DNA of 64,000 nucleotides from Bryobacterales bacterium (lineage in GTDB: Bacteria > Acidobacteriota > Terriglobia > Bryobacterales > Bryobacteraceae). This document shows, piece by piece, positions 1 to 64,000 of this stretch (positions are counted from its first letter, which is position 1; every line of letters begins with the position of its first letter). The position numbers and the translations under genes are program-made. The stretch is taken from the NCBI GenBank assembly GCA_019261985.1, contig JAFAQY010000019.1:1-64000 (forward strand), written 5' to 3'. The notes beneath the pieces were generated by a model. The model did no database searches. It was not told the DNA's origin and was given only the letters and a program-made list of their open reading frames with translations.

Positions 1-8
1 TTTACGAT

Positions 9-85
9 TGGTCGGGGCGGGGCGATTTGAACGCCCGACCCCCTGCGCCCAAGGCAGGTGCGCTACCAGGCTGCGCTACGCCCCG
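9..85 (-). tRNA. tRNA-Pro (anticodon TGG)
   Basis: The minus strand folds into a complete 77-nt cloverleaf. The acceptor stem CGGGGCG pairs with its complement next to a discriminator A and an encoded CCA (positions 9-11). The anticodon stem CCTGC/GCAGG encloses the loop CTTGGGC, giving anticodon TGG. The T arm carries GTTCAAATC. It lies at the window edge and its neighbour beyond position 1 is unseen. Confidence 0.95.
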
Positions 86-317
86 ACACTTTTGAGCTTC
101 TTTGATTTTAAACCACTTTCCGCGCTTGCCAACCCGAAAATTGTCGAACATAAAATCATCGTGAAACGGAGGACGCGTTCCGATAGTGATCGCTCCCCGT
201 AACCGAATTTTCATGGCAAGATTTCGCCTTACTTCTGCTATCATGTAGTTAGATGTTGAACCAGCTTCCGCGCCAGCGGATGTCCGGCCCTGCCCAACTA
301 GCACGTCCCCATATTGA

Positions 318-1334
318 ATGAAATCCAGCGTTCAGATCAGCCGAGGAATCGAGTCTCTGTTTGGGACACGCGATGAGAATATTCGAGTTCTCGAAGACGG
401 GTTGAACATTCGCACCCGTCTGCTCAACGACTCATTGGAAATCGAGGGTGACGAGGAGGGTGTCGCTCGCGCAACGGTAATCCTGGGCGATTATGCCGCG
501 CTCATGAGCGAAGGCCACCACTTCAACAATGGCGATCTGAATAGTTTTTTGCGCGTCGTAACTTCGGATTCAGAAAGCAGCTTGCGCGGACTGGTTGAAA
601 GCGGCAAACAGCGCAGCTTCGGCAAAAAGATGATCGCGCCGAAAACGATGACGCAACGCCGCTACGTCGAAGCGATCGAGAAAAACGATCTCGTATTCGG
701 TGTCGGACCGGCTGGAACGGGCAAAACATATCTGGCCGTTGCCATGGCCGTGTCCGCGCTGTTCAGTAAGCGCGTGAGCCGGATCGTTTTGACGCGTCCC
801 GCGGTCGAAGCCGGTGAACGCCTCGGCTTCCTCCCTGGCACGCTTCAAGAAAAGGTCGACCCATACGTACGGCCGCTCTACGATGCCCTATATGAAATGA
901 TCGAGGCGGAAAAAATCGAGAAGCTGCTGGAGCGAAACACGATCGAAGTCGCGCCCATCGCTTTCATGCGCGGCCGAACTTTAAATGACAGCTTCATTAT
1001 TCTCGATGAAGCCCAGAACGCTACGCCGGAACAGATGAAGATGATCCTGACGCGCCAGGGATTCAATTCGAAGATGGTCGTAACAGGCGACCCTACGCAA
1101 GTGGACCTGAACACCGGACAGCGCAGCGGATTAGTCGAAGTCATCGATGTGCTGCGCGGCATTGACGGGATCCGTTTCGTCCAGTTTGACGAGCGCGACG
1201 TCGTGCGGCATAGCCTGGTGCAGAAAATCGTAAAAGCCTACGAGCGTTACAACGAGCTTACAGGGGCAAGCCGCCAACTATCCTTGAAACTCACCGAACA
1301 GCCCGCCGACAACCCCGCAACGCCCGCAGCCTGA
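318..1334 (+). CDS. phoH: PhoH-like ATPase (YbeZ)
   Basis: This 338-residue cytoplasmic P-loop ATPase belongs to the PhoH/YbeZ family, which is linked to RNA metabolism and works with YbeY. A Walker A motif (GPAGTGKT) lies near residues 130-137 and a Walker B with DEAQN near 230-234. The conserved stretch following LTRPAVEAGE and the final TGDPTQVDL motif are typical. The N-terminal ~100 residues match the KH-like leader of YbeZ. The gene is followed 9 bp later by ybeY, then corC and era, the classic rRNA-maturation cluster. No strong Shine-Dalgarno is visible before the ATG. The final ~20 residues are Pro/Ala rich and probably disordered. Confidence 0.93.
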   Translation: MKSSVQISRGIESLFGTRDENIRVLEDGLNIRTRLLNDSLEIEGDEEGVARATVILGDYAALMSEGHHFNNGDLNSFLRVVTSDSESSLRGLVESGKQRSFGKKMIAPKTMTQRRYVEAIEKNDLVFGVGPAGTGKTYLAVAMAVSALFSKRVSRIVLTRPAVEAGERLGFLPGTLQEKVDPYVRPLYDALYEMIEAEKIEKLLERNTIEVAPIAFMRGRTLNDSFIILDEAQNATPEQMKMILTRQGFNSKMVVTGDPTQVDLNTGQRSGLVEVIDVLRGIDGIRFVQFDERDVVRHSLVQKIVKAYERYNELTGASRQLSLKLTEQPADNPATPAA

Positions 1335-1343
1335 CCGGCCGCC

Positions 1344-1871
1344 ATGCCCACCGAGGAGACATCTTTCTTATTCCGGCATCCATCGCGAGCCGTTCTGCGC
1401 CGTGAATTGCGCGATTTTTGGAACGATCTAGTCCGGCGTATTCCGCTGCCCGGGGCTACCTGTCTTATTTCGACCGACATCGAATTGCGCGCGCTTAATA
1501 AGCGATTTCGGCGGAAGGACCATGGCACGGATGTGTTGTCGTTTCCGGGGGACCATGGCGCGCCCGGCGAAATCGCCATCTCATTAGATCGGGCCCGCGC
1601 GCAAGCTTTGGAGCACGGCCACTCCGTCGAGGAGGAGCTGTGCATATTGATGCTCCATGGCGCGCTCCACCTTGCGGGCATGGATCATGAAAGCGATTCG
1701 GGCGACATGGCCCGGGCGGAAGCGCGCTGGCGCAGGAGATTGGGATTGCCCCGGAGTTTAACGGAACGAGCCGGTAGAGCGGGCTTTCGCACGCAAGCGA
1801 GGCTTCAGCCTCGGCCGCGAGCTGGGGCGCCAAAGCGCCCGTCGCAGGCGAAAGCCTGCTCCACCGTATGA
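1344..1871 (+). CDS. ybeY: Endoribonuclease YbeY with repeat-derived C-terminal tail
   Basis: YbeY is a single-strand endoribonuclease needed for 16S rRNA 3' maturation and 70S quality control. The zinc-binding signature HGALHLAGMDH places three metal-ligand histidines at residues 105, 109 and 115. The family normally ends soon after this helix, but here about 35 extra residues (from about residue 141) are basic and low complexity. That tail is encoded by three consecutive short hairpins (1799-1812, 1825-1840, 1844-1859), so it looks like an intergenic palindromic repeat that invaded the 3' end and moved the stop codon. The stop overlaps the next gene's ATG by 4 bp. The core assignment is secure; the function of the tail is unknown. 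Confidence 0.9.
   Translation: MPTEETSFLFRHPSRAVLRRELRDFWNDLVRRIPLPGATCLISTDIELRALNKRFRRKDHGTDVLSFPGDHGAPGEIAISLDRARAQALEHGHSVEEELCILMLHGALHLAGMDHESDSGDMARAEARWRRRLGLPRSLTERAGRAGFRTQARLQPRPRAGAPKRPSQAKACSTV
1799..1859 (+). repeat. Triple hairpin repeat within the ybeY 3' end
   Basis: Three inverted repeats lie in a row: GAGGCT/AGCCTC (1799-1812, 2-nt loop), GGGCGC/GCGCCC (1825-1840, CAAA loop) and GCAGGC/GCCTGC (1844-1859, GAAA loop). The run resembles intergenic palindromic elements elsewhere in the window but is read through as codons here. Confidence 0.7.
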
Positions 1872-3115
1872 GTTTGTTGTTCATGGTCCTGGCCGCAGCG
1901 GCGGCACTGATGGTAACGCTGGTCACCTGCTTACAACTTCTGTACCTCGAATCCCTTCGGATTCGTGCTCGCGAACTGCCGGCGTTGCAATTCTTCCGCG
2001 AAACCCTCGAAGCGAAAATTGGACTCACTACCGAACAGGGCGCGCTGCGCTTCTCGGTCGTCAAACACGTCGGCATGTTGGTGACCGGCTGCCTGCTATT
2101 GGCGATCACCGCGCAAAGCGCTTCGGTGGCCGAGGCGATCGCCGCCGCCTGCCTGCTGGCCGCCGCATTCGTCGTCATTGGAATTCACATTGTTCCTCAA
2201 ATCGTTTACCGCAAAAGCAGCGGCCGGGGATTGTTGCCGCTCGCGCCTCTATTCCGCGCGGTCGCCTGGCTCGCCCGTCCCCTCACTTTCGGGATCGAGT
2301 TCGTCGATTCCTTATTCGAACTCGGCCACAGCGAGCAAACGTCTGAGCAAACCCGGCCGGAAGAACACATCGAGGCGTTGATTTCAGCAGGGGAAGAAGA
2401 GGGCATCATCGAAGAGGGCGATCGCGAATTGATTCAATCCGTTGTCGCTTTCGGCGACAAAACCGTTCGCGAAGTCATGACGCCGCGGCCGCGGATCGTC
2501 GCGATCTCTCAAGATGCGACCCTTGAAGAGCTGCGCCAACTCGTAATCAGCGAGCAATATTCGCGTATTCCCGCTTTCGAACACGATATCGATTGCATCG
2601 TTGGATTTGTCCACGTCCGCGATATGTTCGAAGTGGGCGAAGAGCAGCGCTCGCAGCGGAAGGTCCGCGAAATTATGCGGCCCATTCGCGCCATCCCGGA
2701 ATCGAAAGCCGTGAACGATCTGCTCAAGGAGATGCAGGAAGAAGGCGCTCACATGGCCGTGGTGGTGGACGAATACGGCTCGACTGGGGGCATCGTGACG
2801 CTAGAAGATATGGTTGAGGAGATCGTCGGAGAGATCCACGATGAACATGAGCCCAGCCGCGATTTCCGGCAGGAGCCTGACGGAAGCTACGTGATTTCCG
2901 GCAGCTTCGACGTGAGCCGGTTGGAAAATCTACTCGACTTTCACCCGCACAACGAGCCGGAATCGACCACCGCCGGAGGCCTGGTCACGGAATGGCTCGG
3001 ACACGTCCCGGTGGCGGGCGAAGAAACTGAGCGGGACGGCATATTTGTCACCGTGCTGGCGGCCAATGGCCGTAGAGTGGATCAGTTGCGCGTGGCCAAG
3101 GCTGCTCCGAAGTGA
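1868..3115 (+). CDS. CorC/HlyC family transporter (CNNM + CBS pair)
   Basis: This 415-residue membrane protein has a DUF21/CNNM-type N-terminal region with about three hydrophobic segments (roughly residues 1-130). A tandem CBS pair follows (about 195-315; it includes the typical REVMTPRPRI and REIMRPIRAIPE strands, with DEYGSTGGIVTLEDMVEEIVGEI at its end in separate blocks). A C-terminal CorC_HlyC domain is present (about 335-410). Members are annotated as magnesium/cobalt efflux proteins or hemolysin-like proteins; the direct substrate cannot be read from sequence. The ATG overlaps the ybeY stop and the stop overlaps the era GTG, so translation in this operon is coupled. Confidence 0.9.
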   Translation: MSLLFMVLAAAAALMVTLVTCLQLLYLESLRIRARELPALQFFRETLEAKIGLTTEQGALRFSVVKHVGMLVTGCLLLAITAQSASVAEAIAAACLLAAAFVVIGIHIVPQIVYRKSSGRGLLPLAPLFRAVAWLARPLTFGIEFVDSLFELGHSEQTSEQTRPEEHIEALISAGEEEGIIEEGDRELIQSVVAFGDKTVREVMTPRPRIVAISQDATLEELRQLVISEQYSRIPAFEHDIDCIVGFVHVRDMFEVGEEQRSQRKVREIMRPIRAIPESKAVNDLLKEMQEEGAHMAVVVDEYGSTGGIVTLEDMVEEIVGEIHDEHEPSRDFRQEPDGSYVISGSFDVSRLENLLDFHPHNEPESTTAGGLVTEWLGHVPVAGEETERDGIFVTVLAANGRRVDQLRVAKAAPK

Positions 3116-4005
3116 GGCGCGCCGGCTTCGTTTCTATTCTGGGGCGGCCCAATGCCGGCAAATCTACGCTGCTAAATGCCCTGCTGGGGCAAAAGCTGGC
3201 GATCGTTTCTTCGCGTCCACAGACCACCCGAACCTCCATTCAGGGCGTTTTAACCCTGCCCGAAGCCCAGTTGGTGTTCATCGACACTCCGGGAATTCAC
3301 AAATCCGATTCGCTGCTGAACAAGCGCATGATGGATACGGTTCGCGTCCATACGGAAACGGACGTGGCGCTGTTCTTGATCGACGCGCTCGCGCCGTTCA
3401 CGGAGCAAGACGCGCAAGCCGTGGATCTGGTGAAAAAGATCGCTGCGCCGGTGCTCGCCGTCGTTAACAAGATCGATCGCCTGGAGCGGAAACCGAAAAT
3501 CCTCGAGCTGATCGAGCGCTATCGCAGCTTTTACGATTTCGCGGAGTACATTCCGGTTTCCGCGCTGACCGGTGAAGGCCTGGATACGTTACGGAACGAG
3601 ATCATCAACCGGCTGCCCGAGGGCCCTTTGCTGTATCCGGAAGATCACCTGACGGATCAGCCTGAGCGCTTTCTTGCCGCCGAGATCCTGCGCGAAAAAA
3701 TTCTCCAGCATACGCGGGAAGAGGTTCCCCATGCCGTGGCAGTGCTGATTGAAAGCTGGGAGGACAAACCGGCGCTGCTGCGTATTGCAGCCTCAATTTA
3801 CGTGGAGCGGCAAGGCCAAAAGACCATTCTGATCGGCGCGGGCGGATCGCTGTTAAAAAAGATCGGGACGCTGGCCCGGCGGGACATGGAACAGATTTTC
3901 GGAAAGAAAGTCTTTCTTCAAACGTTCGTAAAGGTCAGGCCCGGGTGGCGGGAAGACCCCGAATTCCTGGCCCAGGCGGACTGGCGGAGCATGGCCGGTA
4001 CGTAA
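3112..4005 (+). CDS. era: GTPase Era
   Basis: Era is an essential GTPase that binds the 3' end of 16S rRNA during 30S assembly. All G motifs are visible: G1 GRPNAGKST (residues 11-19), the G2 region with TTR, G3 DTPG, G4 NKID and G5 SAL. The C-terminal ~80 residues form the type II KH domain, with GAGGSLLKKIG followed by the family ending VKVRPGWREDP. Length (297) is normal. It starts with GTG overlapping the upstream TGA by 4 bp. Being the fourth gene after phoH, ybeY and corC, it completes a conserved ribosome-maturation cluster. Confidence 0.96.
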   Translation: MRRAGFVSILGRPNAGKSTLLNALLGQKLAIVSSRPQTTRTSIQGVLTLPEAQLVFIDTPGIHKSDSLLNKRMMDTVRVHTETDVALFLIDALAPFTEQDAQAVDLVKKIAAPVLAVVNKIDRLERKPKILELIERYRSFYDFAEYIPVSALTGEGLDTLRNEIINRLPEGPLLYPEDHLTDQPERFLAAEILREKILQHTREEVPHAVAVLIESWEDKPALLRIAASIYVERQGQKTILIGAGGSLLKKIGTLARRDMEQIFGKKVFLQTFVKVRPGWREDPEFLAQADWRSMAGT

Positions 4006-4050
4006 GACGGCCTATTGCATCCGGGCCCGTATCATTTCCACAATAGAGGT

Positions 4051-4332
4051 ATGCGCACCGTCTCGCTCATGCTTATTTTCGTACTGATTGTTCCTTTATT
4101 GGTAGCTCAGACGAAATCTTCCGATGACAAGATCTACAACGAAGTCCGGGAAAAGCTGGCGGTAGATGCCGACGTACGAGGCGCCGCCTTCGACGTGGAT
4201 GTGAAAAACGGCACGGTTACGCTGCGCGGAAAAGTTCATACCCTGAAGGCCAAAGAGAAAGCGGAGAAGATCGTCAAAAAAATAAAGGGTGTGGTCAGCG
4301 TAGATAATCATTTGACGCTCTTCAGCGATTAG
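4051..4332 (+). CDS. Secreted BON-domain protein
   Basis: A small protein of about 93 residues with an N-terminal signal peptide (MRTVSLMLIFVLIVPLLVAQ) and one BON domain with the typical DVKNGTVTLRGKV strand and a final VVSVDNHLTL. BON domains bind phospholipid membranes, so a periplasmic or envelope location is expected. An in-frame ATG at 4015 is possible, but the 4051 ATG sits behind AGAGGT and gives a clean signal peptide. It converges on the M28 peptidase gene, whose stop overlaps this stop by 4 bp. Confidence 0.8.
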   Translation: MRTVSLMLIFVLIVPLLVAQTKSSDDKIYNEVREKLAVDADVRGAAFDVDVKNGTVTLRGKVHTLKAKEKAEKIVKKIKGVVSVDNHLTLFSD

Positions 4333-5327
4333 TGAGGAGCGTGCATGAATTTCCGCGCCGCCGGAACCGTACTGTTCCACTTGGGCCCCGGTTCGTCCGA
4401 AGCTAAGCGCAGGAGCCCAAGCGCCAGCGCCCGATCGAGCTTCGCCATATTCTCGTAGTCGATTTTCTGCCATTCATCGGTCACGCGATGATAATCGGGG
4501 AAATCCGCGGCCACATAAAGCGTCCCGTCCGGAATACCCATCTCGGCAAATGGTAGATTGTCGCTGCGCTCAAAGAGATCTTCGTTTTTAGCGGAGGCGC
4601 CGGCGGCAATTCGAAAACCAGCTCCTGACGCTTCGTGACTGAGGATATCGCCTAGATCGGAATAGTTGAACCCCGTGAAATACGCGACCCCAACCTGGGG
4701 CCCGTTCGTCGTATCCGTTCGTCCGACCTGCTCCAGGTTGATTTCAGCGATCGTTTTCTCTAAAGGAACCAGCGGATGCTTGGCATAGTACTGCGATCCC
4801 AATAAGCCCGGCTCCTCTCCGAAAAATGCGACAAACAGAACGCTGCGCTTGGGATGCACCGGTAGCGCAGCGAGAGCAGACGCGATTTCGATGACGGAAA
4901 CCGTACCGCTGCCGTCATCGTTGGCGCCATTGTAAATCCGGTCTTCGCCAATAGAGCGGATGCCGAGGTGGTCATAATGGGCGCTCACTACGATGTAGGT
5001 GTCCTTCAGGACGGGATCCGATCCGCGCAGCAACCCAATGACGTTCTTGGCCTTTCCGGCGCGAAGGGTCGCCGTTTGGAAATAATCCGAGCCGACGGCC
5101 GGCTCAAGACCAGCCCGGCGGAATTGCGCGGCAATGTACTCGGCAGCAAGGTCGAGCCCGCGAGAAGGCGTGGCCCGGCCTTCAAGCAGATCGGAGGCGA
5201 TGAATGATAGGTGTCCACGGAGCGATGCGGCAGAGATATGATCGATGACCGCTTGCTGCTCCGGCGCAAGATTTGGAGCGGCGGCGCAAGAAGCGCAGAA
5301 TGCCGCCAGTGCAAGAAATCGCCGCAC
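4329..5327 (-). CDS. Secreted M28 family metallopeptidase
   Basis: A 332-residue zinc aminopeptidase-like protein with a signal peptide (residues ~1-17, ending CAAAP). The M28 metal-site blocks are visible: SAHYDHLG (~115-122), GANDDGSGT (~134-142), FGEEPGLLGS (~169-178) and a later YHRVTDEW block with a candidate C-terminal ligand histidine. A PA-like insert is absent. It probably cleaves peptides in the periplasm or outside the cell. It is convergent with the BON gene and divergent from the gene at 5440. Confidence 0.87.
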   Translation of the reverse strand: MRRFLALAAFCASCAAAPNLAPEQQAVIDHISAASLRGHLSFIASDLLEGRATPSRGLDLAAEYIAAQFRRAGLEPAVGSDYFQTATLRAGKAKNVIGLLRGSDPVLKDTYIVVSAHYDHLGIRSIGEDRIYNGANDDGSGTVSVIEIASALAALPVHPKRSVLFVAFFGEEPGLLGSQYYAKHPLVPLEKTIAEINLEQVGRTDTTNGPQVGVAYFTGFNYSDLGDILSHEASGAGFRIAAGASAKNEDLFERSDNLPFAEMGIPDGTLYVAADFPDYHRVTDEWQKIDYENMAKLDRALALGLLRLASDEPGPKWNSTVPAARKFMHAPH

Positions 5328-5439
5328 TACGTACTATGTTAATGCGCTCGAAGTCACATCCTAATGACATCCAAAAAATCGTGGGCAATGGACTGATCGG
5401 GCATGGGGTCCGGGTGTCCCGCCGAAAGGGCAGACCAGT

Positions 5440-6219
5440 TTGGTCCGAAATCTGATACACTACTTTCAAAGAGGGATCTACTTACTTTTGCGCTTTCCTG
5501 TAACCATCTTGGCTTTCAGTCTTTTAGCGGCAATCGCGGCCGGCGGCCCGACCGACGACGCCAACCTGGAAGTTGTAAATAGGTACCTGGATGCGTCGAA
5601 AGTACAGCAACAGGCCCTGCGCGGCGTGCAAATGGAGGTAAGCATTGACGCAAAGCTTCCGCGGCTAGAAAAACAGGGCCGCATGAGAGGTCTGCGGTTC
5701 GTTTCAAGGCTCGGCAAGATCACCTACCGGAGGCTCGGCTTTTCCGGCGACACCACGATTAAGCAGGAAGTTATCGCACGTTACCTGACGCTCGAAACTG
5801 CCGAGCACGATGAGAAATCGGTCGCGATTACTCCACAAAACTATAAATTCCAATTAAAGGCCAAGCTTACCCAGCGCGATCGCCACATCGACATCTTTCA
5901 GCTCAGCCCCAAGAAAAAAAGGGTCGGGTTATTCAAGGGCGAACTCTGGGTGGACGCGGACTCTGGAATGCCCGTGCGGATCTCCGGCGAATGGGTGAAA
6001 AGCCCCTCGGTGTTTGTAAAGAAAGTAGAATTCGTGCAGGAATTCGAGCTTCAGGACGGAGTTTCTGTTCCTTCACACATCGAGAGCATGGTGGATACGC
6101 GCGTGGCGGGCCGAGCTGAGCTTAGCATTAATTTCACCAATTTTACCCACGCGGACGACGACGTAGACGATTCGGCGGACGCTTCAAATCATATTGCCGA
6201 GGAAACACCCGGCCACTAG
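5440..6219 (+). CDS. Exported LolA-like/outer-membrane lipoprotein-sorting-like protein
   Basis: About 259 residues with an N-terminal hydrophobic export segment (LLRFPVTILAFSLLAAIAA) and a beta-rich body whose alternating pattern (GELWVDADSGMPVRISGEW) resembles LolA/LolB-fold proteins of acidobacteria. No catalytic motif is seen. The tail is rich in Asp and may be flexible. The start is TTG at 5440, or TTG at 5488 behind GAGGG with long spacing. It lies 36 bp upstream of hpnJ on the same strand, so it may belong to the hopanoid cluster, where lipid trafficking would make sense. The family call is tentative. Confidence 0.55.
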   Translation: MVRNLIHYFQRGIYLLLRFPVTILAFSLLAAIAAGGPTDDANLEVVNRYLDASKVQQQALRGVQMEVSIDAKLPRLEKQGRMRGLRFVSRLGKITYRRLGFSGDTTIKQEVIARYLTLETAEHDEKSVAITPQNYKFQLKAKLTQRDRHIDIFQLSPKKKRVGLFKGELWVDADSGMPVRISGEWVKSPSVFVKKVEFVQEFELQDGVSVPSHIESMVDTRVAGRAELSINFTNFTHADDDVDDSADASNHIAEETPGH

Positions 6220-6255
6220 CTATTAAACCTTCTCAATGAGCCAAGGGAGCCAGAC

Positions 6256-7734
6256 TTGAGCATGAGAACTCTGTTTTTGAATCCGCCTTCCTTTGACGGA
6301 TTCGACGGCGGCGCGGGATCGCGCTGGCCATCCACGCGCGAGATCGAGTCGTACTGGTATCCGGTATGGCTCTGTTATCCCGCGGGAATGCTGGAGGATA
6401 GCAAGGTACTTGACGCGCCTCCACACGGAGTCTCGATCCAGCAATCGATCGAGACAGCCAAGGATTTTGAACTCCTGATTTTGTACACGTCCTCGCCGGG
6501 GTTTCACGTCGATGTGAAGATCGCGGAGATGATGAAGGATGCCAACCCGAAATTGCAGGTGGCATTCGTCGGACCTCCGGTCACAATCGAGCCGGAAAAG
6601 GTTCTGAACGCATCCAAGGCGATCGATTTTATCGTCCGGCGTGAGTTCGATTACCAGATTGCGAATTACGCGAAAGGAACGCCGTTCTCCGAGCTTCCCG
6701 GAGTAAGCTATCGCCAAAACGGCACGAACGTTCACAACCCCGAAGCTCCGTACATTGAAGATCTCGACGCGCTGCCGTGGGTCTCCAAGGTTTATAAGCG
6801 GGACCTGGATTTCCGCCGTTACAACGTTCCGTTTCTACTGAATCCGTACGTTTCCTTCTACACGACGCGTGGCTGCCCGGCAATGTGCACATTCTGCCTG
6901 TGGCCGCAAACCCACTCCGGCCATCGCTGGCGCTTGCGCTCAGTCCAGGATATTGTCGGCGAGGTTAAGTACACGCTCGAAAACTTCCCGGGGCTGAAGG
7001 AGATCTTTTTCGACGACGACACCTTCAATTACCGCAAACAGCGTACGATCGAGCTCTGCGCCGAGTTGAAAAAGCTCAATTTCACGTGGTCCTGCACGTC
7101 GCGCGTCACCACGGATTACGACACCCTCAAGGCCATGAAGGAAGCCGGATGCAGGCTGATGATCGTCGGTTATGAAACCGGCGATCCGCAGATTCTTAAA
7201 AACATGAAGAAAGGCGCCACGGTGGATATGGCGCTTCGGTTCACCGAAAACGCGCACAAGCTGGGCTTGGTGGTTCACGGCGACTTCATCATCGGCATGC
7301 CGGGCGAAACGCGCGAGACCATCCGCAATACTATAAACTTCGCGAAGAAGCTCGACGCCGAAACGATCCAGGTTTCTATAGCTCACGCGTATCCAGGCAC
7401 CGAATTCTATGAATACGCGAAACAGAACAATCTCGTCCAACTCAACATGGCGGATGAGCAGGGCCACCAGTTGCCGAATGTGGTCTACCCCGGAATTCTA
7501 GATCGCGCGGAGATGATCGATTGGGTGGAGCGTTTCTACACCGAATATTATTTCCGCCCAAGAGCGGCCTGGCGCATCGTGCGCAAGGCAATCTTCGACG
7601 GGCATGAGCGCAAGCGGCTGTATGGCGAAGCCAAGACCTACCTAAAGCTGCACAAGAAGCGTAAGAAGTACGTCGCGGATTATCGCGCCACCGGCGTCGA
7701 TCCCTCCCTTCGCGGCGCGCAAGAGCGCGTTTAG
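6256..7734 (+). CDS. hpnJ: Hopanoid radical SAM protein HpnJ
   Basis: A 492-residue B12-binding-type radical SAM enzyme. The 4Fe-4S ligands are C207, C211 and C214 (CPAMCTFC). The N-terminal ~150 residues form a cobalamin-binding-like domain starting with the HpnJ hallmark PSFDGFDGGAGSR. The radical SAM barrel carries the FFDDDTF and GMPGETRETI blocks typical of HpnJ. The known role of HpnJ is conversion of the glucosamine head group of bacteriohopanetetrol (BHT) into the cyclitol ether. A TTG start at 6256 has the best spacing to AAGGGAG (6 nt); the ATG at 6262 is the alternative. The EamA genes and hpnI follow within 0-4 bp. Confidence 0.88.
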   Translation: MSMRTLFLNPPSFDGFDGGAGSRWPSTREIESYWYPVWLCYPAGMLEDSKVLDAPPHGVSIQQSIETAKDFELLILYTSSPGFHVDVKIAEMMKDANPKLQVAFVGPPVTIEPEKVLNASKAIDFIVRREFDYQIANYAKGTPFSELPGVSYRQNGTNVHNPEAPYIEDLDALPWVSKVYKRDLDFRRYNVPFLLNPYVSFYTTRGCPAMCTFCLWPQTHSGHRWRLRSVQDIVGEVKYTLENFPGLKEIFFDDDTFNYRKQRTIELCAELKKLNFTWSCTSRVTTDYDTLKAMKEAGCRLMIVGYETGDPQILKNMKKGATVDMALRFTENAHKLGLVVHGDFIIGMPGETRETIRNTINFAKKLDAETIQVSIAHAYPGTEFYEYAKQNNLVQLNMADEQGHQLPNVVYPGILDRAEMIDWVERFYTEYYFRPRAAWRIVRKAIFDGHERKRLYGEAKTYLKLHKKRKKYVADYRATGVDPSLRGAQERV

Positions 7735-7737
7735 CCT

Positions 7738-8142
7738 ATGCCGGAGGACGTTCGCCTGCGGTGGAAGACGCGCGTGTTCCTTCTGCTTGTCATACTTAGC
7801 CAGCCGCTTGGCAACCTCTTGCTGACCTTGGGCATGAAGCATCGCGACCTTAGTTCGCCGCTGAAATACATTGAGGCGATCTTCACGCCTTATGTAGTCA
7901 CGGGCATTGTTCTGCTGATGGTGTGGTTTCTCTCGCGAATCGCGCTGCTCAGTTGGGCTGACTTGAGCTATGTCCTCCCTTTAACGGCAGTCGGCTACAT
8001 CATGACGGCGATGATCGGGCGCTTCATACTGAACGAGCAAATAAGCTGGAAGCGCTGGTTCGGCACGCTGCTAATCGTCGCGGGGACGTTGGTTGTAAGC
8101 ATGACCGCGGCCCGGACTTCGATAGAGGAGCAGGAGGCGTGA
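7738..8142 (+). CDS. EamA/ArnE-like four-helix half-transporter (first of pair)
   Basis: A 134-residue inner-membrane protein with four predicted hydrophobic segments (about residues 14-32, 50-69, 75-97, 102-120). It has the DMT/EamA half-repeat pattern, including the ADLSYVLPLTAVGYI and RFILNEQISWKRW motifs near the end. Length and topology match ArnE/ArnF and SMR-type dimeric transporters. It sits 3 bp after hpnJ and overlaps the second half-transporter by 4 bp, indicating a heterodimer. The genomic place suggests a flippase for a hopanoid or polyprenyl-sugar intermediate; that is inference. Confidence 0.72.
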   Translation: MPEDVRLRWKTRVFLLLVILSQPLGNLLLTLGMKHRDLSSPLKYIEAIFTPYVVTGIVLLMVWFLSRIALLSWADLSYVLPLTAVGYIMTAMIGRFILNEQISWKRWFGTLLIVAGTLVVSMTAARTSIEEQEA

Positions 8143-8501
8143 CGGCTTGGGCGTTGGTTGGCTTAATCGTGGTTGGAACGGTTGCCGGGGATTGCCTGCA
8201 AAGCTTCGAAATGAAGCGCCACGGCGAGGTTCGATTTCGCGGCAGCGGATTGCGACGTCTTATCCGCACTCTGGCCGTGAAGAAGTGTCTCATCCTGTCG
8301 ATTGTGTGCATGGCAATTTCATTTTTTGCCTTCATCAAACTGCTGTCGCAAGCCGACCTGAGCTTCGCTGTCCCTGCATCGGCGGGAAGTTTCGTATTGG
8401 AAACCTTCGTCGCCCGCTTTATTCTTAGGGAGCGCGTGGATGCAAAACGCTGGCTAGGCGCCGCACTGGTGGCCGGCGGCGTGGCTCTGTTAGCTGTGTG
8501 A
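8139..8501 (+). CDS. EamA/ArnF-like four-helix half-transporter (second of pair)
   Basis: A 120-residue four-helix EamA-type protein, related to its upstream neighbour: both have the ADLS(Y/F) motif, a later RFIL(N/R)E helix boundary and a KRW basic turn. It starts with GTG inside the previous stop and ends inside the hpnI GTG start, so the three proteins are translationally coupled. The pair architecture resembles ArnE/ArnF, which moves an aminosugar-polyprenyl lipid across the inner membrane. The substrate here is unknown. Confidence 0.72.
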   Translation: MTAWALVGLIVVGTVAGDCLQSFEMKRHGEVRFRGSGLRRLIRTLAVKKCLILSIVCMAISFFAFIKLLSQADLSFAVPASAGSFVLETFVARFILRERVDAKRWLGAALVAGGVALLAV

Positions 8502-9571
8502 TCCTGGAGATCGCCGCGGCGGTCGCGGCTCTGTACCAGCTTTTTGCGATTATTGCCTGCTTCACCTTTCGCCGCGCGGCAGATGCCCGGCTTTCGCCGT
8601 CTGCCGCTGCGTCCGTTTTGAAACCGATCGCCGGTCTCGACGACGATCTCCGGCCGGCGATCGAATCCCACTCCAAATTGCACGGCGAATATGAGTTGCT
8701 GTGCGGTGTTCGTTCACTCGCCGATCCGGCGGTGGCCCTGCTTCGTGAGTTCCCGCGCGTGGAAGTCGTCGAGTGCCGGACCCAGGCGGCGAACGGCAAG
8801 GTAGGGGTGCTGATCGACATGGTCCGTGCGGCCCGTCATCCAGTTCTTGTTGTCAACGATGCCGATATTCGCGTCCCGTCCGACTATTTGGAGCGCGTGA
8901 CCGCGCCGCTGGCGGATCCGAGTGTCGGCATCGTCACTTCTCTGTATCGCGCGGAAGCATCGACGTTCGCCGCGCGTTTCGAAGCCTTGGGCATCGCCAC
9001 GGATTTCGCGCCGTCCACCTTGGTTGGGTGGCTGATAGGGCTGGAGGAATTCGCGGGCGGCTCAACGCTGGCATTCCGCCGAGCCGATTTGGAGCGGATT
9101 GGCGGCTTTCAGGCTATCGGAGATTATTTGGCTGACGATTATCAACTCGGCCTCCGGATTCGCAAGCTGGGATTGAGATGCTGCTTGAGCTCGACGATCG
9201 TTTCGACCCACTTGGGAGGCGGGTGGCGCGATGTATGGCTACACCAGCTTCGGTGGGCGCGGACCATACGCGTATCGAATTTTCCCGGCTATCTGAGCCT
9301 TCCGGTGACGTTCGCCACGCTGTGGGCGGTCGCGGCGGCGACGGCGGGCGCTTGGCCGATCGCGGTCATCGTTTTATGCGCGCGCTTAAGCATGGCCATC
9401 ATTGCCGGTTGGATGGTTATGGGCAGCCGCGACGTACTCCGGCTGTGGTTCCTGGTTCCGCTGCGCGATCTGTTCGCCTCGGCGGTCTGGGCCGCCGGAC
9501 TATTCGGCAACACGGTCGTGTGGCGAGGCCGGCGGCTCAGGCTGAACCGCGAAGGGCTGCTGAGGTTTTAG
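8498..9571 (+). CDS. hpnI: Hopanoid glycosyltransferase HpnI
   Basis: A 357-residue GT2 enzyme of the ceramide-glucosyltransferase-like type. An N-terminal membrane helix precedes the catalytic domain. Visible motifs are VLKPIAG, the metal-binding VVNDADIRV (DxD-like), LADDYQLG and the processive-type HQLRWARTIR. Three or more hydrophobic helices follow (about 265-340). The known role of HpnI is transfer of N-acetylglucosamine to bacteriohopanetetrol at the inner membrane. The GTG start overlaps the upstream stop. The next steps (HpnK, then HpnJ) are encoded at 30271 and 6256. Confidence 0.85.
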   Translation: MILEIAAAVAALYQLFAIIACFTFRRAADARLSPSAAASVLKPIAGLDDDLRPAIESHSKLHGEYELLCGVRSLADPAVALLREFPRVEVVECRTQAANGKVGVLIDMVRAARHPVLVVNDADIRVPSDYLERVTAPLADPSVGIVTSLYRAEASTFAARFEALGIATDFAPSTLVGWLIGLEEFAGGSTLAFRRADLERIGGFQAIGDYLADDYQLGLRIRKLGLRCCLSSTIVSTHLGGGWRDVWLHQLRWARTIRVSNFPGYLSLPVTFATLWAVAAATAGAWPIAVIVLCARLSMAIIAGWMVMGSRDVLRLWFLVPLRDLFASAVWAAGLFGNTVVWRGRRLRLNREGLLRF

Positions 9572-9586
9572 GCGCGCGCGCGCGCC
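9571..9586. repeat. Perfect 16-bp alternating GC palindrome
   Basis: GGCGCGCGCGCGCGCC begins at the last base of the hpnI stop codon. It is self-complementary and could act as a hairpin at the end of the hopanoid operon. No T-run follows, so it is not a standard terminator. Confidence 0.5.
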
Positions 9587-9660
9587 CCATTTCCGCTCCT
9601 CAGTTAAACAGCTTAAGACGTGGGATGCTGGGGCACGGACGAAAACGACGTACGGGGTGC

Positions 9661-10185
9661 TTATTTTCGATCGAAAGCGGCGAATATCTCGGCGAGCGGA
9701 ACGGCGTATGCGGGATTTTCGGTACGCAGAACACCATCTTTAGCTTCTAGGATTTCGTCCGTTGTGTAGATCCATCCACGGCGAGAGCGGGGATTCACCA
9801 CCCATACGTACGGAACGCCGAATTTAAGATAATCGTCGATCCGGTCCTGGATGCGCTCGATCCGGTCGTCTGGTGAAAGAATCTCGATGCAGAGGAAAGG
9901 AGGTGTTTGGAAGACCGGTTCCTTGGGCTTCTGGCCTGCGTACACGCAAAGATCTGCAATGCGGTAACGACTGGGTGTTACCCGGATTCGTTGTTCAGTG
10001 AACACGAAAACGTTCCAATCTTCCCGGCGGCTGCGAAAATAGAAAGCAAATTCGACCTGAGTTGTGCTGTGCGCCTGGTCGCCCATATTCCTTTCGAGTA
10101 CCTCGCCATCGACGTAATCGCAGTCCGGGTCGTACGTGGTGTGAAGGTACTCTTCCACGGAAATCAGCGTCCCAACCATGGCCAT
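9661..10185 (-). CDS. Uma2 family (DUF820) putative endonuclease
   Basis: A 174-residue PD-(D/E)XK-fold protein of the Uma2 family. Visible are the family N-terminus (ISVEEYLHTTYDPDCDYVDG), the core RIADLCVYAG with the catalytic Asp, and CIEILSPDDR with the Glu, then YLKFGVPYVWVVNPRSR. Uma2 proteins are abundant in cyanobacteria and acidobacteria and their biological role is not settled. It is a monocistronic gene convergent with hpnI and just downstream of the methyltransferase on the same strand. A second, divergent copy of the family is at 24049. Confidence 0.85.
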   Translation of the reverse strand: MAMVGTLISVEEYLHTTYDPDCDYVDGEVLERNMGDQAHSTTQVEFAFYFRSRREDWNVFVFTEQRIRVTPSRYRIADLCVYAGQKPKEPVFQTPPFLCIEILSPDDRIERIQDRIDDYLKFGVPYVWVVNPRSRRGWIYTTDEILEAKDGVLRTENPAYAVPLAEIFAAFDRK

Positions 10186-10204
10186 ATTTTAACCCGCAGC
10201 CGAG

Positions 10205-10990
10205 CTACGGCACGATTCCCATGACGGCGCGCATAGCGAGCGTTTGTTTCAAGAGTGCCGTTTTGACCCAGGATTCGTAGCATTCGCGTGCTGCGTTCAA
10301 CTCGGACTTCGTACAGAATCCGGCCGCTGCGAGTTGCCCGCCCACATTCTCGATCACCTCCAACCACAAGGCCGCCCGCTCGGTAAAATCTAGGTCTCTG
10401 CGTCCGACAACCTCGTCATGCGCCTGACTTTTGACGTCGACCAACCCGGCGGATTGAAACAAATCGGGAAGATGATCCGCCATTTCGTTGTCCCACCGGT
10501 TAGTGCTTCGCCACGCCAGGAATGCGTTATAGAACAGCTTGAATTCGCCTGGAGGATCGGGTTCCCAGTCGTTGCTCGTGTGATTGTAATCAAGGACCAC
10601 GAGCACGCCCGACGGTTTGGCGGCTTGCTTCATCTTCGAAATGGCCAGAGCTGGTTCAGCGATCCATTGGAGTGTCCGCGCCGCGTTTACGATATCGAAC
10701 TGCGCACGGGGCGTCAGCGTGGTCACGTCACCATACTCAAACTGTAGGTTCGGAATCGGGGCGTGTTCTGTTCGGGCAAGTTCGAGAAGCACCTGGTCGC
10801 GGTCGATGCCGAGGACGCGTCCTTGTGGTCCAACAGCCTTGGCAACCCCAGCGGTAATCGCGCCGGTGCCGCAGCCGATATCAAGCACCCAAAGCCCGGG
10901 CCGCAGCAGCGCGGCAAGGCAGCGGTGGTCCCGTTGAAGGGTTCGTCGCCCAAGGATGCGGGGATCGGACCGGTGTGACTGAGCAGGCAT
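10205..10990 (-). CDS. Class I SAM-dependent methyltransferase
   Basis: A 261-residue soluble Rossmann methyltransferase. Motif I is VLDIGCGTG (~34-42), with an acidic residue after strand 2 (GIDRD) and a motif II/III region FDIVNAARTLQW. The C-terminal half is helical and substrate-specific. The ubiquinone/menaquinone-methyltransferase-like core does not fix the substrate. It is divergent from typA with a 180-bp intergenic region. Confidence 0.8.
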   Translation of the reverse strand: MPAQSHRSDPRILGRRTLQRDHRCLAALLRPGLWVLDIGCGTGAITAGVAKAVGPQGRVLGIDRDQVLLELARTEHAPIPNLQFEYGDVTTLTPRAQFDIVNAARTLQWIAEPALAISKMKQAAKPSGVLVVLDYNHTSNDWEPDPPGEFKLFYNAFLAWRSTNRWDNEMADHLPDLFQSAGLVDVKSQAHDEVVGRRDLDFTERAALWLEVIENVGGQLAAAGFCTKSELNAARECYESWVKTALLKQTLAMRAVMGIVP

Positions 10991-11171
10991 ATTCTTTCAC
11001 GATAAGACAGCACGCCGGTCCGGAGCGGAGCAGGTTTTTCGTTAGATTGATTGTTTGAATGAGCCGGAGGTGGCCCGCGCGGCGCGGAAGTGGTCGCGGG
11101 GGAAGGCGCAGCAAACGGAGCCGGCCAAGAGAAGCGACGACCAAAGGCGGCGCTACCTCGGTCATGCGACC

Positions 11172-12971
11172 ATGAAATTTCCAATGCCCTCCACCCGCAA
11201 CGTAGCTATCATCGCGCACGTCGACCACGGCAAAACCACGCTGGTAGATGCCATGTTTCGCCAGAGCGGAATTTTCCGCGCTAATGAAGAAGTCGCGGAG
11301 CGGGTGATGGACTCAAACGAACTGGAGCGCGAGCGCGGCATCACGATTCTGGCGAAAGCGACGGGCGTGCGGTACGACAACGCAAAGATCAACATCGTCG
11401 ACACTCCCGGTCACAGCGATTTCGGCGGCGAGGTCGAGCGCGCGCTCAAGCTGGTGGACGGCGTTATGCTCCTGGTCGACGCGAGCGAGGGTCCCCTACC
11501 GCAGACGCGCTACGTGCTGATGAAGGCGCTGGAAGCCGGACTTCCGCCCATTGTCGTTATAAACAAAATCGACCGTCCGGATGCACGCATTCAAGAGGTC
11601 TTGAACGAAATCTACGATCTATTCATAGACCTGGACGCAAAGGAAGATCAGCTCGATTTCCCGGTGATATACACGAATGCCAAGCTGGGCATAGCCCAGA
11701 CCGAGCCGTCCACGCCGGGCAGCGATCTGCGGCCGTTGTTCGAGGCAATTTTGAAGCATATTCCCGAGCCGCAAGGCGATCCGGACGGCGTACTCCAGTT
11801 ATTGGTCGCGAACCTCGATTACAGCGACTATCTCGGGCGGCTCGCGATCGGCCGGGTTTTCAACGGCACGCTGCGCTTTGGCGACGAGGTCGCGATCGCC
11901 AAGCTCGATGCGTCCATTCAGAAAACGAAGATCACGAAGCTTTATTCCTTTGAAGGCTTGAAGCGCGTGGACGAGAGTGTCGGCCGGCCCGGCGATATTC
12001 TCGCCATAGCCGGAGTGGAAGGAATCACGATCGGGGAAACGGTTACGAGCGCGGAAAACCCCCAGCCGCTCCCGCCTATCCAGATCGATGAGCCTACGAT
12101 TGCGATGACGTTCACGATCAACACCTCGCCTTTTTCCGGGCGAGAAGGCCAGTACGTCACATCGCGCAATCTGCGAGACAGGCTCGAAAAGGAGCTTCTG
12201 ACGAACGTATCATTGCGAATCGAGGAAGCGGGCGGGCCGGATGCATTCAAAGTTATGGGCCGCGGTGAACTTCAACTCGCCATTCTGATTGAGATGATGC
12301 GCCGCGAAGGCTATGAACTCGCTGTTGGAAAGCCCGAAATCCTCACCAAGATGATCGATGGGAAACTTTGTGAGCCGTTGGAAATGCTTATCATCGATTG
12401 CCCGGAAGAGTACATCGGCGTGGTGATCGAAAAGCTCGGCCGCCGCAAGGGCAAGATGGAAAAAATGATCAATCACGGCTCCGGCCGCGTGCGGCTGGAA
12501 TTCAACGTGCCTTCCCGTGGGTTGATCGGCGTGCGTAGCGAGATGCTGACCGATACTAAAGGGACCGCCATCATGAACTCGCTGTTCCACGGTTACATCG
12601 AATGGCAGGGCGAAATTCCGATGCGGCCCACCGGCTCGCTGGTGGCGGACCGGCCGGGTAAGGCCACCGGTTATGCTCTATTCAATCTTCAAGAGCGCGG
12701 CGAAATGTTCGTCGAGCCTGGAACGGAAGTTTACGAAGGCATGATCGTCGGCGAGAACGCGCGGGAGGCTGACTTGAACGTAAACATCGTCAAAGAGAAG
12801 AAGCTGACGAATATGCGAGCCTCGACGGCGGACGAGGCGATCCGTCTCGTGCCTCCGCGCCTTCTCAATCTAGAGCAGGCAATCGAATTCGTCAGCGAAG
12901 ACGAACTGGTGGAAGTGACTCCAAAGTCAATCCGCCTACGGAAACGCGTATTACGCGCGAACCAGCGCTAA
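11172..12971 (+). CDS. typA: Translational GTPase TypA/BipA
   Basis: A ribosome-binding GTPase of the EF-G/LepA class, important under stress and in 50S assembly. G1 AHVDHGKTT appears within 20 residues of the chosen start. G3 [14 protein letters not shown] and G4 NKIDR follow, then domain II, domain III and the TypA-specific C-terminal domain ([31 protein letters not shown]). Starting at the ATG at 11172 gives 599 residues, the usual size. The reading frame is open upstream to 11055, but the extra 39 residues look non-coding. Confidence 0.95.
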
Positions 12972-12981
12972 AGGCGTTGGC

Positions 12982-13800
12982 ATGAGCCACCTTTGCGTCA
13001 CCTGCGGGACACAGTGCGCTACATCGGACCGCCCTCCCGAGAACTGCCCGATTTGCCAGGATGAGCGCCAGTACATCGGGCCGCAGGGTCAAAAATGGAT
13101 CACCATTGAGGAGCTGAAGAAAACACACCGCAACGTGTTCTTCAAAGAAGGTGAAAACCTTTGGGGGATTCAGACGCAACCGCAGTTCGCGATCGGACAG
13201 CGAGCGCTTCTGTTAAGGACGAAAGATGGCGGGTTCCTTTGGGATTGCATCAGTCTGGTGGATGAAAGCACGGTAGAGCTGGTGAATGCGCTCGGCGGCC
13301 TGCGCGGCATAGCCGTCTCGCACCCACACTATTACGCAAGCATGGTCGAATGGAGCCGCGCATTCGGCGGTGTGCCGATTTATCTTCATGAAGCAGATCG
13401 CGAATGGGTCCAGTGCAGCGATCCGTGTATCGTGTTTTGGGGTGGCGAGACGCAGCGCATCGCCGGCGATTTGACGCTGGTCCGGGTGGGTGGCCATTTC
13501 AAAGGCTTTCAAGTGTTGCATTGGGCTTCGGGCGAGCGGGGCCAAGGCGTGCTGATGACCGGCGATATGCCCCAAGTCTGTGCCGACCGCAGGTATGTAA
13601 GCTTCATGCACAGCTACCCCAATCTGATTCCCGTGGACGGCGTCACCGTTCGCGACATCGTCCGCAAGCTGGAGCCGTACCAATTCACGAAGCTATTCGG
13701 CGCTTGGCCGAAGTTCGTGGTGGCAGGGGACCCAAAGCTGGCACTACGGACGTCGGCGGAGCGGTATCTTCGGGCGATTGGAGATCGTGAACCGCTGTAG
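12982..13800 (+). CDS. MBL-fold hydrolase-like protein with N-terminal zinc ribbon
   Basis: A 272-residue protein. The N-terminus holds two CxxC knuckles (CVTCGTQC, then CPIC) like a rubredoxin or zinc ribbon. The body resembles a metallo-beta-lactamase fold, with SHPHYYASMVEWS in the place of the usual HxHxDH and later GGHFKGFQVLHW and TGDMPQV blocks. The altered first metal motif (HPHYYAS) suggests changed metal use or activity; the substrate is unknown. It starts 10 bp after typA and may be co-transcribed. Confidence 0.7.
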   Translation: MSHLCVTCGTQCATSDRPPENCPICQDERQYIGPQGQKWITIEELKKTHRNVFFKEGENLWGIQTQPQFAIGQRALLLRTKDGGFLWDCISLVDESTVELVNALGGLRGIAVSHPHYYASMVEWSRAFGGVPIYLHEADREWVQCSDPCIVFWGGETQRIAGDLTLVRVGGHFKGFQVLHWASGERGQGVLMTGDMPQVCADRRYVSFMHSYPNLIPVDGVTVRDIVRKLEPYQFTKLFGAWPKFVVAGDPKLALRTSAERYLRAIGDREPL

Positions 13801-13960
13801 TAACACCTAGGGGCTAAGCCGCGGCCCTCCAGTGAAAGCGCGGAAGGAATGCCGATTCGGCGCCGTGCGGCGCGGTATGTCCGAACCGGCAGATCACGAG
13901 CAACATGTTCGATTGGCGCCCGCGGACGGAGTTGCACCCGGCAGGCGGAGCAGAACAGGA

Positions 13961-14150
13961 TCAGACGAGAAACCGCGACGGATTGACGCTGAAGAGCCTG
14001 GCGAGTTCCCGGGCCTGATCGAGGCCGATCGGGCGTTTGCCATTGAGGCTTCATTGACGTGGCTCTGCTGGCGAAAATTGGGAGTAGATCGCGCGCGGTT
14101 TTGCCGGAGTGCTCCATGCTCGTATTCATCGAAAACCTCGCCGGGAATCG
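13961..14150 (-). pseudogene. Decayed XRE/HigA-type antitoxin remnant
   Basis: Minus-strand frames contain the end of an HTH antitoxin: GKRPIGLDQARELARLFSV followed by NPSRFLV and a stop at 13961. The preceding helix (QSHVNEASM) appears only in another frame, so at least one frameshift and a stop have broken the gene. No toxin partner is visible. Limits are approximate. The rest of 13801-14269 shows nothing coding that can be supported. Confidence 0.45.
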
Positions 14151-14269
14151 ATAGATCCGGGCGGCTCTTCGAGCGAGTTCAGCAATGGCAACCGCATTCG
14201 AAGGCGGTCCTTATAAAATCCCAGAATTTCAGAGTCCCTGAAAATCCACTATGCGTAAGTTTGATAAGT

Positions 14270-14316
14270 TGGTGAACGCGGAAGGAATCGAACCTTCGAC
14301 CTACTGATTAAGAGTC
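14270..14316 (-). repeat. tRNA-Lys 3' fragment (candidate att site)
   Basis: The 47-bp stretch matches positions 16293-16339 of the intact tRNA-Lys gene with 2 mismatches, in the same orientation. It covers the anticodon loop, variable region, T arm, 3' acceptor strand and CCA, and then diverges abruptly. This is the signature of a site-specific integration into a tRNA 3' end. Confidence 0.8.
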
Positions 14317-14500
14317 GCTGAAGGCACGTTGTTCAGGATTTCTCAAAGGTGCTCAAGACTGCTCTGAAACCCCGATTTCATTGGTCGCGGTGAACGGCGG
14401 TGTTGTTCTCGATTGCCCACGGAGGTTAGCCTGATTGAAGCAGAGTCCCTGTGAAAGTCCCTGTAGCCTTGCGGCCCTTCCTCCGCAACCTACGTCTCGC

Positions 14501-14944
14501 TCACAGCGGAAGGCGTTCGTCGTCTTCGCCTCGCGGAAAGAGATCGTCTCTCAAGGCCGCCGCCTGTGCCGCGCCTTCCGCCAGGAGTGTTACACCGACA
14601 AGCATCAACGGCTCTACCCATTCCAAGTCTGGCCTTTCTAGCAGCAGTTCGAGCAGTGGGTGCCGCATCAGGACACGAGTCGCTTCGCGCGCTGTTAGTC
14701 GGACAGGCGGAAAACACGCCTCGATCGTCTCGATATGTCGTTCCAGGTTTTCTGGCGAACGCTCGTGGCCGGGGGAACCCCTCATGATCTCCCGATATTC
14801 GTTCATCGAAATCTCCCGGCCTTGATGCTCCATTACCCTGTTTCCGTTCCTGTAATTGAATGTCACCATGCGTTGGCCCTTCGGTGGCCTCGGACTTCCA
14901 TGCCACGTAGGATACACCTTCACAGACCAACCCCGAAATACCAC
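14501..14944 (-). CDS. Hypothetical protein in relic island
   Basis: A 147-residue soluble protein with no recognised family. The central and C-terminal parts are acidic and helical, with Leu-rich segments near residues 95-130. The likely start is a GTG at 14944 directly behind GGAGA, which is tight spacing; an internal ATG 25 residues later is an alternative. It is divergent from the RHH gene at 14986 with about 40 bp between the starts, so both could share a regulatory region. Reality as a gene is moderate: composition is protein-like, but the surroundings are decayed. Confidence 0.45.
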   Translation of the reverse strand: MVFRGWSVKVYPTWHGSPRPPKGQRMVTFNYRNGNRVMEHQGREISMNEYREIMRGSPGHERSPENLERHIETIEACFPPVRLTAREATRVLMRHPLLELLLERPDLEWVEPLMLVGVTLLAEGAAQAAALRDDLFPRGEDDERLPL

Positions 14945-14985
14945 TCTCCATTGGTATGGGCAATTCGTAAATGTGGAGGTGTGTA

Positions 14986-15273
14986 ATGGACGGCGGTGGA
15001 GCGAGAATAGGCGGAAATGGGCGGCTTGAGCCCGTAAACGTGATGCTCAGCCCAGGCGACCGGAGCTGGCTCGATCAGATCGCCAGAGAAATGCTCGACA
15101 ACGGCGGGGAAGTCTCGCGGTCCGAGATTATCCGGGCAGCGCTGGCGGCTTTCAGGGAGCTACACGCCATCGCGCCGGAGCTGTTGCGCGGCAGTCGGAG
15201 TGGAACAGACCTGGAGCTTGTAGGCATCGCGGCGATCCGTTCGGTGACGTGCATTTTTAGCGGCTTAAAGTGA
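14986..15273 (+). CDS. Ribbon-helix-helix (CopG-like) DNA-binding protein
   Basis: A 95-residue protein with an RHH core. The strand VNVMLSP is followed by helices DRSWLDQIAREML and SRSEIIRAALAAF. The start at the ATG 14986 follows GGAGGT (14975-14980) at good spacing; an in-frame ATG 15 bp upstream overlaps the RBS. RHH proteins are commonly antitoxins or transcriptional repressors. No toxin follows: the next DNA is IS66 debris starting within 10 bp of the stop, so a downstream partner may have been lost. Confidence 0.65.
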   Translation: MDGGGARIGGNGRLEPVNVMLSPGDRSWLDQIAREMLDNGGEVSRSEIIRAALAAFRELHAIAPELLRGSRSGTDLELVGIAAIRSVTCIFSGLK

Positions 15274-15280
15274 GCTAAAC

Positions 15281-15835
15281 TGTATGGCCCATGGACGTCG
15301 ACAGTTCGTGGAAGTCTCCGCGAACTTTCCCCAGGCGTGCCGCTACGTCCTGGAGATACTGGGCGGCATATATAAAAATGACACGGAAAGCCGCGAGCGC
15401 AAGCTCTCGCCTGAAGAGCGATTGCGGTTTCATCAGCGCCATAGCAAACCAATGATGGAAAACCTGCACAAGTGGATGGAAGCTCAGTTCGCGCAACATC
15501 TCGTCGAACCCAACTCGGGTTTGGGCAAAGCCATCACCTATTTCCTGCGGTACTGGAAAGGGCTGACCGCGTTTTTACGGGAAGCGGGCGCACCGCTGGG
15601 ATAACAACATCTGTGAGCGGGCCCTCAAGCGCGCCGTGCTGCATCGCAAGAATGCCCTGTTCTCTCGCACGCTGCACGGGCTCGGAAGTGGGCGATCTTT
15701 TCATGAGGCTGATCCACACCTGCGAGCTGGCGGGCGCCAATGCTTTCGACTACCTCAGCCAGTTCCAGCGCCACGGGGCGGAACTCATGGCTAATCCCGG
15801 CGTGGATGCCCTGGAATTACCAGCGGCAGGTGGCC
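15281..15835 (+). pseudogene. IS66-family transposase remnant, frameshifted
   Basis: Three frames together give the C-terminal third of an IS66 TnpC. Frame one carries MAHGRRQFVEV through LSPEERLRFHQRHS and EPNSGLGKAITYFLRYW. Frame two, from 15600, carries DNNICERALKRAVLHRKNAL. Frame three, from about 15683, carries EVGDLFMRLIHTCELAGAN and FDYLSQFQRHGAEL. The junction GCACCGCTGGGATAAC has an extra G that ends frame one. The N-terminal catalytic part and both terminal inverted repeats are missing, so it is inactive. Confidence 0.85.
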
Positions 15836-16292
15836 TAAAACCATCGTCGGCGGCAAGGCAAAAATTAGACCCAGCCGAATGCCAATTCAACGGGCTTCCC
15901 GCAGGATGTAACTTCCACCTGCGCTCCGCACGCGCCGCGACCATTGAGATTGAAACGCACACAGGACTGCAAGCACACTCTTCATGTTTTCCTCCGACGA
16001 AGCTTGATTGGGTGGAACGGCTTAGTATTTTTTCAAAATTTGGTAGTAGTAGTCAAGCTGAGCTTTGGTGGAGGGCGCACGACTAAAACGTGATTGAAAA
16101 CACGGCCCGAGCGATGGGCTGCGGTCTTACACCTCTATGACGTTCTGCGCATGGTGTTGGCAGACGTAACCAAACGCGGCCTCGCGCGTCGAGTCGCGGC
16201 AACTCTTCGCGCCCGCGTCAAGACCGTCCGGCAGTTCCTCGTGGACATTCCGTTATCGAACTTTAAGTTCATGATTTTATCATGCAGTTAGG
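15836..16292. other. Non-coding remnant between IS66 piece and tRNA-Lys
   Basis: No convincing open frame, repeat or RNA is seen. Short frames present (for example 16094-16291) have arginine-rich out-of-frame composition. The stretch is probably residual island DNA. Confidence 0.5.
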
Positions 16293-16368
<76 letters not shown>

Positions 16369-16605
16369 TTTTCCTGCGGGCGTCGCGCGGTGGAGGACTC
16401 GGCGACTACTCCACTATATCGCAATCGCACTCCTGCTTTCTGGCGACTGATGCGTTCCCGCGCGTGTCGATTTGTTCATCCGACTATTTGTCATTGCTGT
16501 TGCCGGGCAAAGATCCGACTGTTATTCCTCCCTCAATGCTTTTAGTATTAATGTGCGGGGCCGCGTAGACCATCCAGCTGACAAATGATTGGCGGGTCGT
16601 CGATC

Positions 16606-17091
16606 ATGCGGAAGAGATTATTTATTCTAAGCGGTTTTTTGGCGCTAGCGGCATTTTGCCAATCCGCGAACGCAACTCTGCTGTGTCTTTCGCCGCCGGC
16701 GTCCGGCGGCGGAAATCCGAACCAGGATGACGGACGCTTGGTGGCCGCCGTGTATCGAGAGCCGGCCGGCACATTGGATTTCTTTATTCAATTGCAAGTC
16801 ACGCCGGGCACAATGTTTTCGGAGTCCACCGAAACAGGTACGGGGAACTTTGCCGGTGCCTTAACCGAGGTCGGGATGGGGGCGGTTAACGGCAATTCGA
16901 GCTCCGGCACACGAAGTTCCGACCGCGGCATGATCGAAGCGCGGTTTTTGAGCGGCATAGGCAGCGGTACAACAGGGACAGAAACTTTGGCTGGTTTGCA
17001 ACTGGTTTCATCGCCAGAGCCACTTTCGATCACTTTACTTGGCACGGTGCTGGCCGCGTTCGCCTGGCACGTTCGCCGAAGGCACAAATGA
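16606..17091 (+). CDS. Exported protein with PEP-CTERM-like sorting tail
   Basis: A 161-residue protein with an N-terminal signal peptide (RLFILSGFLALAAFC... ending near SANA). The Gly/Ser/Thr-rich middle has no known domain. The C-terminus is a PEP motif (SSPEPLS), a hydrophobic stretch (ITLLGTVLAAFAW) and a basic tail (HVRRRHK), the tripartite signal recognised by exosortases. No exosortase gene is in the window. The ATG at 16606 fits the signal peptide; the in-frame ATG at 16585 is an alternative. Confidence 0.7.
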   Translation: MRKRLFILSGFLALAAFCQSANATLLCLSPPASGGGNPNQDDGRLVAAVYREPAGTLDFFIQLQVTPGTMFSESTETGTGNFAGALTEVGMGAVNGNSSSGTRSSDRGMIEARFLSGIGSGTTGTETLAGLQLVSSPEPLSITLLGTVLAAFAWHVRRRHK

Positions 17092-17101
17092 CGAACGTAC
17101 G

Positions 17102-18361
17102 CTAAACGATCACCGTTGCTACCTCGACGTTCGACCGCGTGCCTTCCAGCACGACGATCCCGCTTTCCGTAACTGTACAACCCCTGCGCTCGCGGTCCCG
17201 ATCGAGATCGAAGCCGATTTCATCGTCCTCAGCCACCCTCACGTTCTTATCCAGGATCGCCCGGCGCACACGGGCACGGCGGCCAATATCGCAGTTATCG
17301 AAGATCACGGAATCCTCCACCACCGCGCCTGAATGCACGCGCACGCCCCGGCCCAAAATCGAGCATCGAACCATACCGCCGGAAAGGATGGTCCCGCCCG
17401 AGACGATCGAATCGATAGCTTGGCCGCGGCGCCCCTGCTCGTCAAAGATAAATTTCGCGGGCGGATCCTGATAGCCGGCCGTGCGCAAGGGCCACTGGCG
17501 ATTGTACAGATTCAGCGCTGGAGAAACCGCGCGCAGGTCCATGCTCGCATCGTAATAGGCGTCGAGAGTTCCCACATCGCGCCAATAAGCCTCCTGGGTG
17601 GGCGGATCGCCGGGGATGTGGTTGGTTTGGAAATCGTAGGCGAACATCGCAGCGCGCCCTACCAGGGACGGCAGAATGTCGCGCCCGAAATCGTGAGTGC
17701 TGCCGGGATTTTGGGCGTCCGCATCGAGCTCGCGCAACAGCAAGTTGGTCGAAAATATGTAATTCCCCATGGAGGCGTATACGCGACCGGGATCGCCGGG
17801 AATGACGGGAGCGTCCGAGCGCTTCTCATGAAATCCAATGATCGATCCATCGAGCGCCGTCTCGATTACGCCGAATTCCGCGGCTTGATCGCGCGCGACC
17901 GGAATGGCCGCGACAGTGGCCTGCGCCCGCTTGTCCATGTGGTAATCCAACATGTCGCGGATGTTCATGCGGTAGATGTGGTCGGCGCCGAAAATTGCGA
18001 CATAGTGGGGGTTGGCCTGCTCGATCAGATTGATGTTCTGGTGAATCGCGTCCGCGGTGCCGCGATACCAAACGTCTTCTTGCGTGCGCATCTGAGCGGG
18101 CACCGGAATAATAAAGTGCTCCTTCAAAAGGCTATTCACTTCCCAGCCGTCGCGCAGGTGCTGCAAAAGGCTTTGGCTCTTGAACTGGATCAGGACATAG
18201 ATGGAATAAATCCCGGAATTAACCAGGTTGCTGAGCACGAAATCGACGATGCGATAGCGCCCGCCGAACGGCACGGCCGGTTTGGCTCTTTCTTTCGTAA
18301 GCGGGGAAAGCCGGGTTCCCTTGCCCCCGGCGAGGACAAACGCCACCATCCGTACCTGCAT
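17102..18361 (-). CDS. glgC: Glucose-1-phosphate adenylyltransferase
   Basis: ADP-glucose synthesis from ATP and glucose-1-phosphate, the committed step of bacterial glycogen synthesis. The nucleotidyltransferase signature FVLAGGKGTRLSPLT is near the N-terminus, followed by AKPAVPFGGRYRIVDF and LSNLVNSGI. The conserved AIFGADHIYRM and the C-terminal left-handed beta-helix (GCTVTESGIVVLEG) are present. Starting at the ATG at 18361 gives 419 residues; an in-frame ATG at 18403 adds 14 atypical residues. It is convergent with the PEP-CTERM gene (10 bp gap). No other glg gene is nearby. Confidence 0.93.
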   Translation of the reverse strand: MQVRMVAFVLAGGKGTRLSPLTKERAKPAVPFGGRYRIVDFVLSNLVNSGIYSIYVLIQFKSQSLLQHLRDGWEVNSLLKEHFIIPVPAQMRTQEDVWYRGTADAIHQNINLIEQANPHYVAIFGADHIYRMNIRDMLDYHMDKRAQATVAAIPVARDQAAEFGVIETALDGSIIGFHEKRSDAPVIPGDPGRVYASMGNYIFSTNLLLRELDADAQNPGSTHDFGRDILPSLVGRAAMFAYDFQTNHIPGDPPTQEAYWRDVGTLDAYYDASMDLRAVSPALNLYNRQWPLRTAGYQDPPAKFIFDEQGRRGQAIDSIVSGGTILSGGMVRCSILGRGVRVHSGAVVEDSVIFDNCDIGRRARVRRAILDKNVRVAEDDEIGFDLDRDRERRGCTVTESGIVVLEGTRSNVEVATVIV

Positions 18362-18455
18362 ATGCGCATTTATTCTGGCATGTGGATGCATCGCTTTGCA
18401 CACCCCAAGCCCGTCGTAAGCCGTTCTCGCTCATAATGAAAGCGAAAGTGGACGA

Positions 18456-18953
18456 ATGGATCGCAGCGAGATATTGCAGCGCCTGCGCGAAAGGATCGTT
18501 CGGTTCGCGGCATCCAGAATTAGGGGCGATGGCGCGGAGGATCTGGCGCAGGAAGTGTTGCTGGTGATTCATGAAAAGTATCCGCAGCTGGAACGCGCAG
18601 AGGACTTGATTCCGGTCGCCCTAGAGATCACGCGTTTGAAGATCTGGGCCGCGCGCCGGAAGATTTGGCGGCGCGGCGAGGATAAGCAGGTCCCAGTAGA
18701 GGATCTGCCATTACCGGGCGCCGATCCAGGCCCATTCGAGCTTGCAGACCGCAACGAGCAATTGCGGCGGCTCGAATCGGCGCTGGCCGGCCTCGGCGAG
18801 CGGTGTCGAGAACTCTTCCGGCTGAAGCTGGAAGGCTACACGTTTCCGGAGATCCGGAAGCGCATGGGAGCGGCATCGCTGAATACGCTCTATACTTGGG
18901 ACTTCCGCTGCCGCAAGGAGCTCCTTTCGCGGATGCAAAAGGACAAACAGTGA
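18456..18953 (+). CDS. ECF-type RNA polymerase sigma factor
   Basis: A 165-residue sigma-70 family protein. Region 2 (about residues 5-70) includes AEDLAQEVLLVIHE, typical of the core-binding and -10 recognition helices. Region 4 (about 105-160) has LGERCRELFRLKLEGYTFPEI, an HTH for -35 recognition. The spacing and absence of region 3 fit an ECF sigma. The stop overlaps the GTG of the next gene, a probable membrane anti-sigma factor. It is divergent from glgC, with about 95 bp between the starts. Confidence 0.88.
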   Translation: MDRSEILQRLRERIVRFAASRIRGDGAEDLAQEVLLVIHEKYPQLERAEDLIPVALEITRLKIWAARRKIWRRGEDKQVPVEDLPLPGADPGPFELADRNEQLRRLESALAGLGERCRELFRLKLEGYTFPEIRKRMGAASLNTLYTWDFRCRKELLSRMQKDKQ

Positions 18954-19900
18954 GCAACGAGCACATTCAGGAGCTGTTGGGAAGATACGCCACAGGTGCG
19001 CTCACAGAACAGGAACGCGCGGTATTGTTTGAAGCGGCTCTTGAGGACCAAAGCCTCTTTGAGCAACTCGCCGCGGAGCATGAGCTTAAGGGATTGCTGG
19101 AACAACCTGGCGCCCGGGAGCGCATGCTGCGCGCGCTTGCGCCGGCCCCCGCCCTAAAGTCTTGGGGGTGGTTGGGGATTGCGGGCTCGGCGGCAGCGGT
19201 CGGTGTTGCCGCTATGGTTGGGGTAGCGCTTTTGCGGGCGCCGGCTCCGAAGCAGATAGCGCAGGTTCACAAAGAGTTCGCAGTACCCGCCGGGGCGGCC
19301 CCTGCTCTTGCTCCCGCGCCACCGATAATTCAGTCTGCCGCGCCGGTGCTCAAAGGCCCGAAGCAAGCATTAAGTCTGGCGCCTGCGGCGCAACCGGAAC
19401 CGGCGATTGCCGGCGTGCCGCCCCCGCCGCCTGGGGCGACGGACGTCAAGGAATCCGTGGCACGCTTGGGGACACCGGTCGCTCCGCAGGCCCAGCCGAT
19501 GGCGGCGCCCGGCGTTGCTGGATTCCGTACCCTGAATCAATTCGCACAGGTGGCGCCAAACGGTTTTGGGTTCAGTTATACGGTCACGGCGGACGACAAA
19601 TTACGCCTGACCCCCACGGCTATGGGATTTGTCACCGTCAGAGGCGCCAACGGCACAGCCACCCGAAATTTGGCGCAAAATTTCGCCGCGCAGGCCCGAT
19701 CGATGTCCGAGTTCAAAATACCGGAAGATATCACGATACTTACGGTGATCTTCAGCGCGCGCCCGGTCCCGCCAGGCGAAGTACAGGCGGGTTTAGGGGG
19801 CGCACTGGACGGCCTTTCCGGCACGAAGGCGGATCCGAACCCTTCCCCGGATTCCCGGCTAACCGCAATAATCCCAATCAAACCTGGCGCGGTGCGATAA
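18950..19900 (+). CDS. Probable membrane-anchored anti-sigma factor
   Basis: A 316-residue protein. The N-terminal ~75 residues are a helical cytoplasmic region (EHIQELLGRYATGALTEQE) like the sigma-binding part of zf-HC2-type anti-sigma factors, but without the HxxxCxxC zinc motif. One transmembrane helix follows (~82-102), then a Pro/Ala-rich periplasmic linker (~110-205) and a beta-rich C-terminal domain of unknown function (~210-316). The GTG start is inside the sigma stop codon, which strongly supports a sigma/anti-sigma pair. The extracytoplasmic domain may sense an envelope signal. Confidence 0.7.
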   Translation: MSNEHIQELLGRYATGALTEQERAVLFEAALEDQSLFEQLAAEHELKGLLEQPGARERMLRALAPAPALKSWGWLGIAGSAAAVGVAAMVGVALLRAPAPKQIAQVHKEFAVPAGAAPALAPAPPIIQSAAPVLKGPKQALSLAPAAQPEPAIAGVPPPPPGATDVKESVARLGTPVAPQAQPMAAPGVAGFRTLNQFAQVAPNGFGFSYTVTADDKLRLTPTAMGFVTVRGANGTATRNLAQNFAAQARSMSEFKIPEDITILTVIFSARPVPPGEVQAGLGGALDGLSGTKADPNPSPDSRLTAIIPIKPGAVR

Positions 19901-19908
19901 TCCTGCGT

Positions 19909-20109
19909 ATGGCCAAGCTGGCGCTCGTATACGGTATGCGGCTGGTTCCCGCCGAAGACATCGATCAGGTGACGGACGGAGGCATCAGGCTTAAGAATGG
20001 TCACACCGCAGGCGTGACCATGCACTTGATTGAAGGCGGGGAGAAGGAGATCCGGCGGCAACTGGAGCAATCTCTCGACGCGTTCTTCGAGTTTTACCCG
20101 GAGATTTGA
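19909..20109 (+). CDS. Small hypothetical protein (66 aa)
   Basis: A short acidic soluble protein with no signal peptide, starting at an ATG 8 bp after the anti-sigma gene. The pattern of a short strand (KLALVYGM) and a final amphipathic helix (EKEIRRQLEQSLDAFFEF) looks like a real small domain. The function is not recognised; as third gene of the sigma operon it could be part of the same response. Confidence 0.6.
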   Translation: MAKLALVYGMRLVPAEDIDQVTDGGIRLKNGHTAGVTMHLIEGGEKEIRRQLEQSLDAFFEFYPEI

Positions 20110-20155
20110 AAGTGAGGCGGAAGGCCGGTCCAGCCAGCCCCGGTCTAGTCAAAAT

Positions 20156-20185
20156 CCGGCAATGCCGAGCCACTGGGCTCGCCGG
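20156..20185. terminator. Hairpin between converging genes
   Basis: The stem CGAGCC/GGCTCG with a 4-nt loop lies at 20166-20181, with an outer CCGGC/GCCGG extension. It sits between convergent stops at 20109 and 20207 and could end transcription from both sides. It lacks a U-run, so the call is weak. Confidence 0.3.
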
Positions 20186-20206
20186 AGATCAGGGATTTGC
20201 CCTATG

Positions 20207-20647
20207 TCATGCTCCGGGCAATTCCCGCAGTTCCGGCAAGTTAGCCCAGGGGAGGAACTCGGCTGGCACGTACGCGCGTCCTTGCAGGGCTGCATTTACG
20301 GCCAGCGCCAAATCTTCAGCCGCGTTGCGTTTGAGCACGTAGCCTCGGATTCCGGCCGCGAGGGCCTCCTTCACCACGTGCCTTTCCTCGTGGAGCGTGA
20401 GCAACACGACTGCGCTGCAGTGCCGATCGCTCAGAAGCTGGCGTCCGGCCTCGATGCCGTTCATTCCAGGCATTGTGTAATCCGTGACGACAACATCCGG
20501 CTTCAGCTCAGCCGCGGCGTGAAGCAGGGCTGAACCGTCCTTGACCATGCCCACAATTTGAAAATCGCGGCCCAGAACAGCCGCGATTTGCTGGAGGACC
20601 TCTTCGTGGTCGTCTGCCAGCAGTAATCGCGCTTTATTTGTCTGCAT
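20207..20647 (-). CDS. Stand-alone NarL-type receiver domain protein
   Basis: A 146-residue response-regulator receiver. Acidic pocket D12/D13 (LLLADDH), phosphoacceptor D56 (VVVTDYTMPGMNG), the conserved Thr in LLTLHEE and the Lys in YVLKRNA are all present. The sequence is NarL/FixJ-like, but the protein ends about 20 residues after the receiver and no LuxR-type HTH is found downstream in any frame, so it has no DNA-binding output. No histidine kinase is adjacent. It may act by protein contact or as a phosphate sink. Confidence 0.82.
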   Translation of the reverse strand: MQTNKARLLLADDHEEVLQQIAAVLGRDFQIVGMVKDGSALLHAAAELKPDVVVTDYTMPGMNGIEAGRQLLSDRHCSAVVLLTLHEERHVVKEALAAGIRGYVLKRNAAEDLALAVNAALQGRAYVPAEFLPWANLPELRELPGA

Positions 20648-20690
20648 GGGGTCCCTCCGATGGCCCGATGTCAGTCTAAGGCTTCCGTCC

Positions 20691-20719
20691 TTGACTTCTT
20701 AAGCTCTTCTTCCTAACTT
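20691..20719 (+). promoter_or_regulatory. Candidate sigma-70 promoter
   Basis: TTGACT (20691-20696) is followed after 17 bp by TAACTT (20714-20719). It lies in an AT-rich island in the divergent interval between the receiver gene and the GT2 operon and points toward the latter. Confidence 0.35.
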
Positions 20720-20741
20720 TTATCTAACTTTTCTCTAACTT
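20713..20741. promoter_or_regulatory. Three CTAACTT direct repeats, 11-bp phased
   Basis: Exact CTAACTT heptamers start at 20713, 20724 and 20735, one helical turn apart. This is the geometry of OmpR/PhoB-type regulator boxes. They overlap the candidate -10 element upstream of the glycosyltransferase operon. Confidence 0.5.
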
Positions 20742-20981
20742 ACTACTATTTGCCCTTACCTTCTATTAAACCGCTTTTACCGGAGTTTGACATCAAGAAT
20801 TTGCTTTAAGGATGATGCCTGGCGTAATGTTCGGAAAACAATGGCTTTGCTTTGTCGGCAGCCATCCCAAAGCTTTGGAATCCAACTTGCCGTTTTGGAA
20901 GCAAGCCTTCGCTTCATTCCAGGAAGTCCTTTATTTTCCGCACGTTTAAGTGGCATGGGAAATGCGAAAAAAGGGCTTTGC

Positions 20982-21752
20982 ATGAGCCGGCTTCCTACTG
21001 CTGATATAGTCATCCCTGTTCTGAATGAGGCTCACGTTCTGCGAAAGAGCGTCGAAACCGTAATGGCGTTTTGCCAAGCCAACCTGCCGTACCTGTGGCG
21101 GGTTGTCATTGTCGATAACGGATCGACCGACGGCACGCAGAATGTCGCCAAGCAATTGGTGGCCGAGTACGATGACGTCCAGTTCATCCATTTGCACCAG
21201 CGCGGCCGGGGCCGTGCCTTGCGGCATGCGTGGCTCCAGAGCAAGGCCGACGTAGTTTGTTATACCGATGTAGATCTTTCGACCCAGTTGGTGCATTTGC
21301 GGGAACTGCTGGATTCGATTGTTTACGGCGGTTATCACGTGTCTACGGGTTCGCGTTTGATGCGCGAATCCCGAACCCGCCGGTCCTTCAAGCGTGAGCT
21401 GACATCGCGAGTTTATAACGTACTGATCAAAGCCGTCCTGTTCACGAAATTCAGCGATGCCCAATGCGGTTTTAAGGCCGTCAGCCGCAAGGCTATCGAA
21501 GAAATTGTCCCGCAGATCGAGGATCAATCGTGGTTCTTCGACACCGAGCTGCTTGTGCTCGCGGAAAAGCAGGGTTATCCCATCAAGGACATTCCCGTGG
21601 AATGGATTGAGGACGACGACAGCCGCGTAAAGATCATGCAAACCGCGTGGGAAGACATAAAGGGCATCCTGCGTCTTCGCCGCCTGCTCTGGAGCAGCCG
21701 CTGGAGCGAGCGCCGCGCCCAGGCTCCAGTGGCGGACGCGGACCGGCGCTAA
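20982..21752 (+). CDS. GT2 polyprenyl-phosphate sugar transferase (dolichyl-P-glucose synthase-like)
   Basis: A 256-residue family 2 glycosyltransferase. It shows IVIPVLNEA near the N-terminus, VDNGSTDGT, the catalytic DVDLS motif (TDVDLSTQ), and the FSDAQCGFKAV and WFFDTELL blocks seen in polyprenyl-phosphate glucosyl or mannosyl transferases. No C-terminal membrane helices are present. The product would be a polyprenyl-phosphate hexose, and the following gene (2 bp gap) is a GT39 transferase that uses such donors. The ATG at 20982 is chosen; the frame is open further upstream, but that sequence is not family-like. Confidence 0.82.
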   Translation: MSRLPTADIVIPVLNEAHVLRKSVETVMAFCQANLPYLWRVVIVDNGSTDGTQNVAKQLVAEYDDVQFIHLHQRGRGRALRHAWLQSKADVVCYTDVDLSTQLVHLRELLDSIVYGGYHVSTGSRLMRESRTRRSFKRELTSRVYNVLIKAVLFTKFSDAQCGFKAVSRKAIEEIVPQIEDQSWFFDTELLVLAEKQGYPIKDIPVEWIEDDDSRVKIMQTAWEDIKGILRLRRLLWSSRWSERRAQAPVADADRR

Positions 21753-21754
21753 TT

Positions 21755-23428
21755 ATGTCCCGTAAGCCGGCGCGCCCGGTTTACATTTCCCTCGGCGCCG
21801 TCGCGCTGGCAATCGCCGCCCTGGTTTCAAACACGCAACTGGAACAGTTTTTCGGACGAGCGCCGCATTCACTCGCATGGGGACCGGGTCTGTTTCGCGC
21901 TCTGCTTGCGCTTCACGGGTGCCTTTTGCTGGTTTCCGGATTTCTGCGCCGGAACCCGTTTGACGGCGGCCCGGCGAAACGGCTCCCCCGGAGAGTCATC
22001 GCTCTGCTCGCCGGGTTGACTGTATTGGCCGTGGTCCTCCGTATCCCCAATCTCAACTCTTCTTTGTGGCTGGATGAAGTCCTCACGATGGCGCGGTTTG
22101 CTAAGACCTCAGCCGCGTACATCCTCACAAGCTTCCCGGACCAGAACCAACACATGCTCTACTCGCTGCTGGCGCACGGCTCGCTGACGCTCTTCGGTGA
22201 ATCTGCCTGGAGCTTGCGCCTGCCGTCGGTTTTATTCGGCGCCGGAAGCCTTTGGGCGCTGTTTTTGTTGGGCAGAAAGATCGGCAATGACACTGAGGCG
22301 CTGCTCGCGTGCGCGTTGATGACGGTGTCCTATCATCACATCTGGTTTTCGCAAAATGCGCGGGGCTATATGGGGCTGTTGTTTTTTACGCTGCTGGCGA
22401 CGTGGCTATGGCTGGAGACAATAGACCGCGACAACCCACGCGTGTGGGCAGGCTATGTGGCTTCGATCGTGCTCGGATTCTGGATTCACATGACGATCCT
22501 ATTCGTGGTCGCGGCGCACGCGCTGATTTTCTTCATGGTGTGGCTGCGGTCTGGGAGGGATTGGGCCCGGCTGAGCCGGGCGGCGGCGGCATTCGCCTTA
22601 TGCGGAACGCTGACCTTGCAGTTGTATGCGCTTTCCGTGCCTGAGTTCCTGCGCACCGGACTTTCCGAAGTCTCGCCGGCGTCGGAATGGGTGAATCCGT
22701 TGTGGGTGGTCGCGGAAAGCTTGCGGAGCCTGCGCGTGGGATTCGCGGGTACGGCGGTGGTGGCTTGCGGAGGAGTTTTGATTGGCGCCGGATGGCTGGA
22801 CATTTTACGCCGCAATGCGAGCGCCGCGTGGGCCATGGTTCTGCCTGCCGCGATGGGGGGCGCTTCCATGCTGGCACTGGGCCATAACTTGTGGCCGCGA
22901 TTTTTCTTCTTCAGTATGGGTTTCGGATTATTAATCGCGATCCGTGGCGCCATGCGCGTGCCGGATCTGCTGTTGGGTTGGGTCCACGTTGCGCCCCCGT
23001 TACGCGCCGCCGCGGGCTATGCGCTTTCCGGTCTCTTCATTATGGCTTCGGCTTTCACGGTACCCCGCGCGTATGCTCTTCCGAAGCAGGATTTCACGGG
23101 CGCAAAAGAGTTCGTGGATCATCAGCTCTCAACCAACGATCACGTCGCGGTTGTCGGTCTGGCGGCGCACGCATATTCGGAATACTACGCGCCGCAATGG
23201 CCCGTTGCCGAATCCGCGGCGCAGCTTGAAACGATGCGCCAAAGCGCGAATCGTCTTTTTCTGGTTTATACGCTTCCAATCGAGCTGAAGGCCGCGCACC
23301 CGGATATTTGGAAAGCAGTACAAACGGACTTCGAGACCGTCAAAATTTTCCCCGGAACGCTCGGCGGGGGAGAGGTGTATGTGTGTCGCGACCGGGCCAG
23401 TGGCGCACAATCCGCCTTCGCGCAATAA
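21755..23428 (+). CDS. GT39/ArnT-like membrane glycosyltransferase
   Basis: A 557-residue polytopic inner-membrane protein with about 11-12 hydrophobic segments. The first large loop has LDEVLTMARFAKTSAAYILT, where the Asp-Glu pair is the catalytic site of PMT/ArnT enzymes. YHHIWFSQNARGYMG is the family's second loop. A ~110-residue soluble C-terminal domain follows (from about residue 440). It transfers a sugar from a polyprenyl-phosphate donor to a protein or lipid acceptor on the periplasmic side. The GT2 upstream probably makes the donor and the ICMT-like gene 3 bp downstream completes the operon. Confidence 0.8.
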   Translation: MSRKPARPVYISLGAVALAIAALVSNTQLEQFFGRAPHSLAWGPGLFRALLALHGCLLLVSGFLRRNPFDGGPAKRLPRRVIALLAGLTVLAVVLRIPNLNSSLWLDEVLTMARFAKTSAAYILTSFPDQNQHMLYSLLAHGSLTLFGESAWSLRLPSVLFGAGSLWALFLLGRKIGNDTEALLACALMTVSYHHIWFSQNARGYMGLLFFTLLATWLWLETIDRDNPRVWAGYVASIVLGFWIHMTILFVVAAHALIFFMVWLRSGRDWARLSRAAAAFALCGTLTLQLYALSVPEFLRTGLSEVSPASEWVNPLWVVAESLRSLRVGFAGTAVVACGGVLIGAGWLDILRRNASAAWAMVLPAAMGGASMLALGHNLWPRFFFFSMGFGLLIAIRGAMRVPDLLLGWVHVAPPLRAAAGYALSGLFIMASAFTVPRAYALPKQDFTGAKEFVDHQLSTNDHVAVVGLAAHAYSEYYAPQWPVAESAAQLETMRQSANRLFLVYTLPIELKAAHPDIWKAVQTDFETVKIFPGTLGGGEVYVCRDRASGAQSAFAQ

Positions 23429-23431
23429 CCG

Positions 23432-24007
23432 ATGGAATTCTCCCCGATACGCCTTTATCTCCTTGCCGGGCTGGTCTTGCATAAAGCCGTCTGGGAGATT
23501 CTGAAGTGGCGCGGCCCGCGTGTGGAGCGGAAGACCGAGATTCCATTGAAATCCCGTATTGTTTCTCTGGTCAAAGTTGTGATCCTCGCCGGCGTCATTC
23601 TGCAAACGGTTGTGCCGGAAATCGCGCCGATTTTTAGCAATCCGAAACTGCCGCGGGCCATAGGAACCGGCGTTTATACCGCGGGTCTGTTGATGGCGAT
23701 TCTGGCGCGCGTGCAGCTCGGGCGAAACTGGTCGGATATAGAGAAATCGCAGGTCCGGAACGATCATGCATTGGTCGCGCATGGCCTCTACAAACTGGTG
23801 CGGCATCCGATCTACGCGGGCGATCTGCTGTTGCTGCTGGGACTGGAGATGGCGCTGAATTCTTGGGCCGTCCTCGGGGTGGTTGCCTTGGTCCTGTATG
23901 TCCGCCGGAAGGCCGCGGCGGAGGAACGCGCGCTTGCGAAGACTTTGCCCGGCTACGGCGAATATTGCAAGCGAACCGCGCGGTTTTTGCCTTTTCTGCC
24001 GGGCTAA
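23432..24007 (+). CDS. ICMT-like membrane methyltransferase
   Basis: A 191-residue protein with about five hydrophobic segments. It carries the signature of the isoprenylcysteine carboxyl methyltransferase/phospholipid methyltransferase superfamily: HGLYKLVRHPIYAG (~112-125), then the EERALAKTLPGYGEYCKR block near the end. The substrate in bacteria is usually unknown. Operon position after GT2 and GT39 suggests modification of an envelope lipid or glycan. Confidence 0.82.
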   Translation: MEFSPIRLYLLAGLVLHKAVWEILKWRGPRVERKTEIPLKSRIVSLVKVVILAGVILQTVVPEIAPIFSNPKLPRAIGTGVYTAGLLMAILARVQLGRNWSDIEKSQVRNDHALVAHGLYKLVRHPIYAGDLLLLLGLEMALNSWAVLGVVALVLYVRRKAAAEERALAKTLPGYGEYCKRTARFLPFLPG

Positions 24008-24048
24008 TATTCCCGCGAGGGCGAAACATATCGAGGTTAAAATTAGGA

Positions 24049-24645
24049 ATGCCTGTGGCGCTTGGTGAATCCGCTTACACGCCTCCCGCCCCACAATCCC
24101 CGCCGCGCAAGCCTTGGACCCGCGAAGAATGCGAGGCCTGCGAACGGGCCGGGTTGTGGGAAGGCCAGCACTATGAACTAGTGCAAGGCGAGCTTATCAA
24201 CAAAATGGGAAAAAACAGTCCGCACGTGTTCGGAACACGACAAATCCGGCACGTGCTCGAGCAAGTTTTTGGATGGGAACGAGTGATCTCAGAGGGTCCA
24301 ATCGACGTTGCTCCGGAGGACAATCCTACAAGTGAGCCGGAACCCGATATCTATGTGCTTCGCTCCCGGGAATTTCGCGGCCAGCCCAAACCCAACGATC
24401 TTGTTCTTATCGTCGAAGTCGCCGACACGACGTTGGAATTTGATATACAGATCAAGGCGCCGCTATACGCCCGCGCCGGAATTCCCGAATATTGGATCCT
24501 CGATCTCAAGGGCCGCCGTTTAATCGTGCATCGCAATCCGAGCGGCAGCGTGTACAGATCGGTGGTTGCCTTTAGCGGGCAAGAACGCGTTGCGCCGCTC
24601 GCCGCCCCGGATCGCGAGATAGCAGTGGCGGACCTGCTAATGTGA
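24049..24645 (+). CDS. Uma2 family (DUF820) putative endonuclease
   Basis: A 198-residue Uma2 protein of the longer class. Family blocks are YELVQGELINKMGK, EPEPDIYVLR (catalytic Asp), LIVEVADTTLEFD (catalytic Glu) and KAPLYARAGIPEYWILDL. It is unlike the copy at 9661 in detail, so it is not a recent duplicate. The ATG at 24049 lies behind AGG; the frame is open upstream into the ICMT gene but non-family there. The stop abuts the stop of the GT2 gene on the other strand. Confidence 0.87.
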   Translation: MPVALGESAYTPPAPQSPPRKPWTREECEACERAGLWEGQHYELVQGELINKMGKNSPHVFGTRQIRHVLEQVFGWERVISEGPIDVAPEDNPTSEPEPDIYVLRSREFRGQPKPNDLVLIVEVADTTLEFDIQIKAPLYARAGIPEYWILDLKGRRLIVHRNPSGSVYRSVVAFSGQERVAPLAAPDREIAVADLLM

Positions 24646-25575
24646 CTAATTCTGCGAGTCGGCGGATTTTGCCGAGGGCTCTTCGATCAAGTCCGCGGTG
24701 CGCACCCCGGTAATCTGCGAACTTAAGCGTCCCAGGCGGGTGGCTAAAGCATCGCCGAGCATGCCGATCAGCAATATCAGCAGCGCGCTCACGAATGCCA
24801 GGAGAGCGGATGCCGAGATGTTTGGATCCCGCGTCATGTCGATGCTCATCTTCACGATCGCGTAGAGCAGGCATAACAGCACCACCGGTATGAAGATGCG
24901 CAGCGGCCGGAAAAGCATCGCGGTTCGCAAAATCAGCACCGCGAAGCTGCCCGCGTCCCACGGCACGATTTTCGATTTCCCTTTGCGCGCGCGGTAATCG
25001 ATCGGCATATAGACCACGGCGTACTTGTCACAGTGCATCGCGAGCGTGATAGTAGTGGTCCAACTGAACTGGTCCGGCAATATCGCGAAATACTGCATCG
25101 CAACGTCGCGACGGAACGCGCGCAAGCCGCTATTAAGATCGGGGATTTTTGTTCTGGTCAGATAATTCGCGAGCTGATTCAATACCCACTTGGCTGGGCG
25201 GCGGATTGCGGGAATTTTGACATTCGCCCCCGTGCGCGCGCCCACCACCATGTCCGCGGTCTCCAAACGGTTCAGCATCTCCGGGATGTACTGGCATGGG
25301 TAGGTGCCATCGGCATCGGTGATCACGATAGCGTCGTTGGAAGCCGCGGAAATCCCGCTCTTCAGCGCGGCGCCGTAGCCCCGATTGCTGCGATGACGGA
25401 ATACACGCGCGCCGGCGGCAGCGGCGGCCTGCGCGGTGCGATCGCTGGAGCCGTCGTCGATTACAAGAATTTCCGCGTTAATTCCGTGCTGCGCGAGCAC
25501 CGTTCTCAGCTCGCTGATCACCGGACCGACCCCCTGTTCTTCATTGAACGCGGGTATCACGATACTGACATTCAT
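24646..25575 (-). CDS. GT2 glycosyltransferase with C-terminal membrane anchor (DPM-like)
   Basis: A 309-residue protein. The N-terminal GT2 domain has [34 protein letters not shown] (DxD-like) and [11 protein letters not shown]. Two hydrophobic helices follow (about 228-247 and 262-285), then a polar tail. This layout fits dolichol-phosphate mannosyltransferase/ArnC/GtrB-like enzymes that load a sugar on undecaprenyl phosphate. It is convergent with the Uma2 gene and divergent from the secreted protein at 25696. Confidence 0.83.
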
Positions 25576-25695
25576 TTGGATGCTCCATTATCGCAAGGGG
25601 TTGGACGGAGGCTTGCCAATTTTCTGAAGTCTCAAGGAAACGCAAGTCCGCGCGCGGAATTCTCCCAAGAGGGGGGAAACCCTTGGAAGGATGAG

Positions 25696-26400
25696 ATGAA
25701 AAGATCGGTTCAAATTTCAGTAATTGTATTGACACTATCGCTGTCGGGCTTCGCGCAGCAAAGAGAGAAGAATCCGGGCGGCGCGCCCCCGCCTCGGTCG
25801 CCAGAGGTCGGCGGGGGACACATTCCGGCGCATGGTCCGCAAAGGCAAGCGCAGCAACCCGCGCCGCGCGCGCAGGAGCAGCAAAGGCCGGAGCCACAGC
25901 AGCACGCCAACGTGCCCGAGCAGCGAGGCAACGTCGGCCAGCGGGACAGGGGGCAGGAGCCACAGCAGCGCGCCAATGTGCCGGAGCAGCAGGGCAATGT
26001 CGGGCAGCGGGAGAGGGGGCAGGAGCCGCGCCAAAATTTTCAGGATCAGCCCGGACACCCCAATCGGCCTCACGTAGATGCCAGGACCGATACCTGGGTC
26101 GGGCATAACTATGCTGCGAACGATCCACGTTTTCACCTGGATCGCCCGTTCGAGCACGGTCAATGGACGGGCGGATTCGGGCGCCAATTTCGTCTGGCGG
26201 GCGGCGGCCCGAACCGCTTCTGGTTCAACGGCTGGGCGTTCAGCGTCGCGCCCTTTGACGGCACCTACGTCGACGATTGGGTTTGGAACAGCGACCCCAT
26301 CGTGATCTACGACGATCCCGACCACCCCGGCTGGTACCTGGCGTATAACGCCCGGACTGGGACGTATGTACACGTGATGTATTTAGGTCCGCAGGGGTGA
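25696..26400 (+). CDS. Secreted Pro/Gln-rich repeat protein
   Basis: A 234-residue exported protein. A signal peptide ([20 protein letters not shown]) is followed by a low-complexity Pro/Gln/Arg region (~25-120). That region holds tandem ~22-residue repeats built on ANVPEQ, GNVGQR and RGQEP. A compact aromatic C-terminal domain follows (~125-234; [19 protein letters not shown], then [10 protein letters not shown]), a pattern seen in acidobacterial YXWGXW/RcnB-like secreted proteins. The start follows GGAAGG at 5 bp. The function is unknown and it is likely envelope-associated. Confidence 0.6.
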
Positions 26401-26560
26401 ACCCGTTCTCGTTCTCATCGCGCAAGACTGCGGATGCGTGTGGCTGGATTTGCTCCGGTCGTTAAGCAGTCACGCCGTTTACAACACCTCGGGCCGTCTG
26501 CTTCGAGGGCGCTGGACGGGTCGCGCGGATTAAGGACAAACCGGTTCGCCCGGGTTTGGG

Positions 26561-27520
26561 CTAGGCTTTCAGCCCAGGCACGCCACCTAGCGTTGGCGCT
26601 AGCCGCACGGCGCGCAGAATCGATTCAACCACCGCCTCGGCCGCGGCGATGCCCAACGAATCTATGGGCGCTGTCTCCCGCCCAATGCTGAGGGCGACCG
26701 TGACGTCCCCATCGGACATCGTGTTCACCGGATGGATCGCCCGCGCCACCCCGAGCGAAGCGAATTGCGCCAGCTTTGTCGCTTGAACCTTCGTGAGCAG
26801 CGCATTTGTCGCGACCACAACCAACGAGGTATTCGTTCGCGAAAAGCCCGAAGGCGTGCCGCCCTTCATAATACGAGCGCTATCGGCAAAATCCATCGAG
26901 TTGGGCGCGGTTCTCGCCCCTGCTACGATTTTATTCGTCGCCGGATCTCGCACATCCCCGACGGCGTTGACCGCTGCAAGCGCGGCGACCAGCACGCCCT
27001 TATACTTGCCCTCCAATTCCACTGTCCAGGAACCGATGCCGGACTTCATGGCTTGGCGCATTCCAAGAAGTTTGCCGACGGTGGCGCCGGTGCCTGCCCC
27101 CACCGCTCCTTCCACCACGGCTCGGTTGGTCGCGGCAGCCGCGGCTGCCTCGCCCGATTCGCGCGTTGGGCGGGCGGTGGCTTTGCCGATGCCTAAGTCG
27201 TACAGAATCGCAGCGGGAACCAGCGGGACCTTCGCGGCTCCGGTTTCATAGCCAATTCCGCTATGCTCCAGAAAACGGCGCACGCCACTCGCCGCCTCCA
27301 GGCCGAACGCGCTGCCTCCCGAAAAAACAACGCCATGAATGCGCTCGGTCAGATGTTGCGGATGCAGCAGATCCCATTCCTGCGTTCCAGTCGCCGAGCC
27401 TCGAATGTCGCCGCCGCCCACCGCGCCCGCCTCGCACAAAATGGCGGTGCAGCCGGTCAATCCGTCATAATCGGAAGCATGGCCCACCAAAATTCCAGGA
27501 ATGTCGGTTAGGCCTTTCAT
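26561..27520 (-). CDS. P1 family (DmpA/S58-type) peptidase
   Basis: A 319-residue protein of the self-processing DmpA-like hydrolase family. Conserved blocks are LTDIPGILVGHASD at the start, TGCTAILCEAG, VVFSGGSAFGLEAA, VGAGTGATVGKL and, near the expected autocleavage/nucleophile region, SLVVVATNALLTK. There is no signal peptide, so it is cytoplasmic. The usual nucleophilic Ser after Gly is not obvious at the junction (NTSLVVVATNA), so the exact nucleophile should be assigned by alignment. Confidence 0.85.
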   Translation of the reverse strand: MKGLTDIPGILVGHASDYDGLTGCTAILCEAGAVGGGDIRGSATGTQEWDLLHPQHLTERIHGVVFSGGSAFGLEAASGVRRFLEHSGIGYETGAAKVPLVPAAILYDLGIGKATARPTRESGEAAAAAATNRAVVEGAVGAGTGATVGKLLGMRQAMKSGIGSWTVELEGKYKGVLVAALAAVNAVGDVRDPATNKIVAGARTAPNSMDFADSARIMKGGTPSGFSRTNTSLVVVATNALLTKVQATKLAQFASLGVARAIHPVNTMSDGDVTVALSIGRETAPIDSLGIAAAEAVVESILRAVRLAPTLGGVPGLKA

Positions 27521-27563
27521 AGGCGTCCATCATGTTAGCATCGTCCTTGTCGGGGGACTTTAA

Positions 27564-28322
27564 TTGCTCGATTTCCTAAAACCTCCAGTGGAGGCGTTTC
27601 AGGATTTCTTCTTTCTGAGCGGCCGCGCAATCAAGAATATCTTTCGCAGTCCCCACTACTCGGACGACATCTTCCAGCAGATGGACATCATCGGCGTCGG
27701 TTCTCTGCCCATCGTGATGCTCATCGGGTTATTCAGTGGGGTGGTGATGACCATGCAGATGGCGCGCGCCTTGCAGCAGTATGGCGCTCAGGGCCAGGTG
27801 GGCCAGATTGTATCAATCGCCCTGGTCCGCGAGTTAGGTCCCGTGCTGACCGCCGTCTTGGTCGCCGGCCGTAACGCGAGCGGCATCGCCAGCGAGCTCG
27901 GCTCAATGAAGGTAACCGAACAAATCGACGCGATGCGCGCGCTGGGGACCGATCCCATACAGAAGCTGGTAACGCCCCGCCTTATAGCCACCAGCTTCGT
28001 GTTGCCGCTGCTGACAATCATCGCCGATTTCATCGGGCTGATCGGAGGCGCCGTAATTGCGATCGCGCTGCTGCACATCACGGCCTCGCAATACTGGACC
28101 AGCGCATGGAAGGCGCTGGAATATAACGATTTAGTGCAAGGGCTTCTGAAACCTTTTGTGTTTGCTATCGTCATAGCGCTGGTTGGCTGTTTCTACGGCA
28201 TGCGGACCACGGGCGGCACTCAGGGGGTCGGCCGCGCCACTACCACCGCCGTTGTCGTGGCCTCGGTTTGGATTTTTGTGCTGACGTCGATGATCACCCG
28301 CGTTTTCTTGTACTACAAATGA
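27564..28322 (+). CDS. mlaE: Mla-type ABC transporter permease
   Basis: A 252-residue MlaE/YrbE permease with five to six hydrophobic segments. The family signatures are ALVRELGPVLTAVLVAGR and GSMKVTEQIDAMRALG, plus the final GGTQGVGRATTTAVV block. In MlaFEDB-type systems it forms the transmembrane core that moves phospholipids between inner membrane and periplasm. It starts with TTG behind CGGGGGA at 8 bp. The stop overlaps the mlaF ATG by 4 bp; mlaD and hpnK follow. No mlaB or mlaC gene is present. Confidence 0.92.
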   Translation: MLDFLKPPVEAFQDFFFLSGRAIKNIFRSPHYSDDIFQQMDIIGVGSLPIVMLIGLFSGVVMTMQMARALQQYGAQGQVGQIVSIALVRELGPVLTAVLVAGRNASGIASELGSMKVTEQIDAMRALGTDPIQKLVTPRLIATSFVLPLLTIIADFIGLIGGAVIAIALLHITASQYWTSAWKALEYNDLVQGLLKPFVFAIVIALVGCFYGMRTTGGTQGVGRATTTAVVVASVWIFVLTSMITRVFLYYK

Positions 28323-29167
28323 CCCCGGATTCCTCGGTCGTCCGTTTTGAGGAAGTCAGCCTGCATTTCGGAGCAACGCCAGCCTTGGACGGGGTGTCAT
28401 TTGAAATGGGGGCAGGCGAGACCCGCATTTTGTTCGGAGCAGCGGGCAGCGGGAAGACCACCCTTCTGAAAGTCGCGATGGGGCTGATCCAGCCGGATTC
28501 CGGCCGAGTCTTTCTTTTCGGGCAGGATATTACGCGCCTTTCCGAAAGGCAGATGTTCGATCTCCGCGCGCGCGTGGGCATTTTATTTCAAGAAGGCGGC
28601 CTCTTCGATTCGCTCACCGTCGAAGAAAATGTCGCGTATCCGTTGCTGCATCAGCGCGCGCTTCAAGAACCGCTTGCGCACACGAACGGAGCCACCCGAA
28701 CCGTAGCCGACCGCGTGCAGGAGTCCCTGAACTTCGTAGAGCTTGGCCAAACGCTCGAGAAGTACCCCAGCGAGCTTTCCGGCGGAATGCGGCGGCGCGT
28801 TGGTATTGCTCGCGCGTTGGTGAGCGCTCCCGCTTTGTTGCTCTACGATTCGCCGACCGCCGGACTGGACCCGATTACTGCAAATCACATCGTCGCGCTG
28901 ATTTTGAAAGAACGCGAAGAACGAAACACGGCGACGATTGTGGTAACGCATCGCTACTTAGATGGGCATCTGATCGCGAACTTTCGCTACAATCCGAGCA
29001 GTGGGACTGTCGATCGGGCGTCGCGAGCACCAGGGAAAGCCGGACGCGTGACCACCAAATTCTTTGTTATGAGGGAGGGCCGCTTGGTCTTCCAGGGCTC
29101 GGAGGCGGAGTTGCAGGCCGCGACCGACCCATATGTACGGAAATTTCAGCGCCACGGAAGCGCCTAA
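28319..29167 (+). CDS. mlaF: Mla-type ABC transporter ATPase with Ser in place of catalytic Glu
   Basis: A 282-residue ABC ATPase. Walker A is GAAGSGKTT (40-48), the Q-loop LFQEGG, the signature LSGGM (153-157) and the switch His H211. Walker B reads LLLYDSPTAGLDP: the residue after D177 is S178 where most ABC ATPases have the catalytic Glu. After H211 an unusual ~30-residue insertion precedes the final FFVMREGRLVFQGS strand. Pairing with mlaE and mlaD makes the transport role secure. Whether ATP hydrolysis uses another base is open. Confidence 0.9.
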   Translation: MTPDSSVVRFEEVSLHFGATPALDGVSFEMGAGETRILFGAAGSGKTTLLKVAMGLIQPDSGRVFLFGQDITRLSERQMFDLRARVGILFQEGGLFDSLTVEENVAYPLLHQRALQEPLAHTNGATRTVADRVQESLNFVELGQTLEKYPSELSGGMRRRVGIARALVSAPALLLYDSPTAGLDPITANHIVALILKEREERNTATIVVTHRYLDGHLIANFRYNPSSGTVDRASRAPGKAGRVTTKFFVMREGRLVFQGSEAELQAATDPYVRKFQRHGSA

Positions 29168-29170
29168 AAA

Positions 29171-30268
29171 ATGCCGGCTTCAAGCAAAACGCGTTGGGCA
29201 CAGCTAAGAGTGGGTTTGATGGCGATTGCTGCCTTCATCATCCTTGCCTTCCTGATTTTTTTCATGGTGGGAAATTTGGGAGTTTTCAGGGAGAAAGCTA
29301 ACGTTTACACATTCATGAACGATGCTCAGTCCGTCGACGAGGGGTCGGACGTGCGGCTGAACGGAATTCTTATTGGAAAGATCAACAAAGTTGAGCTGTC
29401 CGGTTCCTCCGATCCTACCCGAGTGATCCGGATCGTGATGGAGGTCGACGACCAATATTTGGGCTCGATTCCGGTCGATTCTCAAGCCGGGGTGGGCGCG
29501 GCAAATATCCTTGGCACGAAGTTCATCAATATCAAAAAAGGCCAGGCGAGAGAGACGATTAAGGCGGGTGCGGAACTGCCGAGTTCCGTCACTCCCGAAT
29601 TACAAGACATTTTTGAACAAAGCTCATCCACGCTCGCGGCGCTTCAGCTCACAATCAAAAAGATAAACGACATCGTCAATACAGTGGAGAGCGGACGGGG
29701 CACGATCGGCGAGTTATTGGTCGACGACACGATGGCTAAGAAGCTGTTAGCGATACTCGACTCGGCTCAGGCAACGATCAACGAGGCCAACCACGTAGTG
29801 GCGTCCCTCAATTCCGACCAAAACAGCATTGGAAGGATTTTGCACGACAATAATGAGCTCTATGGGCAAGTGCATCAGGGCCTGACGAACATCAATGAAA
29901 TCATCGATAAAGTCAACAGCGGCAATGGCACGATCGCCAGGGCGCTGAATGATCCCGCGATTTACGATCAGGCCCGCGATTCCCTGATGCAACTCCACGA
30001 TATTCTGGCGGGGATTCAGGCCGGACAAGGCACGCTTGGGAAGGTCATCAAGAGCGACGAATTGCACGAGCAGGTGAAAGGCACTCTGGCGCAAGTAAAT
30101 ACGCTGCTGGATAAGATCAACAACGGCCAAGGCACGATTTCGCAGCTTCTTAACAATCCGTCGCTTTATGAATCTTTTGATGGAACCACGCGGGAAATGC
30201 AGGGCCTCCTGAAGGACTTCCGCGCCAACCCGAAAAAGTTTTTGCACATAAAGCTGGGGCTGTTCTGA
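29171..30268 (+). CDS. mlaD: MCE-domain lipid-binding protein
   Basis: A 365-residue protein with one N-terminal membrane helix (~13-35) and one MCE domain (~37-115; VDEGSDVRLNGILIGKI, then VGAANILGTKFINIKKG). A long helical C-terminal half is built of about four repeats spaced 45-50 residues. Each has a G-x-GTI(G/A/S)-type turn (GRGTIGELL, GNGTIARAL, GQGTLGKVI, GQGTISQLL) followed by an amphipathic helix. MCE proteins form hexameric rings that carry lipids across the periplasm; the repeats could build an elongated tunnel or coiled coil. It lies 3 bp after mlaF and 2 bp before hpnK. Confidence 0.9.
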   Translation: MPASSKTRWAQLRVGLMAIAAFIILAFLIFFMVGNLGVFREKANVYTFMNDAQSVDEGSDVRLNGILIGKINKVELSGSSDPTRVIRIVMEVDDQYLGSIPVDSQAGVGAANILGTKFINIKKGQARETIKAGAELPSSVTPELQDIFEQSSSTLAALQLTIKKINDIVNTVESGRGTIGELLVDDTMAKKLLAILDSAQATINEANHVVASLNSDQNSIGRILHDNNELYGQVHQGLTNINEIIDKVNSGNGTIARALNDPAIYDQARDSLMQLHDILAGIQAGQGTLGKVIKSDELHEQVKGTLAQVNTLLDKINNGQGTISQLLNNPSLYESFDGTTREMQGLLKDFRANPKKFLHIKLGLF

Positions 30269-30270
30269 AT

Positions 30271-31056
30271 TTGCGCACCTTCGTGGTGAATGCCGACGAC
30301 TTCGGCTTCACAACCGATGTCAATCGGGGCATCATTGAGGCATTCTCGAACGGAATCCTGACCTCAACCACGTTAATGGCTAATGGCGCGGCATTCGCGG
30401 ATGCGGTACGCCGCGCGAAGGAGCACCCGGGCCTGGATATCGGATGTCATTTGGTGCTGGTGGGCCAGCCGCCTTTCCCGCGAACGGTATCGCAACTTAT
30501 TCAAGCGGTAGCGCTAAAACGGATTCGTATTTACGAGGAGTTGTCGGCACAGGTGCGCCGTGTTGTCGATGCGGGATTGAGGCCGACCCATCTCGATACG
30601 CATAAACACACTCATCTGTTGCCTCCCGTGCTCGACGCCGTAGCGAGGATCTCGCAAGAATTTCGCATTCCGTTCGTCCGCCGGCCATTCGACTTTCCAC
30701 TTCAGACGGGAGGCATCGGCTGGAAGACCAGTACAGCTAACCGCGCTTTCGGTCTCATTCGCCGGCATTTTGAAAAAGTACTGCGCGCGCATCACTGCCG
30801 CTTCACCGATCACTTCGCCGGATTCCGGATCACGGGTCATTTCGACGCGGGGTCGCTAGCCGCTTTGATTCGCGCGCTTCCGCCCGGATCGACGGAGTTC
30901 ATGTGCCACCCCGGCTATTGCGACAGTGAGCTGGCGGCTGCGTCCACCCGTCTGAAGGAGAGCCGCGAAGCAGAGCTGCGCGCACTGACTGCCCCCGAGG
31001 TTCGCGCGGCGCTCAGCGAGGCGGCCGTAAGCTTGCGAAGCTTCGCGGAGATTTAG
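30271..31056 (+). CDS. hpnK: Hopanoid deacetylase HpnK (YdjC/ChbG-fold)
   Basis: A 261-residue YdjC/ChbG-family deacetylase. The metal site is visible: NADDFG (D9/D10), H60 (IGCHLVL) and the THLDTHKHTH cluster (107-115). MCHPGYCD near the end is also conserved. This variant matches the hopanoid-associated HpnK type, which removes acetate from BHT-N-acetylglucosamine to give BHT-glucosamine, the HpnJ substrate. It starts with TTG only 2 bp after the mlaD stop, so it is the last gene of the lipid-transport operon. A generic carbohydrate deacetylase is the alternative; the presence of hpnI and hpnJ in the window favours HpnK. Confidence 0.82.
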   Translation: MRTFVVNADDFGFTTDVNRGIIEAFSNGILTSTTLMANGAAFADAVRRAKEHPGLDIGCHLVLVGQPPFPRTVSQLIQAVALKRIRIYEELSAQVRRVVDAGLRPTHLDTHKHTHLLPPVLDAVARISQEFRIPFVRRPFDFPLQTGGIGWKTSTANRAFGLIRRHFEKVLRAHHCRFTDHFAGFRITGHFDAGSLAALIRALPPGSTEFMCHPGYCDSELAAASTRLKESREAELRALTAPEVRAALSEAAVSLRSFAEI

Positions 31057-31169
31057 CACTTAATTAATTCCGCAGGCGGGCTGAAGCCGGGCTGAAGCCC
31101 GCCGCAGCCTCCAGCCCGGCTCCAGCCTGCGCCACAGCGGGCTATGCATAATTTCTGCAATTAAGTGCT
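31055..31169. repeat. 115-bp element with 11-bp terminal inverted repeats and inner GC palindromes
   Basis: AGCACTTAATT (31055-31065) is exactly complementary to AATTAAGTGCT (31159-31169). Inside lie CGCAGGC (31071-31077)/GCCTGCG (31125-31131) and GCGGGCT (31076-31082)/AGCCCGC (31096-31102). It begins in the hpnK stop codon and could form a long branched hairpin after the mla-hpnK operon. It may be a MITE-like or BIME-like insert. Confidence 0.6.
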
Positions 31170-31438
31170 TCGCCCGGTCTCCTCGAGTGTACGGCGCAGC
31201 GTGGGCAGTTGCGCGCCGTCTCTTCCTTGATCGCGATGAGCTTTTCTAGCTTGAGAACGCGAATGCGGAGCCCTTCCCCGATGTCCATCTCGGTCGAGTG
31301 AGGAAGAAGACCCTGATAACTCAAGTTTTGGCGATCGCGCCAAGCAGGTCCAAGGGTCCATAGCGCGTGATCAGATTCAGATGGCCGGAACCCGATAAAT
31401 GTGTGGCCGTGGGCTGTGTCCGCAAGGTTTCGAAGAAA
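31170..31438 (-). pseudogene. Decayed nucleotidyltransferase-like gene
   Basis: Minus-strand frames hold consecutive pieces of one protein. These are QPTATHLSGSGHLNLITRYG continuing to PLDLLGAIAK and a stop, then GEGLRIRVLKLEKLIAIKEE in a second frame, then LPTLRRTLEE in a third. The order and spacing match the C-terminal half of small nucleotidyltransferase-type proteins common in TA-like loci. At least two frameshifts are needed, so it is broken. The small gene at 31439 is its probable former partner. Confidence 0.55.
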
Positions 31439-31600
31439 TCAGCCTGAGGCATTCAGCGCCCGAATCGCGAGAATTCGATTGATTTGCCGTTGACGAAATC
31501 GGAGGCGTTCCGCTGGAGTCAGCGACAAAAACCAGCGGATCAAAGTGAGATCTACACCGTCCTCCGCGTAATCGGTCAGCGGTTCCGTGTTGCCCTGCAT
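31439..31600 (-). CDS. Small hypothetical protein (53 aa) upstream of nucleotidyltransferase relic
   Basis: The frame starts with ATG at 31600 and ends with TGA at 31439. The centre VDLTLIRWFLSLTPAERL followed by an Arg-rich helix is a recognisable small partner of nucleotidyltransferase genes in acidobacteria and planctomycetes (from memory of the pattern, not verified). It lies 12 bp after the stop of the 303-residue gene upstream. It is intact but probably functionless beside the broken partner. Confidence 0.5.
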   Translation of the reverse strand: MQGNTEPLTDYAEDGVDLTLIRWFLSLTPAERLRFRQRQINRILAIRALNASG

Positions 31601-31612
31601 ATTGCATCCCTA

Positions 31613-32524
31613 TTATGCCGTTGTGCAACAGCGCCAATCGTCCAACAAGCTGGTAGCTTCGTCCAGGCACTTCAGCGCCAGAGTGCGCACATCCATGCCG
31701 TAGACTTTGCGAAGCGCGACGTTGGTCGTGCGAGCAAAGCGATTCACAGCGGCGGCAGTGCGGGCGGTTCCGAGATCAAGCACCGCATTGATGAACATGG
31801 ATTCGCGCGCGATAAGGTCGATATACGTTGCGGATTTCTTCTGCACCGCGACTAACACGTCCTTGTACCACATGGGCGCATAGCGGCGCGCCAGAACCGG
31901 CAGTCCTGCGGCGTTCAGCCTGGACTCGATGCCTGCGAGCAGCCTTTGCATGGCGTTGCCGGTCATCTTCCACGTTGAGGCGAGCGTATCCTGACACTCG
32001 GGATAGTCGCTGAGGTCGTAGGCAAAATCAGTCGGTGGCCGCCCATGAAACAAGCGCGCCGTCTGATACACCAGCATGGGATAAGCCTTCTCTCGATCTT
32101 CGTAGCGCGCGTTGTTGGTGAAATACTCCGCTGCAATGGATTGCCGCAGCATGGCCTGGAGCCGCACAGATACGCTCCGCCATACACGGAAGTAGTTGTC
32201 ATCGCGCTCGCGCGGAGCAGTCTTCCATGCGGGATGAAAAAGGGCCAACTGGGCCGCGTGATCCCGCACGGCTCCGGAGACCGGAAGCGAGCAGACGATT
32301 GCGTTGCCGCTGCGCTTCAGCGTGAGGCCGCTGAGAAGTTCTTCACGCCGCCGCCATTCGCGCTTGTCGAAAAACGGAAGCCGGATGCCGATTTCAGCCC
32401 CATCCCCATTTGCCAGTTCCAACACGCGATCCTTAATACGCGAATCGAGCTGATCCGCTCGAAGCAGCGTCCCGGCATCGCAGCCGTCTTCTCTCAACCA
32501 GAACAGCCGGAAGGTACATGACAT
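31613..32524 (-). CDS. Hypothetical protein (303 aa)
   Basis: Not recognised. It is a basic soluble protein with no signal peptide. The first half is mixed alpha/beta with a segment rich in Arg/Lys/Glu (DKREWRRREELLSGLTLKR). The second half is helical with several Arg-rich amphipathic helices. No catalytic motif is evident. An intact 912-bp frame and ordinary codon use support a real gene. It is upstream of the 53-residue gene in the same direction and may be part of the same accessory locus. Confidence 0.6.
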   Translation of the reverse strand: MSCTFRLFWLREDGCDAGTLLRADQLDSRIKDRVLELANGDGAEIGIRLPFFDKREWRRREELLSGLTLKRSGNAIVCSLPVSGAVRDHAAQLALFHPAWKTAPRERDDNYFRVWRSVSVRLQAMLRQSIAAEYFTNNARYEDREKAYPMLVYQTARLFHGRPPTDFAYDLSDYPECQDTLASTWKMTGNAMQRLLAGIESRLNAAGLPVLARRYAPMWYKDVLVAVQKKSATYIDLIARESMFINAVLDLGTARTAAAVNRFARTTNVALRKVYGMDVRTLALKCLDEATSLLDDWRCCTTA

Positions 32525-32744
32525 ATTCCGGGTCGATTGTAGCGCCGTAGATGAAGGGGGGCCGCGAATTTGCGCTCATAAACCTCCTATTCACCATCAG
32601 ATGTGTCTTGCGAAGGCCCTGTGACCGGCCCGCGATAACGGCGCGGTTAATGAGAACTAACGCGCCGGTTCACAAACAACGGACCGGTGTGCGTTTCTGA
32701 TTGAGATTTCATTTACCTACCTATTGGAGCGCGAATTGCCTCAA

Positions 32745-32758
32745 CTGAACGCGTTCAG
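32745..32758. promoter_or_regulatory. Perfect 14-bp palindrome, candidate operator
   Basis: CTGAACGCGTTCAG is fully self-complementary and sits 36 bp upstream of the next start codon, at a place suited to repressor binding. Nothing else is recognised in the 270-bp interval 32525-32794. Confidence 0.35.
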
Positions 32759-32794
32759 ACTAAACGGAAAAAGAGACGCGAAGGAGAACCTACA

Positions 32795-33202
32795 ATGAAA
32801 TCCAAATTGAACATGCTACTGTTAATCGCCGCTGTCACGCTAAGCGCCGCGGCGTATGGACAAACCCGTGTTAACGCGAACGTGCCGTTCGCGTTCACGA
32901 CCTCCGCCGGAGTGCAGCCTGCCGGAGAGTATGTCGTGAGGGGCAATACGATGGGAGATACGGTGATGGTCCTGGAGAACAAGGCTACAGGCCATTCCTG
33001 GATGCTTGGAATCGGCCGGCCCGAAAGTGGTAAGGACAAATCCGCAAAATTGATCTTCCGCTGCGGGATCGAAAGCGGCTGCGCCTTAACGGCGGTATGG
33101 GTTGGCGGCGGCCGTGGATGGGCCTACAAAGCGCCCCAACTGAAGCTCTCGGAGACGGAACGCATCGCGGTCGTTTACTTCGAATCCAAGCAGGCTGAGT
33201 AA
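32795..33202 (+). CDS. Small secreted protein of unknown function
   Basis: A 135-residue exported protein. A signal peptide (LNMLLLIAAVTLSAAAYG) is followed by a beta-rich domain beginning VNANVPFAFTTSAGVQPAGEY, a pattern repeated across acidobacterial genomes as a small periplasmic protein family without known role (recognised by pattern, not searched). Two Cys (RCGIESGC) could form a disulfide. A good Shine-Dalgarno AAGGAG precedes the ATG. It is monocistronic, with a palindromic candidate operator upstream. Confidence 0.65.
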   Translation: MKSKLNMLLLIAAVTLSAAAYGQTRVNANVPFAFTTSAGVQPAGEYVVRGNTMGDTVMVLENKATGHSWMLGIGRPESGKDKSAKLIFRCGIESGCALTAVWVGGGRGWAYKAPQLKLSETERIAVVYFESKQAE

Positions 33203-33372
33203 TTGGAACGGCCAACAATCGGAGGCAAGGCGGGTGGTACAACCGGATCGCCCGCCTTTTTGCATTTAACACTTGTTGCATTTTGCCTCTTGAGATCTCG
33301 CCTCCATGTGTATACATTGTTTGGATGGAGCCTCTCGCGGGCTCCCACGAATTTGTTTTGGAGGCAACCCAC

Positions 33373-33900
33373 ATGCGGAAATTGCTACTAGTGACAACTG
33401 CTTCTTTATGCGCTGCTATTTTGTCCGTACAGCCGGGAATGGCGCAACGCGGCGGAGGAAAGGGCGGGGGAAAGGGAGGCGATAAAGGCGCGCCCGCAGC
33501 CCCGGCGGAACCGCCCCCGGCCGGGCTGGAGTGTTTCGATAACCTGCCCATACCCGACTACCCGCGCGCCGCGCTGCAGGGCAAAATCACCGGTTCGGTG
33601 TGGGAAACGATGGAGGTCGGACAAGGCGGGACGCTCGGCAAGCTGGATACCCAAGTGGTATCCGCTTGGGCGGACGGGCCCAAATTGTTGACCCCGCCTG
33701 CAGAAGCCGCGATTCGGTCCGCGAAGCTGAAGGCCGATTGCGCGGGCAAAAAGGTTCTGGTGGTGTTCCGCTATGAACTGCATGGCGATGCCACGGCCAA
33801 TCCCCAGGTAACGAACAGGAAAGAACCGCCAAATCTGGTTTGGATCGAGAGCCAGCCGGCTACTGCGGCAGGCACAGCCGGCAAAGCCGCAACAAAGTAA
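33373..33900 (+). CDS. Secreted protein with TonB-C-like domain
   Basis: A 175-residue exported protein. A signal peptide (MRKLLLVTTASLCAAIL through GMAQ) is followed by a Gly/Lys-rich linker (RGGGKGGGKGGDKG) and a domain with DYPRAALQGKITGSVWETM. That motif resembles the YPxxAxxxxxxGxV motif of TonB/TonB-like C-terminal domains. There is no membrane anchor as in true TonB. The ATG at 33373 follows GGAGG at 9 bp; the open frame further upstream lacks a signal. Function unproven. Confidence 0.6.
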   Translation: MRKLLLVTTASLCAAILSVQPGMAQRGGGKGGGKGGDKGAPAAPAEPPPAGLECFDNLPIPDYPRAALQGKITGSVWETMEVGQGGTLGKLDTQVVSAWADGPKLLTPPAEAAIRSAKLKADCAGKKVLVVFRYELHGDATANPQVTNRKEPPNLVWIESQPATAAGTAGKAATK

Positions 33901-33907
33901 ACGCTGG

Positions 33908-33963
33908 TAGGGCAGGATGCCATCCTGCGGCGGCTTGCCAAGCCGCCCAGCGGCACTGCCCTA
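33908..33963. repeat. Paired palindromic element (copy A)
   Basis: Two adjacent hairpins, GCAGGATG-C-CATCCTGC (33912-33928) and GGCGGCTTGCCAAGCCGCC (33929-33947), are enclosed by TAGGGCAG (33908-33915)/CTGCCCTA (33956-33963). The shape is a cruciform or cloverleaf. The element is noncoding and lies between two secreted-protein genes. Related copies are at 37063, 42216 and 48712. Confidence 0.8.
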
Positions 33964-34077
33964 AACGCACCGAACGGCGTGTCAATTAGCCGTACCCACC
34001 CAGAGATCCAGGAAACGCTCACCTTGACGGCGTCGTCTAAAAAGCGCATTATGTACTCTATAGGGAGGACTACTCCA

Positions 34078-35124
34078 GTGCTCAGGAGACTTCCGCTCGC
34101 TCTTATCCCGTTAACTGCGGTTTGTGCGTGGGGACAAAACGCCATTTCGGCGCGTTCCGGGATGGTGAACCACGTAGAAGGTACGGTTCTGCTCGACGGT
34201 AAAACGGTGGAACCGAAGTTTGGGGAATTCCCCCAGGTGAAAGACGATCAGACGCTCTCGACCGAAGAAGGTCGCGCCGAGGTTTTGCTCACGCCAGGGG
34301 CCTTTCTGCGGCTGGCCGAAGGCAGCTCGTTTAAGATGCTCTCGAATAAGCTGTCGGATACGGCGCTGGAAATTGTATCGGGGTCAGCGATGATCGAAGT
34401 AGATGAACTCCTCAAGGATAATGCGGTGGCGGTGCATTTCAAGGGTGGCACGGTATCGATTTTGAAGGCCGGTTTGTACCGCTTCGATGCCGATCTGTCG
34501 CGCTTCCGGGTATACGAGGGCGAGGCCAGCGCCACACTAGCCGGCCGTACCGTCGCAGCTAAGAAGGGCAAGCAGATTGTGTTCGGCGATGCGCTGGTGG
34601 CGTCGAACTTCGACACGAAGGTTACGGATCCGTTCTACCGTTGGGCGAGCCGCCGGGCGGAATACATATCGGCGGCGAACGTCTCCGCTGCCCATACGGC
34701 AAGCAGTAACGGTTTCGTTTCGAACTACGGAACCTGGGCCTTCAATCCCTGGTTTGGAATGTTCACCTACCTTCCCGGCATTGGGTATGGCTATAGCCCG
34801 TTCGGATGGGGTTTCTATAGCCCGTACACGGTCGGATATGCGTACGTCCCGTATCTATACGGCGGCGGCGGTGGTGGAACTCCCGTGCTGAGCCGGGTGC
34901 CAAGACCTGCGGGTACTTCATCGCGCACAAATGCGGCGACCTTTACCTCCGCGCGAGCAAGCGCCCTGACGGCGAATGCCGCGACGGATAACAGCGCCAG
35001 CGCAGTTAGTCCGCGCGGCGGTGGTATCGCCTCTAGCGGAGGCGGAGGAATAGCGAGCGGCGGTGGAAACGCCGGAGGCGGGGCACGCGGTGGTATGAGC
35101 GGTGGCGGTGCCCGCGGCCGGTAA
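34078..35124 (+). CDS. FecR-domain secreted protein with Gly/aromatic tail
   Basis: A 348-residue exported protein. A signal peptide (residues ~1-21) precedes a FecR-like domain (~30-180) with GRAEVLLTPGAFLRLAEGSS, followed by EIVSGSAMIEVDEL and FKGGTVSILKAGLYRFD. Next comes a Tyr/Phe/Gly-rich segment (~215-265) and a Gly/Ser/Ala-rich end. The GTG at 34078 follows GGGAGG at 9 bp. In many acidobacteria such proteins are stand-alone, not tied to a TonB receptor. The tail could be disordered or surface-adhesive. Confidence 0.68.
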   Translation: MLRRLPLALIPLTAVCAWGQNAISARSGMVNHVEGTVLLDGKTVEPKFGEFPQVKDDQTLSTEEGRAEVLLTPGAFLRLAEGSSFKMLSNKLSDTALEIVSGSAMIEVDELLKDNAVAVHFKGGTVSILKAGLYRFDADLSRFRVYEGEASATLAGRTVAAKKGKQIVFGDALVASNFDTKVTDPFYRWASRRAEYISAANVSAAHTASSNGFVSNYGTWAFNPWFGMFTYLPGIGYGYSPFGWGFYSPYTVGYAYVPYLYGGGGGGTPVLSRVPRPAGTSSRTNAATFTSARASALTANAATDNSASAVSPRGGGIASSGGGGIASGGGNAGGGARGGMSGGGARGR

Positions 35125-35842
35125 CCTGTCCGTCCGAAGGGCAATTTTCAGCCTCATTGTTTTTGGAATTGCCTTCGGGCAGGTAGAGGCGGCGGTTGTC
35201 GTTTACCTTCGCACGATTGGCGCGCCAATTCGAGACAGCTTAGGCCTGCCACGTTTCGAGCCGCTTCCGTTGTTTACCGCTGAGCGCCTGGGCACGCTGC
35301 ACAATCTCGTTTACATCGAACTTATTCGTGAAGCGTCCACGTTAATTATGCTCGCGGCCGTCGCTTACGCCGTGAGCAAAAATGCCCGGTCCTGGCTGGC
35401 TGCGTTTTCCCTCGCCTTCGGTGTCTGGGACCTAACGTTCTATCTCTGGCTTAAGATCATGATCGGCTGGCCCGCCTCCCTCGGTACTTGGGATATTCTC
35501 TTTCTGTTGCCCGTACCCTGGGCCGCGCCCGTTGCCGCTCCGGCGCTGGTAGCGCTATCGCTGGCGATTGGCGGCGCAATCGCCCTCACGCGTTTACCTG
35601 ATTCTGTCCCACGAACCGCTTGGAGTTTGCTTATGGCTGGGGCCATTGTCTTGCTCGTCTCTTTCATGTGGGATTGGCGCCACTGGGTGGAAGGCGGAGC
35701 TCCGCGCGGTTTTCCTTGGGCGATTTACGACATCGGGCTGCTGATGGGGTTTGCCGGATTCTTCGTTGGCGTGCGCCCGCTTGGGTCCGCGACCAATCAA
35801 GTGTTCGATGGCCTGCGCCGCACCCAGCAAGCCGGCGAGTGA
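35102..35842 (+). CDS. Polytopic membrane protein of unknown function
   Basis: A 246-residue inner-membrane protein with about six hydrophobic segments. It starts at GTG 35102 (or GTG 35108) inside the 3' end of the FecR gene, an overlap of 23 bp in another frame. Charged loops hold short motifs (FEPLPLFTAERLGT, FMWDWRHWVEGG) without a known family. Its 3' end overlaps the convergent MaoC gene by 46 bp. Confidence 0.65.
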   Translation: MAVPAAGNLSVRRAIFSLIVFGIAFGQVEAAVVVYLRTIGAPIRDSLGLPRFEPLPLFTAERLGTLHNLVYIELIREASTLIMLAAVAYAVSKNARSWLAAFSLAFGVWDLTFYLWLKIMIGWPASLGTWDILFLLPVPWAAPVAAPALVALSLAIGGAIALTRLPDSVPRTAWSLLMAGAIVLLVSFMWDWRHWVEGGAPRGFPWAIYDIGLLMGFAGFFVGVRPLGSATNQVFDGLRRTQQAGE

Positions 35843-36249
35843 GTCATCACCACTTCGCCTTTTTGGTTGCGCGTGGTTACGCGGACTCCGATGATTCCGT
35901 AATTTGGATTCGATTCCGACGCTCGTTTGGCCACGATCTCCATTTCGCTCTGAATCGTATCGCCCGGGCGGACGGGGTGAGGCCAGCGTAATTCGTCCAC
36001 GCCCAGCCCGAGGACTTGCGCGTCGCCGAACGGCCGCGCCTCCGCGATGAGCCGCATGACCAATGCGGCCGTATGCCAGCCGCTTGCGATCAGACCGTGA
36101 AACGGTCCATTCTTCGCGGCTTGGATATCCGTATGCATCGGCTGCGGATCGAAAGCACGGGCGAAATCGAGGATCGCTTTCTCAGAAACTTGGGCCGTCG
36201 CGGTGAGCTGCTTCGCGCCCACCTCAAAATCTTCGAAATAATCGGCCAT
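35797..36249 (-). CDS. MaoC-like hot-dog fold dehydratase
   Basis: A 150-residue (R)-specific enoyl-CoA hydratase-like protein. The active-site hydratase motif region is FDPQPMHTD (Asp/His pair) followed by GLIASGWHTAALVMRL. YGIIGVRVTTRNQKGEVV is the long beta-strand of the hot-dog fold. It acts on 3-hydroxyacyl or enoyl thioesters; the exact substrate is unknown. It begins immediately after the LytTR regulator stop (adjacent bases), implying one transcript. Confidence 0.85.
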   Translation of the reverse strand: MADYFEDFEVGAKQLTATAQVSEKAILDFARAFDPQPMHTDIQAAKNGPFHGLIASGWHTAALVMRLIAEARPFGDAQVLGLGVDELRWPHPVRPGDTIQSEMEIVAKRASESNPNYGIIGVRVTTRNQKGEVVMTHSPACWVRRRPSNT

Positions 36250-37002
36250 TTATAGTTTGAGGAATGCTCGCAACCGTTTGGTCTGGACGCGGCTCACCGG
36301 GATGTCGGTCTGCTTTTTATCGTCCATGCGTAATTGGAAGCTGGATTTAAACCAGGGGATCACTTCTTTAATGCGGTGAATGTTCACAAGGTACGACCGG
36401 TGCACGCGCCAGAACGTATCGGGATCCAGATTAGACTGCAATTCTTCGATGGTCCTGTAGTTTGCGTGGCCTTCGAGGTTCGTCGCGACGACCGTGATCA
36501 ACCCGTCCTCGATGGTTGCATAGATCACTTCCTGCGCGTCGACGATGAAATTCCGGTGGTTGCTTTTCACCAATAGCTTGGTGCGTTGCAGCGGCGGCTT
36601 CAGCGGAGGCGGCTCGGGGGCCGCAGTCTTGGCCTTCTCCGCAACCGCCTTCCGCGCGCGGTTGACCGCCATGGTGAGCCGCTCTTTTTCCACGGGCTTC
36701 AGAAGATAATCCAGCGCCTCCCAACGAAACGCCTCTACGGCATATTCGTCATGAGCCGTCACCATTACGAAGTACGGCAGAGGAATGTTCAATTCGCGCA
36801 GCTTGCGGATGGCGCCGAGCCCGTCTAGACCGGGCATCTGCACGTCCATGAAGACAAGGTCAGGCTCCAGGTCTTCGATGAGCTTGAGAGCTTCCAGCCC
36901 ATTCGAAGCGGCGGCCGTAATCTCAACGTCGGGAAATTCCCGAAGCAGGAAGCCGAGTTCGTCGCTGGCAAGTTTTTCGTCGTCCACCAGGATGGTGGAC
37001 AT
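36250..37002 (-). CDS. LytTR-family response regulator
   Basis: A 250-residue two-component regulator. A receiver domain with acidic D7/D8 and phosphoacceptor D53 (LVFMDVQMPGLDG) is joined by an Ala/Pro-rich linker to a C-terminal LytTR DNA-binding domain. That domain has VIYATIEDGLITVVAT, then FWRVHRSYLVNIHRIKEV, and ends at the stop. Family members bind 9-bp direct repeats. The start at the ATG 37002 is set by homology; the upstream open frame is not receiver-like. No kinase gene is adjacent. Confidence 0.9.
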   Translation of the reverse strand: MSTILVDDEKLASDELGFLLREFPDVEITAAASNGLEALKLIEDLEPDLVFMDVQMPGLDGLGAIRKLRELNIPLPYFVMVTAHDEYAVEAFRWEALDYLLKPVEKERLTMAVNRARKAVAEKAKTAAPEPPPLKPPLQRTKLLVKSNHRNFIVDAQEVIYATIEDGLITVVATNLEGHANYRTIEELQSNLDPDTFWRVHRSYLVNIHRIKEVIPWFKSSFQLRMDDKKQTDIPVSRVQTKRLRAFLKL

Positions 37003-37062
37003 GGTCGCGCTCACATTTGCTAGTATACGGCGGGTTTGCACTCCCGCTGGACGGCCGCGGAA

Positions 37063-37110
37063 AGGCAGGCCAAGCGGCTTGGCAAGCCGCTGCAGGATGG
37101 CATCCTGCCC
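37063..37110. repeat. Paired palindromic element (copy B, inverted)
   Basis: AGCGGCTTGGCAAGCCGCT (37073-37091) is followed directly by GCAGGATGGCATCCTGC (37092-37108), enclosed by GGCAGG/CCTGCC. It is the reverse complement of the copy A layout. It lies in the divergent interval between the LytTR gene and tldD. Confidence 0.8.
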
Positions 37111-37152
37111 CACTATGGCCTGTCTACACGGCTGAAATGCTACGCTCAAATT

Positions 37153-38586
37153 ATGGGGATTTCGCAGAGCTTTTTCGCCCAACGGTTTGGCCTTTCCGAG
37201 CACGATTTGGAATCGTATTTAGGCGAGGCGCTCTCGTCCGGTGGCGAGTACGCAGATCTTTATTTTGAATATCTTGCGAATACGTCCATCGGCCTCGACG
37301 AAGGCATCGTAAAGAGCGCCAGCGAGGGCGTCACACTGGGGGTTGGCGTTCGCGTTATCGCGGGCGAGCGGACCGGGTACGCATATAGCGATGATTTAAG
37401 CCCGGAAAAAATCCGCAAGGCCGCGCGGACAGCCGCGCGTATCGCGAAGGGTCCGGCTAGCATCGCAAAAACCGGGTTTGAAGAGGCACGAAAGCATAAT
37501 CTGTACCCGATGATTCACGCGCCGAACGAGGCGGGGCTGGATGAGCGTGTCGAACTGGTGAAGAGGGCCGATGCCGCGGCCCGCGCACACGACCCGCGAG
37601 TTTTTCAGGTGCAAGCGACATATGCCGACAGCCTCCGCCATGTGATGGTCGCAACCAGCGAAGGCCGGATCAGCTACGATCGCCAACCGATGGCTCGCCT
37701 AAGCGTGGCCGCGCTCGCGCGCGAAAACGGCGGTGCTCCGCAGCACGGCTACTCGGGCGGCGGCGGGCGCGTAACTCTGGACTTCTTTCAAGGCGAGAAA
37801 TCTCCCGAGTACTTCGCCCGGGAGGCCGCCCGCCAAGCCATTGTGCAGCTCGGCGCGGTGGAAGCGCCTTCCGGTGAGATGACCGTGGTGCTAGGCCCGG
37901 GCTGGCCGGGCATTCTGCTGCACGAAGCTGTCGGGCACGGTTTGGAAGCCGATTTCAATCGCAAGGGCGTCTCTGCTTTCAGCGGCCGCATCGGGGAGCA
38001 GGTTGCGAGCCCTCTCTGCACGGTGATCGACGATGGAACCATCGGAAGCCGCCGCGGTTCGCTTAATGTCGATGACGAGGGCGTGCCTACTCAAAACAAC
38101 GTGTTGATCGAAAAAGGCGTGCTCCGCGGTTATTTGCAGGACCAGCTTTCGTCGCGACTGATGAAAACCGCTTCCACCGGAAGCGGCCGGCGCGAAAGCT
38201 ATCAACACATGCCCATGCCGCGCATGACGAACACCTACATGTTCGCCGGCGAGAGCGATCCGGAGGAAATCGTCAGAAGTGTTCCGAAGGGCATTTACTG
38301 CGCGACCTTCGCCGGCGGGCAAGTAGACATCACGAGCGGCAATTTCGTTTTCTCCGCGACCGAAAGTTATTTGATTGAGAATGGCAAGATCACTCGTCCC
38401 GTGCGCGGCGCGTCGCTGATAGGCAACGGGCCGGAAGCGTTGAAATACGTGAGCATGATCGGCAATGATCTCAAGCTGGATGAGGGGATCGGCATTTGCG
38501 GCAAGGAAGGGCAGCATGTGCCCGTCGGCGTAGGTATTCCGACGCTGAAGATTGACCGGATGACTGTGGGGGGTACGGCGGGTTGA
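37153..38586 (+). CDS. tldD: Metalloprotease TldD
   Basis: A 477-residue subunit of the TldD/TldE(PmbA) zinc protease, which degrades unfolded leader peptides and processes modified peptides. The catalytic zinc motif HEAVGHG (HExxxH, H257-H261) is present, with VVLGPGWPGILL just before it. The later ICGKEGQHVPVGVG and PTLKIDRMTVGG blocks are typical. The ATG at 37153 is chosen; the frame is open upstream through a palindromic repeat. The stop overlaps the pmbA TTG start. Confidence 0.93.
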   Translation: MGISQSFFAQRFGLSEHDLESYLGEALSSGGEYADLYFEYLANTSIGLDEGIVKSASEGVTLGVGVRVIAGERTGYAYSDDLSPEKIRKAARTAARIAKGPASIAKTGFEEARKHNLYPMIHAPNEAGLDERVELVKRADAAARAHDPRVFQVQATYADSLRHVMVATSEGRISYDRQPMARLSVAALARENGGAPQHGYSGGGGRVTLDFFQGEKSPEYFAREAARQAIVQLGAVEAPSGEMTVVLGPGWPGILLHEAVGHGLEADFNRKGVSAFSGRIGEQVASPLCTVIDDGTIGSRRGSLNVDDEGVPTQNNVLIEKGVLRGYLQDQLSSRLMKTASTGSGRRESYQHMPMPRMTNTYMFAGESDPEEIVRSVPKGIYCATFAGGQVDITSGNFVFSATESYLIENGKITRPVRGASLIGNGPEALKYVSMIGNDLKLDEGIGICGKEGQHVPVGVGIPTLKIDRMTVGGTAG

Positions 38587-39929
38587 GCGAATTGCAGGAC
38601 ATCGCTTCCGGCGCGGTCAAGCTTGCCCTTAAGTTAGGCGCCACCGATGCCGAATGCACTATTTCGGAAGGCGAGGAATTTTCCGCGGGCGTGCGTATGC
38701 GCGAAGTGGAAACACTCAAACAGGCGGGATCGCGGGGCGCAGGTATCCGGGTGCTGATTGGGCGTCACACCGGATCATCCCATACGTCGGATCTTACGCG
38801 CGAAGGCATCGAAAACATGGTGCGCGCAGCGCTTGGAGTCGCGAGAATCACGACTGAAGATCCCTTTGCGGGGCTGCCCGAGGACTCCGATTTCGGCAAG
38901 CTAGCCATAGATTTGCAGCTCTACGACGATGCTATTGCTCGTTTAGAGCCCGATTGGAAGATGGGAGAGGCGTTGCAAGCCGAAGAGGCGGCGCTCAGTG
39001 CCGACCCGCGCATTCAGAACTCCGAAGGCGCTTCGTTCGATTCGTATCTCGGTACGCAGGTGTTTGCGAACTCGCGCGGTTTTGCCGGTTCCTACCGGAC
39101 TTCGAGTTGCGCGCTCAGTGTCGCTCCTGTGGCAAAGAGTAACGGCTCCATGGAGCGCGACTACTGGCACTCGGCTTCACGGCGTGCAGCGGGTATCGAT
39201 AGCCCTGCGGAAGTGGGACGGCGAGCGGCCGCGCGGGCGCTCCGGCGTCTGAATCCGCGCAAGGTTGCGACGCAAAAAGCGCCGGTGATTTTCGAGCCGC
39301 GCACGGCCCGGGCGCTTCTGGGCGAATTGTGCGATGCGGTGAATGGCGGAGCGATTTACCGGGATGCTTCTTTCCTCGCCGGGAAACTGGGGGAGCGAAT
39401 CGGGTCGGATGCCCTGACGATCGTCGATGACGCAACCATGCCTGGACTGTTCGGAAGCTCCCCCTTCGACGACGAAGGCGTAATTACGCGCCGCAACGTT
39501 ATCGTGGAGCGCGGCGTCCTAAAAAGCTATCTTCTGAACACCTATTGCGCACGGAAGCTGGGACTGAAGACTACCGGGAGCGCTTCCAGAGGACTTGCCG
39601 GAAACGCCGGCGTAGGGCCGGGGAACTTCTTCATCCAGCCCGGCGCCGTCAACGAAGCAGATATGATCGGCGGCGTGCGCGACGGCTTATATGTGACGGA
39701 ACTGATCGGAGCGTCCGCGAATACCGTGACCGGCGATTACTCGAGCGGCGCGGCCGGCCTGTGGATCGAGAACGGCGAGCTGGCTTACCCGGTCTCGGAG
39801 ATCACGATCGCCGGGAATTTACAACAAATGCTCATGGATGTACAGCAGGCCGGCTCAAATCTCGAGTTCCGCCACTCCATCGAATCCCCGGCTATTCTGA
39901 TTGGGGAGATGACGATTAGTGGCCGCTAG
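38583..39929 (+). CDS. pmbA: TldE/PmbA metalloprotease-like subunit
   Basis: A 448-residue non-catalytic partner of TldD; the HExxxH motif is absent as usual. Conserved blocks include FEPRTARALLGELCDAVNG, TIVDDATMPGLFGSSPFDDEG and a final TIAGNLQQML. It starts with TTG overlapping the tldD stop by 4 bp, so the heterodimer is made by coupled translation. Together they may mature a peptide product, but no RiPP precursor is seen nearby. Confidence 0.92.
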   Translation: MSELQDIASGAVKLALKLGATDAECTISEGEEFSAGVRMREVETLKQAGSRGAGIRVLIGRHTGSSHTSDLTREGIENMVRAALGVARITTEDPFAGLPEDSDFGKLAIDLQLYDDAIARLEPDWKMGEALQAEEAALSADPRIQNSEGASFDSYLGTQVFANSRGFAGSYRTSSCALSVAPVAKSNGSMERDYWHSASRRAAGIDSPAEVGRRAAARALRRLNPRKVATQKAPVIFEPRTARALLGELCDAVNGGAIYRDASFLAGKLGERIGSDALTIVDDATMPGLFGSSPFDDEGVITRRNVIVERGVLKSYLLNTYCARKLGLKTTGSASRGLAGNAGVGPGNFFIQPGAVNEADMIGGVRDGLYVTELIGASANTVTGDYSSGAAGLWIENGELAYPVSEITIAGNLQQMLMDVQQAGSNLEFRHSIESPAILIGEMTISGR

Positions 39930-40392
39930 CCGGGCAACTTCAAAGCGCGGGCTCGGGATTCAGGTTTACGTCACCATCGTCGTTCTAGTTGCTGGAATCG
40001 GAGTGTTCGCGTATCTGCAATACGCCGCGAAGCGTCCGCAAGCCACGTTACAACTCACTCCGGATGCGAACGCCTACGTCCGTAATCTCCAATTAAGCGA
40101 TGTCACGATGAAGGCCACCGCCAATTATATGAAGCAAATGGTGGTGGAGATCGAGGGCAAAATCACGAATGCGGGCGACCGCCCCATCGATGTCGTCGAG
40201 ATCAATTGCCAGTTCTACGACTCGTACGAACAGCTTGTGTTGCGTCAAAGAATGGCCATCGTGAGCGAAAAAATGGGCGGATTGAAGCCCGGCGAAACAA
40301 AGCAATTCCGGCTGGCATTCGACGAACTGCCGCAAAGCTGGAACCAAGGCATGCCGCGGTTAAGAATCGCGGGAGTCAAATTCTCCTCATAG
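39919..40392 (+). CDS. Membrane-anchored protein with FxLYD-like domain
   Basis: A 157-residue protein. One N-terminal membrane helix (~15-33) is followed by a periplasmic beta-sandwich-like domain (VEIEGKITNAGDRPIDVVE, then GGLKPGETKQFRLAF), resembling FxLYD/DUF2393-type domains that often have adhesive or regulatory roles. It starts with GTG 11 bp before the pmbA stop. Co-transcription with tldD-pmbA is likely, but a functional link is unknown. Confidence 0.6.
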   Translation: MAASRATSKRGLGIQVYVTIVVLVAGIGVFAYLQYAAKRPQATLQLTPDANAYVRNLQLSDVTMKATANYMKQMVVEIEGKITNAGDRPIDVVEINCQFYDSYEQLVLRQRMAIVSEKMGGLKPGETKQFRLAFDELPQSWNQGMPRLRIAGVKFSS

Positions 40393-40569
40393 CCGTACGG
40401 TTAAGAACGCTAACCTTCTGGTTACGCGATCTGTAACACCGCCCCAGAGGAGTATACTTAAATCTCCCAAAAAAGCAGTTAACGTCCTACTGCGCAAGCT
40501 GGCAGCTCACGTGCATTTGTTGCCGAGCCGAGCAGTTAGCAAATAAATACAACAGAGGAGAAAACACAC

Positions 40570-41523
40570 GTGAGAATATTCAAGGCGGCAGCTATGGCTG
40601 CGTCCGCTGCCGCTGTGCTGTTCGTTTACGCTCCGCACGGGCAGGCGCAAACTACGCTCGATCCAGAAACACAGACCAAGATCTTGAAGGGTCTTGCCAT
40701 CGCTCCCGTTCCATTGAACATGACGGGCAAGGACCCCAATTTTGTGGGCTATGGAAGTTACATCGTCAACGCTTCCGCTGACTGCAACGGTTGCCATACT
40801 GCCAACGCTTCAGTCGAGTACGCGAACGGGGGAAATCCATATTTCAGCCAGCATCCGGCGGTGGTGAATCCGAAGGCGTACTTGGGTGGCGGCAATGATT
40901 TCGGGGCTTTCCCCGACCCCACTGGTAACTTTCCCCATATCATTTCGCGAAACATAACGCCTGATGCTACGGGCATGCCAGAAGGCCATACCTACGATCA
41001 GTTCGTTCAGATTATCCGGACCGGCATAGATATGGACAACGTTCATCCTACCTGCAAGGGAGCGCCGGATGGTACTTGTCTCCCGCCGCCGTTTGACGGC
41101 AGCCTGCTCCAGATCATGCCCTGGCCCACATTCGCGAACATGACAGATAACGATCTACAGGCCATCTATGCATATCTGAGCGCGATTCCATGTTTGGAGG
41201 GTGGACCCGGCGAACTTCCCAATCGCTGCGGCACGGCGACGCCTAAGACGCTTGCCGTCGCGGGCCCCAAGAGTCAAACCGTGATCACAAGGCAATACCA
41301 ACTGGACGGAACGCAATCGAAGGCTTTCGACGGAGGCCAATTGAGTTATCAATGGACCATTCCGCAAGGCAGCCCTCAGGCCGGGATATCGGGGGCGACC
41401 ACGGCCACGCCGACGGTCCAGTTCGGGATCGGCCGTGGAATGTACACTTTCCAGCTCACGATCACCGATTCTGCCGGTAAAACGGCCGCTGATATGGTGG
41501 GCGTGAATTTCGCCGGGAATTGA
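40570..41523 (+). CDS. Exported monoheme cytochrome c with PKD-like domain
   Basis: A 317-residue periplasmic protein. A signal peptide (~1-27) is followed by a cytochrome c-like region with one heme site CNGCH (~74-78) and a candidate distal Met in IIRTGIDMDNVHP. The C-terminal ~95 residues are a PKD/Ig-like domain (AVAGPKSQTVITRQYQLDG, then YTFQLTITDSAGKTA). It starts with GTG behind GAGGAG. The role is electron transfer; the partner is unknown. The upstream interval 40393-40569 holds no gene. Confidence 0.82.
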   Translation: MRIFKAAAMAASAAAVLFVYAPHGQAQTTLDPETQTKILKGLAIAPVPLNMTGKDPNFVGYGSYIVNASADCNGCHTANASVEYANGGNPYFSQHPAVVNPKAYLGGGNDFGAFPDPTGNFPHIISRNITPDATGMPEGHTYDQFVQIIRTGIDMDNVHPTCKGAPDGTCLPPPFDGSLLQIMPWPTFANMTDNDLQAIYAYLSAIPCLEGGPGELPNRCGTATPKTLAVAGPKSQTVITRQYQLDGTQSKAFDGGQLSYQWTIPQGSPQAGISGATTATPTVQFGIGRGMYTFQLTITDSAGKTAADMVGVNFAGN

Positions 41524-41824
41524 TAGAAGCCACATGAGCCTTGCGGGCGAGACGGCTGAAAACTCGCCCGCATTCCTGTAACGTGGAGCGGTGACTTTTC
41601 ACAAGCCCCTCGCGGTTTTCTTGGCCGGCGCGACATAGCGTTCTTCTCCGTCCGGTCAGTACGCGATTTGACTCCCGCCCCGGTTTCACGGTCCGCCCTC
41701 CGCTGCCACAGGGTGCAACGAATCGGCAGATTGCTCGATCCGCGCCGGAAGGAGGACGGGATCGGAATGCCTCTGTCATGTCGGGCCTGAAATCAACACA
41801 GATCACGTCATTGCAACTACAATA

Positions 41825-42190
41825 CGAACGGTATCGAGGACTCATTCCAACAGGCGGTCCAATACGAGGACATCACGTATTCGCTTGGCTTCTATCCGCT
41901 CGATAGCGCGCAAGACGGACAAGTCCACAACTTGAACGTGAGGGTTACACGTCCCGGCGTAAGCCTGCGTTATCGCCTGATATACAGCTCCATCCCGAGG
42001 ATGGCAAATGGATCGGCGCGTTGGAGGTTGCATTTTATATCGAGAACTCAAAATCGGCGCAGGTTACGACTCATAGCATCGAAATTCCTGAAGATCAGCT
42101 CGCCACGGCTTTGGTGAATGGAATCGGGTTCGATCACGCGATGGCAGTGGATAAGGCTACGGGAGCGGCTGGGTCATTAAGGATCGCGCT
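41825..42190 (+). pseudogene. Relic of a VWFA-related acidobacterial protein
   Basis: Two frames carry successive pieces of one secreted protein. The first reads SFQQAVQYEDITYSLGFYPL and ends NVRVTRPGVSLRYRL. The second, from about 42015, reads LEVAFYIENSKSAQVTT and ends VDKATGAAGSLRIAL. This order matches the C-terminal part of the VWFA-related Acidobacteria protein family. The von Willebrand domain itself is missing and the frames are shifted, so it is a fragment. The stretch 41524-41824 shows nothing else. Confidence 0.55.
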
Positions 42191-42215
42191 GAAGTCAAAC
42201 CATAAAAACAGCTTG

Positions 42216-42322
42216 TGGGGCGGTTGCCTAACCTGCGCGCGGTTGCCAACCGCGCTGGGCGGGGTTGGTAGAATCGTCGGCAAGCGGGTTGGCAACCCGC
42301 TGCAGGTTGGCAACCTGCCCAC
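42216..42322. repeat. Triple palindromic element (copy C)
   Basis: Three hairpins: GCGCGGTTGCCAACCGCGC (42237-42255), AGCGGGTTGGCAACCCGCT (42283-42301) and GCAGGTTGGCAACCTGC (42302-42318), enclosed by GTGGG/CCCAC. The core TTGGCAA/TTGCCAA is shared with the other copies. It lies just after the LemA stop codon and before the VWA relic, between convergent sequences. Confidence 0.8.
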
Positions 42323-42326
42323 TTCG

Positions 42327-42893
42327 CTAAAACTTCACTTTGGGGACTTCCTTCGCCCCAGGCTCCGCCCGGAAATAGGCATCCTCGCGTTGAAATCCGA
42401 ACAAGCCGGCGGCAACGTTCTTAGGAAATAGGGCGATATCGGTGTTATATCGCTGCACCGCCTCATTGTATTTGCGGCGTTCCACCGCGATTCGATTTTC
42501 AGTGCCCGCCAGCTCGTCCTGAAGGCGCAAAAAATTCTCGTTGGATTTGAGATTGGGATAATTCTCGCTCAAGACTAGCAACCGGCCGAGCGCGCTCTCC
42601 AACGTCGCATCCGCGGCGATCTTTTCCGCGGGAGTCCGCGCCCCCAACATCGCGGCCCGGGCTGAAGTTACGGAATCGATCACCGATTTTTCTTGGGCGG
42701 CAAATCCTTTTACGGTCTCGACCAAATTGGGGATCAAATCGTTCCGCCGCTGCAATTGATTATCGATCTGCGAAAAGGCGCTGTTGATGCTTTCGCGTTC
42801 TGCTACAAGCTGGTTGCGAGAGCTCACCAAAGTGCCCCCAAAAATCAGAACCACAACCAGGACCAATATCAGTGCGATTATTCCGGCTTTCAT
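42327..42893 (-). CDS. LemA family protein
   Basis: A 188-residue membrane-anchored helical protein. One N-terminal helix (~5-25) precedes the LemA core: NAFSQIDNQL-like segment (here INSAFSQIDNQLQRRNDLIP), then LVETVKGFA and a YNTDIALFPKNVAAGLFGF ending. LemA proteins are bacterial envelope proteins of unclear function and are often encoded with TPM/YgcG proteins, as here. The start overlaps the preceding nucleotidyltransferase stop by 4 bp. Confidence 0.92.
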   Translation of the reverse strand: MKAGIIALILVLVVVLIFGGTLVSSRNQLVAERESINSAFSQIDNQLQRRNDLIPNLVETVKGFAAQEKSVIDSVTSARAAMLGARTPAEKIAADATLESALGRLLVLSENYPNLKSNENFLRLQDELAGTENRIAVERRKYNEAVQRYNTDIALFPKNVAAGLFGFQREDAYFRAEPGAKEVPKVKF

Positions 42894-43618
42894 CGGGTCT
42901 CCTCTAACCGGTCCACAAATTCAATCAATCTTTGGATGCACTCCAGATACTTCGCGAACAACTCGCCGGGATCGCCTGCATCGGGCCCCGGCTTGTCTTC
43001 CCGAAGATCCAAGAGGATTTCTAATGGTGTCACATCCATTTGAATTGTGCCGGCCAGTTGATGCACGACGGCGCGGCGCTCTAGTTTAGCGTCGATGCCC
43101 GCCGCCAGCAGAGCATGCCGGCCGAGCACGCAGAAAGTGGAAACGGAATCCAAGCAGAGATTCAATAAGGCAACTGGGTCCGACAATCGCTGCGCGCCGC
43201 GTTGCCGGAGGCGGAGCAATTTAGACCGCAGCTCCCGCTCGATGTGGGCGCGATAGTAGCGTGTGTCGACCTTGATGTCCGCGATCACATCCGGCCCGTG
43301 CAACAGCTTGCGGCGATCCTTCATATCTCGGAATTCCATGGGGAAGCAGTCGATAGAGCCGTGGACTTCCTCTTCGCTCATCAGCAGCGGGGACGGATGG
43401 CCCTTTCCGTGCCACCACCGCAGGATGGGCTCGCCGTCCGCGAGTTCCTGCGCTGTGATGCGGGTTAAAACAACGAAGACGTTCAGATCCGAGAATTTCC
43501 CCTCGTGATCCGAGGCGTGCTGCTGAGCCGCGGCAGCGGAGCCGTACAGAATCACGGACAAAAGACGGTCCTGAAAAGCTCTCTCAAGCTTGGTAACCAG
43601 TTCTTTAAGATCTTCCAT
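42890..43618 (-). CDS. Nucleotidyltransferase-domain protein
   Basis: A 242-residue protein with an N-terminal Pol-beta-type nucleotidyltransferase-like fold: SVILYGSAAAAQQ (GS motif) and SDLNVFVVL, where the usual SDxDxxV becomes SDLNVFV, so the second catalytic Asp is Asn. The C-terminal half is helical, like substrate-binding or HEPN-type regions. The ATG at 43618 lies 4 bp after the TPM stop. Activity is uncertain because of the Asp to Asn change. Its place between TPM and LemA is unusual. Confidence 0.72.
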   Translation of the reverse strand: MEDLKELVTKLERAFQDRLLSVILYGSAAAAQQHASDHEGKFSDLNVFVVLTRITAQELADGEPILRWWHGKGHPSPLLMSEEEVHGSIDCFPMEFRDMKDRRKLLHGPDVIADIKVDTRYYRAHIERELRSKLLRLRQRGAQRLSDPVALLNLCLDSVSTFCVLGRHALLAAGIDAKLERRAVVHQLAGTIQMDVTPLEILLDLREDKPGPDAGDPGELFAKYLECIQRLIEFVDRLEETR

Positions 43619-43622
43619 TTCC

Positions 43623-44432
43623 TCACCACCCACTGGAAGCTCCTCCTCCTCCGGAGGCGCCGCCACCAAAACCGCCGAACCCGCCTCCACCTGCGCTCCA
43701 TCCGCTGTCATAGCCGCCAAAGCCGCCGCCGCCGAATCCGCCGTATCCGTCACGGCGGCGTCCCAATACATTACCGAGAAGCAGGCCGCCAAGGAAACCA
43801 GTGCCCGAGCCTCCGCCTCCTCGACCGCCGCTGATCAAGCGTAGAAAGAGCCCAAAAAGAATAATGGCGACGAGGATGCCCCAGATGCTGCCGCCATCCT
43901 GCACGGGGGCCGGACTGGCGGCACGAGGAGCTTGCTCCCCTGGAAGAGCGACGCCCTTGGACTCCGCGATACGCGACCCGAATTCCTGGGCGGCGGCCAG
44001 CAGCGCGCCTCCGTAATTGCCCTGTCGCAGAATCGGACGGATTCCGCGCAGAACGCTGCCGGCATAACCATCTGTGATCACGGGCTCCAGGCCGTAGCCC
44101 ACCTCCGCGCGCTGCTTGCGATCCTGAATCGCCAGCATCAGAAGGATGCCCTCATCCGTTCCCTTCTTGCCGATGCCCCATTGCTGGAATAGCCGGTTCG
44201 CGGCATCTTCAATCGGCTCGTCTGCCAGCGATTTGACGGTGACGATCGCCATCTGCGCGCCGGTCGCGCGCTCGAGATTGCCGCAGTAGGATTCGAGCGC
44301 GTGCGCGGACGACGGGTCCAACACGCCGGCGAAGTCGTTCACATAGCCGCGCGGCTGAAGCTTCGAGGTGTCCAGCGCGAGCGCGATGGCGGCCAGCAGC
44401 AGCGCTGCCGGCGCCATCCGGACTGTGCGCAT
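43623..44432 (-). CDS. TPM-domain (YgcG-like) membrane protein
   Basis: A 269-residue exported protein. A signal peptide (~1-20) is followed by a TPM domain (~28-150) with the conserved YVNDFAGVLDPSSAHALE and the WGIGKKGTDEGILLMLA block. One membrane helix (~183-200) and a Gly-rich tail (~203-269) follow. TPM proteins are found in thylakoid repair and bacterial envelope contexts and often have phosphatase-like or chaperone roles. It overlaps the M16 stop by 1 bp and precedes the nucleotidyltransferase and LemA genes. Confidence 0.85.
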   Translation of the reverse strand: MRTVRMAPAALLLAAIALALDTSKLQPRGYVNDFAGVLDPSSAHALESYCGNLERATGAQMAIVTVKSLADEPIEDAANRLFQQWGIGKKGTDEGILLMLAIQDRKQRAEVGYGLEPVITDGYAGSVLRGIRPILRQGNYGGALLAAAQEFGSRIAESKGVALPGEQAPRAASPAPVQDGGSIWGILVAIILFGLFLRLISGGRGGGGSGTGFLGGLLLGNVLGRRRDGYGGFGGGGFGGYDSGWSAGGGGFGGFGGGASGGGGASSGW

Positions 44433-45718
44433 TAGTTTTGGTGGATTAAGTCCTGTCGCCGGACGCGAAATCCTTCCAGGCGGCCTAACATGGTTACCGC
44501 CATGTTCTTGGGATGGAAGAACTGCTCGGCGAGTATTTGAACCTCTTCGGCCGTGACCCGCTCGATTCGCTCCAGCATTTCGTCGAGCGAGAAGAAACGC
44601 TTGAAGTACAGCTCCTGGCGGGCGAGATTGCCCATGCGGCTGGACGTAGATTCAAGCCCCAGCACGAAGGAGCCTTTGATGTGATCCTTGGCGCGACGAA
44701 GCTCGTCCTGCGCTACCAGGTGGTCTGTGATTTCGCTGAGCTCGTGAACGATGGAATCGATTACCTTGGCCGCGGACCTGAGCGAAGTTCCCGCGTAAAT
44801 CAGCATGCAGCCGACGTCGTGATACATCGCCAGCTCCGAATAAACCGCGTATGCCAGGCCCTGCTTTTCGCGGATATTTTGGAACAGCCGGGAACTCATG
44901 CCTCCGCCGAGAATCGCGTTGAGTATATAGGCGGCAAAGCGTGACTCGTGCGTCATCGGGACGGACGGCACGCCGAGATAAAGGTGGACCTGCTCGAGCG
45001 AACTTTTGTTTTTGAAAATCAGCGGCGCATGGGGCTCGGGCGTGCGCTGCGGCGGCCGTACCTTGCCGCGCTTCAAATCCGAAAACCGGTCTTCGGCGAG
45101 CTTGAGTAATTCCTTGTGCTTCAGATTACCTGCCGCGGTGATCAGGATGTTTGAAGGCCGGTAGAACTCGTTATAGTACGCATGCACGGAGTCCTGATCG
45201 AATGAACGAATGGTTTGTTTTGTCCCGAGAATCGGCCGCCCTAATGCATGCCCTTTCCAAAAATTGCTCGAAAAAATCTCATGGAGCAGATACTCAGGGT
45301 TATCCACTTCCATCTTTAATTCTTCGAGAATGACACCCTTTTCTTTTTCGATGTCCTGCTGTTCGAACAAAGGGTTGCGCACCAGGTCCGCGACAACGTC
45401 GAACGCTTCCGGAAGGTGTTCGTCCAATACTTTGACGTTGTAGCTGACAAGTTCCTTCGAGGTGAAGGCATCCAGGCCGCCGCCGATCGAGTCCACGGAG
45501 CGCGCGATCTGCTCGGCCGAGCGGTTCTTGGTTCCCTTGAACACCATGTGTTCAATGAAATGGGAAAGCCCGGTTTCATGCAACTCTTCTTCGCGGGAGC
45601 CGGTGCCTATCCATACTCCAATGGAAACGCTGCGGACGTGCGGCATTTGTTCAGTGACAACGCGCACTCCGTTGGGTAGTCTGGTTCGCTCAATCTCTCT
45701 CATTTTGTGGGCGCGCAT
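44432..45718 (-). CDS. M16 family zinc peptidase (processing-peptidase type)
   Basis: A 428-residue peptidase of the mitochondrial-processing-peptidase-like class. The inverted zinc motif HFIEH (HxxEH) lies at about residues 53-57 in LSHFIEHMVFKGTKNRS, with the third ligand Glu about 75 residues later (EEL...E region). The second half has NAILGGGMSSRLFQNIREK, typical of the inactive C-terminal lobe. There is no signal peptide, so it is cytoplasmic. It is the first gene of a four-gene operon (M16, TPM, nucleotidyltransferase, LemA). Confidence 0.9.
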   Translation of the reverse strand: MRAHKMREIERTRLPNGVRVVTEQMPHVRSVSIGVWIGTGSREEELHETGLSHFIEHMVFKGTKNRSAEQIARSVDSIGGGLDAFTSKELVSYNVKVLDEHLPEAFDVVADLVRNPLFEQQDIEKEKGVILEELKMEVDNPEYLLHEIFSSNFWKGHALGRPILGTKQTIRSFDQDSVHAYYNEFYRPSNILITAAGNLKHKELLKLAEDRFSDLKRGKVRPPQRTPEPHAPLIFKNKSSLEQVHLYLGVPSVPMTHESRFAAYILNAILGGGMSSRLFQNIREKQGLAYAVYSELAMYHDVGCMLIYAGTSLRSAAKVIDSIVHELSEITDHLVAQDELRRAKDHIKGSFVLGLESTSSRMGNLARQELYFKRFFSLDEMLERIERVTAEEVQILAEQFFHPKNMAVTMLGRLEGFRVRRQDLIHQN

Positions 45719-45754
45719 TAATTTTATTTTACCGCGCGCCCGCTCTGGGCTCGG

Positions 45755-46153
45755 TTAGGCTTGAGATCGGAACAACTGCAGACGCGGGATGTCACTGAAA
45801 TCGCGGGGGTTTAGGGTCCACAATCTGGCTCCGCGCCGGATTGCGCAGGCAGCGATGGTCAGATCGGCTTCGCGTCCTCGAGGCCGGCTAACCAGCTTGT
45901 AAAGCTCAGCGCTCAGGAGCGCGTCGTCGATTTCAAACGGCACGGCCTTGGCTGTCGGTATCAAGAGTTCCTGGTCTTTAACCTCTTGAGGTAAACGAGG
46001 CCCCCTCCGCCACTCATACACCACCACCGTGGTGAGCATAAGCAGGTCGCCTCGCTCAATAATATCGGCCATTACCGCGAGGGATCGTCGCTCTCCGCAA
46101 AAAGCGTCGATCAGCACGGAAGTATCGACCAAAACAGGCGAGTGATTAATCAC
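45755..46153 (-). CDS. PIN-domain toxin (VapC-like)
   Basis: A 132-residue PIN nuclease. The acidic active site is visible: VDTSVLIDAF (first Asp), Glu in VYEWRRG, and READLTIAACA with the next acidic residue, then LWTLNPRDF. It cleaves RNA, typically tRNA or rRNA, when freed from its antitoxin. It starts with GTG 8 bp inside the antitoxin gene, the usual coupled layout. Confidence 0.85.
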   Translation of the reverse strand: MINHSPVLVDTSVLIDAFCGERRSLAVMADIIERGDLLMLTTVVVYEWRRGPRLPQEVKDQELLIPTAKAVPFEIDDALLSAELYKLVSRPRGREADLTIAACAIRRGARLWTLNPRDFSDIPRLQLFRSQA

Positions 46154-46430
46154 TGCGCCGGCGCCATCCGGTTCGTCGGGAGGCACGTAGCTCCCGTAAT
46201 TCGCGATCAACTTCGGCTTGGGTTCGCGTGGGAGGCTCAGCCATCATTTCTCGAACAGCCCTTAGCATGCGCGCCCGCTCAGCCTCGCTCAGCCGGTCGG
46301 ATTTGGCGTGATAGTCGGCAATCGCTTCCCGCAATACCTGGCTCTTCGGTTTTGAGAGGCGCTTTGCGGTTTCGGCGAGCTTTCCTATCGTCACGTCATC
46401 GAGCGTGAAGGTCGCCTTAACGAGTGCCAT
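46146..46430 (-). CDS. RHH antitoxin partner of the PIN toxin
   Basis: A 94-residue protein. An N-terminal ribbon-helix-helix domain (strand KATFTLDD, helices TIGKLAETAKRL and PKSQVLREAIADYH) binds operator DNA, and the acidic/basic C-terminal helix would wrap the toxin. The gene precedes and overlaps the PIN gene. RHH autoregulation is expected. Confidence 0.82.
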   Translation of the reverse strand: MALVKATFTLDDVTIGKLAETAKRLSKPKSQVLREAIADYHAKSDRLSEAERARMLRAVREMMAEPPTRTQAEVDRELRELRASRRTGWRRRSD

Positions 46431-46500
46431 ACCGTTGCCATACTACCATATCAATGGCGCAGATATCAGTGTGGTTGCCTCCGTGTATCATGGACGGAAA

Positions 46501-47943
46501 ATGGCCAATCCTATCACCCGGCGTCGCGTTTTGGGCAGCTCGATTTTCGCTCTGCCTTTCGCCGGGATGCGAGCCGCCGAACCCATTAGCCCGGTAATGG
46601 CGCGGCTGAGTTCGTACATGGCCGAGGCCAAGGATCGTGCTCTTCCGGCGGAGGCGGTCGAGAAGACCAAACAAGTCGTTCTCGACACATTCGCCGCCAT
46701 GATCTCGGGCGCGGATTTGCCGCCGGGAAAGCTCGCTATCAACCTGGCGCGCATTCATAGCGGAGAAAAGGTCGCGACAGTGGCCGGATCGAATATCGTT
46801 TGCGGTCCGATCGAAGCCGCCCTTGCCAATGGCATGCTGGCTCATTCGGATGAAACCGATGACTCCCATGCGCCTTCGCTGTCGCACCCGGGCTGCTCGG
46901 TAGTGCCGGTCGCGCTTGCGACCGCAGAGCAGTTCGATGCCGATGGAACCAGGTTCTTACGCGCTGTTGCGCTCGGGTATGATATCGGTCCACGGATGAC
47001 GCTGGCCCTGGGCCGCGACATCGCCATGGTCGAGGGGCACAAGAGCACCCATAGCATCGCGGGCACGTTCGGCTCCGCGGCGACCGGAGGATGCGTCGCC
47101 GGATTCACCGCTCGGCAGATGCGCTGGTTGTTGGATTACACGGCCCAGCAAGCTTCGGGCATCGCGTCCTGGCAGCGCGACACCGATCACATAGAAAAGG
47201 CCTTCGTATTCGGCGGCATGCCGGCGCGGAACGGGATCACGGCGACTCTTCTGGTTCAGATCGGCGGCACGGGTGTCGATGACGTGCTTTCCGGCGCCGA
47301 CAATTACCTGCTCGCGATCGCCCCGAATGCCGATTCGGCCAAGCTGGTCGAAAAACTCGGCGAACGGTATGAAGTGATGCGAACGAATTTCAAGAAGTGG
47401 ACGGTCGGCTCTCCGATCCAAGCACCGCTCGATGCGCTCGAGAATATTCTGAAGCGCCGGCCGCTTGATCCGGAACAAGTGAAGCAAGTCAGCGTGCGGG
47501 TCGCGACAAGCGACGCGAGCGTCGTCAACAATCGTGAAATCCCGGACATCTGCTTGCAGCACATGATGGCTGTGATGCTATTGGATAAGAACGTAAGCTT
47601 CAAATCCGCGCACGACTTGAAACGCATGCAGGACCCGGCGGTACTGGGGCAGCGGGCAAAGATACAACTCGTCCCGGACGCGGAGTTGCAATCGAAGCTC
47701 CCATCGCGGGAGGCTATGGTTGAGGTCACGCTCGTCGACGGCACGAAAATCAGCGATCGCGTGCCGGCGGTTCGCGGTACCGCGGAAAATCCGATGACGC
47801 GTGAAGAAGTGATCGCGAAGGCGCGGGATCTGATTGCTCCCGTTCTCGGCGCGGCGAAAACGAGCAAGCTGATTCAGACGGTTTTCGAGATGGAGAATTT
47901 AATGTACGTCCGGGAGCTGCGGCCATTGCTGCAGCGGGCGTGA
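46501..47943 (+). CDS. MmgE/PrpD family protein with Tat-type leader
   Basis: A 480-residue protein of the 2-methylcitrate dehydratase/cis-aconitate decarboxylase-like family. An N-terminal twin-Arg-like leader (RRRVLGSSIFALPFAGMRA) suggests Tat export, unusual for this normally cytoplasmic family. The body has the helical MmgE/PrpD core with NGMLAHSDETDDSHAPSLSH (active-site Asp/His cluster). The ATG at 46501 follows GGACGG. The next gene, a solute-binding protein, starts 13 bp later. Confidence 0.8.
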   Translation: MANPITRRRVLGSSIFALPFAGMRAAEPISPVMARLSSYMAEAKDRALPAEAVEKTKQVVLDTFAAMISGADLPPGKLAINLARIHSGEKVATVAGSNIVCGPIEAALANGMLAHSDETDDSHAPSLSHPGCSVVPVALATAEQFDADGTRFLRAVALGYDIGPRMTLALGRDIAMVEGHKSTHSIAGTFGSAATGGCVAGFTARQMRWLLDYTAQQASGIASWQRDTDHIEKAFVFGGMPARNGITATLLVQIGGTGVDDVLSGADNYLLAIAPNADSAKLVEKLGERYEVMRTNFKKWTVGSPIQAPLDALENILKRRPLDPEQVKQVSVRVATSDASVVNNREIPDICLQHMMAVMLLDKNVSFKSAHDLKRMQDPAVLGQRAKIQLVPDAELQSKLPSREAMVEVTLVDGTKISDRVPAVRGTAENPMTREEVIAKARDLIAPVLGAAKTSKLIQTVFEMENLMYVRELRPLLQRA

Positions 47944-47956
47944 ACAGGAGCGTTCT

Positions 47957-48709
47957 ATGACGCAACGGCGCATTTTCATTCTTGCCGCGACCTTGGCATT
48001 TTATTCGTTTTCAGCCGCTGCTCAGCCGGTTCGTGTTCTGGCGTCGAACGGCATGAGGGCCGTTATTGAGGACCTCCAGCCAAAGGCCGAAAAGAGCATT
48101 GGGCGGCCGTTATCGATCGAATACGGATCGACGACGATGCTGAGGCCCAAGCTTGATTCGGGCGAAGGATACGACGTCGCAATCGTAACTACTCCCGCCA
48201 TGGACGATCTGGTGAAGGCCGGCAAGATCGCGCCCGATTCGCGATTGGATTTGGCGCGCTGTGGCATCGGGGTGGGCCAACGGGCGGGCGCTCAGAAGCC
48301 GGACATTAAAACCGGCGAGGGCATGACACAGGCATTGCTCAAAGCGAAGGCCGTCACTTACGCGGAAGACGGCGCGAGCCGGATAACTGTCGAAAAAATG
48401 TTTGCGCGAATGGGAATTGCCGATCAGATGAAGGCGAAGACCATCCTGGAGCAAGGCTCCGTCCGCTCGGCCGGGAGGGTCGTAAAGGGCGATGCCGATT
48501 ACGTGCTCACGCTCATAAGCGAAATTCTCCCGATCAAGGGACTGGAAGTGATAGGTCCTCTGCCGGCGGAGTATCAGGGCTACATTTCGTTTGCGGCAGG
48601 AGTCGCCGCAAAGTCCCCGAATAAGGAGCCCGCTGCATCTCTCGTGAAATTCTTAGTTATTCCCGAAAACGCGTCGATTTACAAAGCCAAGGGTATGGAG
48701 CCGCGTTAA
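47957..48709 (+). CDS. ModA-like periplasmic substrate-binding protein
   Basis: A 250-residue exported protein (signal peptide ~1-22) of the molybdate/sulfate-type extracellular solute-binding class. The start of the mature part is VRVLASNGMRAVIEDLQP. Further blocks are EYGSTTMLRPKLDSGEGYDV and the final GYISFAAGVAAKSPNKEPA pattern. No ABC permease or ATPase genes are near, so transport is uncertain; orphan ModA-like proteins often sense or bind other ligands. A good Shine-Dalgarno (CAGGAG) precedes the ATG. Confidence 0.75.
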   Translation: MTQRRIFILAATLAFYSFSAAAQPVRVLASNGMRAVIEDLQPKAEKSIGRPLSIEYGSTTMLRPKLDSGEGYDVAIVTTPAMDDLVKAGKIAPDSRLDLARCGIGVGQRAGAQKPDIKTGEGMTQALLKAKAVTYAEDGASRITVEKMFARMGIADQMKAKTILEQGSVRSAGRVVKGDADYVLTLISEILPIKGLEVIGPLPAEYQGYISFAAGVAAKSPNKEPAASLVKFLVIPENASIYKAKGMEPR

Positions 48710-48711
48710 CG

Positions 48712-48755
48712 TGGGGTAGGTTGCCAACCTGCGGCGGCTTGCCAAGCCGCCCAGT
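48712..48755. repeat. Paired palindromic element (copy D)
   Basis: GTAGGTTG-C-CAACCTGC (48716-48732, one mismatch) is followed by a perfect GGCGGCTTGCCAAGCCGCC (48733-48751). The second hairpin is identical to that of copy A. It lies between convergent genes and may serve as a bidirectional terminator. Confidence 0.8.
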
Positions 48756-48772
48756 TGCGCACTGTGAACAAG

Positions 48773-50458
48773 TCACCGCTCATACACCACCTTTCCGCCG
48801 ACCACCGTATAATCCACTTGAGTGCTTAGGATCTGGTCATCCGCCACCGTAAGGATGTCTTTCGAAAGCACGGTAACATCGCCGAGCATGCCCGGTTTCA
48901 GCGCGCCTTTTAGATTCTCTTCGAAGGTCGCGTAAGCACCCTCCACGGTGTACGACCGGAGCGCTTCCATGCGCGTCATTTTCTGTCCAGGGAAAAACGT
49001 TTCTCCCGTCTTGGTCCGCCGAGTGACGCTGGCGTAGAAGCATTGAATCGGACTCACGTCTTCTACGGGAGCGTCGGTGCCGTTGGAAATGTGCGCGCCC
49101 GTATTCAGCAGACTCCGCCAGACATAGGCTTCCTCTTCGGCGCGCTTGGGGCCGAGCCGGGGAATCACCATCGGCGCATCCGAAGTTGCATGAATCCCCT
49201 GCATCGCGGCAATGACTCCAAGTTGGGCGAAGCGCGAAATATCGGCCGGGCTGATATTCTGTGCGTGCTCGATGCGCCACCGCAAATCCGCTTTGCCGGG
49301 ATTCGCCGCGAAGACGCGCTGATACAAATTCAGAGTTTCGCGCACGGCGCGGTCGCCAATGGCGTGGGTCGCGAGCTGATAGCCGTTCGCGATCGCAATG
49401 TTCGCGGTTTGCTCGATGTCCGCAAGGCTTTCCACATTCAGTCCCGTCGAGGACGGCAAATCCGAGTAGGGCTCAAGCAGCCAGGCGCCGCGCAACCCGA
49501 GCGCGCCGTCCATGTAGCGCTTTATGGCCCGCACTGTAAGGCGATTATCCGCAATGCCGATCAGGCGGCCAGGATGAGCGGCAATCCAGTTGCGGAAACC
49601 ATCATTGGAAGTCCGCAACATCACTGACATGCGGATCGGAAGCGTGCCTCGCTCGGCGCGCCGGCGGAGGCGTTCGATTACTTCCGGAGGCGAACCGGCA
49701 TCCTCAAAACTCGTGATCCCTTTCGACAGGCACTCCTGCGCCGCGAGGTCGATCACCCTTTCAGCCTCAAGATTCTTTTCCGCCGCGCTGCGACGGTCGA
49801 GGTCGCGCTCCAACGCGCTCCTGGCGAGCTGCTGCGCCGCTTCGTTCAGCAGACCTGTGGGTTGGCCGGATGAATCTTTGAGAATTTGTCCTCCCGCGGG
49901 ATCGGGCGTCGCCGCGGAGATGCCCGCGCGGGCCAATGCCGCGGCGTTTACAAACACAGCATGCCCGCTGACGTGCTCCAGCAGCACCGGGTTATCCGGC
50001 GACACTCTGCTGAGCCCCGTGTGAACCGGAAACCCCCGCACCTCTGGAACAGGCCTGCGGTCCCATTTCTCCTGATGCCATCCGCGTCCCAAAATCCACT
50101 CGCCGCGCCTTGCCTTCTTCGCCGCGGTTGCGACCATCGCCACGATGTCATCCCAAGTTCGCGCGGCCGTGAGATCGAGCTGTATTTTCGACTGGCCGAT
50201 TTCGGTAAAGTGCGCATGGCTTTCTATAAAACCAGGAACGGCGAGCCGGCCCCGAAGATCGATCGCGTTCGTGCGCGGCTGAATCTCGCGCGCGACGTCT
50301 TCGTTCGAGCCGAGCGCGACGATTTTGCCGCCGGCAATCGCAATCGCGCTCGCTTGGGGACGAGAGGGATCGAGGGTGACGATTTTTCCGTTGCGCAGCA
50401 CCAGATCCGCGGCGGAGGCATAGAAAATGCAGGAGATGAATAGAATCAGGGAACGCAT
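48773..50458 (-). CDS. Secreted amidohydrolase (YtcJ-like)
   Basis: A 561-residue metal-dependent amidohydrolase. A signal peptide (~1-16) precedes VLRNGKIVTLDPS and VPGFIESHAHF (first metal-site HxH). Later blocks include GILGRGWHQEKWD-like WILGRGWHQEKWD, THAIGDRAVRETL and WRIEHAQNIS (metal ligands), then GTDAPVEDVSPI with the catalytic Asp. The C-terminal beta-domain ends at VDYTVVGGKVVYE. It hydrolyses C-N bonds of an unknown exported substrate. It is divergent from rmuC with a 48-bp gap. Confidence 0.87.
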   Translation of the reverse strand: MRSLILFISCIFYASAADLVLRNGKIVTLDPSRPQASAIAIAGGKIVALGSNEDVAREIQPRTNAIDLRGRLAVPGFIESHAHFTEIGQSKIQLDLTAARTWDDIVAMVATAAKKARRGEWILGRGWHQEKWDRRPVPEVRGFPVHTGLSRVSPDNPVLLEHVSGHAVFVNAAALARAGISAATPDPAGGQILKDSSGQPTGLLNEAAQQLARSALERDLDRRSAAEKNLEAERVIDLAAQECLSKGITSFEDAGSPPEVIERLRRRAERGTLPIRMSVMLRTSNDGFRNWIAAHPGRLIGIADNRLTVRAIKRYMDGALGLRGAWLLEPYSDLPSSTGLNVESLADIEQTANIAIANGYQLATHAIGDRAVRETLNLYQRVFAANPGKADLRWRIEHAQNISPADISRFAQLGVIAAMQGIHATSDAPMVIPRLGPKRAEEEAYVWRSLLNTGAHISNGTDAPVEDVSPIQCFYASVTRRTKTGETFFPGQKMTRMEALRSYTVEGAYATFEENLKGALKPGMLGDVTVLSKDILTVADDQILSTQVDYTVVGGKVVYER

Positions 50459-50506
50459 TCGTGGGCTATTTTACAGCGCGTGGTTATGCCAAACTAGATT
50501 CGTATC

Positions 50507-51589
50507 ATGACAGCCGTAACATTTGTGCTCGGAATTGTTTTGGCGCTGGCGCTGGGCGCGGCGCTTGCCCTGCTTCGGATGCGCGCGCTGTCCACGGAAC
50601 GCGACGCCCCTGAGAACCCGGTGCAGCCGCTCGCCGATGCTGTCGCGAGGCTCGAAAATCAAATTCGCGATTTTGAATTGCAACGCGAGCACGCGCTTGG
50701 AGGGCTGGAACAACATTTGACCTCGCTTAGCCGCGAAACCGTCGGGCTTGCGCACGCTCTGCGTTCTCCGGCTTCGCGAGGGCGTTGGGGCGAGTTGACG
50801 CTCCGGCGCGTGGCCGAACTTGCGGGAATGTCCCCACACTGCGATTTCACGGAACAGGAGTCCGGCGGCGGAATGCGCCCGGACATGCTCGTGAAGCTGC
50901 CCGGCGGGCGCATTTTGGCCGTTGACGCGAAGGCTCCGCTGTCCGGCTATCTGGATGCCGAAAGCGCCCAAGACGAGCCGGCGAAGCGCGCCGCGCTGGA
51001 GCGTCATGCGCGGCAACTCTCGCGGCACGTCACGCAGCTCGGCGGACGCGAATACTGGGCTGGACTTCAGCCCGCGCCTGAAATGGTAGTGCTTTTTCTG
51101 CCCGGCGATCATTTCCTCGCCGCCGCTTTAGAGCACGATCCCGAGTTGCTCGACCGCGCGCTGGCTCGTAAGGTCCTGCTGGCCACCCCGGTCACTCTGG
51201 TTAGCGTGCTTAAAGGCGTAGCGTATGGGTGGAAGCAGGAGAGGCTCGCGGAGAATGCCGAAGAACTGCGGCGCATCGCCGGTGAATTCTATGACCGCGT
51301 CCGTACGTTCGGTGAGTATTATGTGGAATCGGGCCGAAGCCTGGAGAAAGCGGCGCAGGCCTACAATCGATCCGTAGGATGCTGGGAGACGCGCCTGCAA
51401 CCATCGCTCAGGCGTATGCGCGAACTAGGCGCTGGAGGCGCTGTAGACGCGCCTGAGTTGCCACAAATTGATGTTACCGTCAGGGGAGTATCGCCAATTG
51501 AAAATGGAGTAGGTCAGCCCTCGACCAGCTTGCGGCCCCTTTCCAACAAGTCGGCAGCTTCGTCCGCCACCTTGCGGCCCATTTCGTAA
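50507..51589 (+). CDS. rmuC: DNA recombination protein RmuC
   Basis: A 360-residue RmuC-family protein that limits DNA inversions at short inverted repeats. One N-terminal membrane helix (~3-22) is followed by a short coiled coil and the nuclease-like RmuC domain: SPASRGRWGELTLRRVAELAGM, PDMLVKLPGGRILAVDAKAPL, EMVVLFLPGDHF. The last ~30 residues (VRGVSPIENG onward) read through into the 3' end of the opposite-strand YtxH gene (76-bp overlap) and look non-conserved, so the native stop may have been lost. Confidence 0.88.
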   Translation: MTAVTFVLGIVLALALGAALALLRMRALSTERDAPENPVQPLADAVARLENQIRDFELQREHALGGLEQHLTSLSRETVGLAHALRSPASRGRWGELTLRRVAELAGMSPHCDFTEQESGGGMRPDMLVKLPGGRILAVDAKAPLSGYLDAESAQDEPAKRAALERHARQLSRHVTQLGGREYWAGLQPAPEMVVLFLPGDHFLAAALEHDPELLDRALARKVLLATPVTLVSVLKGVAYGWKQERLAENAEELRRIAGEFYDRVRTFGEYYVESGRSLEKAAQAYNRSVGCWETRLQPSLRRMRELGAGGAVDAPELPQIDVTVRGVSPIENGVGQPSTSLRPLSNKSAASSATLRPIS

Positions 51590-51771
51590 AGATCGCGGCC
51601 TTTCTCGGCGATGTCGCGGCTCATATCCGAGACGGCCTCCGCGCTCTGGCGCGCCTTCTTGCCTAGATAACGCCGCGTGTCCCGGCCGGATTTGGGAGCG
51701 TATAAGAAGACGATGCCTGCTCCCACCGCGGCGCCCGCGACGAACCATGCGAATTTAGCGGTATTGTCCAT
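51514..51771 (-). CDS. YtxH-domain small membrane protein
   Basis: An 85-residue protein with one N-terminal helix (FAWFVAGAAVGAGIVFLYAP) and the YtxH hallmark LYAPKSGRDTR followed by a long charged amphipathic helix. The family is common in stress-related operons without defined function. It is convergent with rmuC (3' ends overlap) and divergent from the DUF2007 gene. Confidence 0.85.
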   Translation of the reverse strand: MDNTAKFAWFVAGAAVGAGIVFLYAPKSGRDTRRYLGKKARQSAEAVSDMSRDIAEKGRDLYEMGRKVADEAADLLERGRKLVEG

Positions 51772-51814
51772 AACTTCATCTTAGCTCCAGGGATATAGCG
51801 CTATTCTTGTGCAT

Positions 51815-52306
51815 ATGGCCTCTCAGACAACGGTTTTTCGCTCGGCTGATGAAAGCGCCGGTGAAGACGCAGTCAACGTACAACAGATGCTCGCCGATAA
51901 CGGGATCGCGGCAACGTTACTCGATGACAAAGCCCCGGGGATACCCGAAGGAGCGTACGAAGTTCGGGTCGATCCTGAAAACGTGGCGCGCGCCGAACAA
52001 TTGGTGGCGCAGTTCTCTCCCGATAAGGAAATGGTGGATATCGATCCGTCTCCTGCTCTCGATCTCGTCACCATACATCGCACCGCGGGGACTACGAATG
52101 AAATCGAGACGATCGCGATTCAGAAACTGCTTGAAAATGCCGGAATATCCGCCATTGTGGTGGGCGATGCACGCTTTCCGAGTATCGGGCAGGAGATTCG
52201 CGTGGCTCGGGAGCACGAGGCTAGAGCGCTGCAGTTAATCCAAGAGGCTGCCGCGACGGGTCCCGCCGCCGCCGAAGAGGAATCAAAGGCGACCGAAAAA
52301 ATTTGA
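51815..52306 (+). CDS. Tandem DUF2007-like (putative signal-transducing) protein
   Basis: A 163-residue soluble protein with two similar ferredoxin-like halves (about residues 5-65 and 75-145). Each has the pattern of an alpha helix, then NGI(A/S)A, then EVRVxPExxARAxQL. DUF2007 domains are usually single, so this is a duplicated form. The C-terminus is Ala/Glu rich. The ATG at 51815 is preferred over a GTG six bases upstream. Confidence 0.72.
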   Translation: MASQTTVFRSADESAGEDAVNVQQMLADNGIAATLLDDKAPGIPEGAYEVRVDPENVARAEQLVAQFSPDKEMVDIDPSPALDLVTIHRTAGTTNEIETIAIQKLLENAGISAIVVGDARFPSIGQEIRVAREHEARALQLIQEAAATGPAAAEEESKATEKI

Positions 52307-52460
52307 GGGCACAGCCGAAGTCCGTTGTGCGTGGGGTGCAAAAAGGAATGAGGTCGCGATCCCGCCCAATCCGAGCAGCACAAATATCCAGGCGGATGGT
52401 TCGGGAACGGCGGGCGCGAATCCGCGTCCTGCCGGTGGGATGAAGCCGGGGACTAGCTGC
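52283..52460 (-). pseudogene. 3' remnant of a PEP-CTERM protein gene
   Basis: The minus strand encodes a clear sorting tail: VPEPSAWIFVLLGLGGI, a hydrophobic helix and basic residues, followed by an unusual 14-residue extension. Upstream of about 52460 the frame runs into DNA of the opposite-strand debris and loses protein character, so only the tail remains. Its stop overlaps the 3' end of the DUF2007 gene by 24 bp. Confidence 0.55.
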
Positions 52461-52468
52461 GACCCGGC

Positions 52469-53935
52469 TTGCGTGAGCAGGAATGCGTGCTCTACTCCAT
52501 TGAAAAGTTCGCCAAGGGAGAAAATGCCAGTGAAGCCAAGCAAAGAGCTTACCGAGAAATCCGCGCCGAGCTTAAAAACCAGCTCGATAAATACGCCGGA
52601 GTTTCACAAGAGCGTAGCGGAGGAGCTGAAGGACTGGGTCCAAAAGGGGCACCTGAAACTGGCAAAGGGTAACACGATCAGCAACCCGCCTTCTCCCAAA
52701 GAGTAGGTCCGGGTTCCGAAGAACCTCCCAAGGCTGAAGCCGTTCCGCGCCGCGGCGCGCAAGTGGTCGACACGTTACCGGTAAACCAGGCGGCGGCGGA
52801 CCTGCTACGAGAAGTGTATCGCTTCGCGGACGGCTTCCGAATCGGAATATTTGACGACGCGGCGGCACAGCCGAGCGATGTTGTTCGCTTGCTCAAGGGA
52901 CTGGACGGTCTCGCGCGGCAACGACGGACAGCCGCGGCGGACATAGCCGCCGAACTGCGCAAACCTTCGAAAAAGGGATGGGCCGGAGTGGCCATCGCCA
53001 CGCCCGAAAGCGAGGCGCACGAACAGCTCCATTCGCGGTTAACCGCCTGCCGGTTCGATCCGGCCGAAATCTTGTCCCACGCTCCGACGCGCCTAGCCGT
53101 GATGGAGGCGCGCTCCAGGGGTTAGCCAGCGGCTCGGACGAGCGCGCGATCCGTGAGGTCATGACCAGGATCGCCAATAACGAGCACAAGACGCTGAAAT
53201 CGAGCGACGATACGGCGGACGCCATTGCTGCGCACATTCTGGCCCACAGCGTGCACGAGGCGGTAGCTACACTAAAGGAGCGAGCGCATGAACGCCTCGA
53301 GGAGACGATCGGCAAAACGCAAGGAGCTGACGCCGGCAGAGCAGGGCAAGAAGGAGAAGAACCTGGCCTACTTGCTGATCGTCGCGCACGATCAGGGGGT
53401 GCCGGCGGCAATCGAGGAGTTGCGCCGGATGCGGAAGGAGAAGCGGGAGAAGGGCCGGAACTCTCCAGGCTCTTCGATGACGCCCAGGAAGAGCGTCTAG
53501 CCCGCGACGTGGAATCCGACCGCGACAAGCTCACCCGCGAGCGCCTTACGGCTTAACTCAATGCGCCTATTAGCGCCGAAGAAAACGCGGCCAAACTGAA
53601 GCGCCGGAAAGCCGAGCAAGGGGATCTTTTCTCAGGGCCGCTTAAGGAAAATCCACAGCTCGGGCTATTTGGGAGCGAACGCGGCGGGATATCGCCGCAG
53701 CTGCTGGGCGTAACCGCCGTGAAGAAATTCATTCACGAAGACATCGCGCCGGCAGTGCAGCGCGTCGCCGCGGACTTCGCCGAGGCGAAAGACCAGATTC
53801 AAAACGATCGTAGCGCCGACGGCGCGCTCAGAATCCGCGATGCTCACCGGCCTGAGCTTACGGCAGCGCACGGCGCAGTTCTCGCGGCGCTAGGACCTGG
53901 CGTTTAGCCGGCAGGGCTGCTCGCGTTGCCCGGTC
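52469..53935 (+). pseudogene. Decayed large gene of phage/integrative-element type
   Basis: Plus-strand frames hold consecutive protein-like pieces interrupted by frameshifts and stops. They are SEAKQRAYREIRAELKNQLD (52469-52672), AAADLLREVYRFADGFRIG (52763-53125), AIREVMTRIANNEHKTLKSS (53110-53280) and KKEKNLAYLLIVAHDQGVP (53288-53500). A further piece, LARDVESDRDKLTRERL, is followed by a stop. Past that stop come GDLFSGPLKENPQLGLFG, VKKFIHEDIAPAVQRVAAD and LTGLSLRQRTAQFSRR. Such strings resemble large polyvalent proteins of integrative elements and phages. The exact family cannot be fixed. The remainder to 54052 shows nothing coding. Confidence 0.45.
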
Positions 53936-54052
53936 TCGCGCATCACGCCGGCGCGGCGGAGTTCGATTCCAGCAGAAAAATCAAGCTGACGGGCAGTACC
54001 CACTTCACCGTTCTCGCAGGACGTGACTTAGTCCAACTGCTGAATCGAACTG

Positions 54053-54274
54053 CTAAGACCTTGTCAGGATTCTTCCGTACCAAGGGACCAAACTGAACAG
54101 TCCAATGTACAGCGCAGCGGTCGGAAGCACTCCGATAAGCAGGAAGCAGTAGACAGCGGCGCTTCGATTGGGATTACAGTCAGTACACGGAGCGGCTAAC
54201 ATCCGACCCACGTAGACGAGCCAAATGACACACACGGAGAGATACGCAAGCCGGAAATACGTGATCCGTGGCAT
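54053..54274 (-). CDS. Small membrane protein (73 aa), hypothetical
   Basis: A 73-residue protein with two hydrophobic segments (~8-26 and ~40-62) and a Cys pair CTDC between them. No family is recognised. The ATG at 54274 lacks a strong RBS. It sits between debris and the penicillin-binding protein gene, same strand as the latter and downstream of it. Confidence 0.4.
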   Translation of the reverse strand: MPRITYFRLAYLSVCVIWLVYVGRMLAAPCTDCNPNRSAAVYCFLLIGVLPTAALYIGLFSLVPWYGRILTRS

Positions 54275-54328
54275 GGTGTCTTTAGTCTAGCGCCAAATCC
54301 GTCCGCCGGGCGCCGAACGGATGCGCAG

Positions 54329-55510
54329 CTACTGCGCCGCGGCGGTCAATGCGTGGCCGCCGTACTGCGCGAAGAAGTTCTGCGCTTCCAGATTCCGATA
54401 AACCTGACCGGCGACGCCGGATGCAGCCGGACCACTCACCGCGCTGCCACCCGTCAGCAGCACAACCACCACGATCTTCTGTTTGCCCACTTCGGTGAAC
54501 GATCCGAACCACCCCAGGTGCGTAGGCGTGCGCGAATCCGTGCATGTTCCGGTTTTGCCGTAAATGGGTTCGTTAGGATCGTAGCCGGCGCGGCGCGCGG
54601 TTCCGTATTCCACCGCGCCCTGCATGCCGGGTTTAATCTCGGGGATGAGGTCGGCGATGTCGAGACGGCGTTTGATCCGCGGAATCATGGTGGCTGCGTC
54701 TTCGGCGCTTTTCGGGTACTGCAGGTAATATAGCGACCCGCCGTTGGCGACCGCGCCCATCAGCGCGGCATATTCCAATGGCGTTAAAGCGATGCCGTCG
54801 CCGAAGCTTGTCATCATGCCCATGCCGCTCTTCGGTGTTTCCGGCGGCAGAAGCCCGGCTCGTTCCGCTTCAATATCGAGACCCGCCTTCTCGCCCAACC
54901 CAAACAGCCGGGCGTAGTAGCTCATGCGTTCGAATCCGAGCTTTTCACCCAAGCCGGCGAAGTACGCGTTGTTGGATTTGGCTAACGCCGTGGTAAGCGA
55001 CAATGTCGTGCCACCGTAGATTCGAACCTGGGTGGTCCGGTCCACCACGGTTTCACTCAGTGCGGCTAAAGCAACCGGCACTTTGATGGTGGAGCAGGGT
55101 TGGAAGCCGTCCTTAAACGCGAGTTTTTGATTGACGATGGAAAGAACGCGGCCCGTATTCGCGTCGGCAATCACCACGGAGCCATTCAATTTTCCGAGCG
55201 CATCCACCGCGGCGCGGCGGGCGATCAGGTCATCGCCGTCGATAAAATCCCCTACGGTTGAGTCGGCATAATTCGGTACGCGCCAAACACCTCCGCCCGA
55301 CGAGCTTTTGGGTAGAAGCGATTTTGCCGGTGCGGCCGGCTTTGCAAGCGCTGTTTTGACAGGCACCGCCAGCGAAACGTTGCGCATTACAGCATGCTTC
55401 GTTTGAGAGGACCTTGATTTCTTGTGGGATGGAACCGCCGCTTGCGTTGCAACAACTACGAATGCAGAAGCGATCACGATTCCGAGCACGACTCGAGTGG
55501 CCAACCGCAA
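54329..55510 (-). CDS. Exported penicillin-binding transpeptidase-like protein
   Basis: A 393-residue protein with an N-terminal signal or anchor helix and a penicillin-binding domain. Active-site motifs are STIK (Ser140-Lys143, SxxK), SNN (179-181) and KTG (319-321). The layout fits a class B PBP-type transpeptidase or class D beta-lactamase-like enzyme; the short size favours a stand-alone domain. A TTG start at 55510 follows AAAGGGG at 5 bp; the open frame to 55606 lacks a signal. No cell-division genes are adjacent. Confidence 0.82.
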   Translation of the reverse strand: MRLATRVVLGIVIASAFVVVATQAAVPSHKKSRSSQTKHAVMRNVSLAVPVKTALAKPAAPAKSLLPKSSSGGGVWRVPNYADSTVGDFIDGDDLIARRAAVDALGKLNGSVVIADANTGRVLSIVNQKLAFKDGFQPCSTIKVPVALAALSETVVDRTTQVRIYGGTTLSLTTALAKSNNAYFAGLGEKLGFERMSYYARLFGLGEKAGLDIEAERAGLLPPETPKSGMGMMTSFGDGIALTPLEYAALMGAVANGGSLYYLQYPKSAEDAATMIPRIKRRLDIADLIPEIKPGMQGAVEYGTARRAGYDPNEPIYGKTGTCTDSRTPTHLGWFGSFTEVGKQKIVVVVLLTGGSAVSGPAASGVAGQVYRNLEAQNFFAQYGGHALTAAAQ

Positions 55511-55704
55511 TGCGTCCCCTTTCAAAAGCGCAAACCTGACGTTGTGCGTTAAGCTCAAACTGCAACCGAAAGAATTATTTTGCAGTATGCAGCCGGGTTC
55601 GGTCAAGATGTCCTATTGTGCATGGGCGTATCTGCCAAACGGCAGAGTGGGTTCAATTCGCTTATGGCAGGCAACTAAGCTCGAGTTCTGATATAGTCTG
55701 CCCG

Positions 55705-56562
55705 ATGAGCAAAACACTCGCGGTTCGTTCGCTCGCCGCCTTTGCCGTTTGCTTCGGCGCGTGGGTGGCGTACACGCAGAACCAGCCGCCGGCGCAACCT
55801 TCGAAGGTGAACAAGCTCGCCAACGATCTATACGAGCTTGAGGGCGACGGCGGCAATGTGGCCGTGTATCTGACCGACGAAGGCGTGATTGTTGTGGACG
55901 ACAAATTCGAGCGGAACTACAACGACATCATGGCCGACATTAAGAAGTTAACGGACAAGCCCGTGAAATACGTCCTCAACACCCACCAACACGGCGATCA
56001 CACCGGCGGGAACGAGAAGATGAAGGCAAATGGCGTTCAGGTGATCGTGCACCGCAATGCGCGCGTGAATATGGTCGCGGGCAAGCAGCCCGGCCTGCCG
56101 CATGTGAGCTTCACCGATCAGGCGCAGGTTTATTTGGGCGGCAAAGAGGTCGATGCGTACTACAACGGCCGCGGCCACACGAACGGGGATGTGGTCATCT
56201 ACTTCCCGGCGCTGCGGGTTCTCCACACCGGCGATCTCTTTACGACCAACGGGCAAGGCAACGTCGCGCCCTTCATCGACTACAACGGCATGGGCAGCGC
56301 GGCCGAATGGACCAAAACGCTGGATGGCGTTTTAAAGCTCGATTTCGATACCGTCATCCCTGGCCACGGGCCGATTTCGAAGAAGGCCGACCTTCAGAAG
56401 TACAGAGACGGATTCGAAAAGATGCAGACCGGTATTCGCGCCATGAGCCGCCAAGGCAAAGGCCGCGATGACGTCCTGAAGATGCTGGTTGCGGACTTCG
56501 GCTGGGCGCCGAGCGGGTTGGGAACGAATTCGCTTGATCGCGTGATCGCGGAGCTGAAGTAG
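55705..56562 (+). CDS. Exported MBL-fold metallohydrolase
   Basis: A 285-residue periplasmic protein with a signal peptide (~1-24) and an intact metallo-beta-lactamase site: THQHGDHTGG (HxHxDH), HTNGDVVIYF, HTGDLFTTN and PGHGP. It resembles quinoprotein-relay or SoxH/PqqB-like MBL hydrolases and may include B3-like beta-lactamase activity; the substrate is unknown. It is divergent from the PBP gene with a 194-bp interval that contains no other gene. Confidence 0.85.
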   Translation: MSKTLAVRSLAAFAVCFGAWVAYTQNQPPAQPSKVNKLANDLYELEGDGGNVAVYLTDEGVIVVDDKFERNYNDIMADIKKLTDKPVKYVLNTHQHGDHTGGNEKMKANGVQVIVHRNARVNMVAGKQPGLPHVSFTDQAQVYLGGKEVDAYYNGRGHTNGDVVIYFPALRVLHTGDLFTTNGQGNVAPFIDYNGMGSAAEWTKTLDGVLKLDFDTVIPGHGPISKKADLQKYRDGFEKMQTGIRAMSRQGKGRDDVLKMLVADFGWAPSGLGTNSLDRVIAELK

Positions 56563-56566
56563 CGCC

Positions 56567-57601
56567 CTACTTCCCACTCCCGGTAATGTTCACGAGCGGC
56601 TTCTGGTGCTCGGGCACTTCGGTCCGAAGCATCTGCTTTCCGCGCCAGAAATCGAAGTACGAAATGTAGTGCACGCAACTGACGGTGCAATAGGGTGCGC
56701 ACGACTTTTCTGTGAGGTATTCGCGCCTGATATCGTCACGCGTGTATTGTTCGAGAGGTTTTCCGGGATAACCGCGCTGCTGCGAGCAGTAGTGTACCAG
56801 GCCGTCCTCGCAGATATACATATAACGAGCCCCGGCGCGGCAGCGCCAGCGATTAGCCCGGCCTTGCGCGATCGCGTCTTGGAAGAAATTCAAGCGGGCG
56901 AAATGGCGGTTCTCGAGCGCCTTCATTTGGTGATAAATGTTGCGCTCGCGTTCGCCCAGAGGCCGAAGCTGGCCGTCGCCGTCGTGAATGATTCCGACCG
57001 TCGCTGAAAAGCCCAACTCAAGCGCGCGCCGGCCGACAGTCAGCGCATCATCGGGGTTATGAATCCCGCCGCCGACAACGGAATTGATATTGACATGAAA
57101 GTGCGCGTGCTCGGCCAATATTTGAAGTTTTTTGTCCAGTACTTTGAGGCTTTTCTTTGACACATCGTCCGGCATGACATTGTCGATCGAAATTTGGAGA
57201 TGATCGAGACCCGCGCGATTCAAGCGCTGCACACGATCGGCGGTCAACAAGTACCCGTTGGTAATCAGGCCGGTGAGAATTCCGCGATTGCGTGTCGCCC
57301 GGATGATTTGGTCCAAATCGGGGTGCAGCAGCGGCTCACCGCCGGAAAACGTGAGGATGCTCAGCCCAAGCTCGGCGAGCCGGTTAATGCGGTCGATGAG
57401 CACCTCGGTCGGGACTGGCTTGGAGGAATCGTCGTACTCGTTGCAATAGGTACACGAAAGGTTGCAGCGGCGAATAGGAATAATATGCGCCATGATCGGG
57501 TGGCCCGTAAATAAGCCGCCCTTGAGCACAATCCCCAGTTCCCTCGCCCTGAGTGTGAAGGTTTTCCACGCCCGCTGGGGGCTAAATGGCCTGTTCTGCA
57601 T
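56567..57601 (-). CDS. Radical SAM protein with SPASM-like C-terminus
   Basis: A 344-residue radical SAM enzyme. The 4Fe-4S ligands are C46, C50 and C53 (CNLSCTYC), followed by LSILTFSGGEPLLHPDL (SAM-binding GGEP). The C-terminal third has extra cysteines (RCRAGARYMYICEDG, HYCSQQRG, CAPYCTVSC) that could hold auxiliary clusters as in SPASM/twitch enzymes. The substrate is unknown; it is not HpnH-like. It is convergent with the MBL gene and divergent from the Ig-domain gene at 57762. Confidence 0.82.
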   Translation of the reverse strand: MQNRPFSPQRAWKTFTLRARELGIVLKGGLFTGHPIMAHIIPIRRCNLSCTYCNEYDDSSKPVPTEVLIDRINRLAELGLSILTFSGGEPLLHPDLDQIIRATRNRGILTGLITNGYLLTADRVQRLNRAGLDHLQISIDNVMPDDVSKKSLKVLDKKLQILAEHAHFHVNINSVVGGGIHNPDDALTVGRRALELGFSATVGIIHDGDGQLRPLGERERNIYHQMKALENRHFARLNFFQDAIAQGRANRWRCRAGARYMYICEDGLVHYCSQQRGYPGKPLEQYTRDDIRREYLTEKSCAPYCTVSCVHYISYFDFWRGKQMLRTEVPEHQKPLVNITGSGK

Positions 57602-57761
57602 TAAGCGAAACTTTCTTTATTTAATCACGAGCCGCGTGGGGCCGCACGTAAGTCTCCGTTACGGAAACAAAGCATCGCTGACGGGCCGGGGCCGCGCTGC
57701 GTTGTGCGGCTCGTTTGTTGAAAGCAGTGAGAGTAATTTCCTCCAATACCCACTTACTATT

Positions 57762-58349
57762 GTGCTCCGAATCGTCGCCCTTGTGGCAGCCGCCTGGCTG
57801 CCTCTCCAAGTGGCAGCGGACGATCCCGCTGGTCTGAACATACAGGTTGTAGAAGGCGAAGGCCAGGCGTATTCCATTGGCTCTCGCGCCACGCGCGGGA
57901 TTACGGTCCAAATAATAAACGATCTTGGCAAGCCCGTCGAAGGCGCAACCGTGACCTTCCGTTTGCCGGGCGAAGGGCCGAGCGGAGCTTTCGCCAACGG
58001 CCAAAAAACGGAGATCGCCACCAGCCGTGGCGATGGCCGCGTGAACGCGTGGGGCATGGAGTGGAACCGCACTCCGGGTCCTCTGGAGGTCCGAATCACG
58101 GCTTCGAAGGGCGAGCTTCGCGCGGGCACGGTGTGCTCGCTGATGTTGACGAAAGCGGAAGGCGCGCGGACGGCGACGATTTCGGCGGGACACGGCGGCC
58201 ATAAATGGCTCTGGATCGCGCTCGGAGTAGGAGCAGGCGCCGGGGCGGGGTTGGCCGCCATGCGCTCGGGCTCGGGATCTTCACCTCCGACCGCTGCGGT
58301 TAGTGTCACTCAGATCGGGACCCCGACGATTGCGATTGGACATCCATGA
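57762..58349 (+). CDS. Exported Ig-like (Big-1-type) protein with C-terminal membrane helix
   Basis: A 195-residue protein. A signal peptide (LRIVALVAAAWLPLQVAAD) precedes a bacterial Ig/carboxypeptidase-regulatory-like domain (ITVQIINDLGKPVEGATVTF, then AFANGQKTEIATSRGDGRV). A C-terminal membrane helix (WLWIALGVGAGAGAGLAAM) and a Ser/Pro-rich end follow. The GTG start gives the signal; there is no clear RBS. Its stop overlaps the next ATG by 4 bp. Likely an envelope-anchored structural protein. Confidence 0.62.
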   Translation: MLRIVALVAAAWLPLQVAADDPAGLNIQVVEGEGQAYSIGSRATRGITVQIINDLGKPVEGATVTFRLPGEGPSGAFANGQKTEIATSRGDGRVNAWGMEWNRTPGPLEVRITASKGELRAGTVCSLMLTKAEGARTATISAGHGGHKWLWIALGVGAGAGAGLAAMRSGSGSSPPTAAVSVTQIGTPTIAIGHP

Positions 58350-59074
58350 GATTTCTTTTGGCTCTGTTTCCGATTTGTGCGTTCGCACAGTCCGGGATCG
58401 ATCGCCCGCACTTGGGGTTAATGCTCGACCGCGAAGGACAAATGAGGCCCGTGTTCGGAGTTGCGGGAAATTTCCTGACCGGCCGTGGCGCGGGACGCGC
58501 GCTCGCAATCGCTTGTTCGCAATCGGGCTGTGTGGCGAAATTGAAGGATTCAATCGTCTCCGCGGGTGCTGTTATTCCCACGCCACCGGGTCCGGCAGTA
58601 ATCGGGTTGGACTCCACTGGCACTGTAGTGTATTTCCGTTCGCAGAAGCGATTCGCCCGCCTGCAAGCCGGAAGTCTGACATTTCTGGATCAAACCATTC
58701 TGGATCAAACCAGCGATGGTGAAGTGCTGTCCGTGCGATCCAACCCGCCCGAGATCGCCATTGCGGCACGGCGCGAAGACGGCATTCGCATCATGACAGT
58801 TGAGGGCGCGGTTCTCGATTTTCTTCCTCCAGAGTCGAGAACCGCGCTCCTGCTGTCGGATGCCGTTGTGTATGCGACGGCTGATACACTCGTGCTCCGC
58901 CGCGCGGATGGAAGTGAGCTGAAGTTTCCGGCTCCAGGTGTCCGGGATCTTTTCGCGATGGGCGATGGATGGGTCGAGGCGCGCGCGGCCGGCGCGATCT
59001 ATGCGTTGCGGACGGACCCCGGCCGCGAGCATGTGTACTTCTTGCCGGAGTCCGGCGGGGATGGACAACGATGA
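58346..59074 (+). CDS. Secreted hypothetical protein (beta-propeller-like)
   Basis: A 242-residue exported protein (signal peptide ~1-14, FLLALFPICAFAQ). The body is a run of short beta strands with repeating blocks such as VIGLDSTGTVVYFRSQKR and AIAARREDGIRIMTVEG, reminiscent of beta-propeller blades. The function is unknown. It is coupled at both ends by overlaps to the Ig-like and anchor-D genes, so the three products probably work together. Confidence 0.62.
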   Translation: MRFLLALFPICAFAQSGIDRPHLGLMLDREGQMRPVFGVAGNFLTGRGAGRALAIACSQSGCVAKLKDSIVSAGAVIPTPPGPAVIGLDSTGTVVYFRSQKRFARLQAGSLTFLDQTILDQTSDGEVLSVRSNPPEIAIAARREDGIRIMTVEGAVLDFLPPESRTALLLSDAVVYATADTLVLRRADGSELKFPAPGVRDLFAMGDGWVEARAAGAIYALRTDPGREHVYFLPESGGDGQR

Positions 59075-60471
59075 TCCGCGCAAGTCTGATTTTGCTGCTT
59101 GTTCCGTTTGCGGCGCAGGCGCAGTTGAGTCTGTTTGCGGTAAGCGGCACAACCGAGTCGCCAGTAGCGGGTACGTATCAAATCGGCACAGTTGCTACCG
59201 GCGTCTCAAAAACAACGCGCCTGCGCGCGAGGAATACGGGCGCTGCAGGAGTAACGGTAACCAATCTCGCCATCAGCGGTTCCGGTTTCAGCATTACCCA
59301 AAGTCCATCGCCTCCGTTTACGATCGCGCCCGGAAACTTTCAAGACATATACGTGCAGTTCAGCGGGACACTGCTCGCATCCTACAGCGCGAATTTGCAA
59401 ATCGTCTACGGCGGCACAAGCGTTTCTGTGCTGTTGCTCGTCACCGTGGTGGCCGCGCCATCCCTCGCGACCGTATCGACAGGTAATGGGTGCACGGGTC
59501 CGGACCCTGGCGCGAACACCATCGACTTCGGGAGGATTCAGAGCGGCCAAACGGCCGCCTGCGCCATAGTGTTGAAGAACGGCGGAGCGCAGTCGCTCAC
59601 GGTCTCGGCGGTTTCCGTATCGGGCGTGGGCTTCCAATTGTCAAATGCGGTCCAAACTCCCATTGTGCTCGCCCCTGGCGGGTCGGCCAACTTCACTGTC
59701 AATTTCGCGCCCACCTCGGCAACGACCTATTCAGGGGCGCTAACGGTCAACACGCAAACTTACCCGCTGACGGGCATCGCGTTCAGTGCTCCGCTTCCAA
59801 CACCGAGCCTGCAATTCGATGCCGGAATTCCCGCCAGCGGCCAGCAGCGGACGCTGACAATGCAGCTAGGCTCACCATCGCCTATAGCTGCGTCCGGTTC
59901 GGTGCTGCTTTCTTTTCGCTCCGCCTCCACGGTTATGTCCGACGACCCGGCCGTGGTGTTCGTCGCAACGGGAGCCCGCTCCGTGCCGTTTTCCATTAAT
60001 GCCGGCGATACGCAGTTTAAGCTCGGCGGTCAAACGGGCGCGGTATTCCAGACCGGCACGACGGCCGGTTCCATCAGCTTCAGCATCTCTAGCAACGCGA
60101 CGTTCGCCGGTTCTGCCTCGGCTTCCATGACAATCCCGCCCGCCGTTGTCGCTGTCGATAACGCGGCCGCTACCAGCCGCGCGGGCGACCTCGATATCCA
60201 GGTATGGGGCTTCGATAACACCTATTCGGCCGGCCAGATGTCCTTCACGTTTTATGACACCGCGGGTAACATGATTCACCCCGGCGCGGTTTCCGCCGAC
60301 TTCACTTCCCAGTTCCATACCTACTTCGCCGCCGGGAACGGAGGAAGCGCCTTTCAGATGCGCGTCAGTTTTCCGGTGGTTGGCGATTCGACCCAGGTCG
60401 GCGCGGTGGATGTGAAGTTAACTAACTCCGCCGGTGCCGCCACCCTTCAACGACTAACATTTAACCCCTGA
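59071..60471 (+). CDS. Secreted choice-of-anchor D-type protein
   Basis: A 466-residue exported protein (signal peptide ~1-17). Two or more tandem Ig-like/choice-of-anchor D repeats (~20-125 and ~140-235) share the pattern NTGAAGVTVTNLAISGSGF / NGGAQSLTVSAVSVSGVGF and end in DIYVQFSGT / NFTVNFAPT. A Ser/Thr-rich region and a final beta domain (~345-466) follow. The ATG overlaps the upstream stop. Such domains occur in acidobacterial surface and cell-wall proteins; the ligand is unknown. Confidence 0.7.
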   Translation: MIRASLILLLVPFAAQAQLSLFAVSGTTESPVAGTYQIGTVATGVSKTTRLRARNTGAAGVTVTNLAISGSGFSITQSPSPPFTIAPGNFQDIYVQFSGTLLASYSANLQIVYGGTSVSVLLLVTVVAAPSLATVSTGNGCTGPDPGANTIDFGRIQSGQTAACAIVLKNGGAQSLTVSAVSVSGVGFQLSNAVQTPIVLAPGGSANFTVNFAPTSATTYSGALTVNTQTYPLTGIAFSAPLPTPSLQFDAGIPASGQQRTLTMQLGSPSPIAASGSVLLSFRSASTVMSDDPAVVFVATGARSVPFSINAGDTQFKLGGQTGAVFQTGTTAGSISFSISSNATFAGSASASMTIPPAVVAVDNAAATSRAGDLDIQVWGFDNTYSAGQMSFTFYDTAGNMIHPGAVSADFTSQFHTYFAAGNGGSAFQMRVSFPVVGDSTQVGAVDVKLTNSAGAATLQRLTFNP

Positions 60472-60534
60472 TTCGATGCACGCGAACCGCAACGCTCCGC
60501 TCCTCGCCAAACTCTAACCATAGAGGTAAGTTCG

Positions 60535-61347
60535 ATGCCAGCGACGGTTTGGAAAGGGTATTTGAGTTTCGGCCTGGTTTCATTTCCGGTCCGGCTGTTT
60601 TCGGCCGCCCGCCCGGAGACGATCCACTTCCATATGCTTCACAATAAGGATCTTTCGCGCATCAAGGAGGTTTGGTACTGCGCGGAGGAAAACAAACCGG
60701 TAGATCGCTCCGACATCGTCAAGGGCTACGAAACCGGAAAAGGCGAGTACGTGGTGGTGGAGGAGGAAGAACTCAAGAAGATCGCCCCGCCTACGGCGAC
60801 CACGATGGAAATTTTGCAGTTCGTAGCGGGCGACGACGTCGATCCGATTTTCTTCGAGAGTTCGTATTATGTCGCTCCCGAAGAGGCGGTCAGCAAACCA
60901 TACGCGCTATTTATGGCCGCTCTCTCCGACACAAAGCATAATGCGATCGCGAAAATGGCGATGCACAACCGGGAGCATATTGTGTTAATCCGTCCCGCCG
61001 AGGGCGGCTTGCTGCTCCATACCCTGTACTATCCCGATGAATTGCACAAAGCCAACAAAGCCCAAGCGCCGAAGTCGAAATATTCGGCTCAAGAGCTTCA
61101 GATGGCGAAAACGCTGGTCGAGCACCTCACCGGGCCGTTCGAGCCCTCCAAGTTTCACGACACCTACCGCGAGAACGTGGAGCGCCTGATCGAACAAAAA
61201 CAAAAGGGCCAGAAGATCACGACGGTAAAACAGCCTCGCAACGCGCCCGTGATTGACATTATGGAGGCCCTGAAGCGCAGCCTAAAAGCTGCGCCGGAGC
61301 AAAAGCCATCGCGTACCAGCCCGCGGAAAAAGCACAAAGCCGCGTGA
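60535..61347 (+). CDS. ku: Ku protein (bacterial NHEJ)
   Basis: A 270-residue bacterial Ku homologue that forms a homodimeric ring on DNA double-strand ends. The family N-terminus (ATVWKGYLSFGLVSFPVRLF) and the ring core are intact (EEEELKKIAPPTATTMEI, YYVAPEEAVSKPYALFMAAL, then MAKTLVEHL). A Lys-rich C-terminal tail (PSRTSPRKKHKAA) is typical for DNA binding. No ligD gene is adjacent within the window. It starts at an ATG after AGAGGT. Confidence 0.94.
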   Translation: MPATVWKGYLSFGLVSFPVRLFSAARPETIHFHMLHNKDLSRIKEVWYCAEENKPVDRSDIVKGYETGKGEYVVVEEEELKKIAPPTATTMEILQFVAGDDVDPIFFESSYYVAPEEAVSKPYALFMAALSDTKHNAIAKMAMHNREHIVLIRPAEGGLLLHTLYYPDELHKANKAQAPKSKYSAQELQMAKTLVEHLTGPFEPSKFHDTYRENVERLIEQKQKGQKITTVKQPRNAPVIDIMEALKRSLKAAPEQKPSRTSPRKKHKAA

Positions 61348-61348
61348 C

Positions 61349-62074
61349 CTAGGCTGCGCCGGCCAATTCTTTCAACCTCAACGCATTCTTTACCGCAAAC
61401 CCCTGCTGATCGTTGTCGAAGAACACGTAAGCGGCCTCCGATTTCCATTCGTGCAGCCGGCGAAGCCAAGCGTTCAGAGCATTATCGCTATAACTGCCCT
61501 GGTACTTTCCACGGGGTCCGTGCAAGCGAATATAAATGAAATCGGCCGTCACTTGTAGAGGGGACTGAAATCCGGCGAGATCGAAAATGCAGTACGCCAC
61601 ACTGAATTTCTCCAGCAGCTTATAAATTGCCACTGTGTTCCATGTGGGATCGCGAAACTCGAACGCATAACGATGCGCGCGAGGCAGAGCTTGTAAAAAT
61701 TCGCGCAATCTGTCCTCGTCTATCGCCCAATGCGGCGGGAGCTGAAAGAGCACTGGGCCTAATTTGCGCCCCAGAAGATCGATACGCGAAAAGAAGCGCT
61801 CCAACCCCATCGCCGGATCTTTCAGCTTTTTCATGTGAGTAAGAAAACGGCTACCCTTCACGGCGAAACGGAATTGCGCGGGCGAGCTCTCTTTCCACTG
61901 CGTGACGGCATCTTCTGTCGGCAGCCGGTAAAACGTATTGTTCAGCTCGACGATATCGAAATGCTGCGTGTAGTACTCGAAGCGCTTCGATAGCGGAAGG
62001 TCAGGCGGGTAAAAGGGGCCTTTCCAATGGCCATAATGCCAGCCTGACGTACCAATGTGAATGTCGGTGCTCAA
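61349..62074 (-). CDS. DUF72 family protein
   Basis: A 241-residue TIM-barrel-type protein of the DUF72/YecE family: IGTSGWHYGHWKGPFYP at the start, YTQHFDIVELNNTFYRLPTE, FLLGRKLGPVLFQLPPHW-like LLGRKLGPVLFQLPPHW and the final YVFFDNDQQGFAVKNAL. The activity of the family is not established. It starts with TTG overlapping the lnt stop by 4 bp, so it is in one operon with lnt and lipA. It is convergent with ku, with the stops adjacent. Confidence 0.9.
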   Translation of the reverse strand: MSTDIHIGTSGWHYGHWKGPFYPPDLPLSKRFEYYTQHFDIVELNNTFYRLPTEDAVTQWKESSPAQFRFAVKGSRFLTHMKKLKDPAMGLERFFSRIDLLGRKLGPVLFQLPPHWAIDEDRLREFLQALPRAHRYAFEFRDPTWNTVAIYKLLEKFSVAYCIFDLAGFQSPLQVTADFIYIRLHGPRGKYQGSYSDNALNAWLRRLHEWKSEAAYVFFDNDQQGFAVKNALRLKELAGAA

Positions 62075-63516
62075 ACTCTCTTGAGTATTGGGGTCCTGCT
62101 CCCGGCCGCTGCTGCCGCCAAGCCCACGATAAGGGAACCCCAGGCAAACCAGTCGCCGTGGCGGGTGTAGAAGGTGGAATCGGAGACATAGTTAAATCCC
62201 ATGTCGGCGGCAAGTTCGCGGTAGGGTTCCAGCCGCTCCGCGACCCGGCCCGCGGGATCGATCATGGCCGTAATTCCGTCGTTGGTGGCGCGCAAAATCC
62301 AGCGCCGGTTTTCAGCGGCGCGCATGCGGACCAGCGCCAGATGCTGCTCTCGCGCGGCGCTGCGCCCGAAGTAGCCGTCATTTGAGAGATTCACCAGCAG
62401 CTCGGAGCGGTCGCGCGCGAACTGGCGTACAAAATCCGGGAACGCGGATTCATAGCAAATGAACGACCCCACGCGGTGGCCGCCGGCTTGGAACACCACG
62501 ATGCGATTTCCGGGCACGAAATCGCCCGCCTCCTTGGTGATGCGGTTTACCCAACCGAATGGCGGAGGCACGAATTCGCCGAAGGGGACCAGGTTGACTT
62601 TGTCGTACTCGCCGGCGATGTGTCCGGCCGGATCCACGAGAAACGCGGAGTTCAGGGGAGCCGTGCTCGACGTGTGGCCCACGCCGCCGAACAACAAGTA
62701 AGCATTTGAATGACGGGAGATCTGTCCGACGAAATCCCGGAAATCGGGGCTCTCCGGATAGAACGGCGCGGGCGCCTCCGGCCACACGATCAGCGGCGAT
62801 GGCGAAAGGCGGGAAAGCCCGGCCAAATGGTCTTCTTCGGTTTGAAGCAATGGGACCGTCCACTGCGTCTCGGTGTCGATATTGGGCTGAACCGCTCGAA
62901 CGGATTGTGTTGCCGAAGCGGCTTTGGGCAGAGCGGGCAGGAACGGCAGCACCACCAGCAAGCCGAGCCAGGCGAGTTGCCAACGCGGTCTTCTCATAAT
63001 CACCAATGCGACCGCACAGGCGAGCGCCGCGAAGACGAAGGAGATTCCGTACACGCCGATGTAAGGCGCCAGCCGCGTGGGCAGCGGCATATCGATGCCG
63101 GCGTTGCCCAGATCCAGCCACGCGAAGCCGAATGTGCCGTGCGTCCGCTCAATGCCGGTCCACAGCGCCGCAATCGCCGGTATCGCCCACCACTTCCGGA
63201 TTGCCCAGCCCGCAAGCAACGCAAACAGCGCCATGTGAAGACCTTTGAGAGTCGCAAATAAGAAAAACGAGACCCAACTCAGCCACACATCCAAGCCGCC
63301 GTGCACCGCGAGAACGAATTGAATCCAGTAGCAGACGCCGAACCAAAAAACGAAACCGGCCGCCCAGCCGTAAAGCGCCCGCATTTTCCACGACGCTTCC
63401 CGCGCGGAGGCGATGATGATCGGCGTCAGCGCCACCGGTGCGAGCCAGTTGAAGTTGAACCTCGGGAAAACGGCGATTAGTAGGAGCGCCGAAAGGATCG
63501 ACAGCGCGAAATTCAC
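62071..63516 (-). CDS. lnt: Apolipoprotein N-acyltransferase
   Basis: Lnt attaches the third acyl chain to lipoproteins in the inner membrane. This 481-residue protein has about six N-terminal membrane helices followed by a periplasmic nitrilase-like domain. The catalytic triad is visible: Glu in VWPEAPAP, Lys in YDKVNLVPFGEF and Cys in ICYESAFP. A final membrane helix (~455-473) and a basic end follow. It starts with GTG overlapping the lipA stop and is followed by the DUF72 gene. The presence of Lnt supports a Gram-negative outer-membrane cell plan. Confidence 0.94.
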   Translation of the reverse strand: MNFALSILSALLLIAVFPRFNFNWLAPVALTPIIIASAREASWKMRALYGWAAGFVFWFGVCYWIQFVLAVHGGLDVWLSWVSFFLFATLKGLHMALFALLAGWAIRKWWAIPAIAALWTGIERTHGTFGFAWLDLGNAGIDMPLPTRLAPYIGVYGISFVFAALACAVALVIMRRPRWQLAWLGLLVVLPFLPALPKAASATQSVRAVQPNIDTETQWTVPLLQTEEDHLAGLSRLSPSPLIVWPEAPAPFYPESPDFRDFVGQISRHSNAYLLFGGVGHTSSTAPLNSAFLVDPAGHIAGEYDKVNLVPFGEFVPPPFGWVNRITKEAGDFVPGNRIVVFQAGGHRVGSFICYESAFPDFVRQFARDRSELLVNLSNDGYFGRSAAREQHLALVRMRAAENRRWILRATNDGITAMIDPAGRVAERLEPYRELAADMGFNYVSDSTFYTRHGDWFAWGSLIVGLAAAAAGSRTPILKRV

Positions 63517-64000
63517 AGATGCTGGAGGTCGGCCATATACGAACTACGCACGAAGGGGCCGCTAAACACCAGCTTAAACCCAAGCGACAAACCGAACTCC
63601 CGGAAGGCCTCGAAACGCGCGGGCGCAATAAACTCGCGGACCGGCAGATTGCGGCGTGTGGGCTGAAGATACTGGCCTAGAGTTGCGACGTCTACGCCGG
63701 CGGAGCGAAGATCTCGCAGAAGTTGCTCGACTTCTTCCGGCGATTCACCTAGCCCAAGCATTGCGCCGGATTTCGTTAGAGTTTGCGGACGGTGATGTTT
63801 TGCAAACCGCAGCACGTCGAGAGATCTTTCGTACACAGCTTGCGGTCGCACCGTTTTATAGAGCCGGGGCACTGTCTCGACATTGTGGTTGAAAACATCC
63901 GGGCCGGCCTGAAGGACCCGCGCAATGGCGGTCAGATCGCCGCAAAAGTCCGGAGCCAAAACTTCCAGGCGCGATTCGGGCAACGCGCGGCGAACCTCCA
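63513..64000 (-). CDS. lipA: Lipoyl synthase (C-terminal part, cut by window edge)
   Basis: The 3' half of lipA runs off the right edge with the frame open to position 64000. The visible ~160 residues match LipA: PDVFNHNVETVPRLYKTVRP, TLTKSGAMLGLGESPEEV, LGQYLQPTRRNLPVREF and the terminal GPFVRSSYMAD. The radical SAM CxxxCxxC and N-terminal auxiliary-cluster cysteines lie outside the window. The enzyme inserts two sulfurs into octanoyl groups to make lipoyl cofactor. Its stop overlaps the lnt GTG. Confidence 0.93.
   Translation of the reverse strand, partial: EVRRALPESRLEVLAPDFCGDLTAIARVLQAGPDVFNHNVETVPRLYKTVRPQAVYERSLDVLRFAKHHRPQTLTKSGAMLGLGESPEEVEQLLRDLRSAGVDVATLGQYLQPTRRNLPVREFIAPARFEAFREFGLSLGFKLVFSGPFVRSSYMADLQHL

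Follow-up and report, generated by a model that had tools for sequence, protein, structure and literature searches.

The window, i.e. the whole 64,000-nucleotide stretch analyzed here, from a Bryobacterales bacterium, contains a run of same-strand genes that includes hpnJ and an hpnI-like gene, with the following features:

5440–6219, + strand: putative LolA-like protein of the periplasm, immediately upstream of hpnJ (TTG start, signal peptide judged by eye)
6256–7734, + strand: hpnJ, B12-binding radical SAM protein of the window type ('type 2') (TIGR03471, 748.1 bits)
7738–8142, + strand: EamA1, four-TM SMR/EamA half with a positive charge bias (PF00892, 29.3 bits)
8139–8142, + strand: 4-bp stop/start overlap between EamA1 and EamA2, GTGA, read from the sequence
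8139–8501, + strand: EamA2, four-TM SMR/EamA half with a strong negative charge bias (PF00892, 36.4 bits)
8498–8501, + strand: 4-bp stop/start overlap between EamA2 and hpnI, GTGA, read from the sequence
8498–9571, + strand: hpnI-like GT21/GT2 glycosyltransferase (PF13506, 148.3 bits; TIGR03472, 285.9 bits)

The first-pass annotation described two four-helix EamA-type genes lying between hpnJ and hpnI, translationally coupled to each other and to hpnI and starting 3 bp after hpnJ. This description holds: both proteins exceed the Pfam EamA gathering score (28.2 bits), the hpnJ stop and the EamA1 start are 3 bp apart, and both overlaps are present. The same −4 EamA1/EamA2 arrangement is possible in 86 of the 117 pairs measured, and the −4 EamA2/hpnI arrangement in 32 of the 58 among them with hpnI within 1.5 kb downstream. 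HpnJ passes the TIGR03471 cut-off (577.6 bits) and shares 47–48% identity with type-1 HpnJ proteins from three other Acidobacteria. The hpnI call falls just below the NCBIfam TIGR03472 cut-off of 310 bits; the genome has two further HpnI-like genes of similar score, one of which, on contig C81, passes it with 333 bits, and one HpnI paralogue adjoins an epimerase gene and a PMT_2 gene of GT-C type (L045). hpnK is absent from the operon, and the HpnK profile (TIGR03473, cut-off 232.6) finds only two pieces in the genome, of 88.9 and 77.1 bits, both at 30274–31053 of the window, where the encoded protein belongs to the YdjC family (225 bits). In the same genome, HpnN gives no match at E 1e-10 and HpnL a single 22-bit match.

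Single-chain AlphaFold2 models of EamA1 (134 residues, mean pLDDT 90.0) and EamA2 (120 residues, mean pLDDT 86.8) both display four TM helices, and the best matches found by Foldseek in the PDB are the SMR transporters EmrE and Gdx, with a probability of 1.00 but with best E-values of only 0.027 and 0.0064, none reaching 0.001. Judged by length (roughly 100–130 residues), four TM helices and structural match, both proteins are thus predicted to have the SMR fold. Among the E. coli SMR controls, the EamA1 profile scores ArnE highest (42 bits), ahead of MdtI (20), EmrE (15), ArnF (13) and a partial MdtJ (8). In the EamA tree (134 columns), which places the five E. coli controls with little certainty, E1 and E2 sequences separate with SH-aLRT values of 92 and 99; the E1 and E2 names were taken from gene order and from this tree because the iterated EamA1 and EamA2 profiles each match sequences of both kinds.

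The two proteins carry opposite charge biases. The bias of EamA1 is +2 in the window and +3.1 on average (62 sequences, positive in 58), that of EamA2 −11 in the window and −5.4 on average (63 sequences, negative in 62), and the signs are opposite in 53 of 57 EamA1/EamA2 pairs. Single EamA subunits, by comparison, are close to neutral (−1 to +2 in 16 sequences), like EmrE (−1); the other controls give −4 for MdtI, +6 for part of MdtJ, −5 for ArnE and +2 for ArnF. EamA1 is therefore predicted to have its N and C termini in the cytoplasm and EamA2 the opposite topology. If the gene overlap is taken as a sign of co-transcription, the pair would conform to the pattern of paired SMRs, namely co-transcribed paralogues with opposite biases. 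Finally, Glu is found at the position of EmrE E14 in none of the 62 EamA1 and none of the 63 EamA2 sequences; the position is occupied by Asn in 33 EamA1 sequences and, in EamA2, by Thr in 28 and Asn in three. Position 22 of EamA1, which is mostly Asn, is Gln in the window, and position 18 of EamA2 is Asp/Glu. According to the available part of PMC9574504, the central Glu is replaced, often by Asn, in lipid-type SMRs, and in this feature the pair agrees with the lipid type.

The first-pass annotation had likened the pair to ArnE/ArnF. The likeness is real in several respects: ArnE and ArnF are also two adjacent SMR halves (their genes overlap by one base in E. coli), they have opposite biases, they lack, by eye, a Glu at the E14 position, and their genes neighbour glycosyltransferase and deformylase genes that belong to an aminosugar lipid pathway. 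It does not extend to orthology within an Arn pathway, since EamA2 reaches only 30.3 bits against the cut-off of 92 of the ArnE equivalog NF011625, for which EamA1 is not listed, and no other arn-type gene is present among the operon proteins scanned, which include no ArnT-type transferase either. The gene order also differs, being hpnJ–(hpnK)–EamA1–EamA2–hpnI here, and the likely cargo would be the hopanoid glycolipid itself, whereas ArnE/ArnF move a polyprenyl-phosphate sugar donor (PMC9574504, available part). With EmrE and Gdx (SMR drug and guanidinium exporters), the pair shares the predicted four-helix fold but not the central Glu, and its EamA1 profile scores EmrE well below ArnE.

The pair is tightly associated with hpn genes in Acidobacteria. 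It lies downstream of hpnJ on the same strand in 52 of 59 acidobacterial hpnJ loci, and downstream of hpnJ in 70 of the 80 named loci, which are the 80 nearest to the query. Such linkage is above chance, given that a matching genome of several Mb contains about 8 to 49 loose candidates. When all sets are taken together (167 different HpnJ sequences), the locus carries the pair in 119 cases, a single EamA gene in 10, a full-length one in 5, HpnL in 6 and none of these in 19, the other 8 being cut by a contig end. The EamA1 profile has matches in all 57 searched genomes with an over-cut-off HpnJ of the window type and in none of the three with type-1 HpnJ. In the tally of loci, the type 1/2 labels rest on a crude motif that fails for 10 of 30 Desulfobacterota rows, and the HpnJ tree is the better guide. 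Among 333 genomes devoid of an HpnJ match, 58 have some EamA1-profile match at E 1e-12 and only four reach 118 bits; squalene-hopene cyclase was not found in these four. Conversely, in hpnJ-less Acidobacteria that do have the cyclase, a single EamA gene adjoins hpnI and/or hpnK in five of six loci examined, and the cyclase is present in all eight genomes of the hpnJ-less single-EamA score class. The association spans the acidobacterial families f1, f2, f11, f33, f51, f71 and f78.

The link is thus to hpnJ or hpnK and not to hpnI by itself. In family f2, the pair is downstream of hpnJ with hpnI elsewhere, and hpnI lies within 1.5 kb of only 58 of the 117 pairs measured, so a strict rule that the pair goes with hpnI was discarded. 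The idea that the pair stands in for a missing HpnK was likewise dropped, since 8 of the 59 acidobacterial loci have both, with an over-cut-off hpnK placed after hpnJ and ahead of the pair. Several observations count against a flippase role: locus L116 keeps hpnJ and hpnI without the pair, the HpnK and operon HpnI scores of the window's genome stay under their cut-offs, and some pairs have no adjacent hpn genes according to crude gene calls (those of G169, G201, G215 and G074, and G257:C14, which is the second pair of the genome that the window comes from). Note that the unlinked pairs that could be placed on the tree branch inside hpn-linked families, and that in Acidobacteria the pair is found mainly with hpnJ, hpnK or hpnI, as the proposed conservation check anticipated.

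Altogether, we propose that the pair is a dedicated inner-membrane flippase for glycosylated bacteriohopanepolyol acting as an antiparallel SMR-type heterodimer, a reading to which we assign a probability of about 0.6. HpnI (and HpnK) and HpnJ would make the sugar-bearing hopanoid at the cytoplasmic face, the candidate cargo being glucosaminyl-bacteriohopanetetrol or its cyclitol-ether product; EamA1 and EamA2 would form the two subunits of the heterodimer in the inner membrane, which would move this lipid into the periplasmic leaflet for other factors to carry further. A dedicated hopanoid-glycolipid flippase had been suggested at the outset: the lipid-type paired SMR traits and the hpn linkage speak for it, whereas heterodimer formation, transport as such, the substrate and the direction are what we infer from them. 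As the first-pass annotation supposed, the role appears to be undescribed, at least in the open-licence literature searched. In the available part of PMC12583986, HpnN alone among transporters is given a role with hopanoids, HpnM being a possible helper; HpnN transports hopanoids but belongs to another superfamily than the pair. In the portion of PMC12654047 available, a Leptospirillum hopanoid cluster includes an EamA-like gene, to which no role is given there. The steady residence of the pair in this operon across many soil bacteria suggests that it supplies the missing step, the turning of the sugared lipid to the outer side. The proposal bears on the route of sugar-bearing hopanoids from the cytoplasmic face, where they are made, to outer leaflets, and it offers a concrete candidate, a gene pair present at 119 different hpnJ loci.

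Could the pair instead flip another lipid, un-glycosylated bacteriohopanepolyol or a polyprenyl-phosphate sugar, and merely be housed in the operon? The cargo of ArnE/ArnF given in PMC9574504, the position of ArnE as nearest SMR control, the HpnI paralogue beside a PMT_2 gene and an epimerase gene, and the unlinked pairs in genomes where the cyclase was not found all lean this way. We nevertheless consider it unlikely, as the pair, single or full-length form follows hpnJ, hpnK or hpnI in two phyla and the operon proteins scanned include no glycosyltransferase other than HpnI. An ordinary exporter of small metabolites or cationic compounds (general SMR/EamA efflux) hitch-hiking in the operon would fit the breadth of the EamA family and the fold matches to EmrE and Gdx, though those are the solved SMRs; the loss of the Glu at EmrE position 14 in every EamA1 and EamA2 sequence and an association kept across seven acidobacterial families make this quite improbable. 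That the pair serves HpnJ/HpnI as a scaffold in the membrane or as an accessory subunit, devoid of transport activity, as its tight translational coupling and its steady adjacency to hpnJ even with hpnI elsewhere might suggest, is very improbable, the opposite biases and the single or full-length DMT versions that the same loci can carry being transporter traits.

Some loci lie outside the pair pattern. Besides those with a single or a full-length EamA gene, there are many with none, which count against the flippase proposal: 18 of the 20 cyanobacterial hpnJ loci examined lack any EamA or HpnL match in the stretch (that of L347 ends about 100 bp past hpnJ), as do 12 of 30 Desulfobacterota loci (a 25-bit match in L244 being scored as none), and therefore the function is not always encoded nearby. 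HpnL (TIGR03476) is a lysylphosphatidylglycerol-synthase-like membrane protein, by annotation of another family than the EamA pair, and its function is not established according to the part of PMC12583986 available. All six HpnL-bearing loci (three on proteobacterial plasmids, two acidobacterial and one from Desulfobacterota) lie within hpnI/hpnJ/hpnK clusters and lack EamA. They form one branch of the HpnJ tree, apart from the pair loci, in a tree for which the pair rows were thinned to 18 of 124 and the eight contig-cut loci omitted. Among the 20 plasmid records with an HpnJ match, the three examined all have HpnL; three of the 20 matches are from Lawsonia, at 35% identity, and are probably another protein. 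For L200 and L202, the existing annotation names the HpnL protein a lysylphosphatidylglycerol synthase domain protein; L201, which is unannotated, was read by profiles built in this analysis, that for HpnL coming from the two acidobacterial loci. The acidobacterial HpnL calls score 151.7 and 111.7 bits, below the TIGR03476 cut-off of 195.65, which none of 66 genomes passes, and lower-scoring HpnL-like genes occur elsewhere in pair-bearing genomes, G265 and G291 among them. Replacement of EamA by HpnL is therefore a pattern and not a rule, and a strict 'HpnL or EamA' scheme was rejected. A 23-bit HpnL match beside the full-length DMT gene of L251 was omitted as too weak.

Other lineages probably accomplish this step with a lone near-neutral SMR subunit (as a homodimer), a full-length DMT protein or HpnL. 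The pattern brings single and paired SMR forms together within one pathway, with charge biases as theory predicts, and it offers HpnL a testable role. A broader scheme, in which the glycosylated-hopanoid flippase exists in four exchangeable forms (dual-topology single SMR, antiparallel SMR pair, full-length DMT protein and the unrelated HpnL as the proteobacterial version) and in which the Bryobacterales LolA-like protein carries the lipid onward without HpnN, is put forward tentatively, as less likely than not, its odds being reduced by acidobacterial HpnL scores that do not reach the curated cut-off. The LolA-like protein is itself a possible, loosely supported lipid carrier. In the window, it matches PF17131 (LolA_like) with E 0.0044 and 17.1 bits, below the gathering score of 30; the homologue of L119 reaches 32.6 bits, the other four scanned remaining under 30. 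In the PDB, a family profile finds as its best match (E 0.0012) a putative outer membrane lipoprotein-sorting protein. Homologues are present at 28 hpnJ loci (the HpnJ of L061 and L107 being identical), in 26 of which they end at most 150 bp upstream, and they are found in 23 of the 45 named loci L104–L151 with at least 900 bp of upstream sequence.

The EamA pair of the window lies in an operon composed as follows.

5440-6219, + strand: LolA-like gene, the first gene of the operon
6256-7734, + strand: hpnJ (748.1 bits against a cut-off of 577.6, a clear call)
7738-8142, + strand: EamA1, 3' of hpnJ
8139-8501, + strand: EamA2, 3' of EamA1
8498-9571, + strand: hpnI-like gene of the GT21 family (285.9 bits, under the cut-off of 310)

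The best account of the pair is that of a putative heterodimeric, lipid-type SMR flippase for a glycosylated hopanoid: EamA1 and EamA2 would dimerise as a heterodimer, and the dimer would flip the glycosylated hopanoid. We favor this reading because it explains (i) the co-conservation of the pair with hpnJ, hpnK and hpnI; (ii) the presence of EamA genes with hpnI or hpnK where hpnJ is missing; (iii) the absence of EamA where HpnL stands; and (iv) the anatomy of the two halves. The cyanobacterial loci and part of the Desulfobacterota loci, which have no nearby candidate, are clear gaps in it. In the open-licence literature, none of the titles or abstract openings found puts forward this flippase role. 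In the accessible part of PMC12654047, an EamA-like gene is listed among those of a Leptospirillum hopanoid cluster, with no role assigned, and the terms "EamA" and "transporter" were not found in the portion at hand of PMC5462960, a study of acidobacterial hopanoid genes.

Among 396 acidobacterial genomes, 63 contain an HpnJ match at E 1e-100, over the cut-off in 60. The first-pass annotation had tied the pair to the hopanoid genes, and in Acidobacteria this association is indeed conserved: two adjacent EamA halves lie downstream of hpnJ on the same strand at 52 of 59 loci (58 fetched, one per genome, plus the window). Among the loci without a pair downstream, L046 and L047 encode type 1, the other form of HpnJ, next to an HpnL-like gene; the stretch of L050, also of the other type, stops 193 bp downstream, and an HpnL fragment is found on a different contig (L266). 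L067 and L103 have less than 2 kb downstream, and the pair is found on other contigs of their genomes (G195 and G291), accompanied in G291 by hpnK and hpnI. The genome of L051 has the pair elsewhere, behind hpnK (L268), and that of L083 has it about 8 kb from the locus, with contig and strand unchanged (L320). At the genome level, the EamA1 profile matches all 57 genomes in which a window-type HpnJ passes the cut-off (a motif gives the type in 56, the remaining one being G226, locus L272; lowest best score 122 bits) and also G103, a genome with a partial hpnJ; it has no match in the three type-1 genomes or in G208 and G030, whose HpnJ matches are under the cut-off.

Within the acidobacterial set, eight loci (L058, L062, L078, L079, L080, L082, L093 and L101) encode, between hpnJ and EamA1, an HpnK that passes the cut-off, and at seven of these hpnI follows EamA2 within the stretch. 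Thus, the pair can sit within complete sets for bacteriohopanetetrol cyclitol ether, the pathway being as told in the part of PMC12583986 available; according to the accessible part of PMC5462960, SD1 and SD3 genomes lack hpnK. Among the named loci, which are the best 80 of 557 so that near relatives dominate, 70 have the pair (the second half being cut by the contig end in L161), five end within 300 bp, and the pair is absent from L116, L154, L168 and the cyanobacterial L170 and L171. Four groups of loci have identical HpnJ over the 400 residues compared; one of these groups contains L181 and L265, a single locus.

HpnJ has no match in 333 acidobacterial genomes, and in 58 of these the EamA1 profile gives at least one match at E 1e-12. 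Eight hpnJ-less genomes score 80-96 bits, all with the cyclase, and at five of the six loci fetched from these, a single EamA has HpnI and/or HpnK as a same-strand neighbour (both in L316, L318 and L324, HpnK in L315, HpnI in L317, neither in L314). The genomes with hpnI-hpnK-single EamA clusters (L316, L318, L324), having squalene-hopene cyclase and no hpnJ match, are expected to make bacteriohopanetetrol glucosamine without the cyclitol ether. Only G215, G169, G201 and G074 reach 118 bits, as pairs; the cyclase was not found in these four genomes, two of which are less than 90% complete, and no hpn profile match lies near their pairs. Pfam searches on one or two neighbours of the pairs of G169 and G074 gave no family in G169 and an outer membrane efflux protein in G074. 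In the two genomes tested from family f24, which has lower-scoring singles, these are unlinked to hpn and no cyclase was found.

In Desulfobacterota, the label given here to the phylum of a deltaproteobacterial MAG, 30 of the 297 genomes searched have HpnJ over the cut-off. These 30 loci comprise two with the pair (L245 and L265), ten with a single four-TM EamA after hpnK, five with a longer DMT-type gene after hpnI, one with HpnL (L240) and 12 with no EamA or HpnL candidate (a 25-bit match in L244 being counted as none). The longer genes, assigned by our own EamA profiles (48-61 bits) and length, are weak by Pfam (L249, EamA 21.5 bits against a cut-off of 28.2; L250, no match). HpnJ matches occur in 20 plasmid records; the three loci fetched all have HpnL and none has EamA. 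The role of hpnL is described as not established in the part of PMC12583986 seen, and the available part of PMC8886135 places it in the hpn cluster of an acidophile. In cyanobacteria, HpnJ is present in 28 of 292 genomes, and 18 of the 20 loci fetched have neither EamA nor HpnL (the stretch of one of these stops about 100 bp past hpnJ). The lone EamA of L343 is on the opposite strand, and L350 (6667-8479) carries four EamA halves, two per strand, between hpnJ and hpnI. In L171 (11547-14180), from a Scytonema MAG, two HpnK-type genes on opposite strands lie 3' of a window-type hpnJ, with no EamA or HpnL match downstream.

In an HpnJ tree of 58 rows, all 18 pair rows form one branch with eight rows lacking any candidate (support 100). 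The other 32 rows comprise 11 with none, ten singles, six HpnL loci, which form one branch (99), and five full-length loci, which form another (100). The labels are more clustered than in any shuffle, although near relatives make such clustering easy. The tree of EamA halves (90 sequences over 134 columns; weak in places) separates the EamA1s and EamA2s into two branches (92 and 99), with the singles outside both, consistent with duplication of one single gene, the fork order not being firm.

The predicted models of both halves are four-TM, with SMR structures as best structural matches at modest E-values. The K+R bias averages +3.1 in EamA1 (positive in 58/62) and -5.4 in EamA2 (negative in 62/63); 53 of 57 pairs combine halves of opposite sign, as do most paired SMRs according to the part of the SMR review PMC9574504 consulted. 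Sixteen singles (15 beside hpn genes, plus L314) range from -1 to +2, as expected of dual-topology homodimers, and three unlinked singles each give +1. The controls behaved (EmrE, -1; ArnE, -5, and ArnF, +2; MdtI, -4, and cut MdtJ, +6). Neither family has Glu at the EmrE glutamate position, whose occupants in the 62 EamA1 include Asn (33), Ala (16) and Gln (7); EamA2 keeps Asp or Glu four residues further on in 63/63. Asn often replaces Glu in lipid SMRs, as stated in the same portion of PMC9574504. ArnE scored about 42 bits against both hpn EamA profiles, well above the other SMR controls, including ArnF. Gene coupling is tight, a -4 overlap being possible between the halves in 86/117 pairs and between EamA2 and hpnI in 32/58, as measured from the start nearest to such an overlap, a choice that favors it.

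A second pair of the same family is present in the window's own genome (L306, 9413-10143, contig C101), adjoining a methyltransferase gene and a full-length EamA gene. The second pair of G257 adjoins a Usp gene, and in G370, G233 and G329 roughly 3.6-5.4 kb separate the second pair from a copy of HpnI. The unlinked pairs included in the EamA tree (C101, G257, G370/G233, G215, G169 and G074) branch within the hpn-containing EamA1 and EamA2 branches, so that most look like later copies; those of C101, G257 and G370/G233 are placed next to the hpn-linked pairs of their relatives. By its position in the tree, the L306 pair appears to have been copied from the hpn-linked one.

The window genome has one hpnJ and a squalene-hopene cyclase, each above its cut-off, and two other HpnI-like genes, on C81 (333 bits, above the cut-off) and C93 (298.3 bits). 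The HpnL profile gives one match, of 22 bits. The best HpnK-like protein of the genome, a YdjC member (window 30271-31056), scores far under the HpnK cut-off, so the deacetylase of the operon was not identified in this genome. HpnN has no match at E 1e-10, and in this setting the LolA-like protein is a candidate periplasmic hopanoid carrier. The loci nearest to the window operon among the best 80 of 557 come from Bryobacteraceae, Terriglobia and Bryobacterales MAGs. The LolA-like gene (5440-6219), whose product is probably periplasmic, lies directly 5' of hpnJ in many Bryobacterales; homologues occur at 28 hpnJ loci, 26 of them within 150 bp of hpnJ, and at 23 of the 45 named loci between L104 and L151 with enough upstream DNA. 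Some 20 kb downstream of the operon, an ABC ATPase, an MlaD-domain protein and the same YdjC-family protein are encoded in a row (28268-31056) and may form a cassette for lipid transport that includes a deacetylase. Finally, an HpnI paralogue of the window genome (L045, 8703-12954) has a PMT_2 (GT-C) and an epimerase gene as neighbours, so that enzymes of the HpnI-like kind may act in a further glycolipid route as well.
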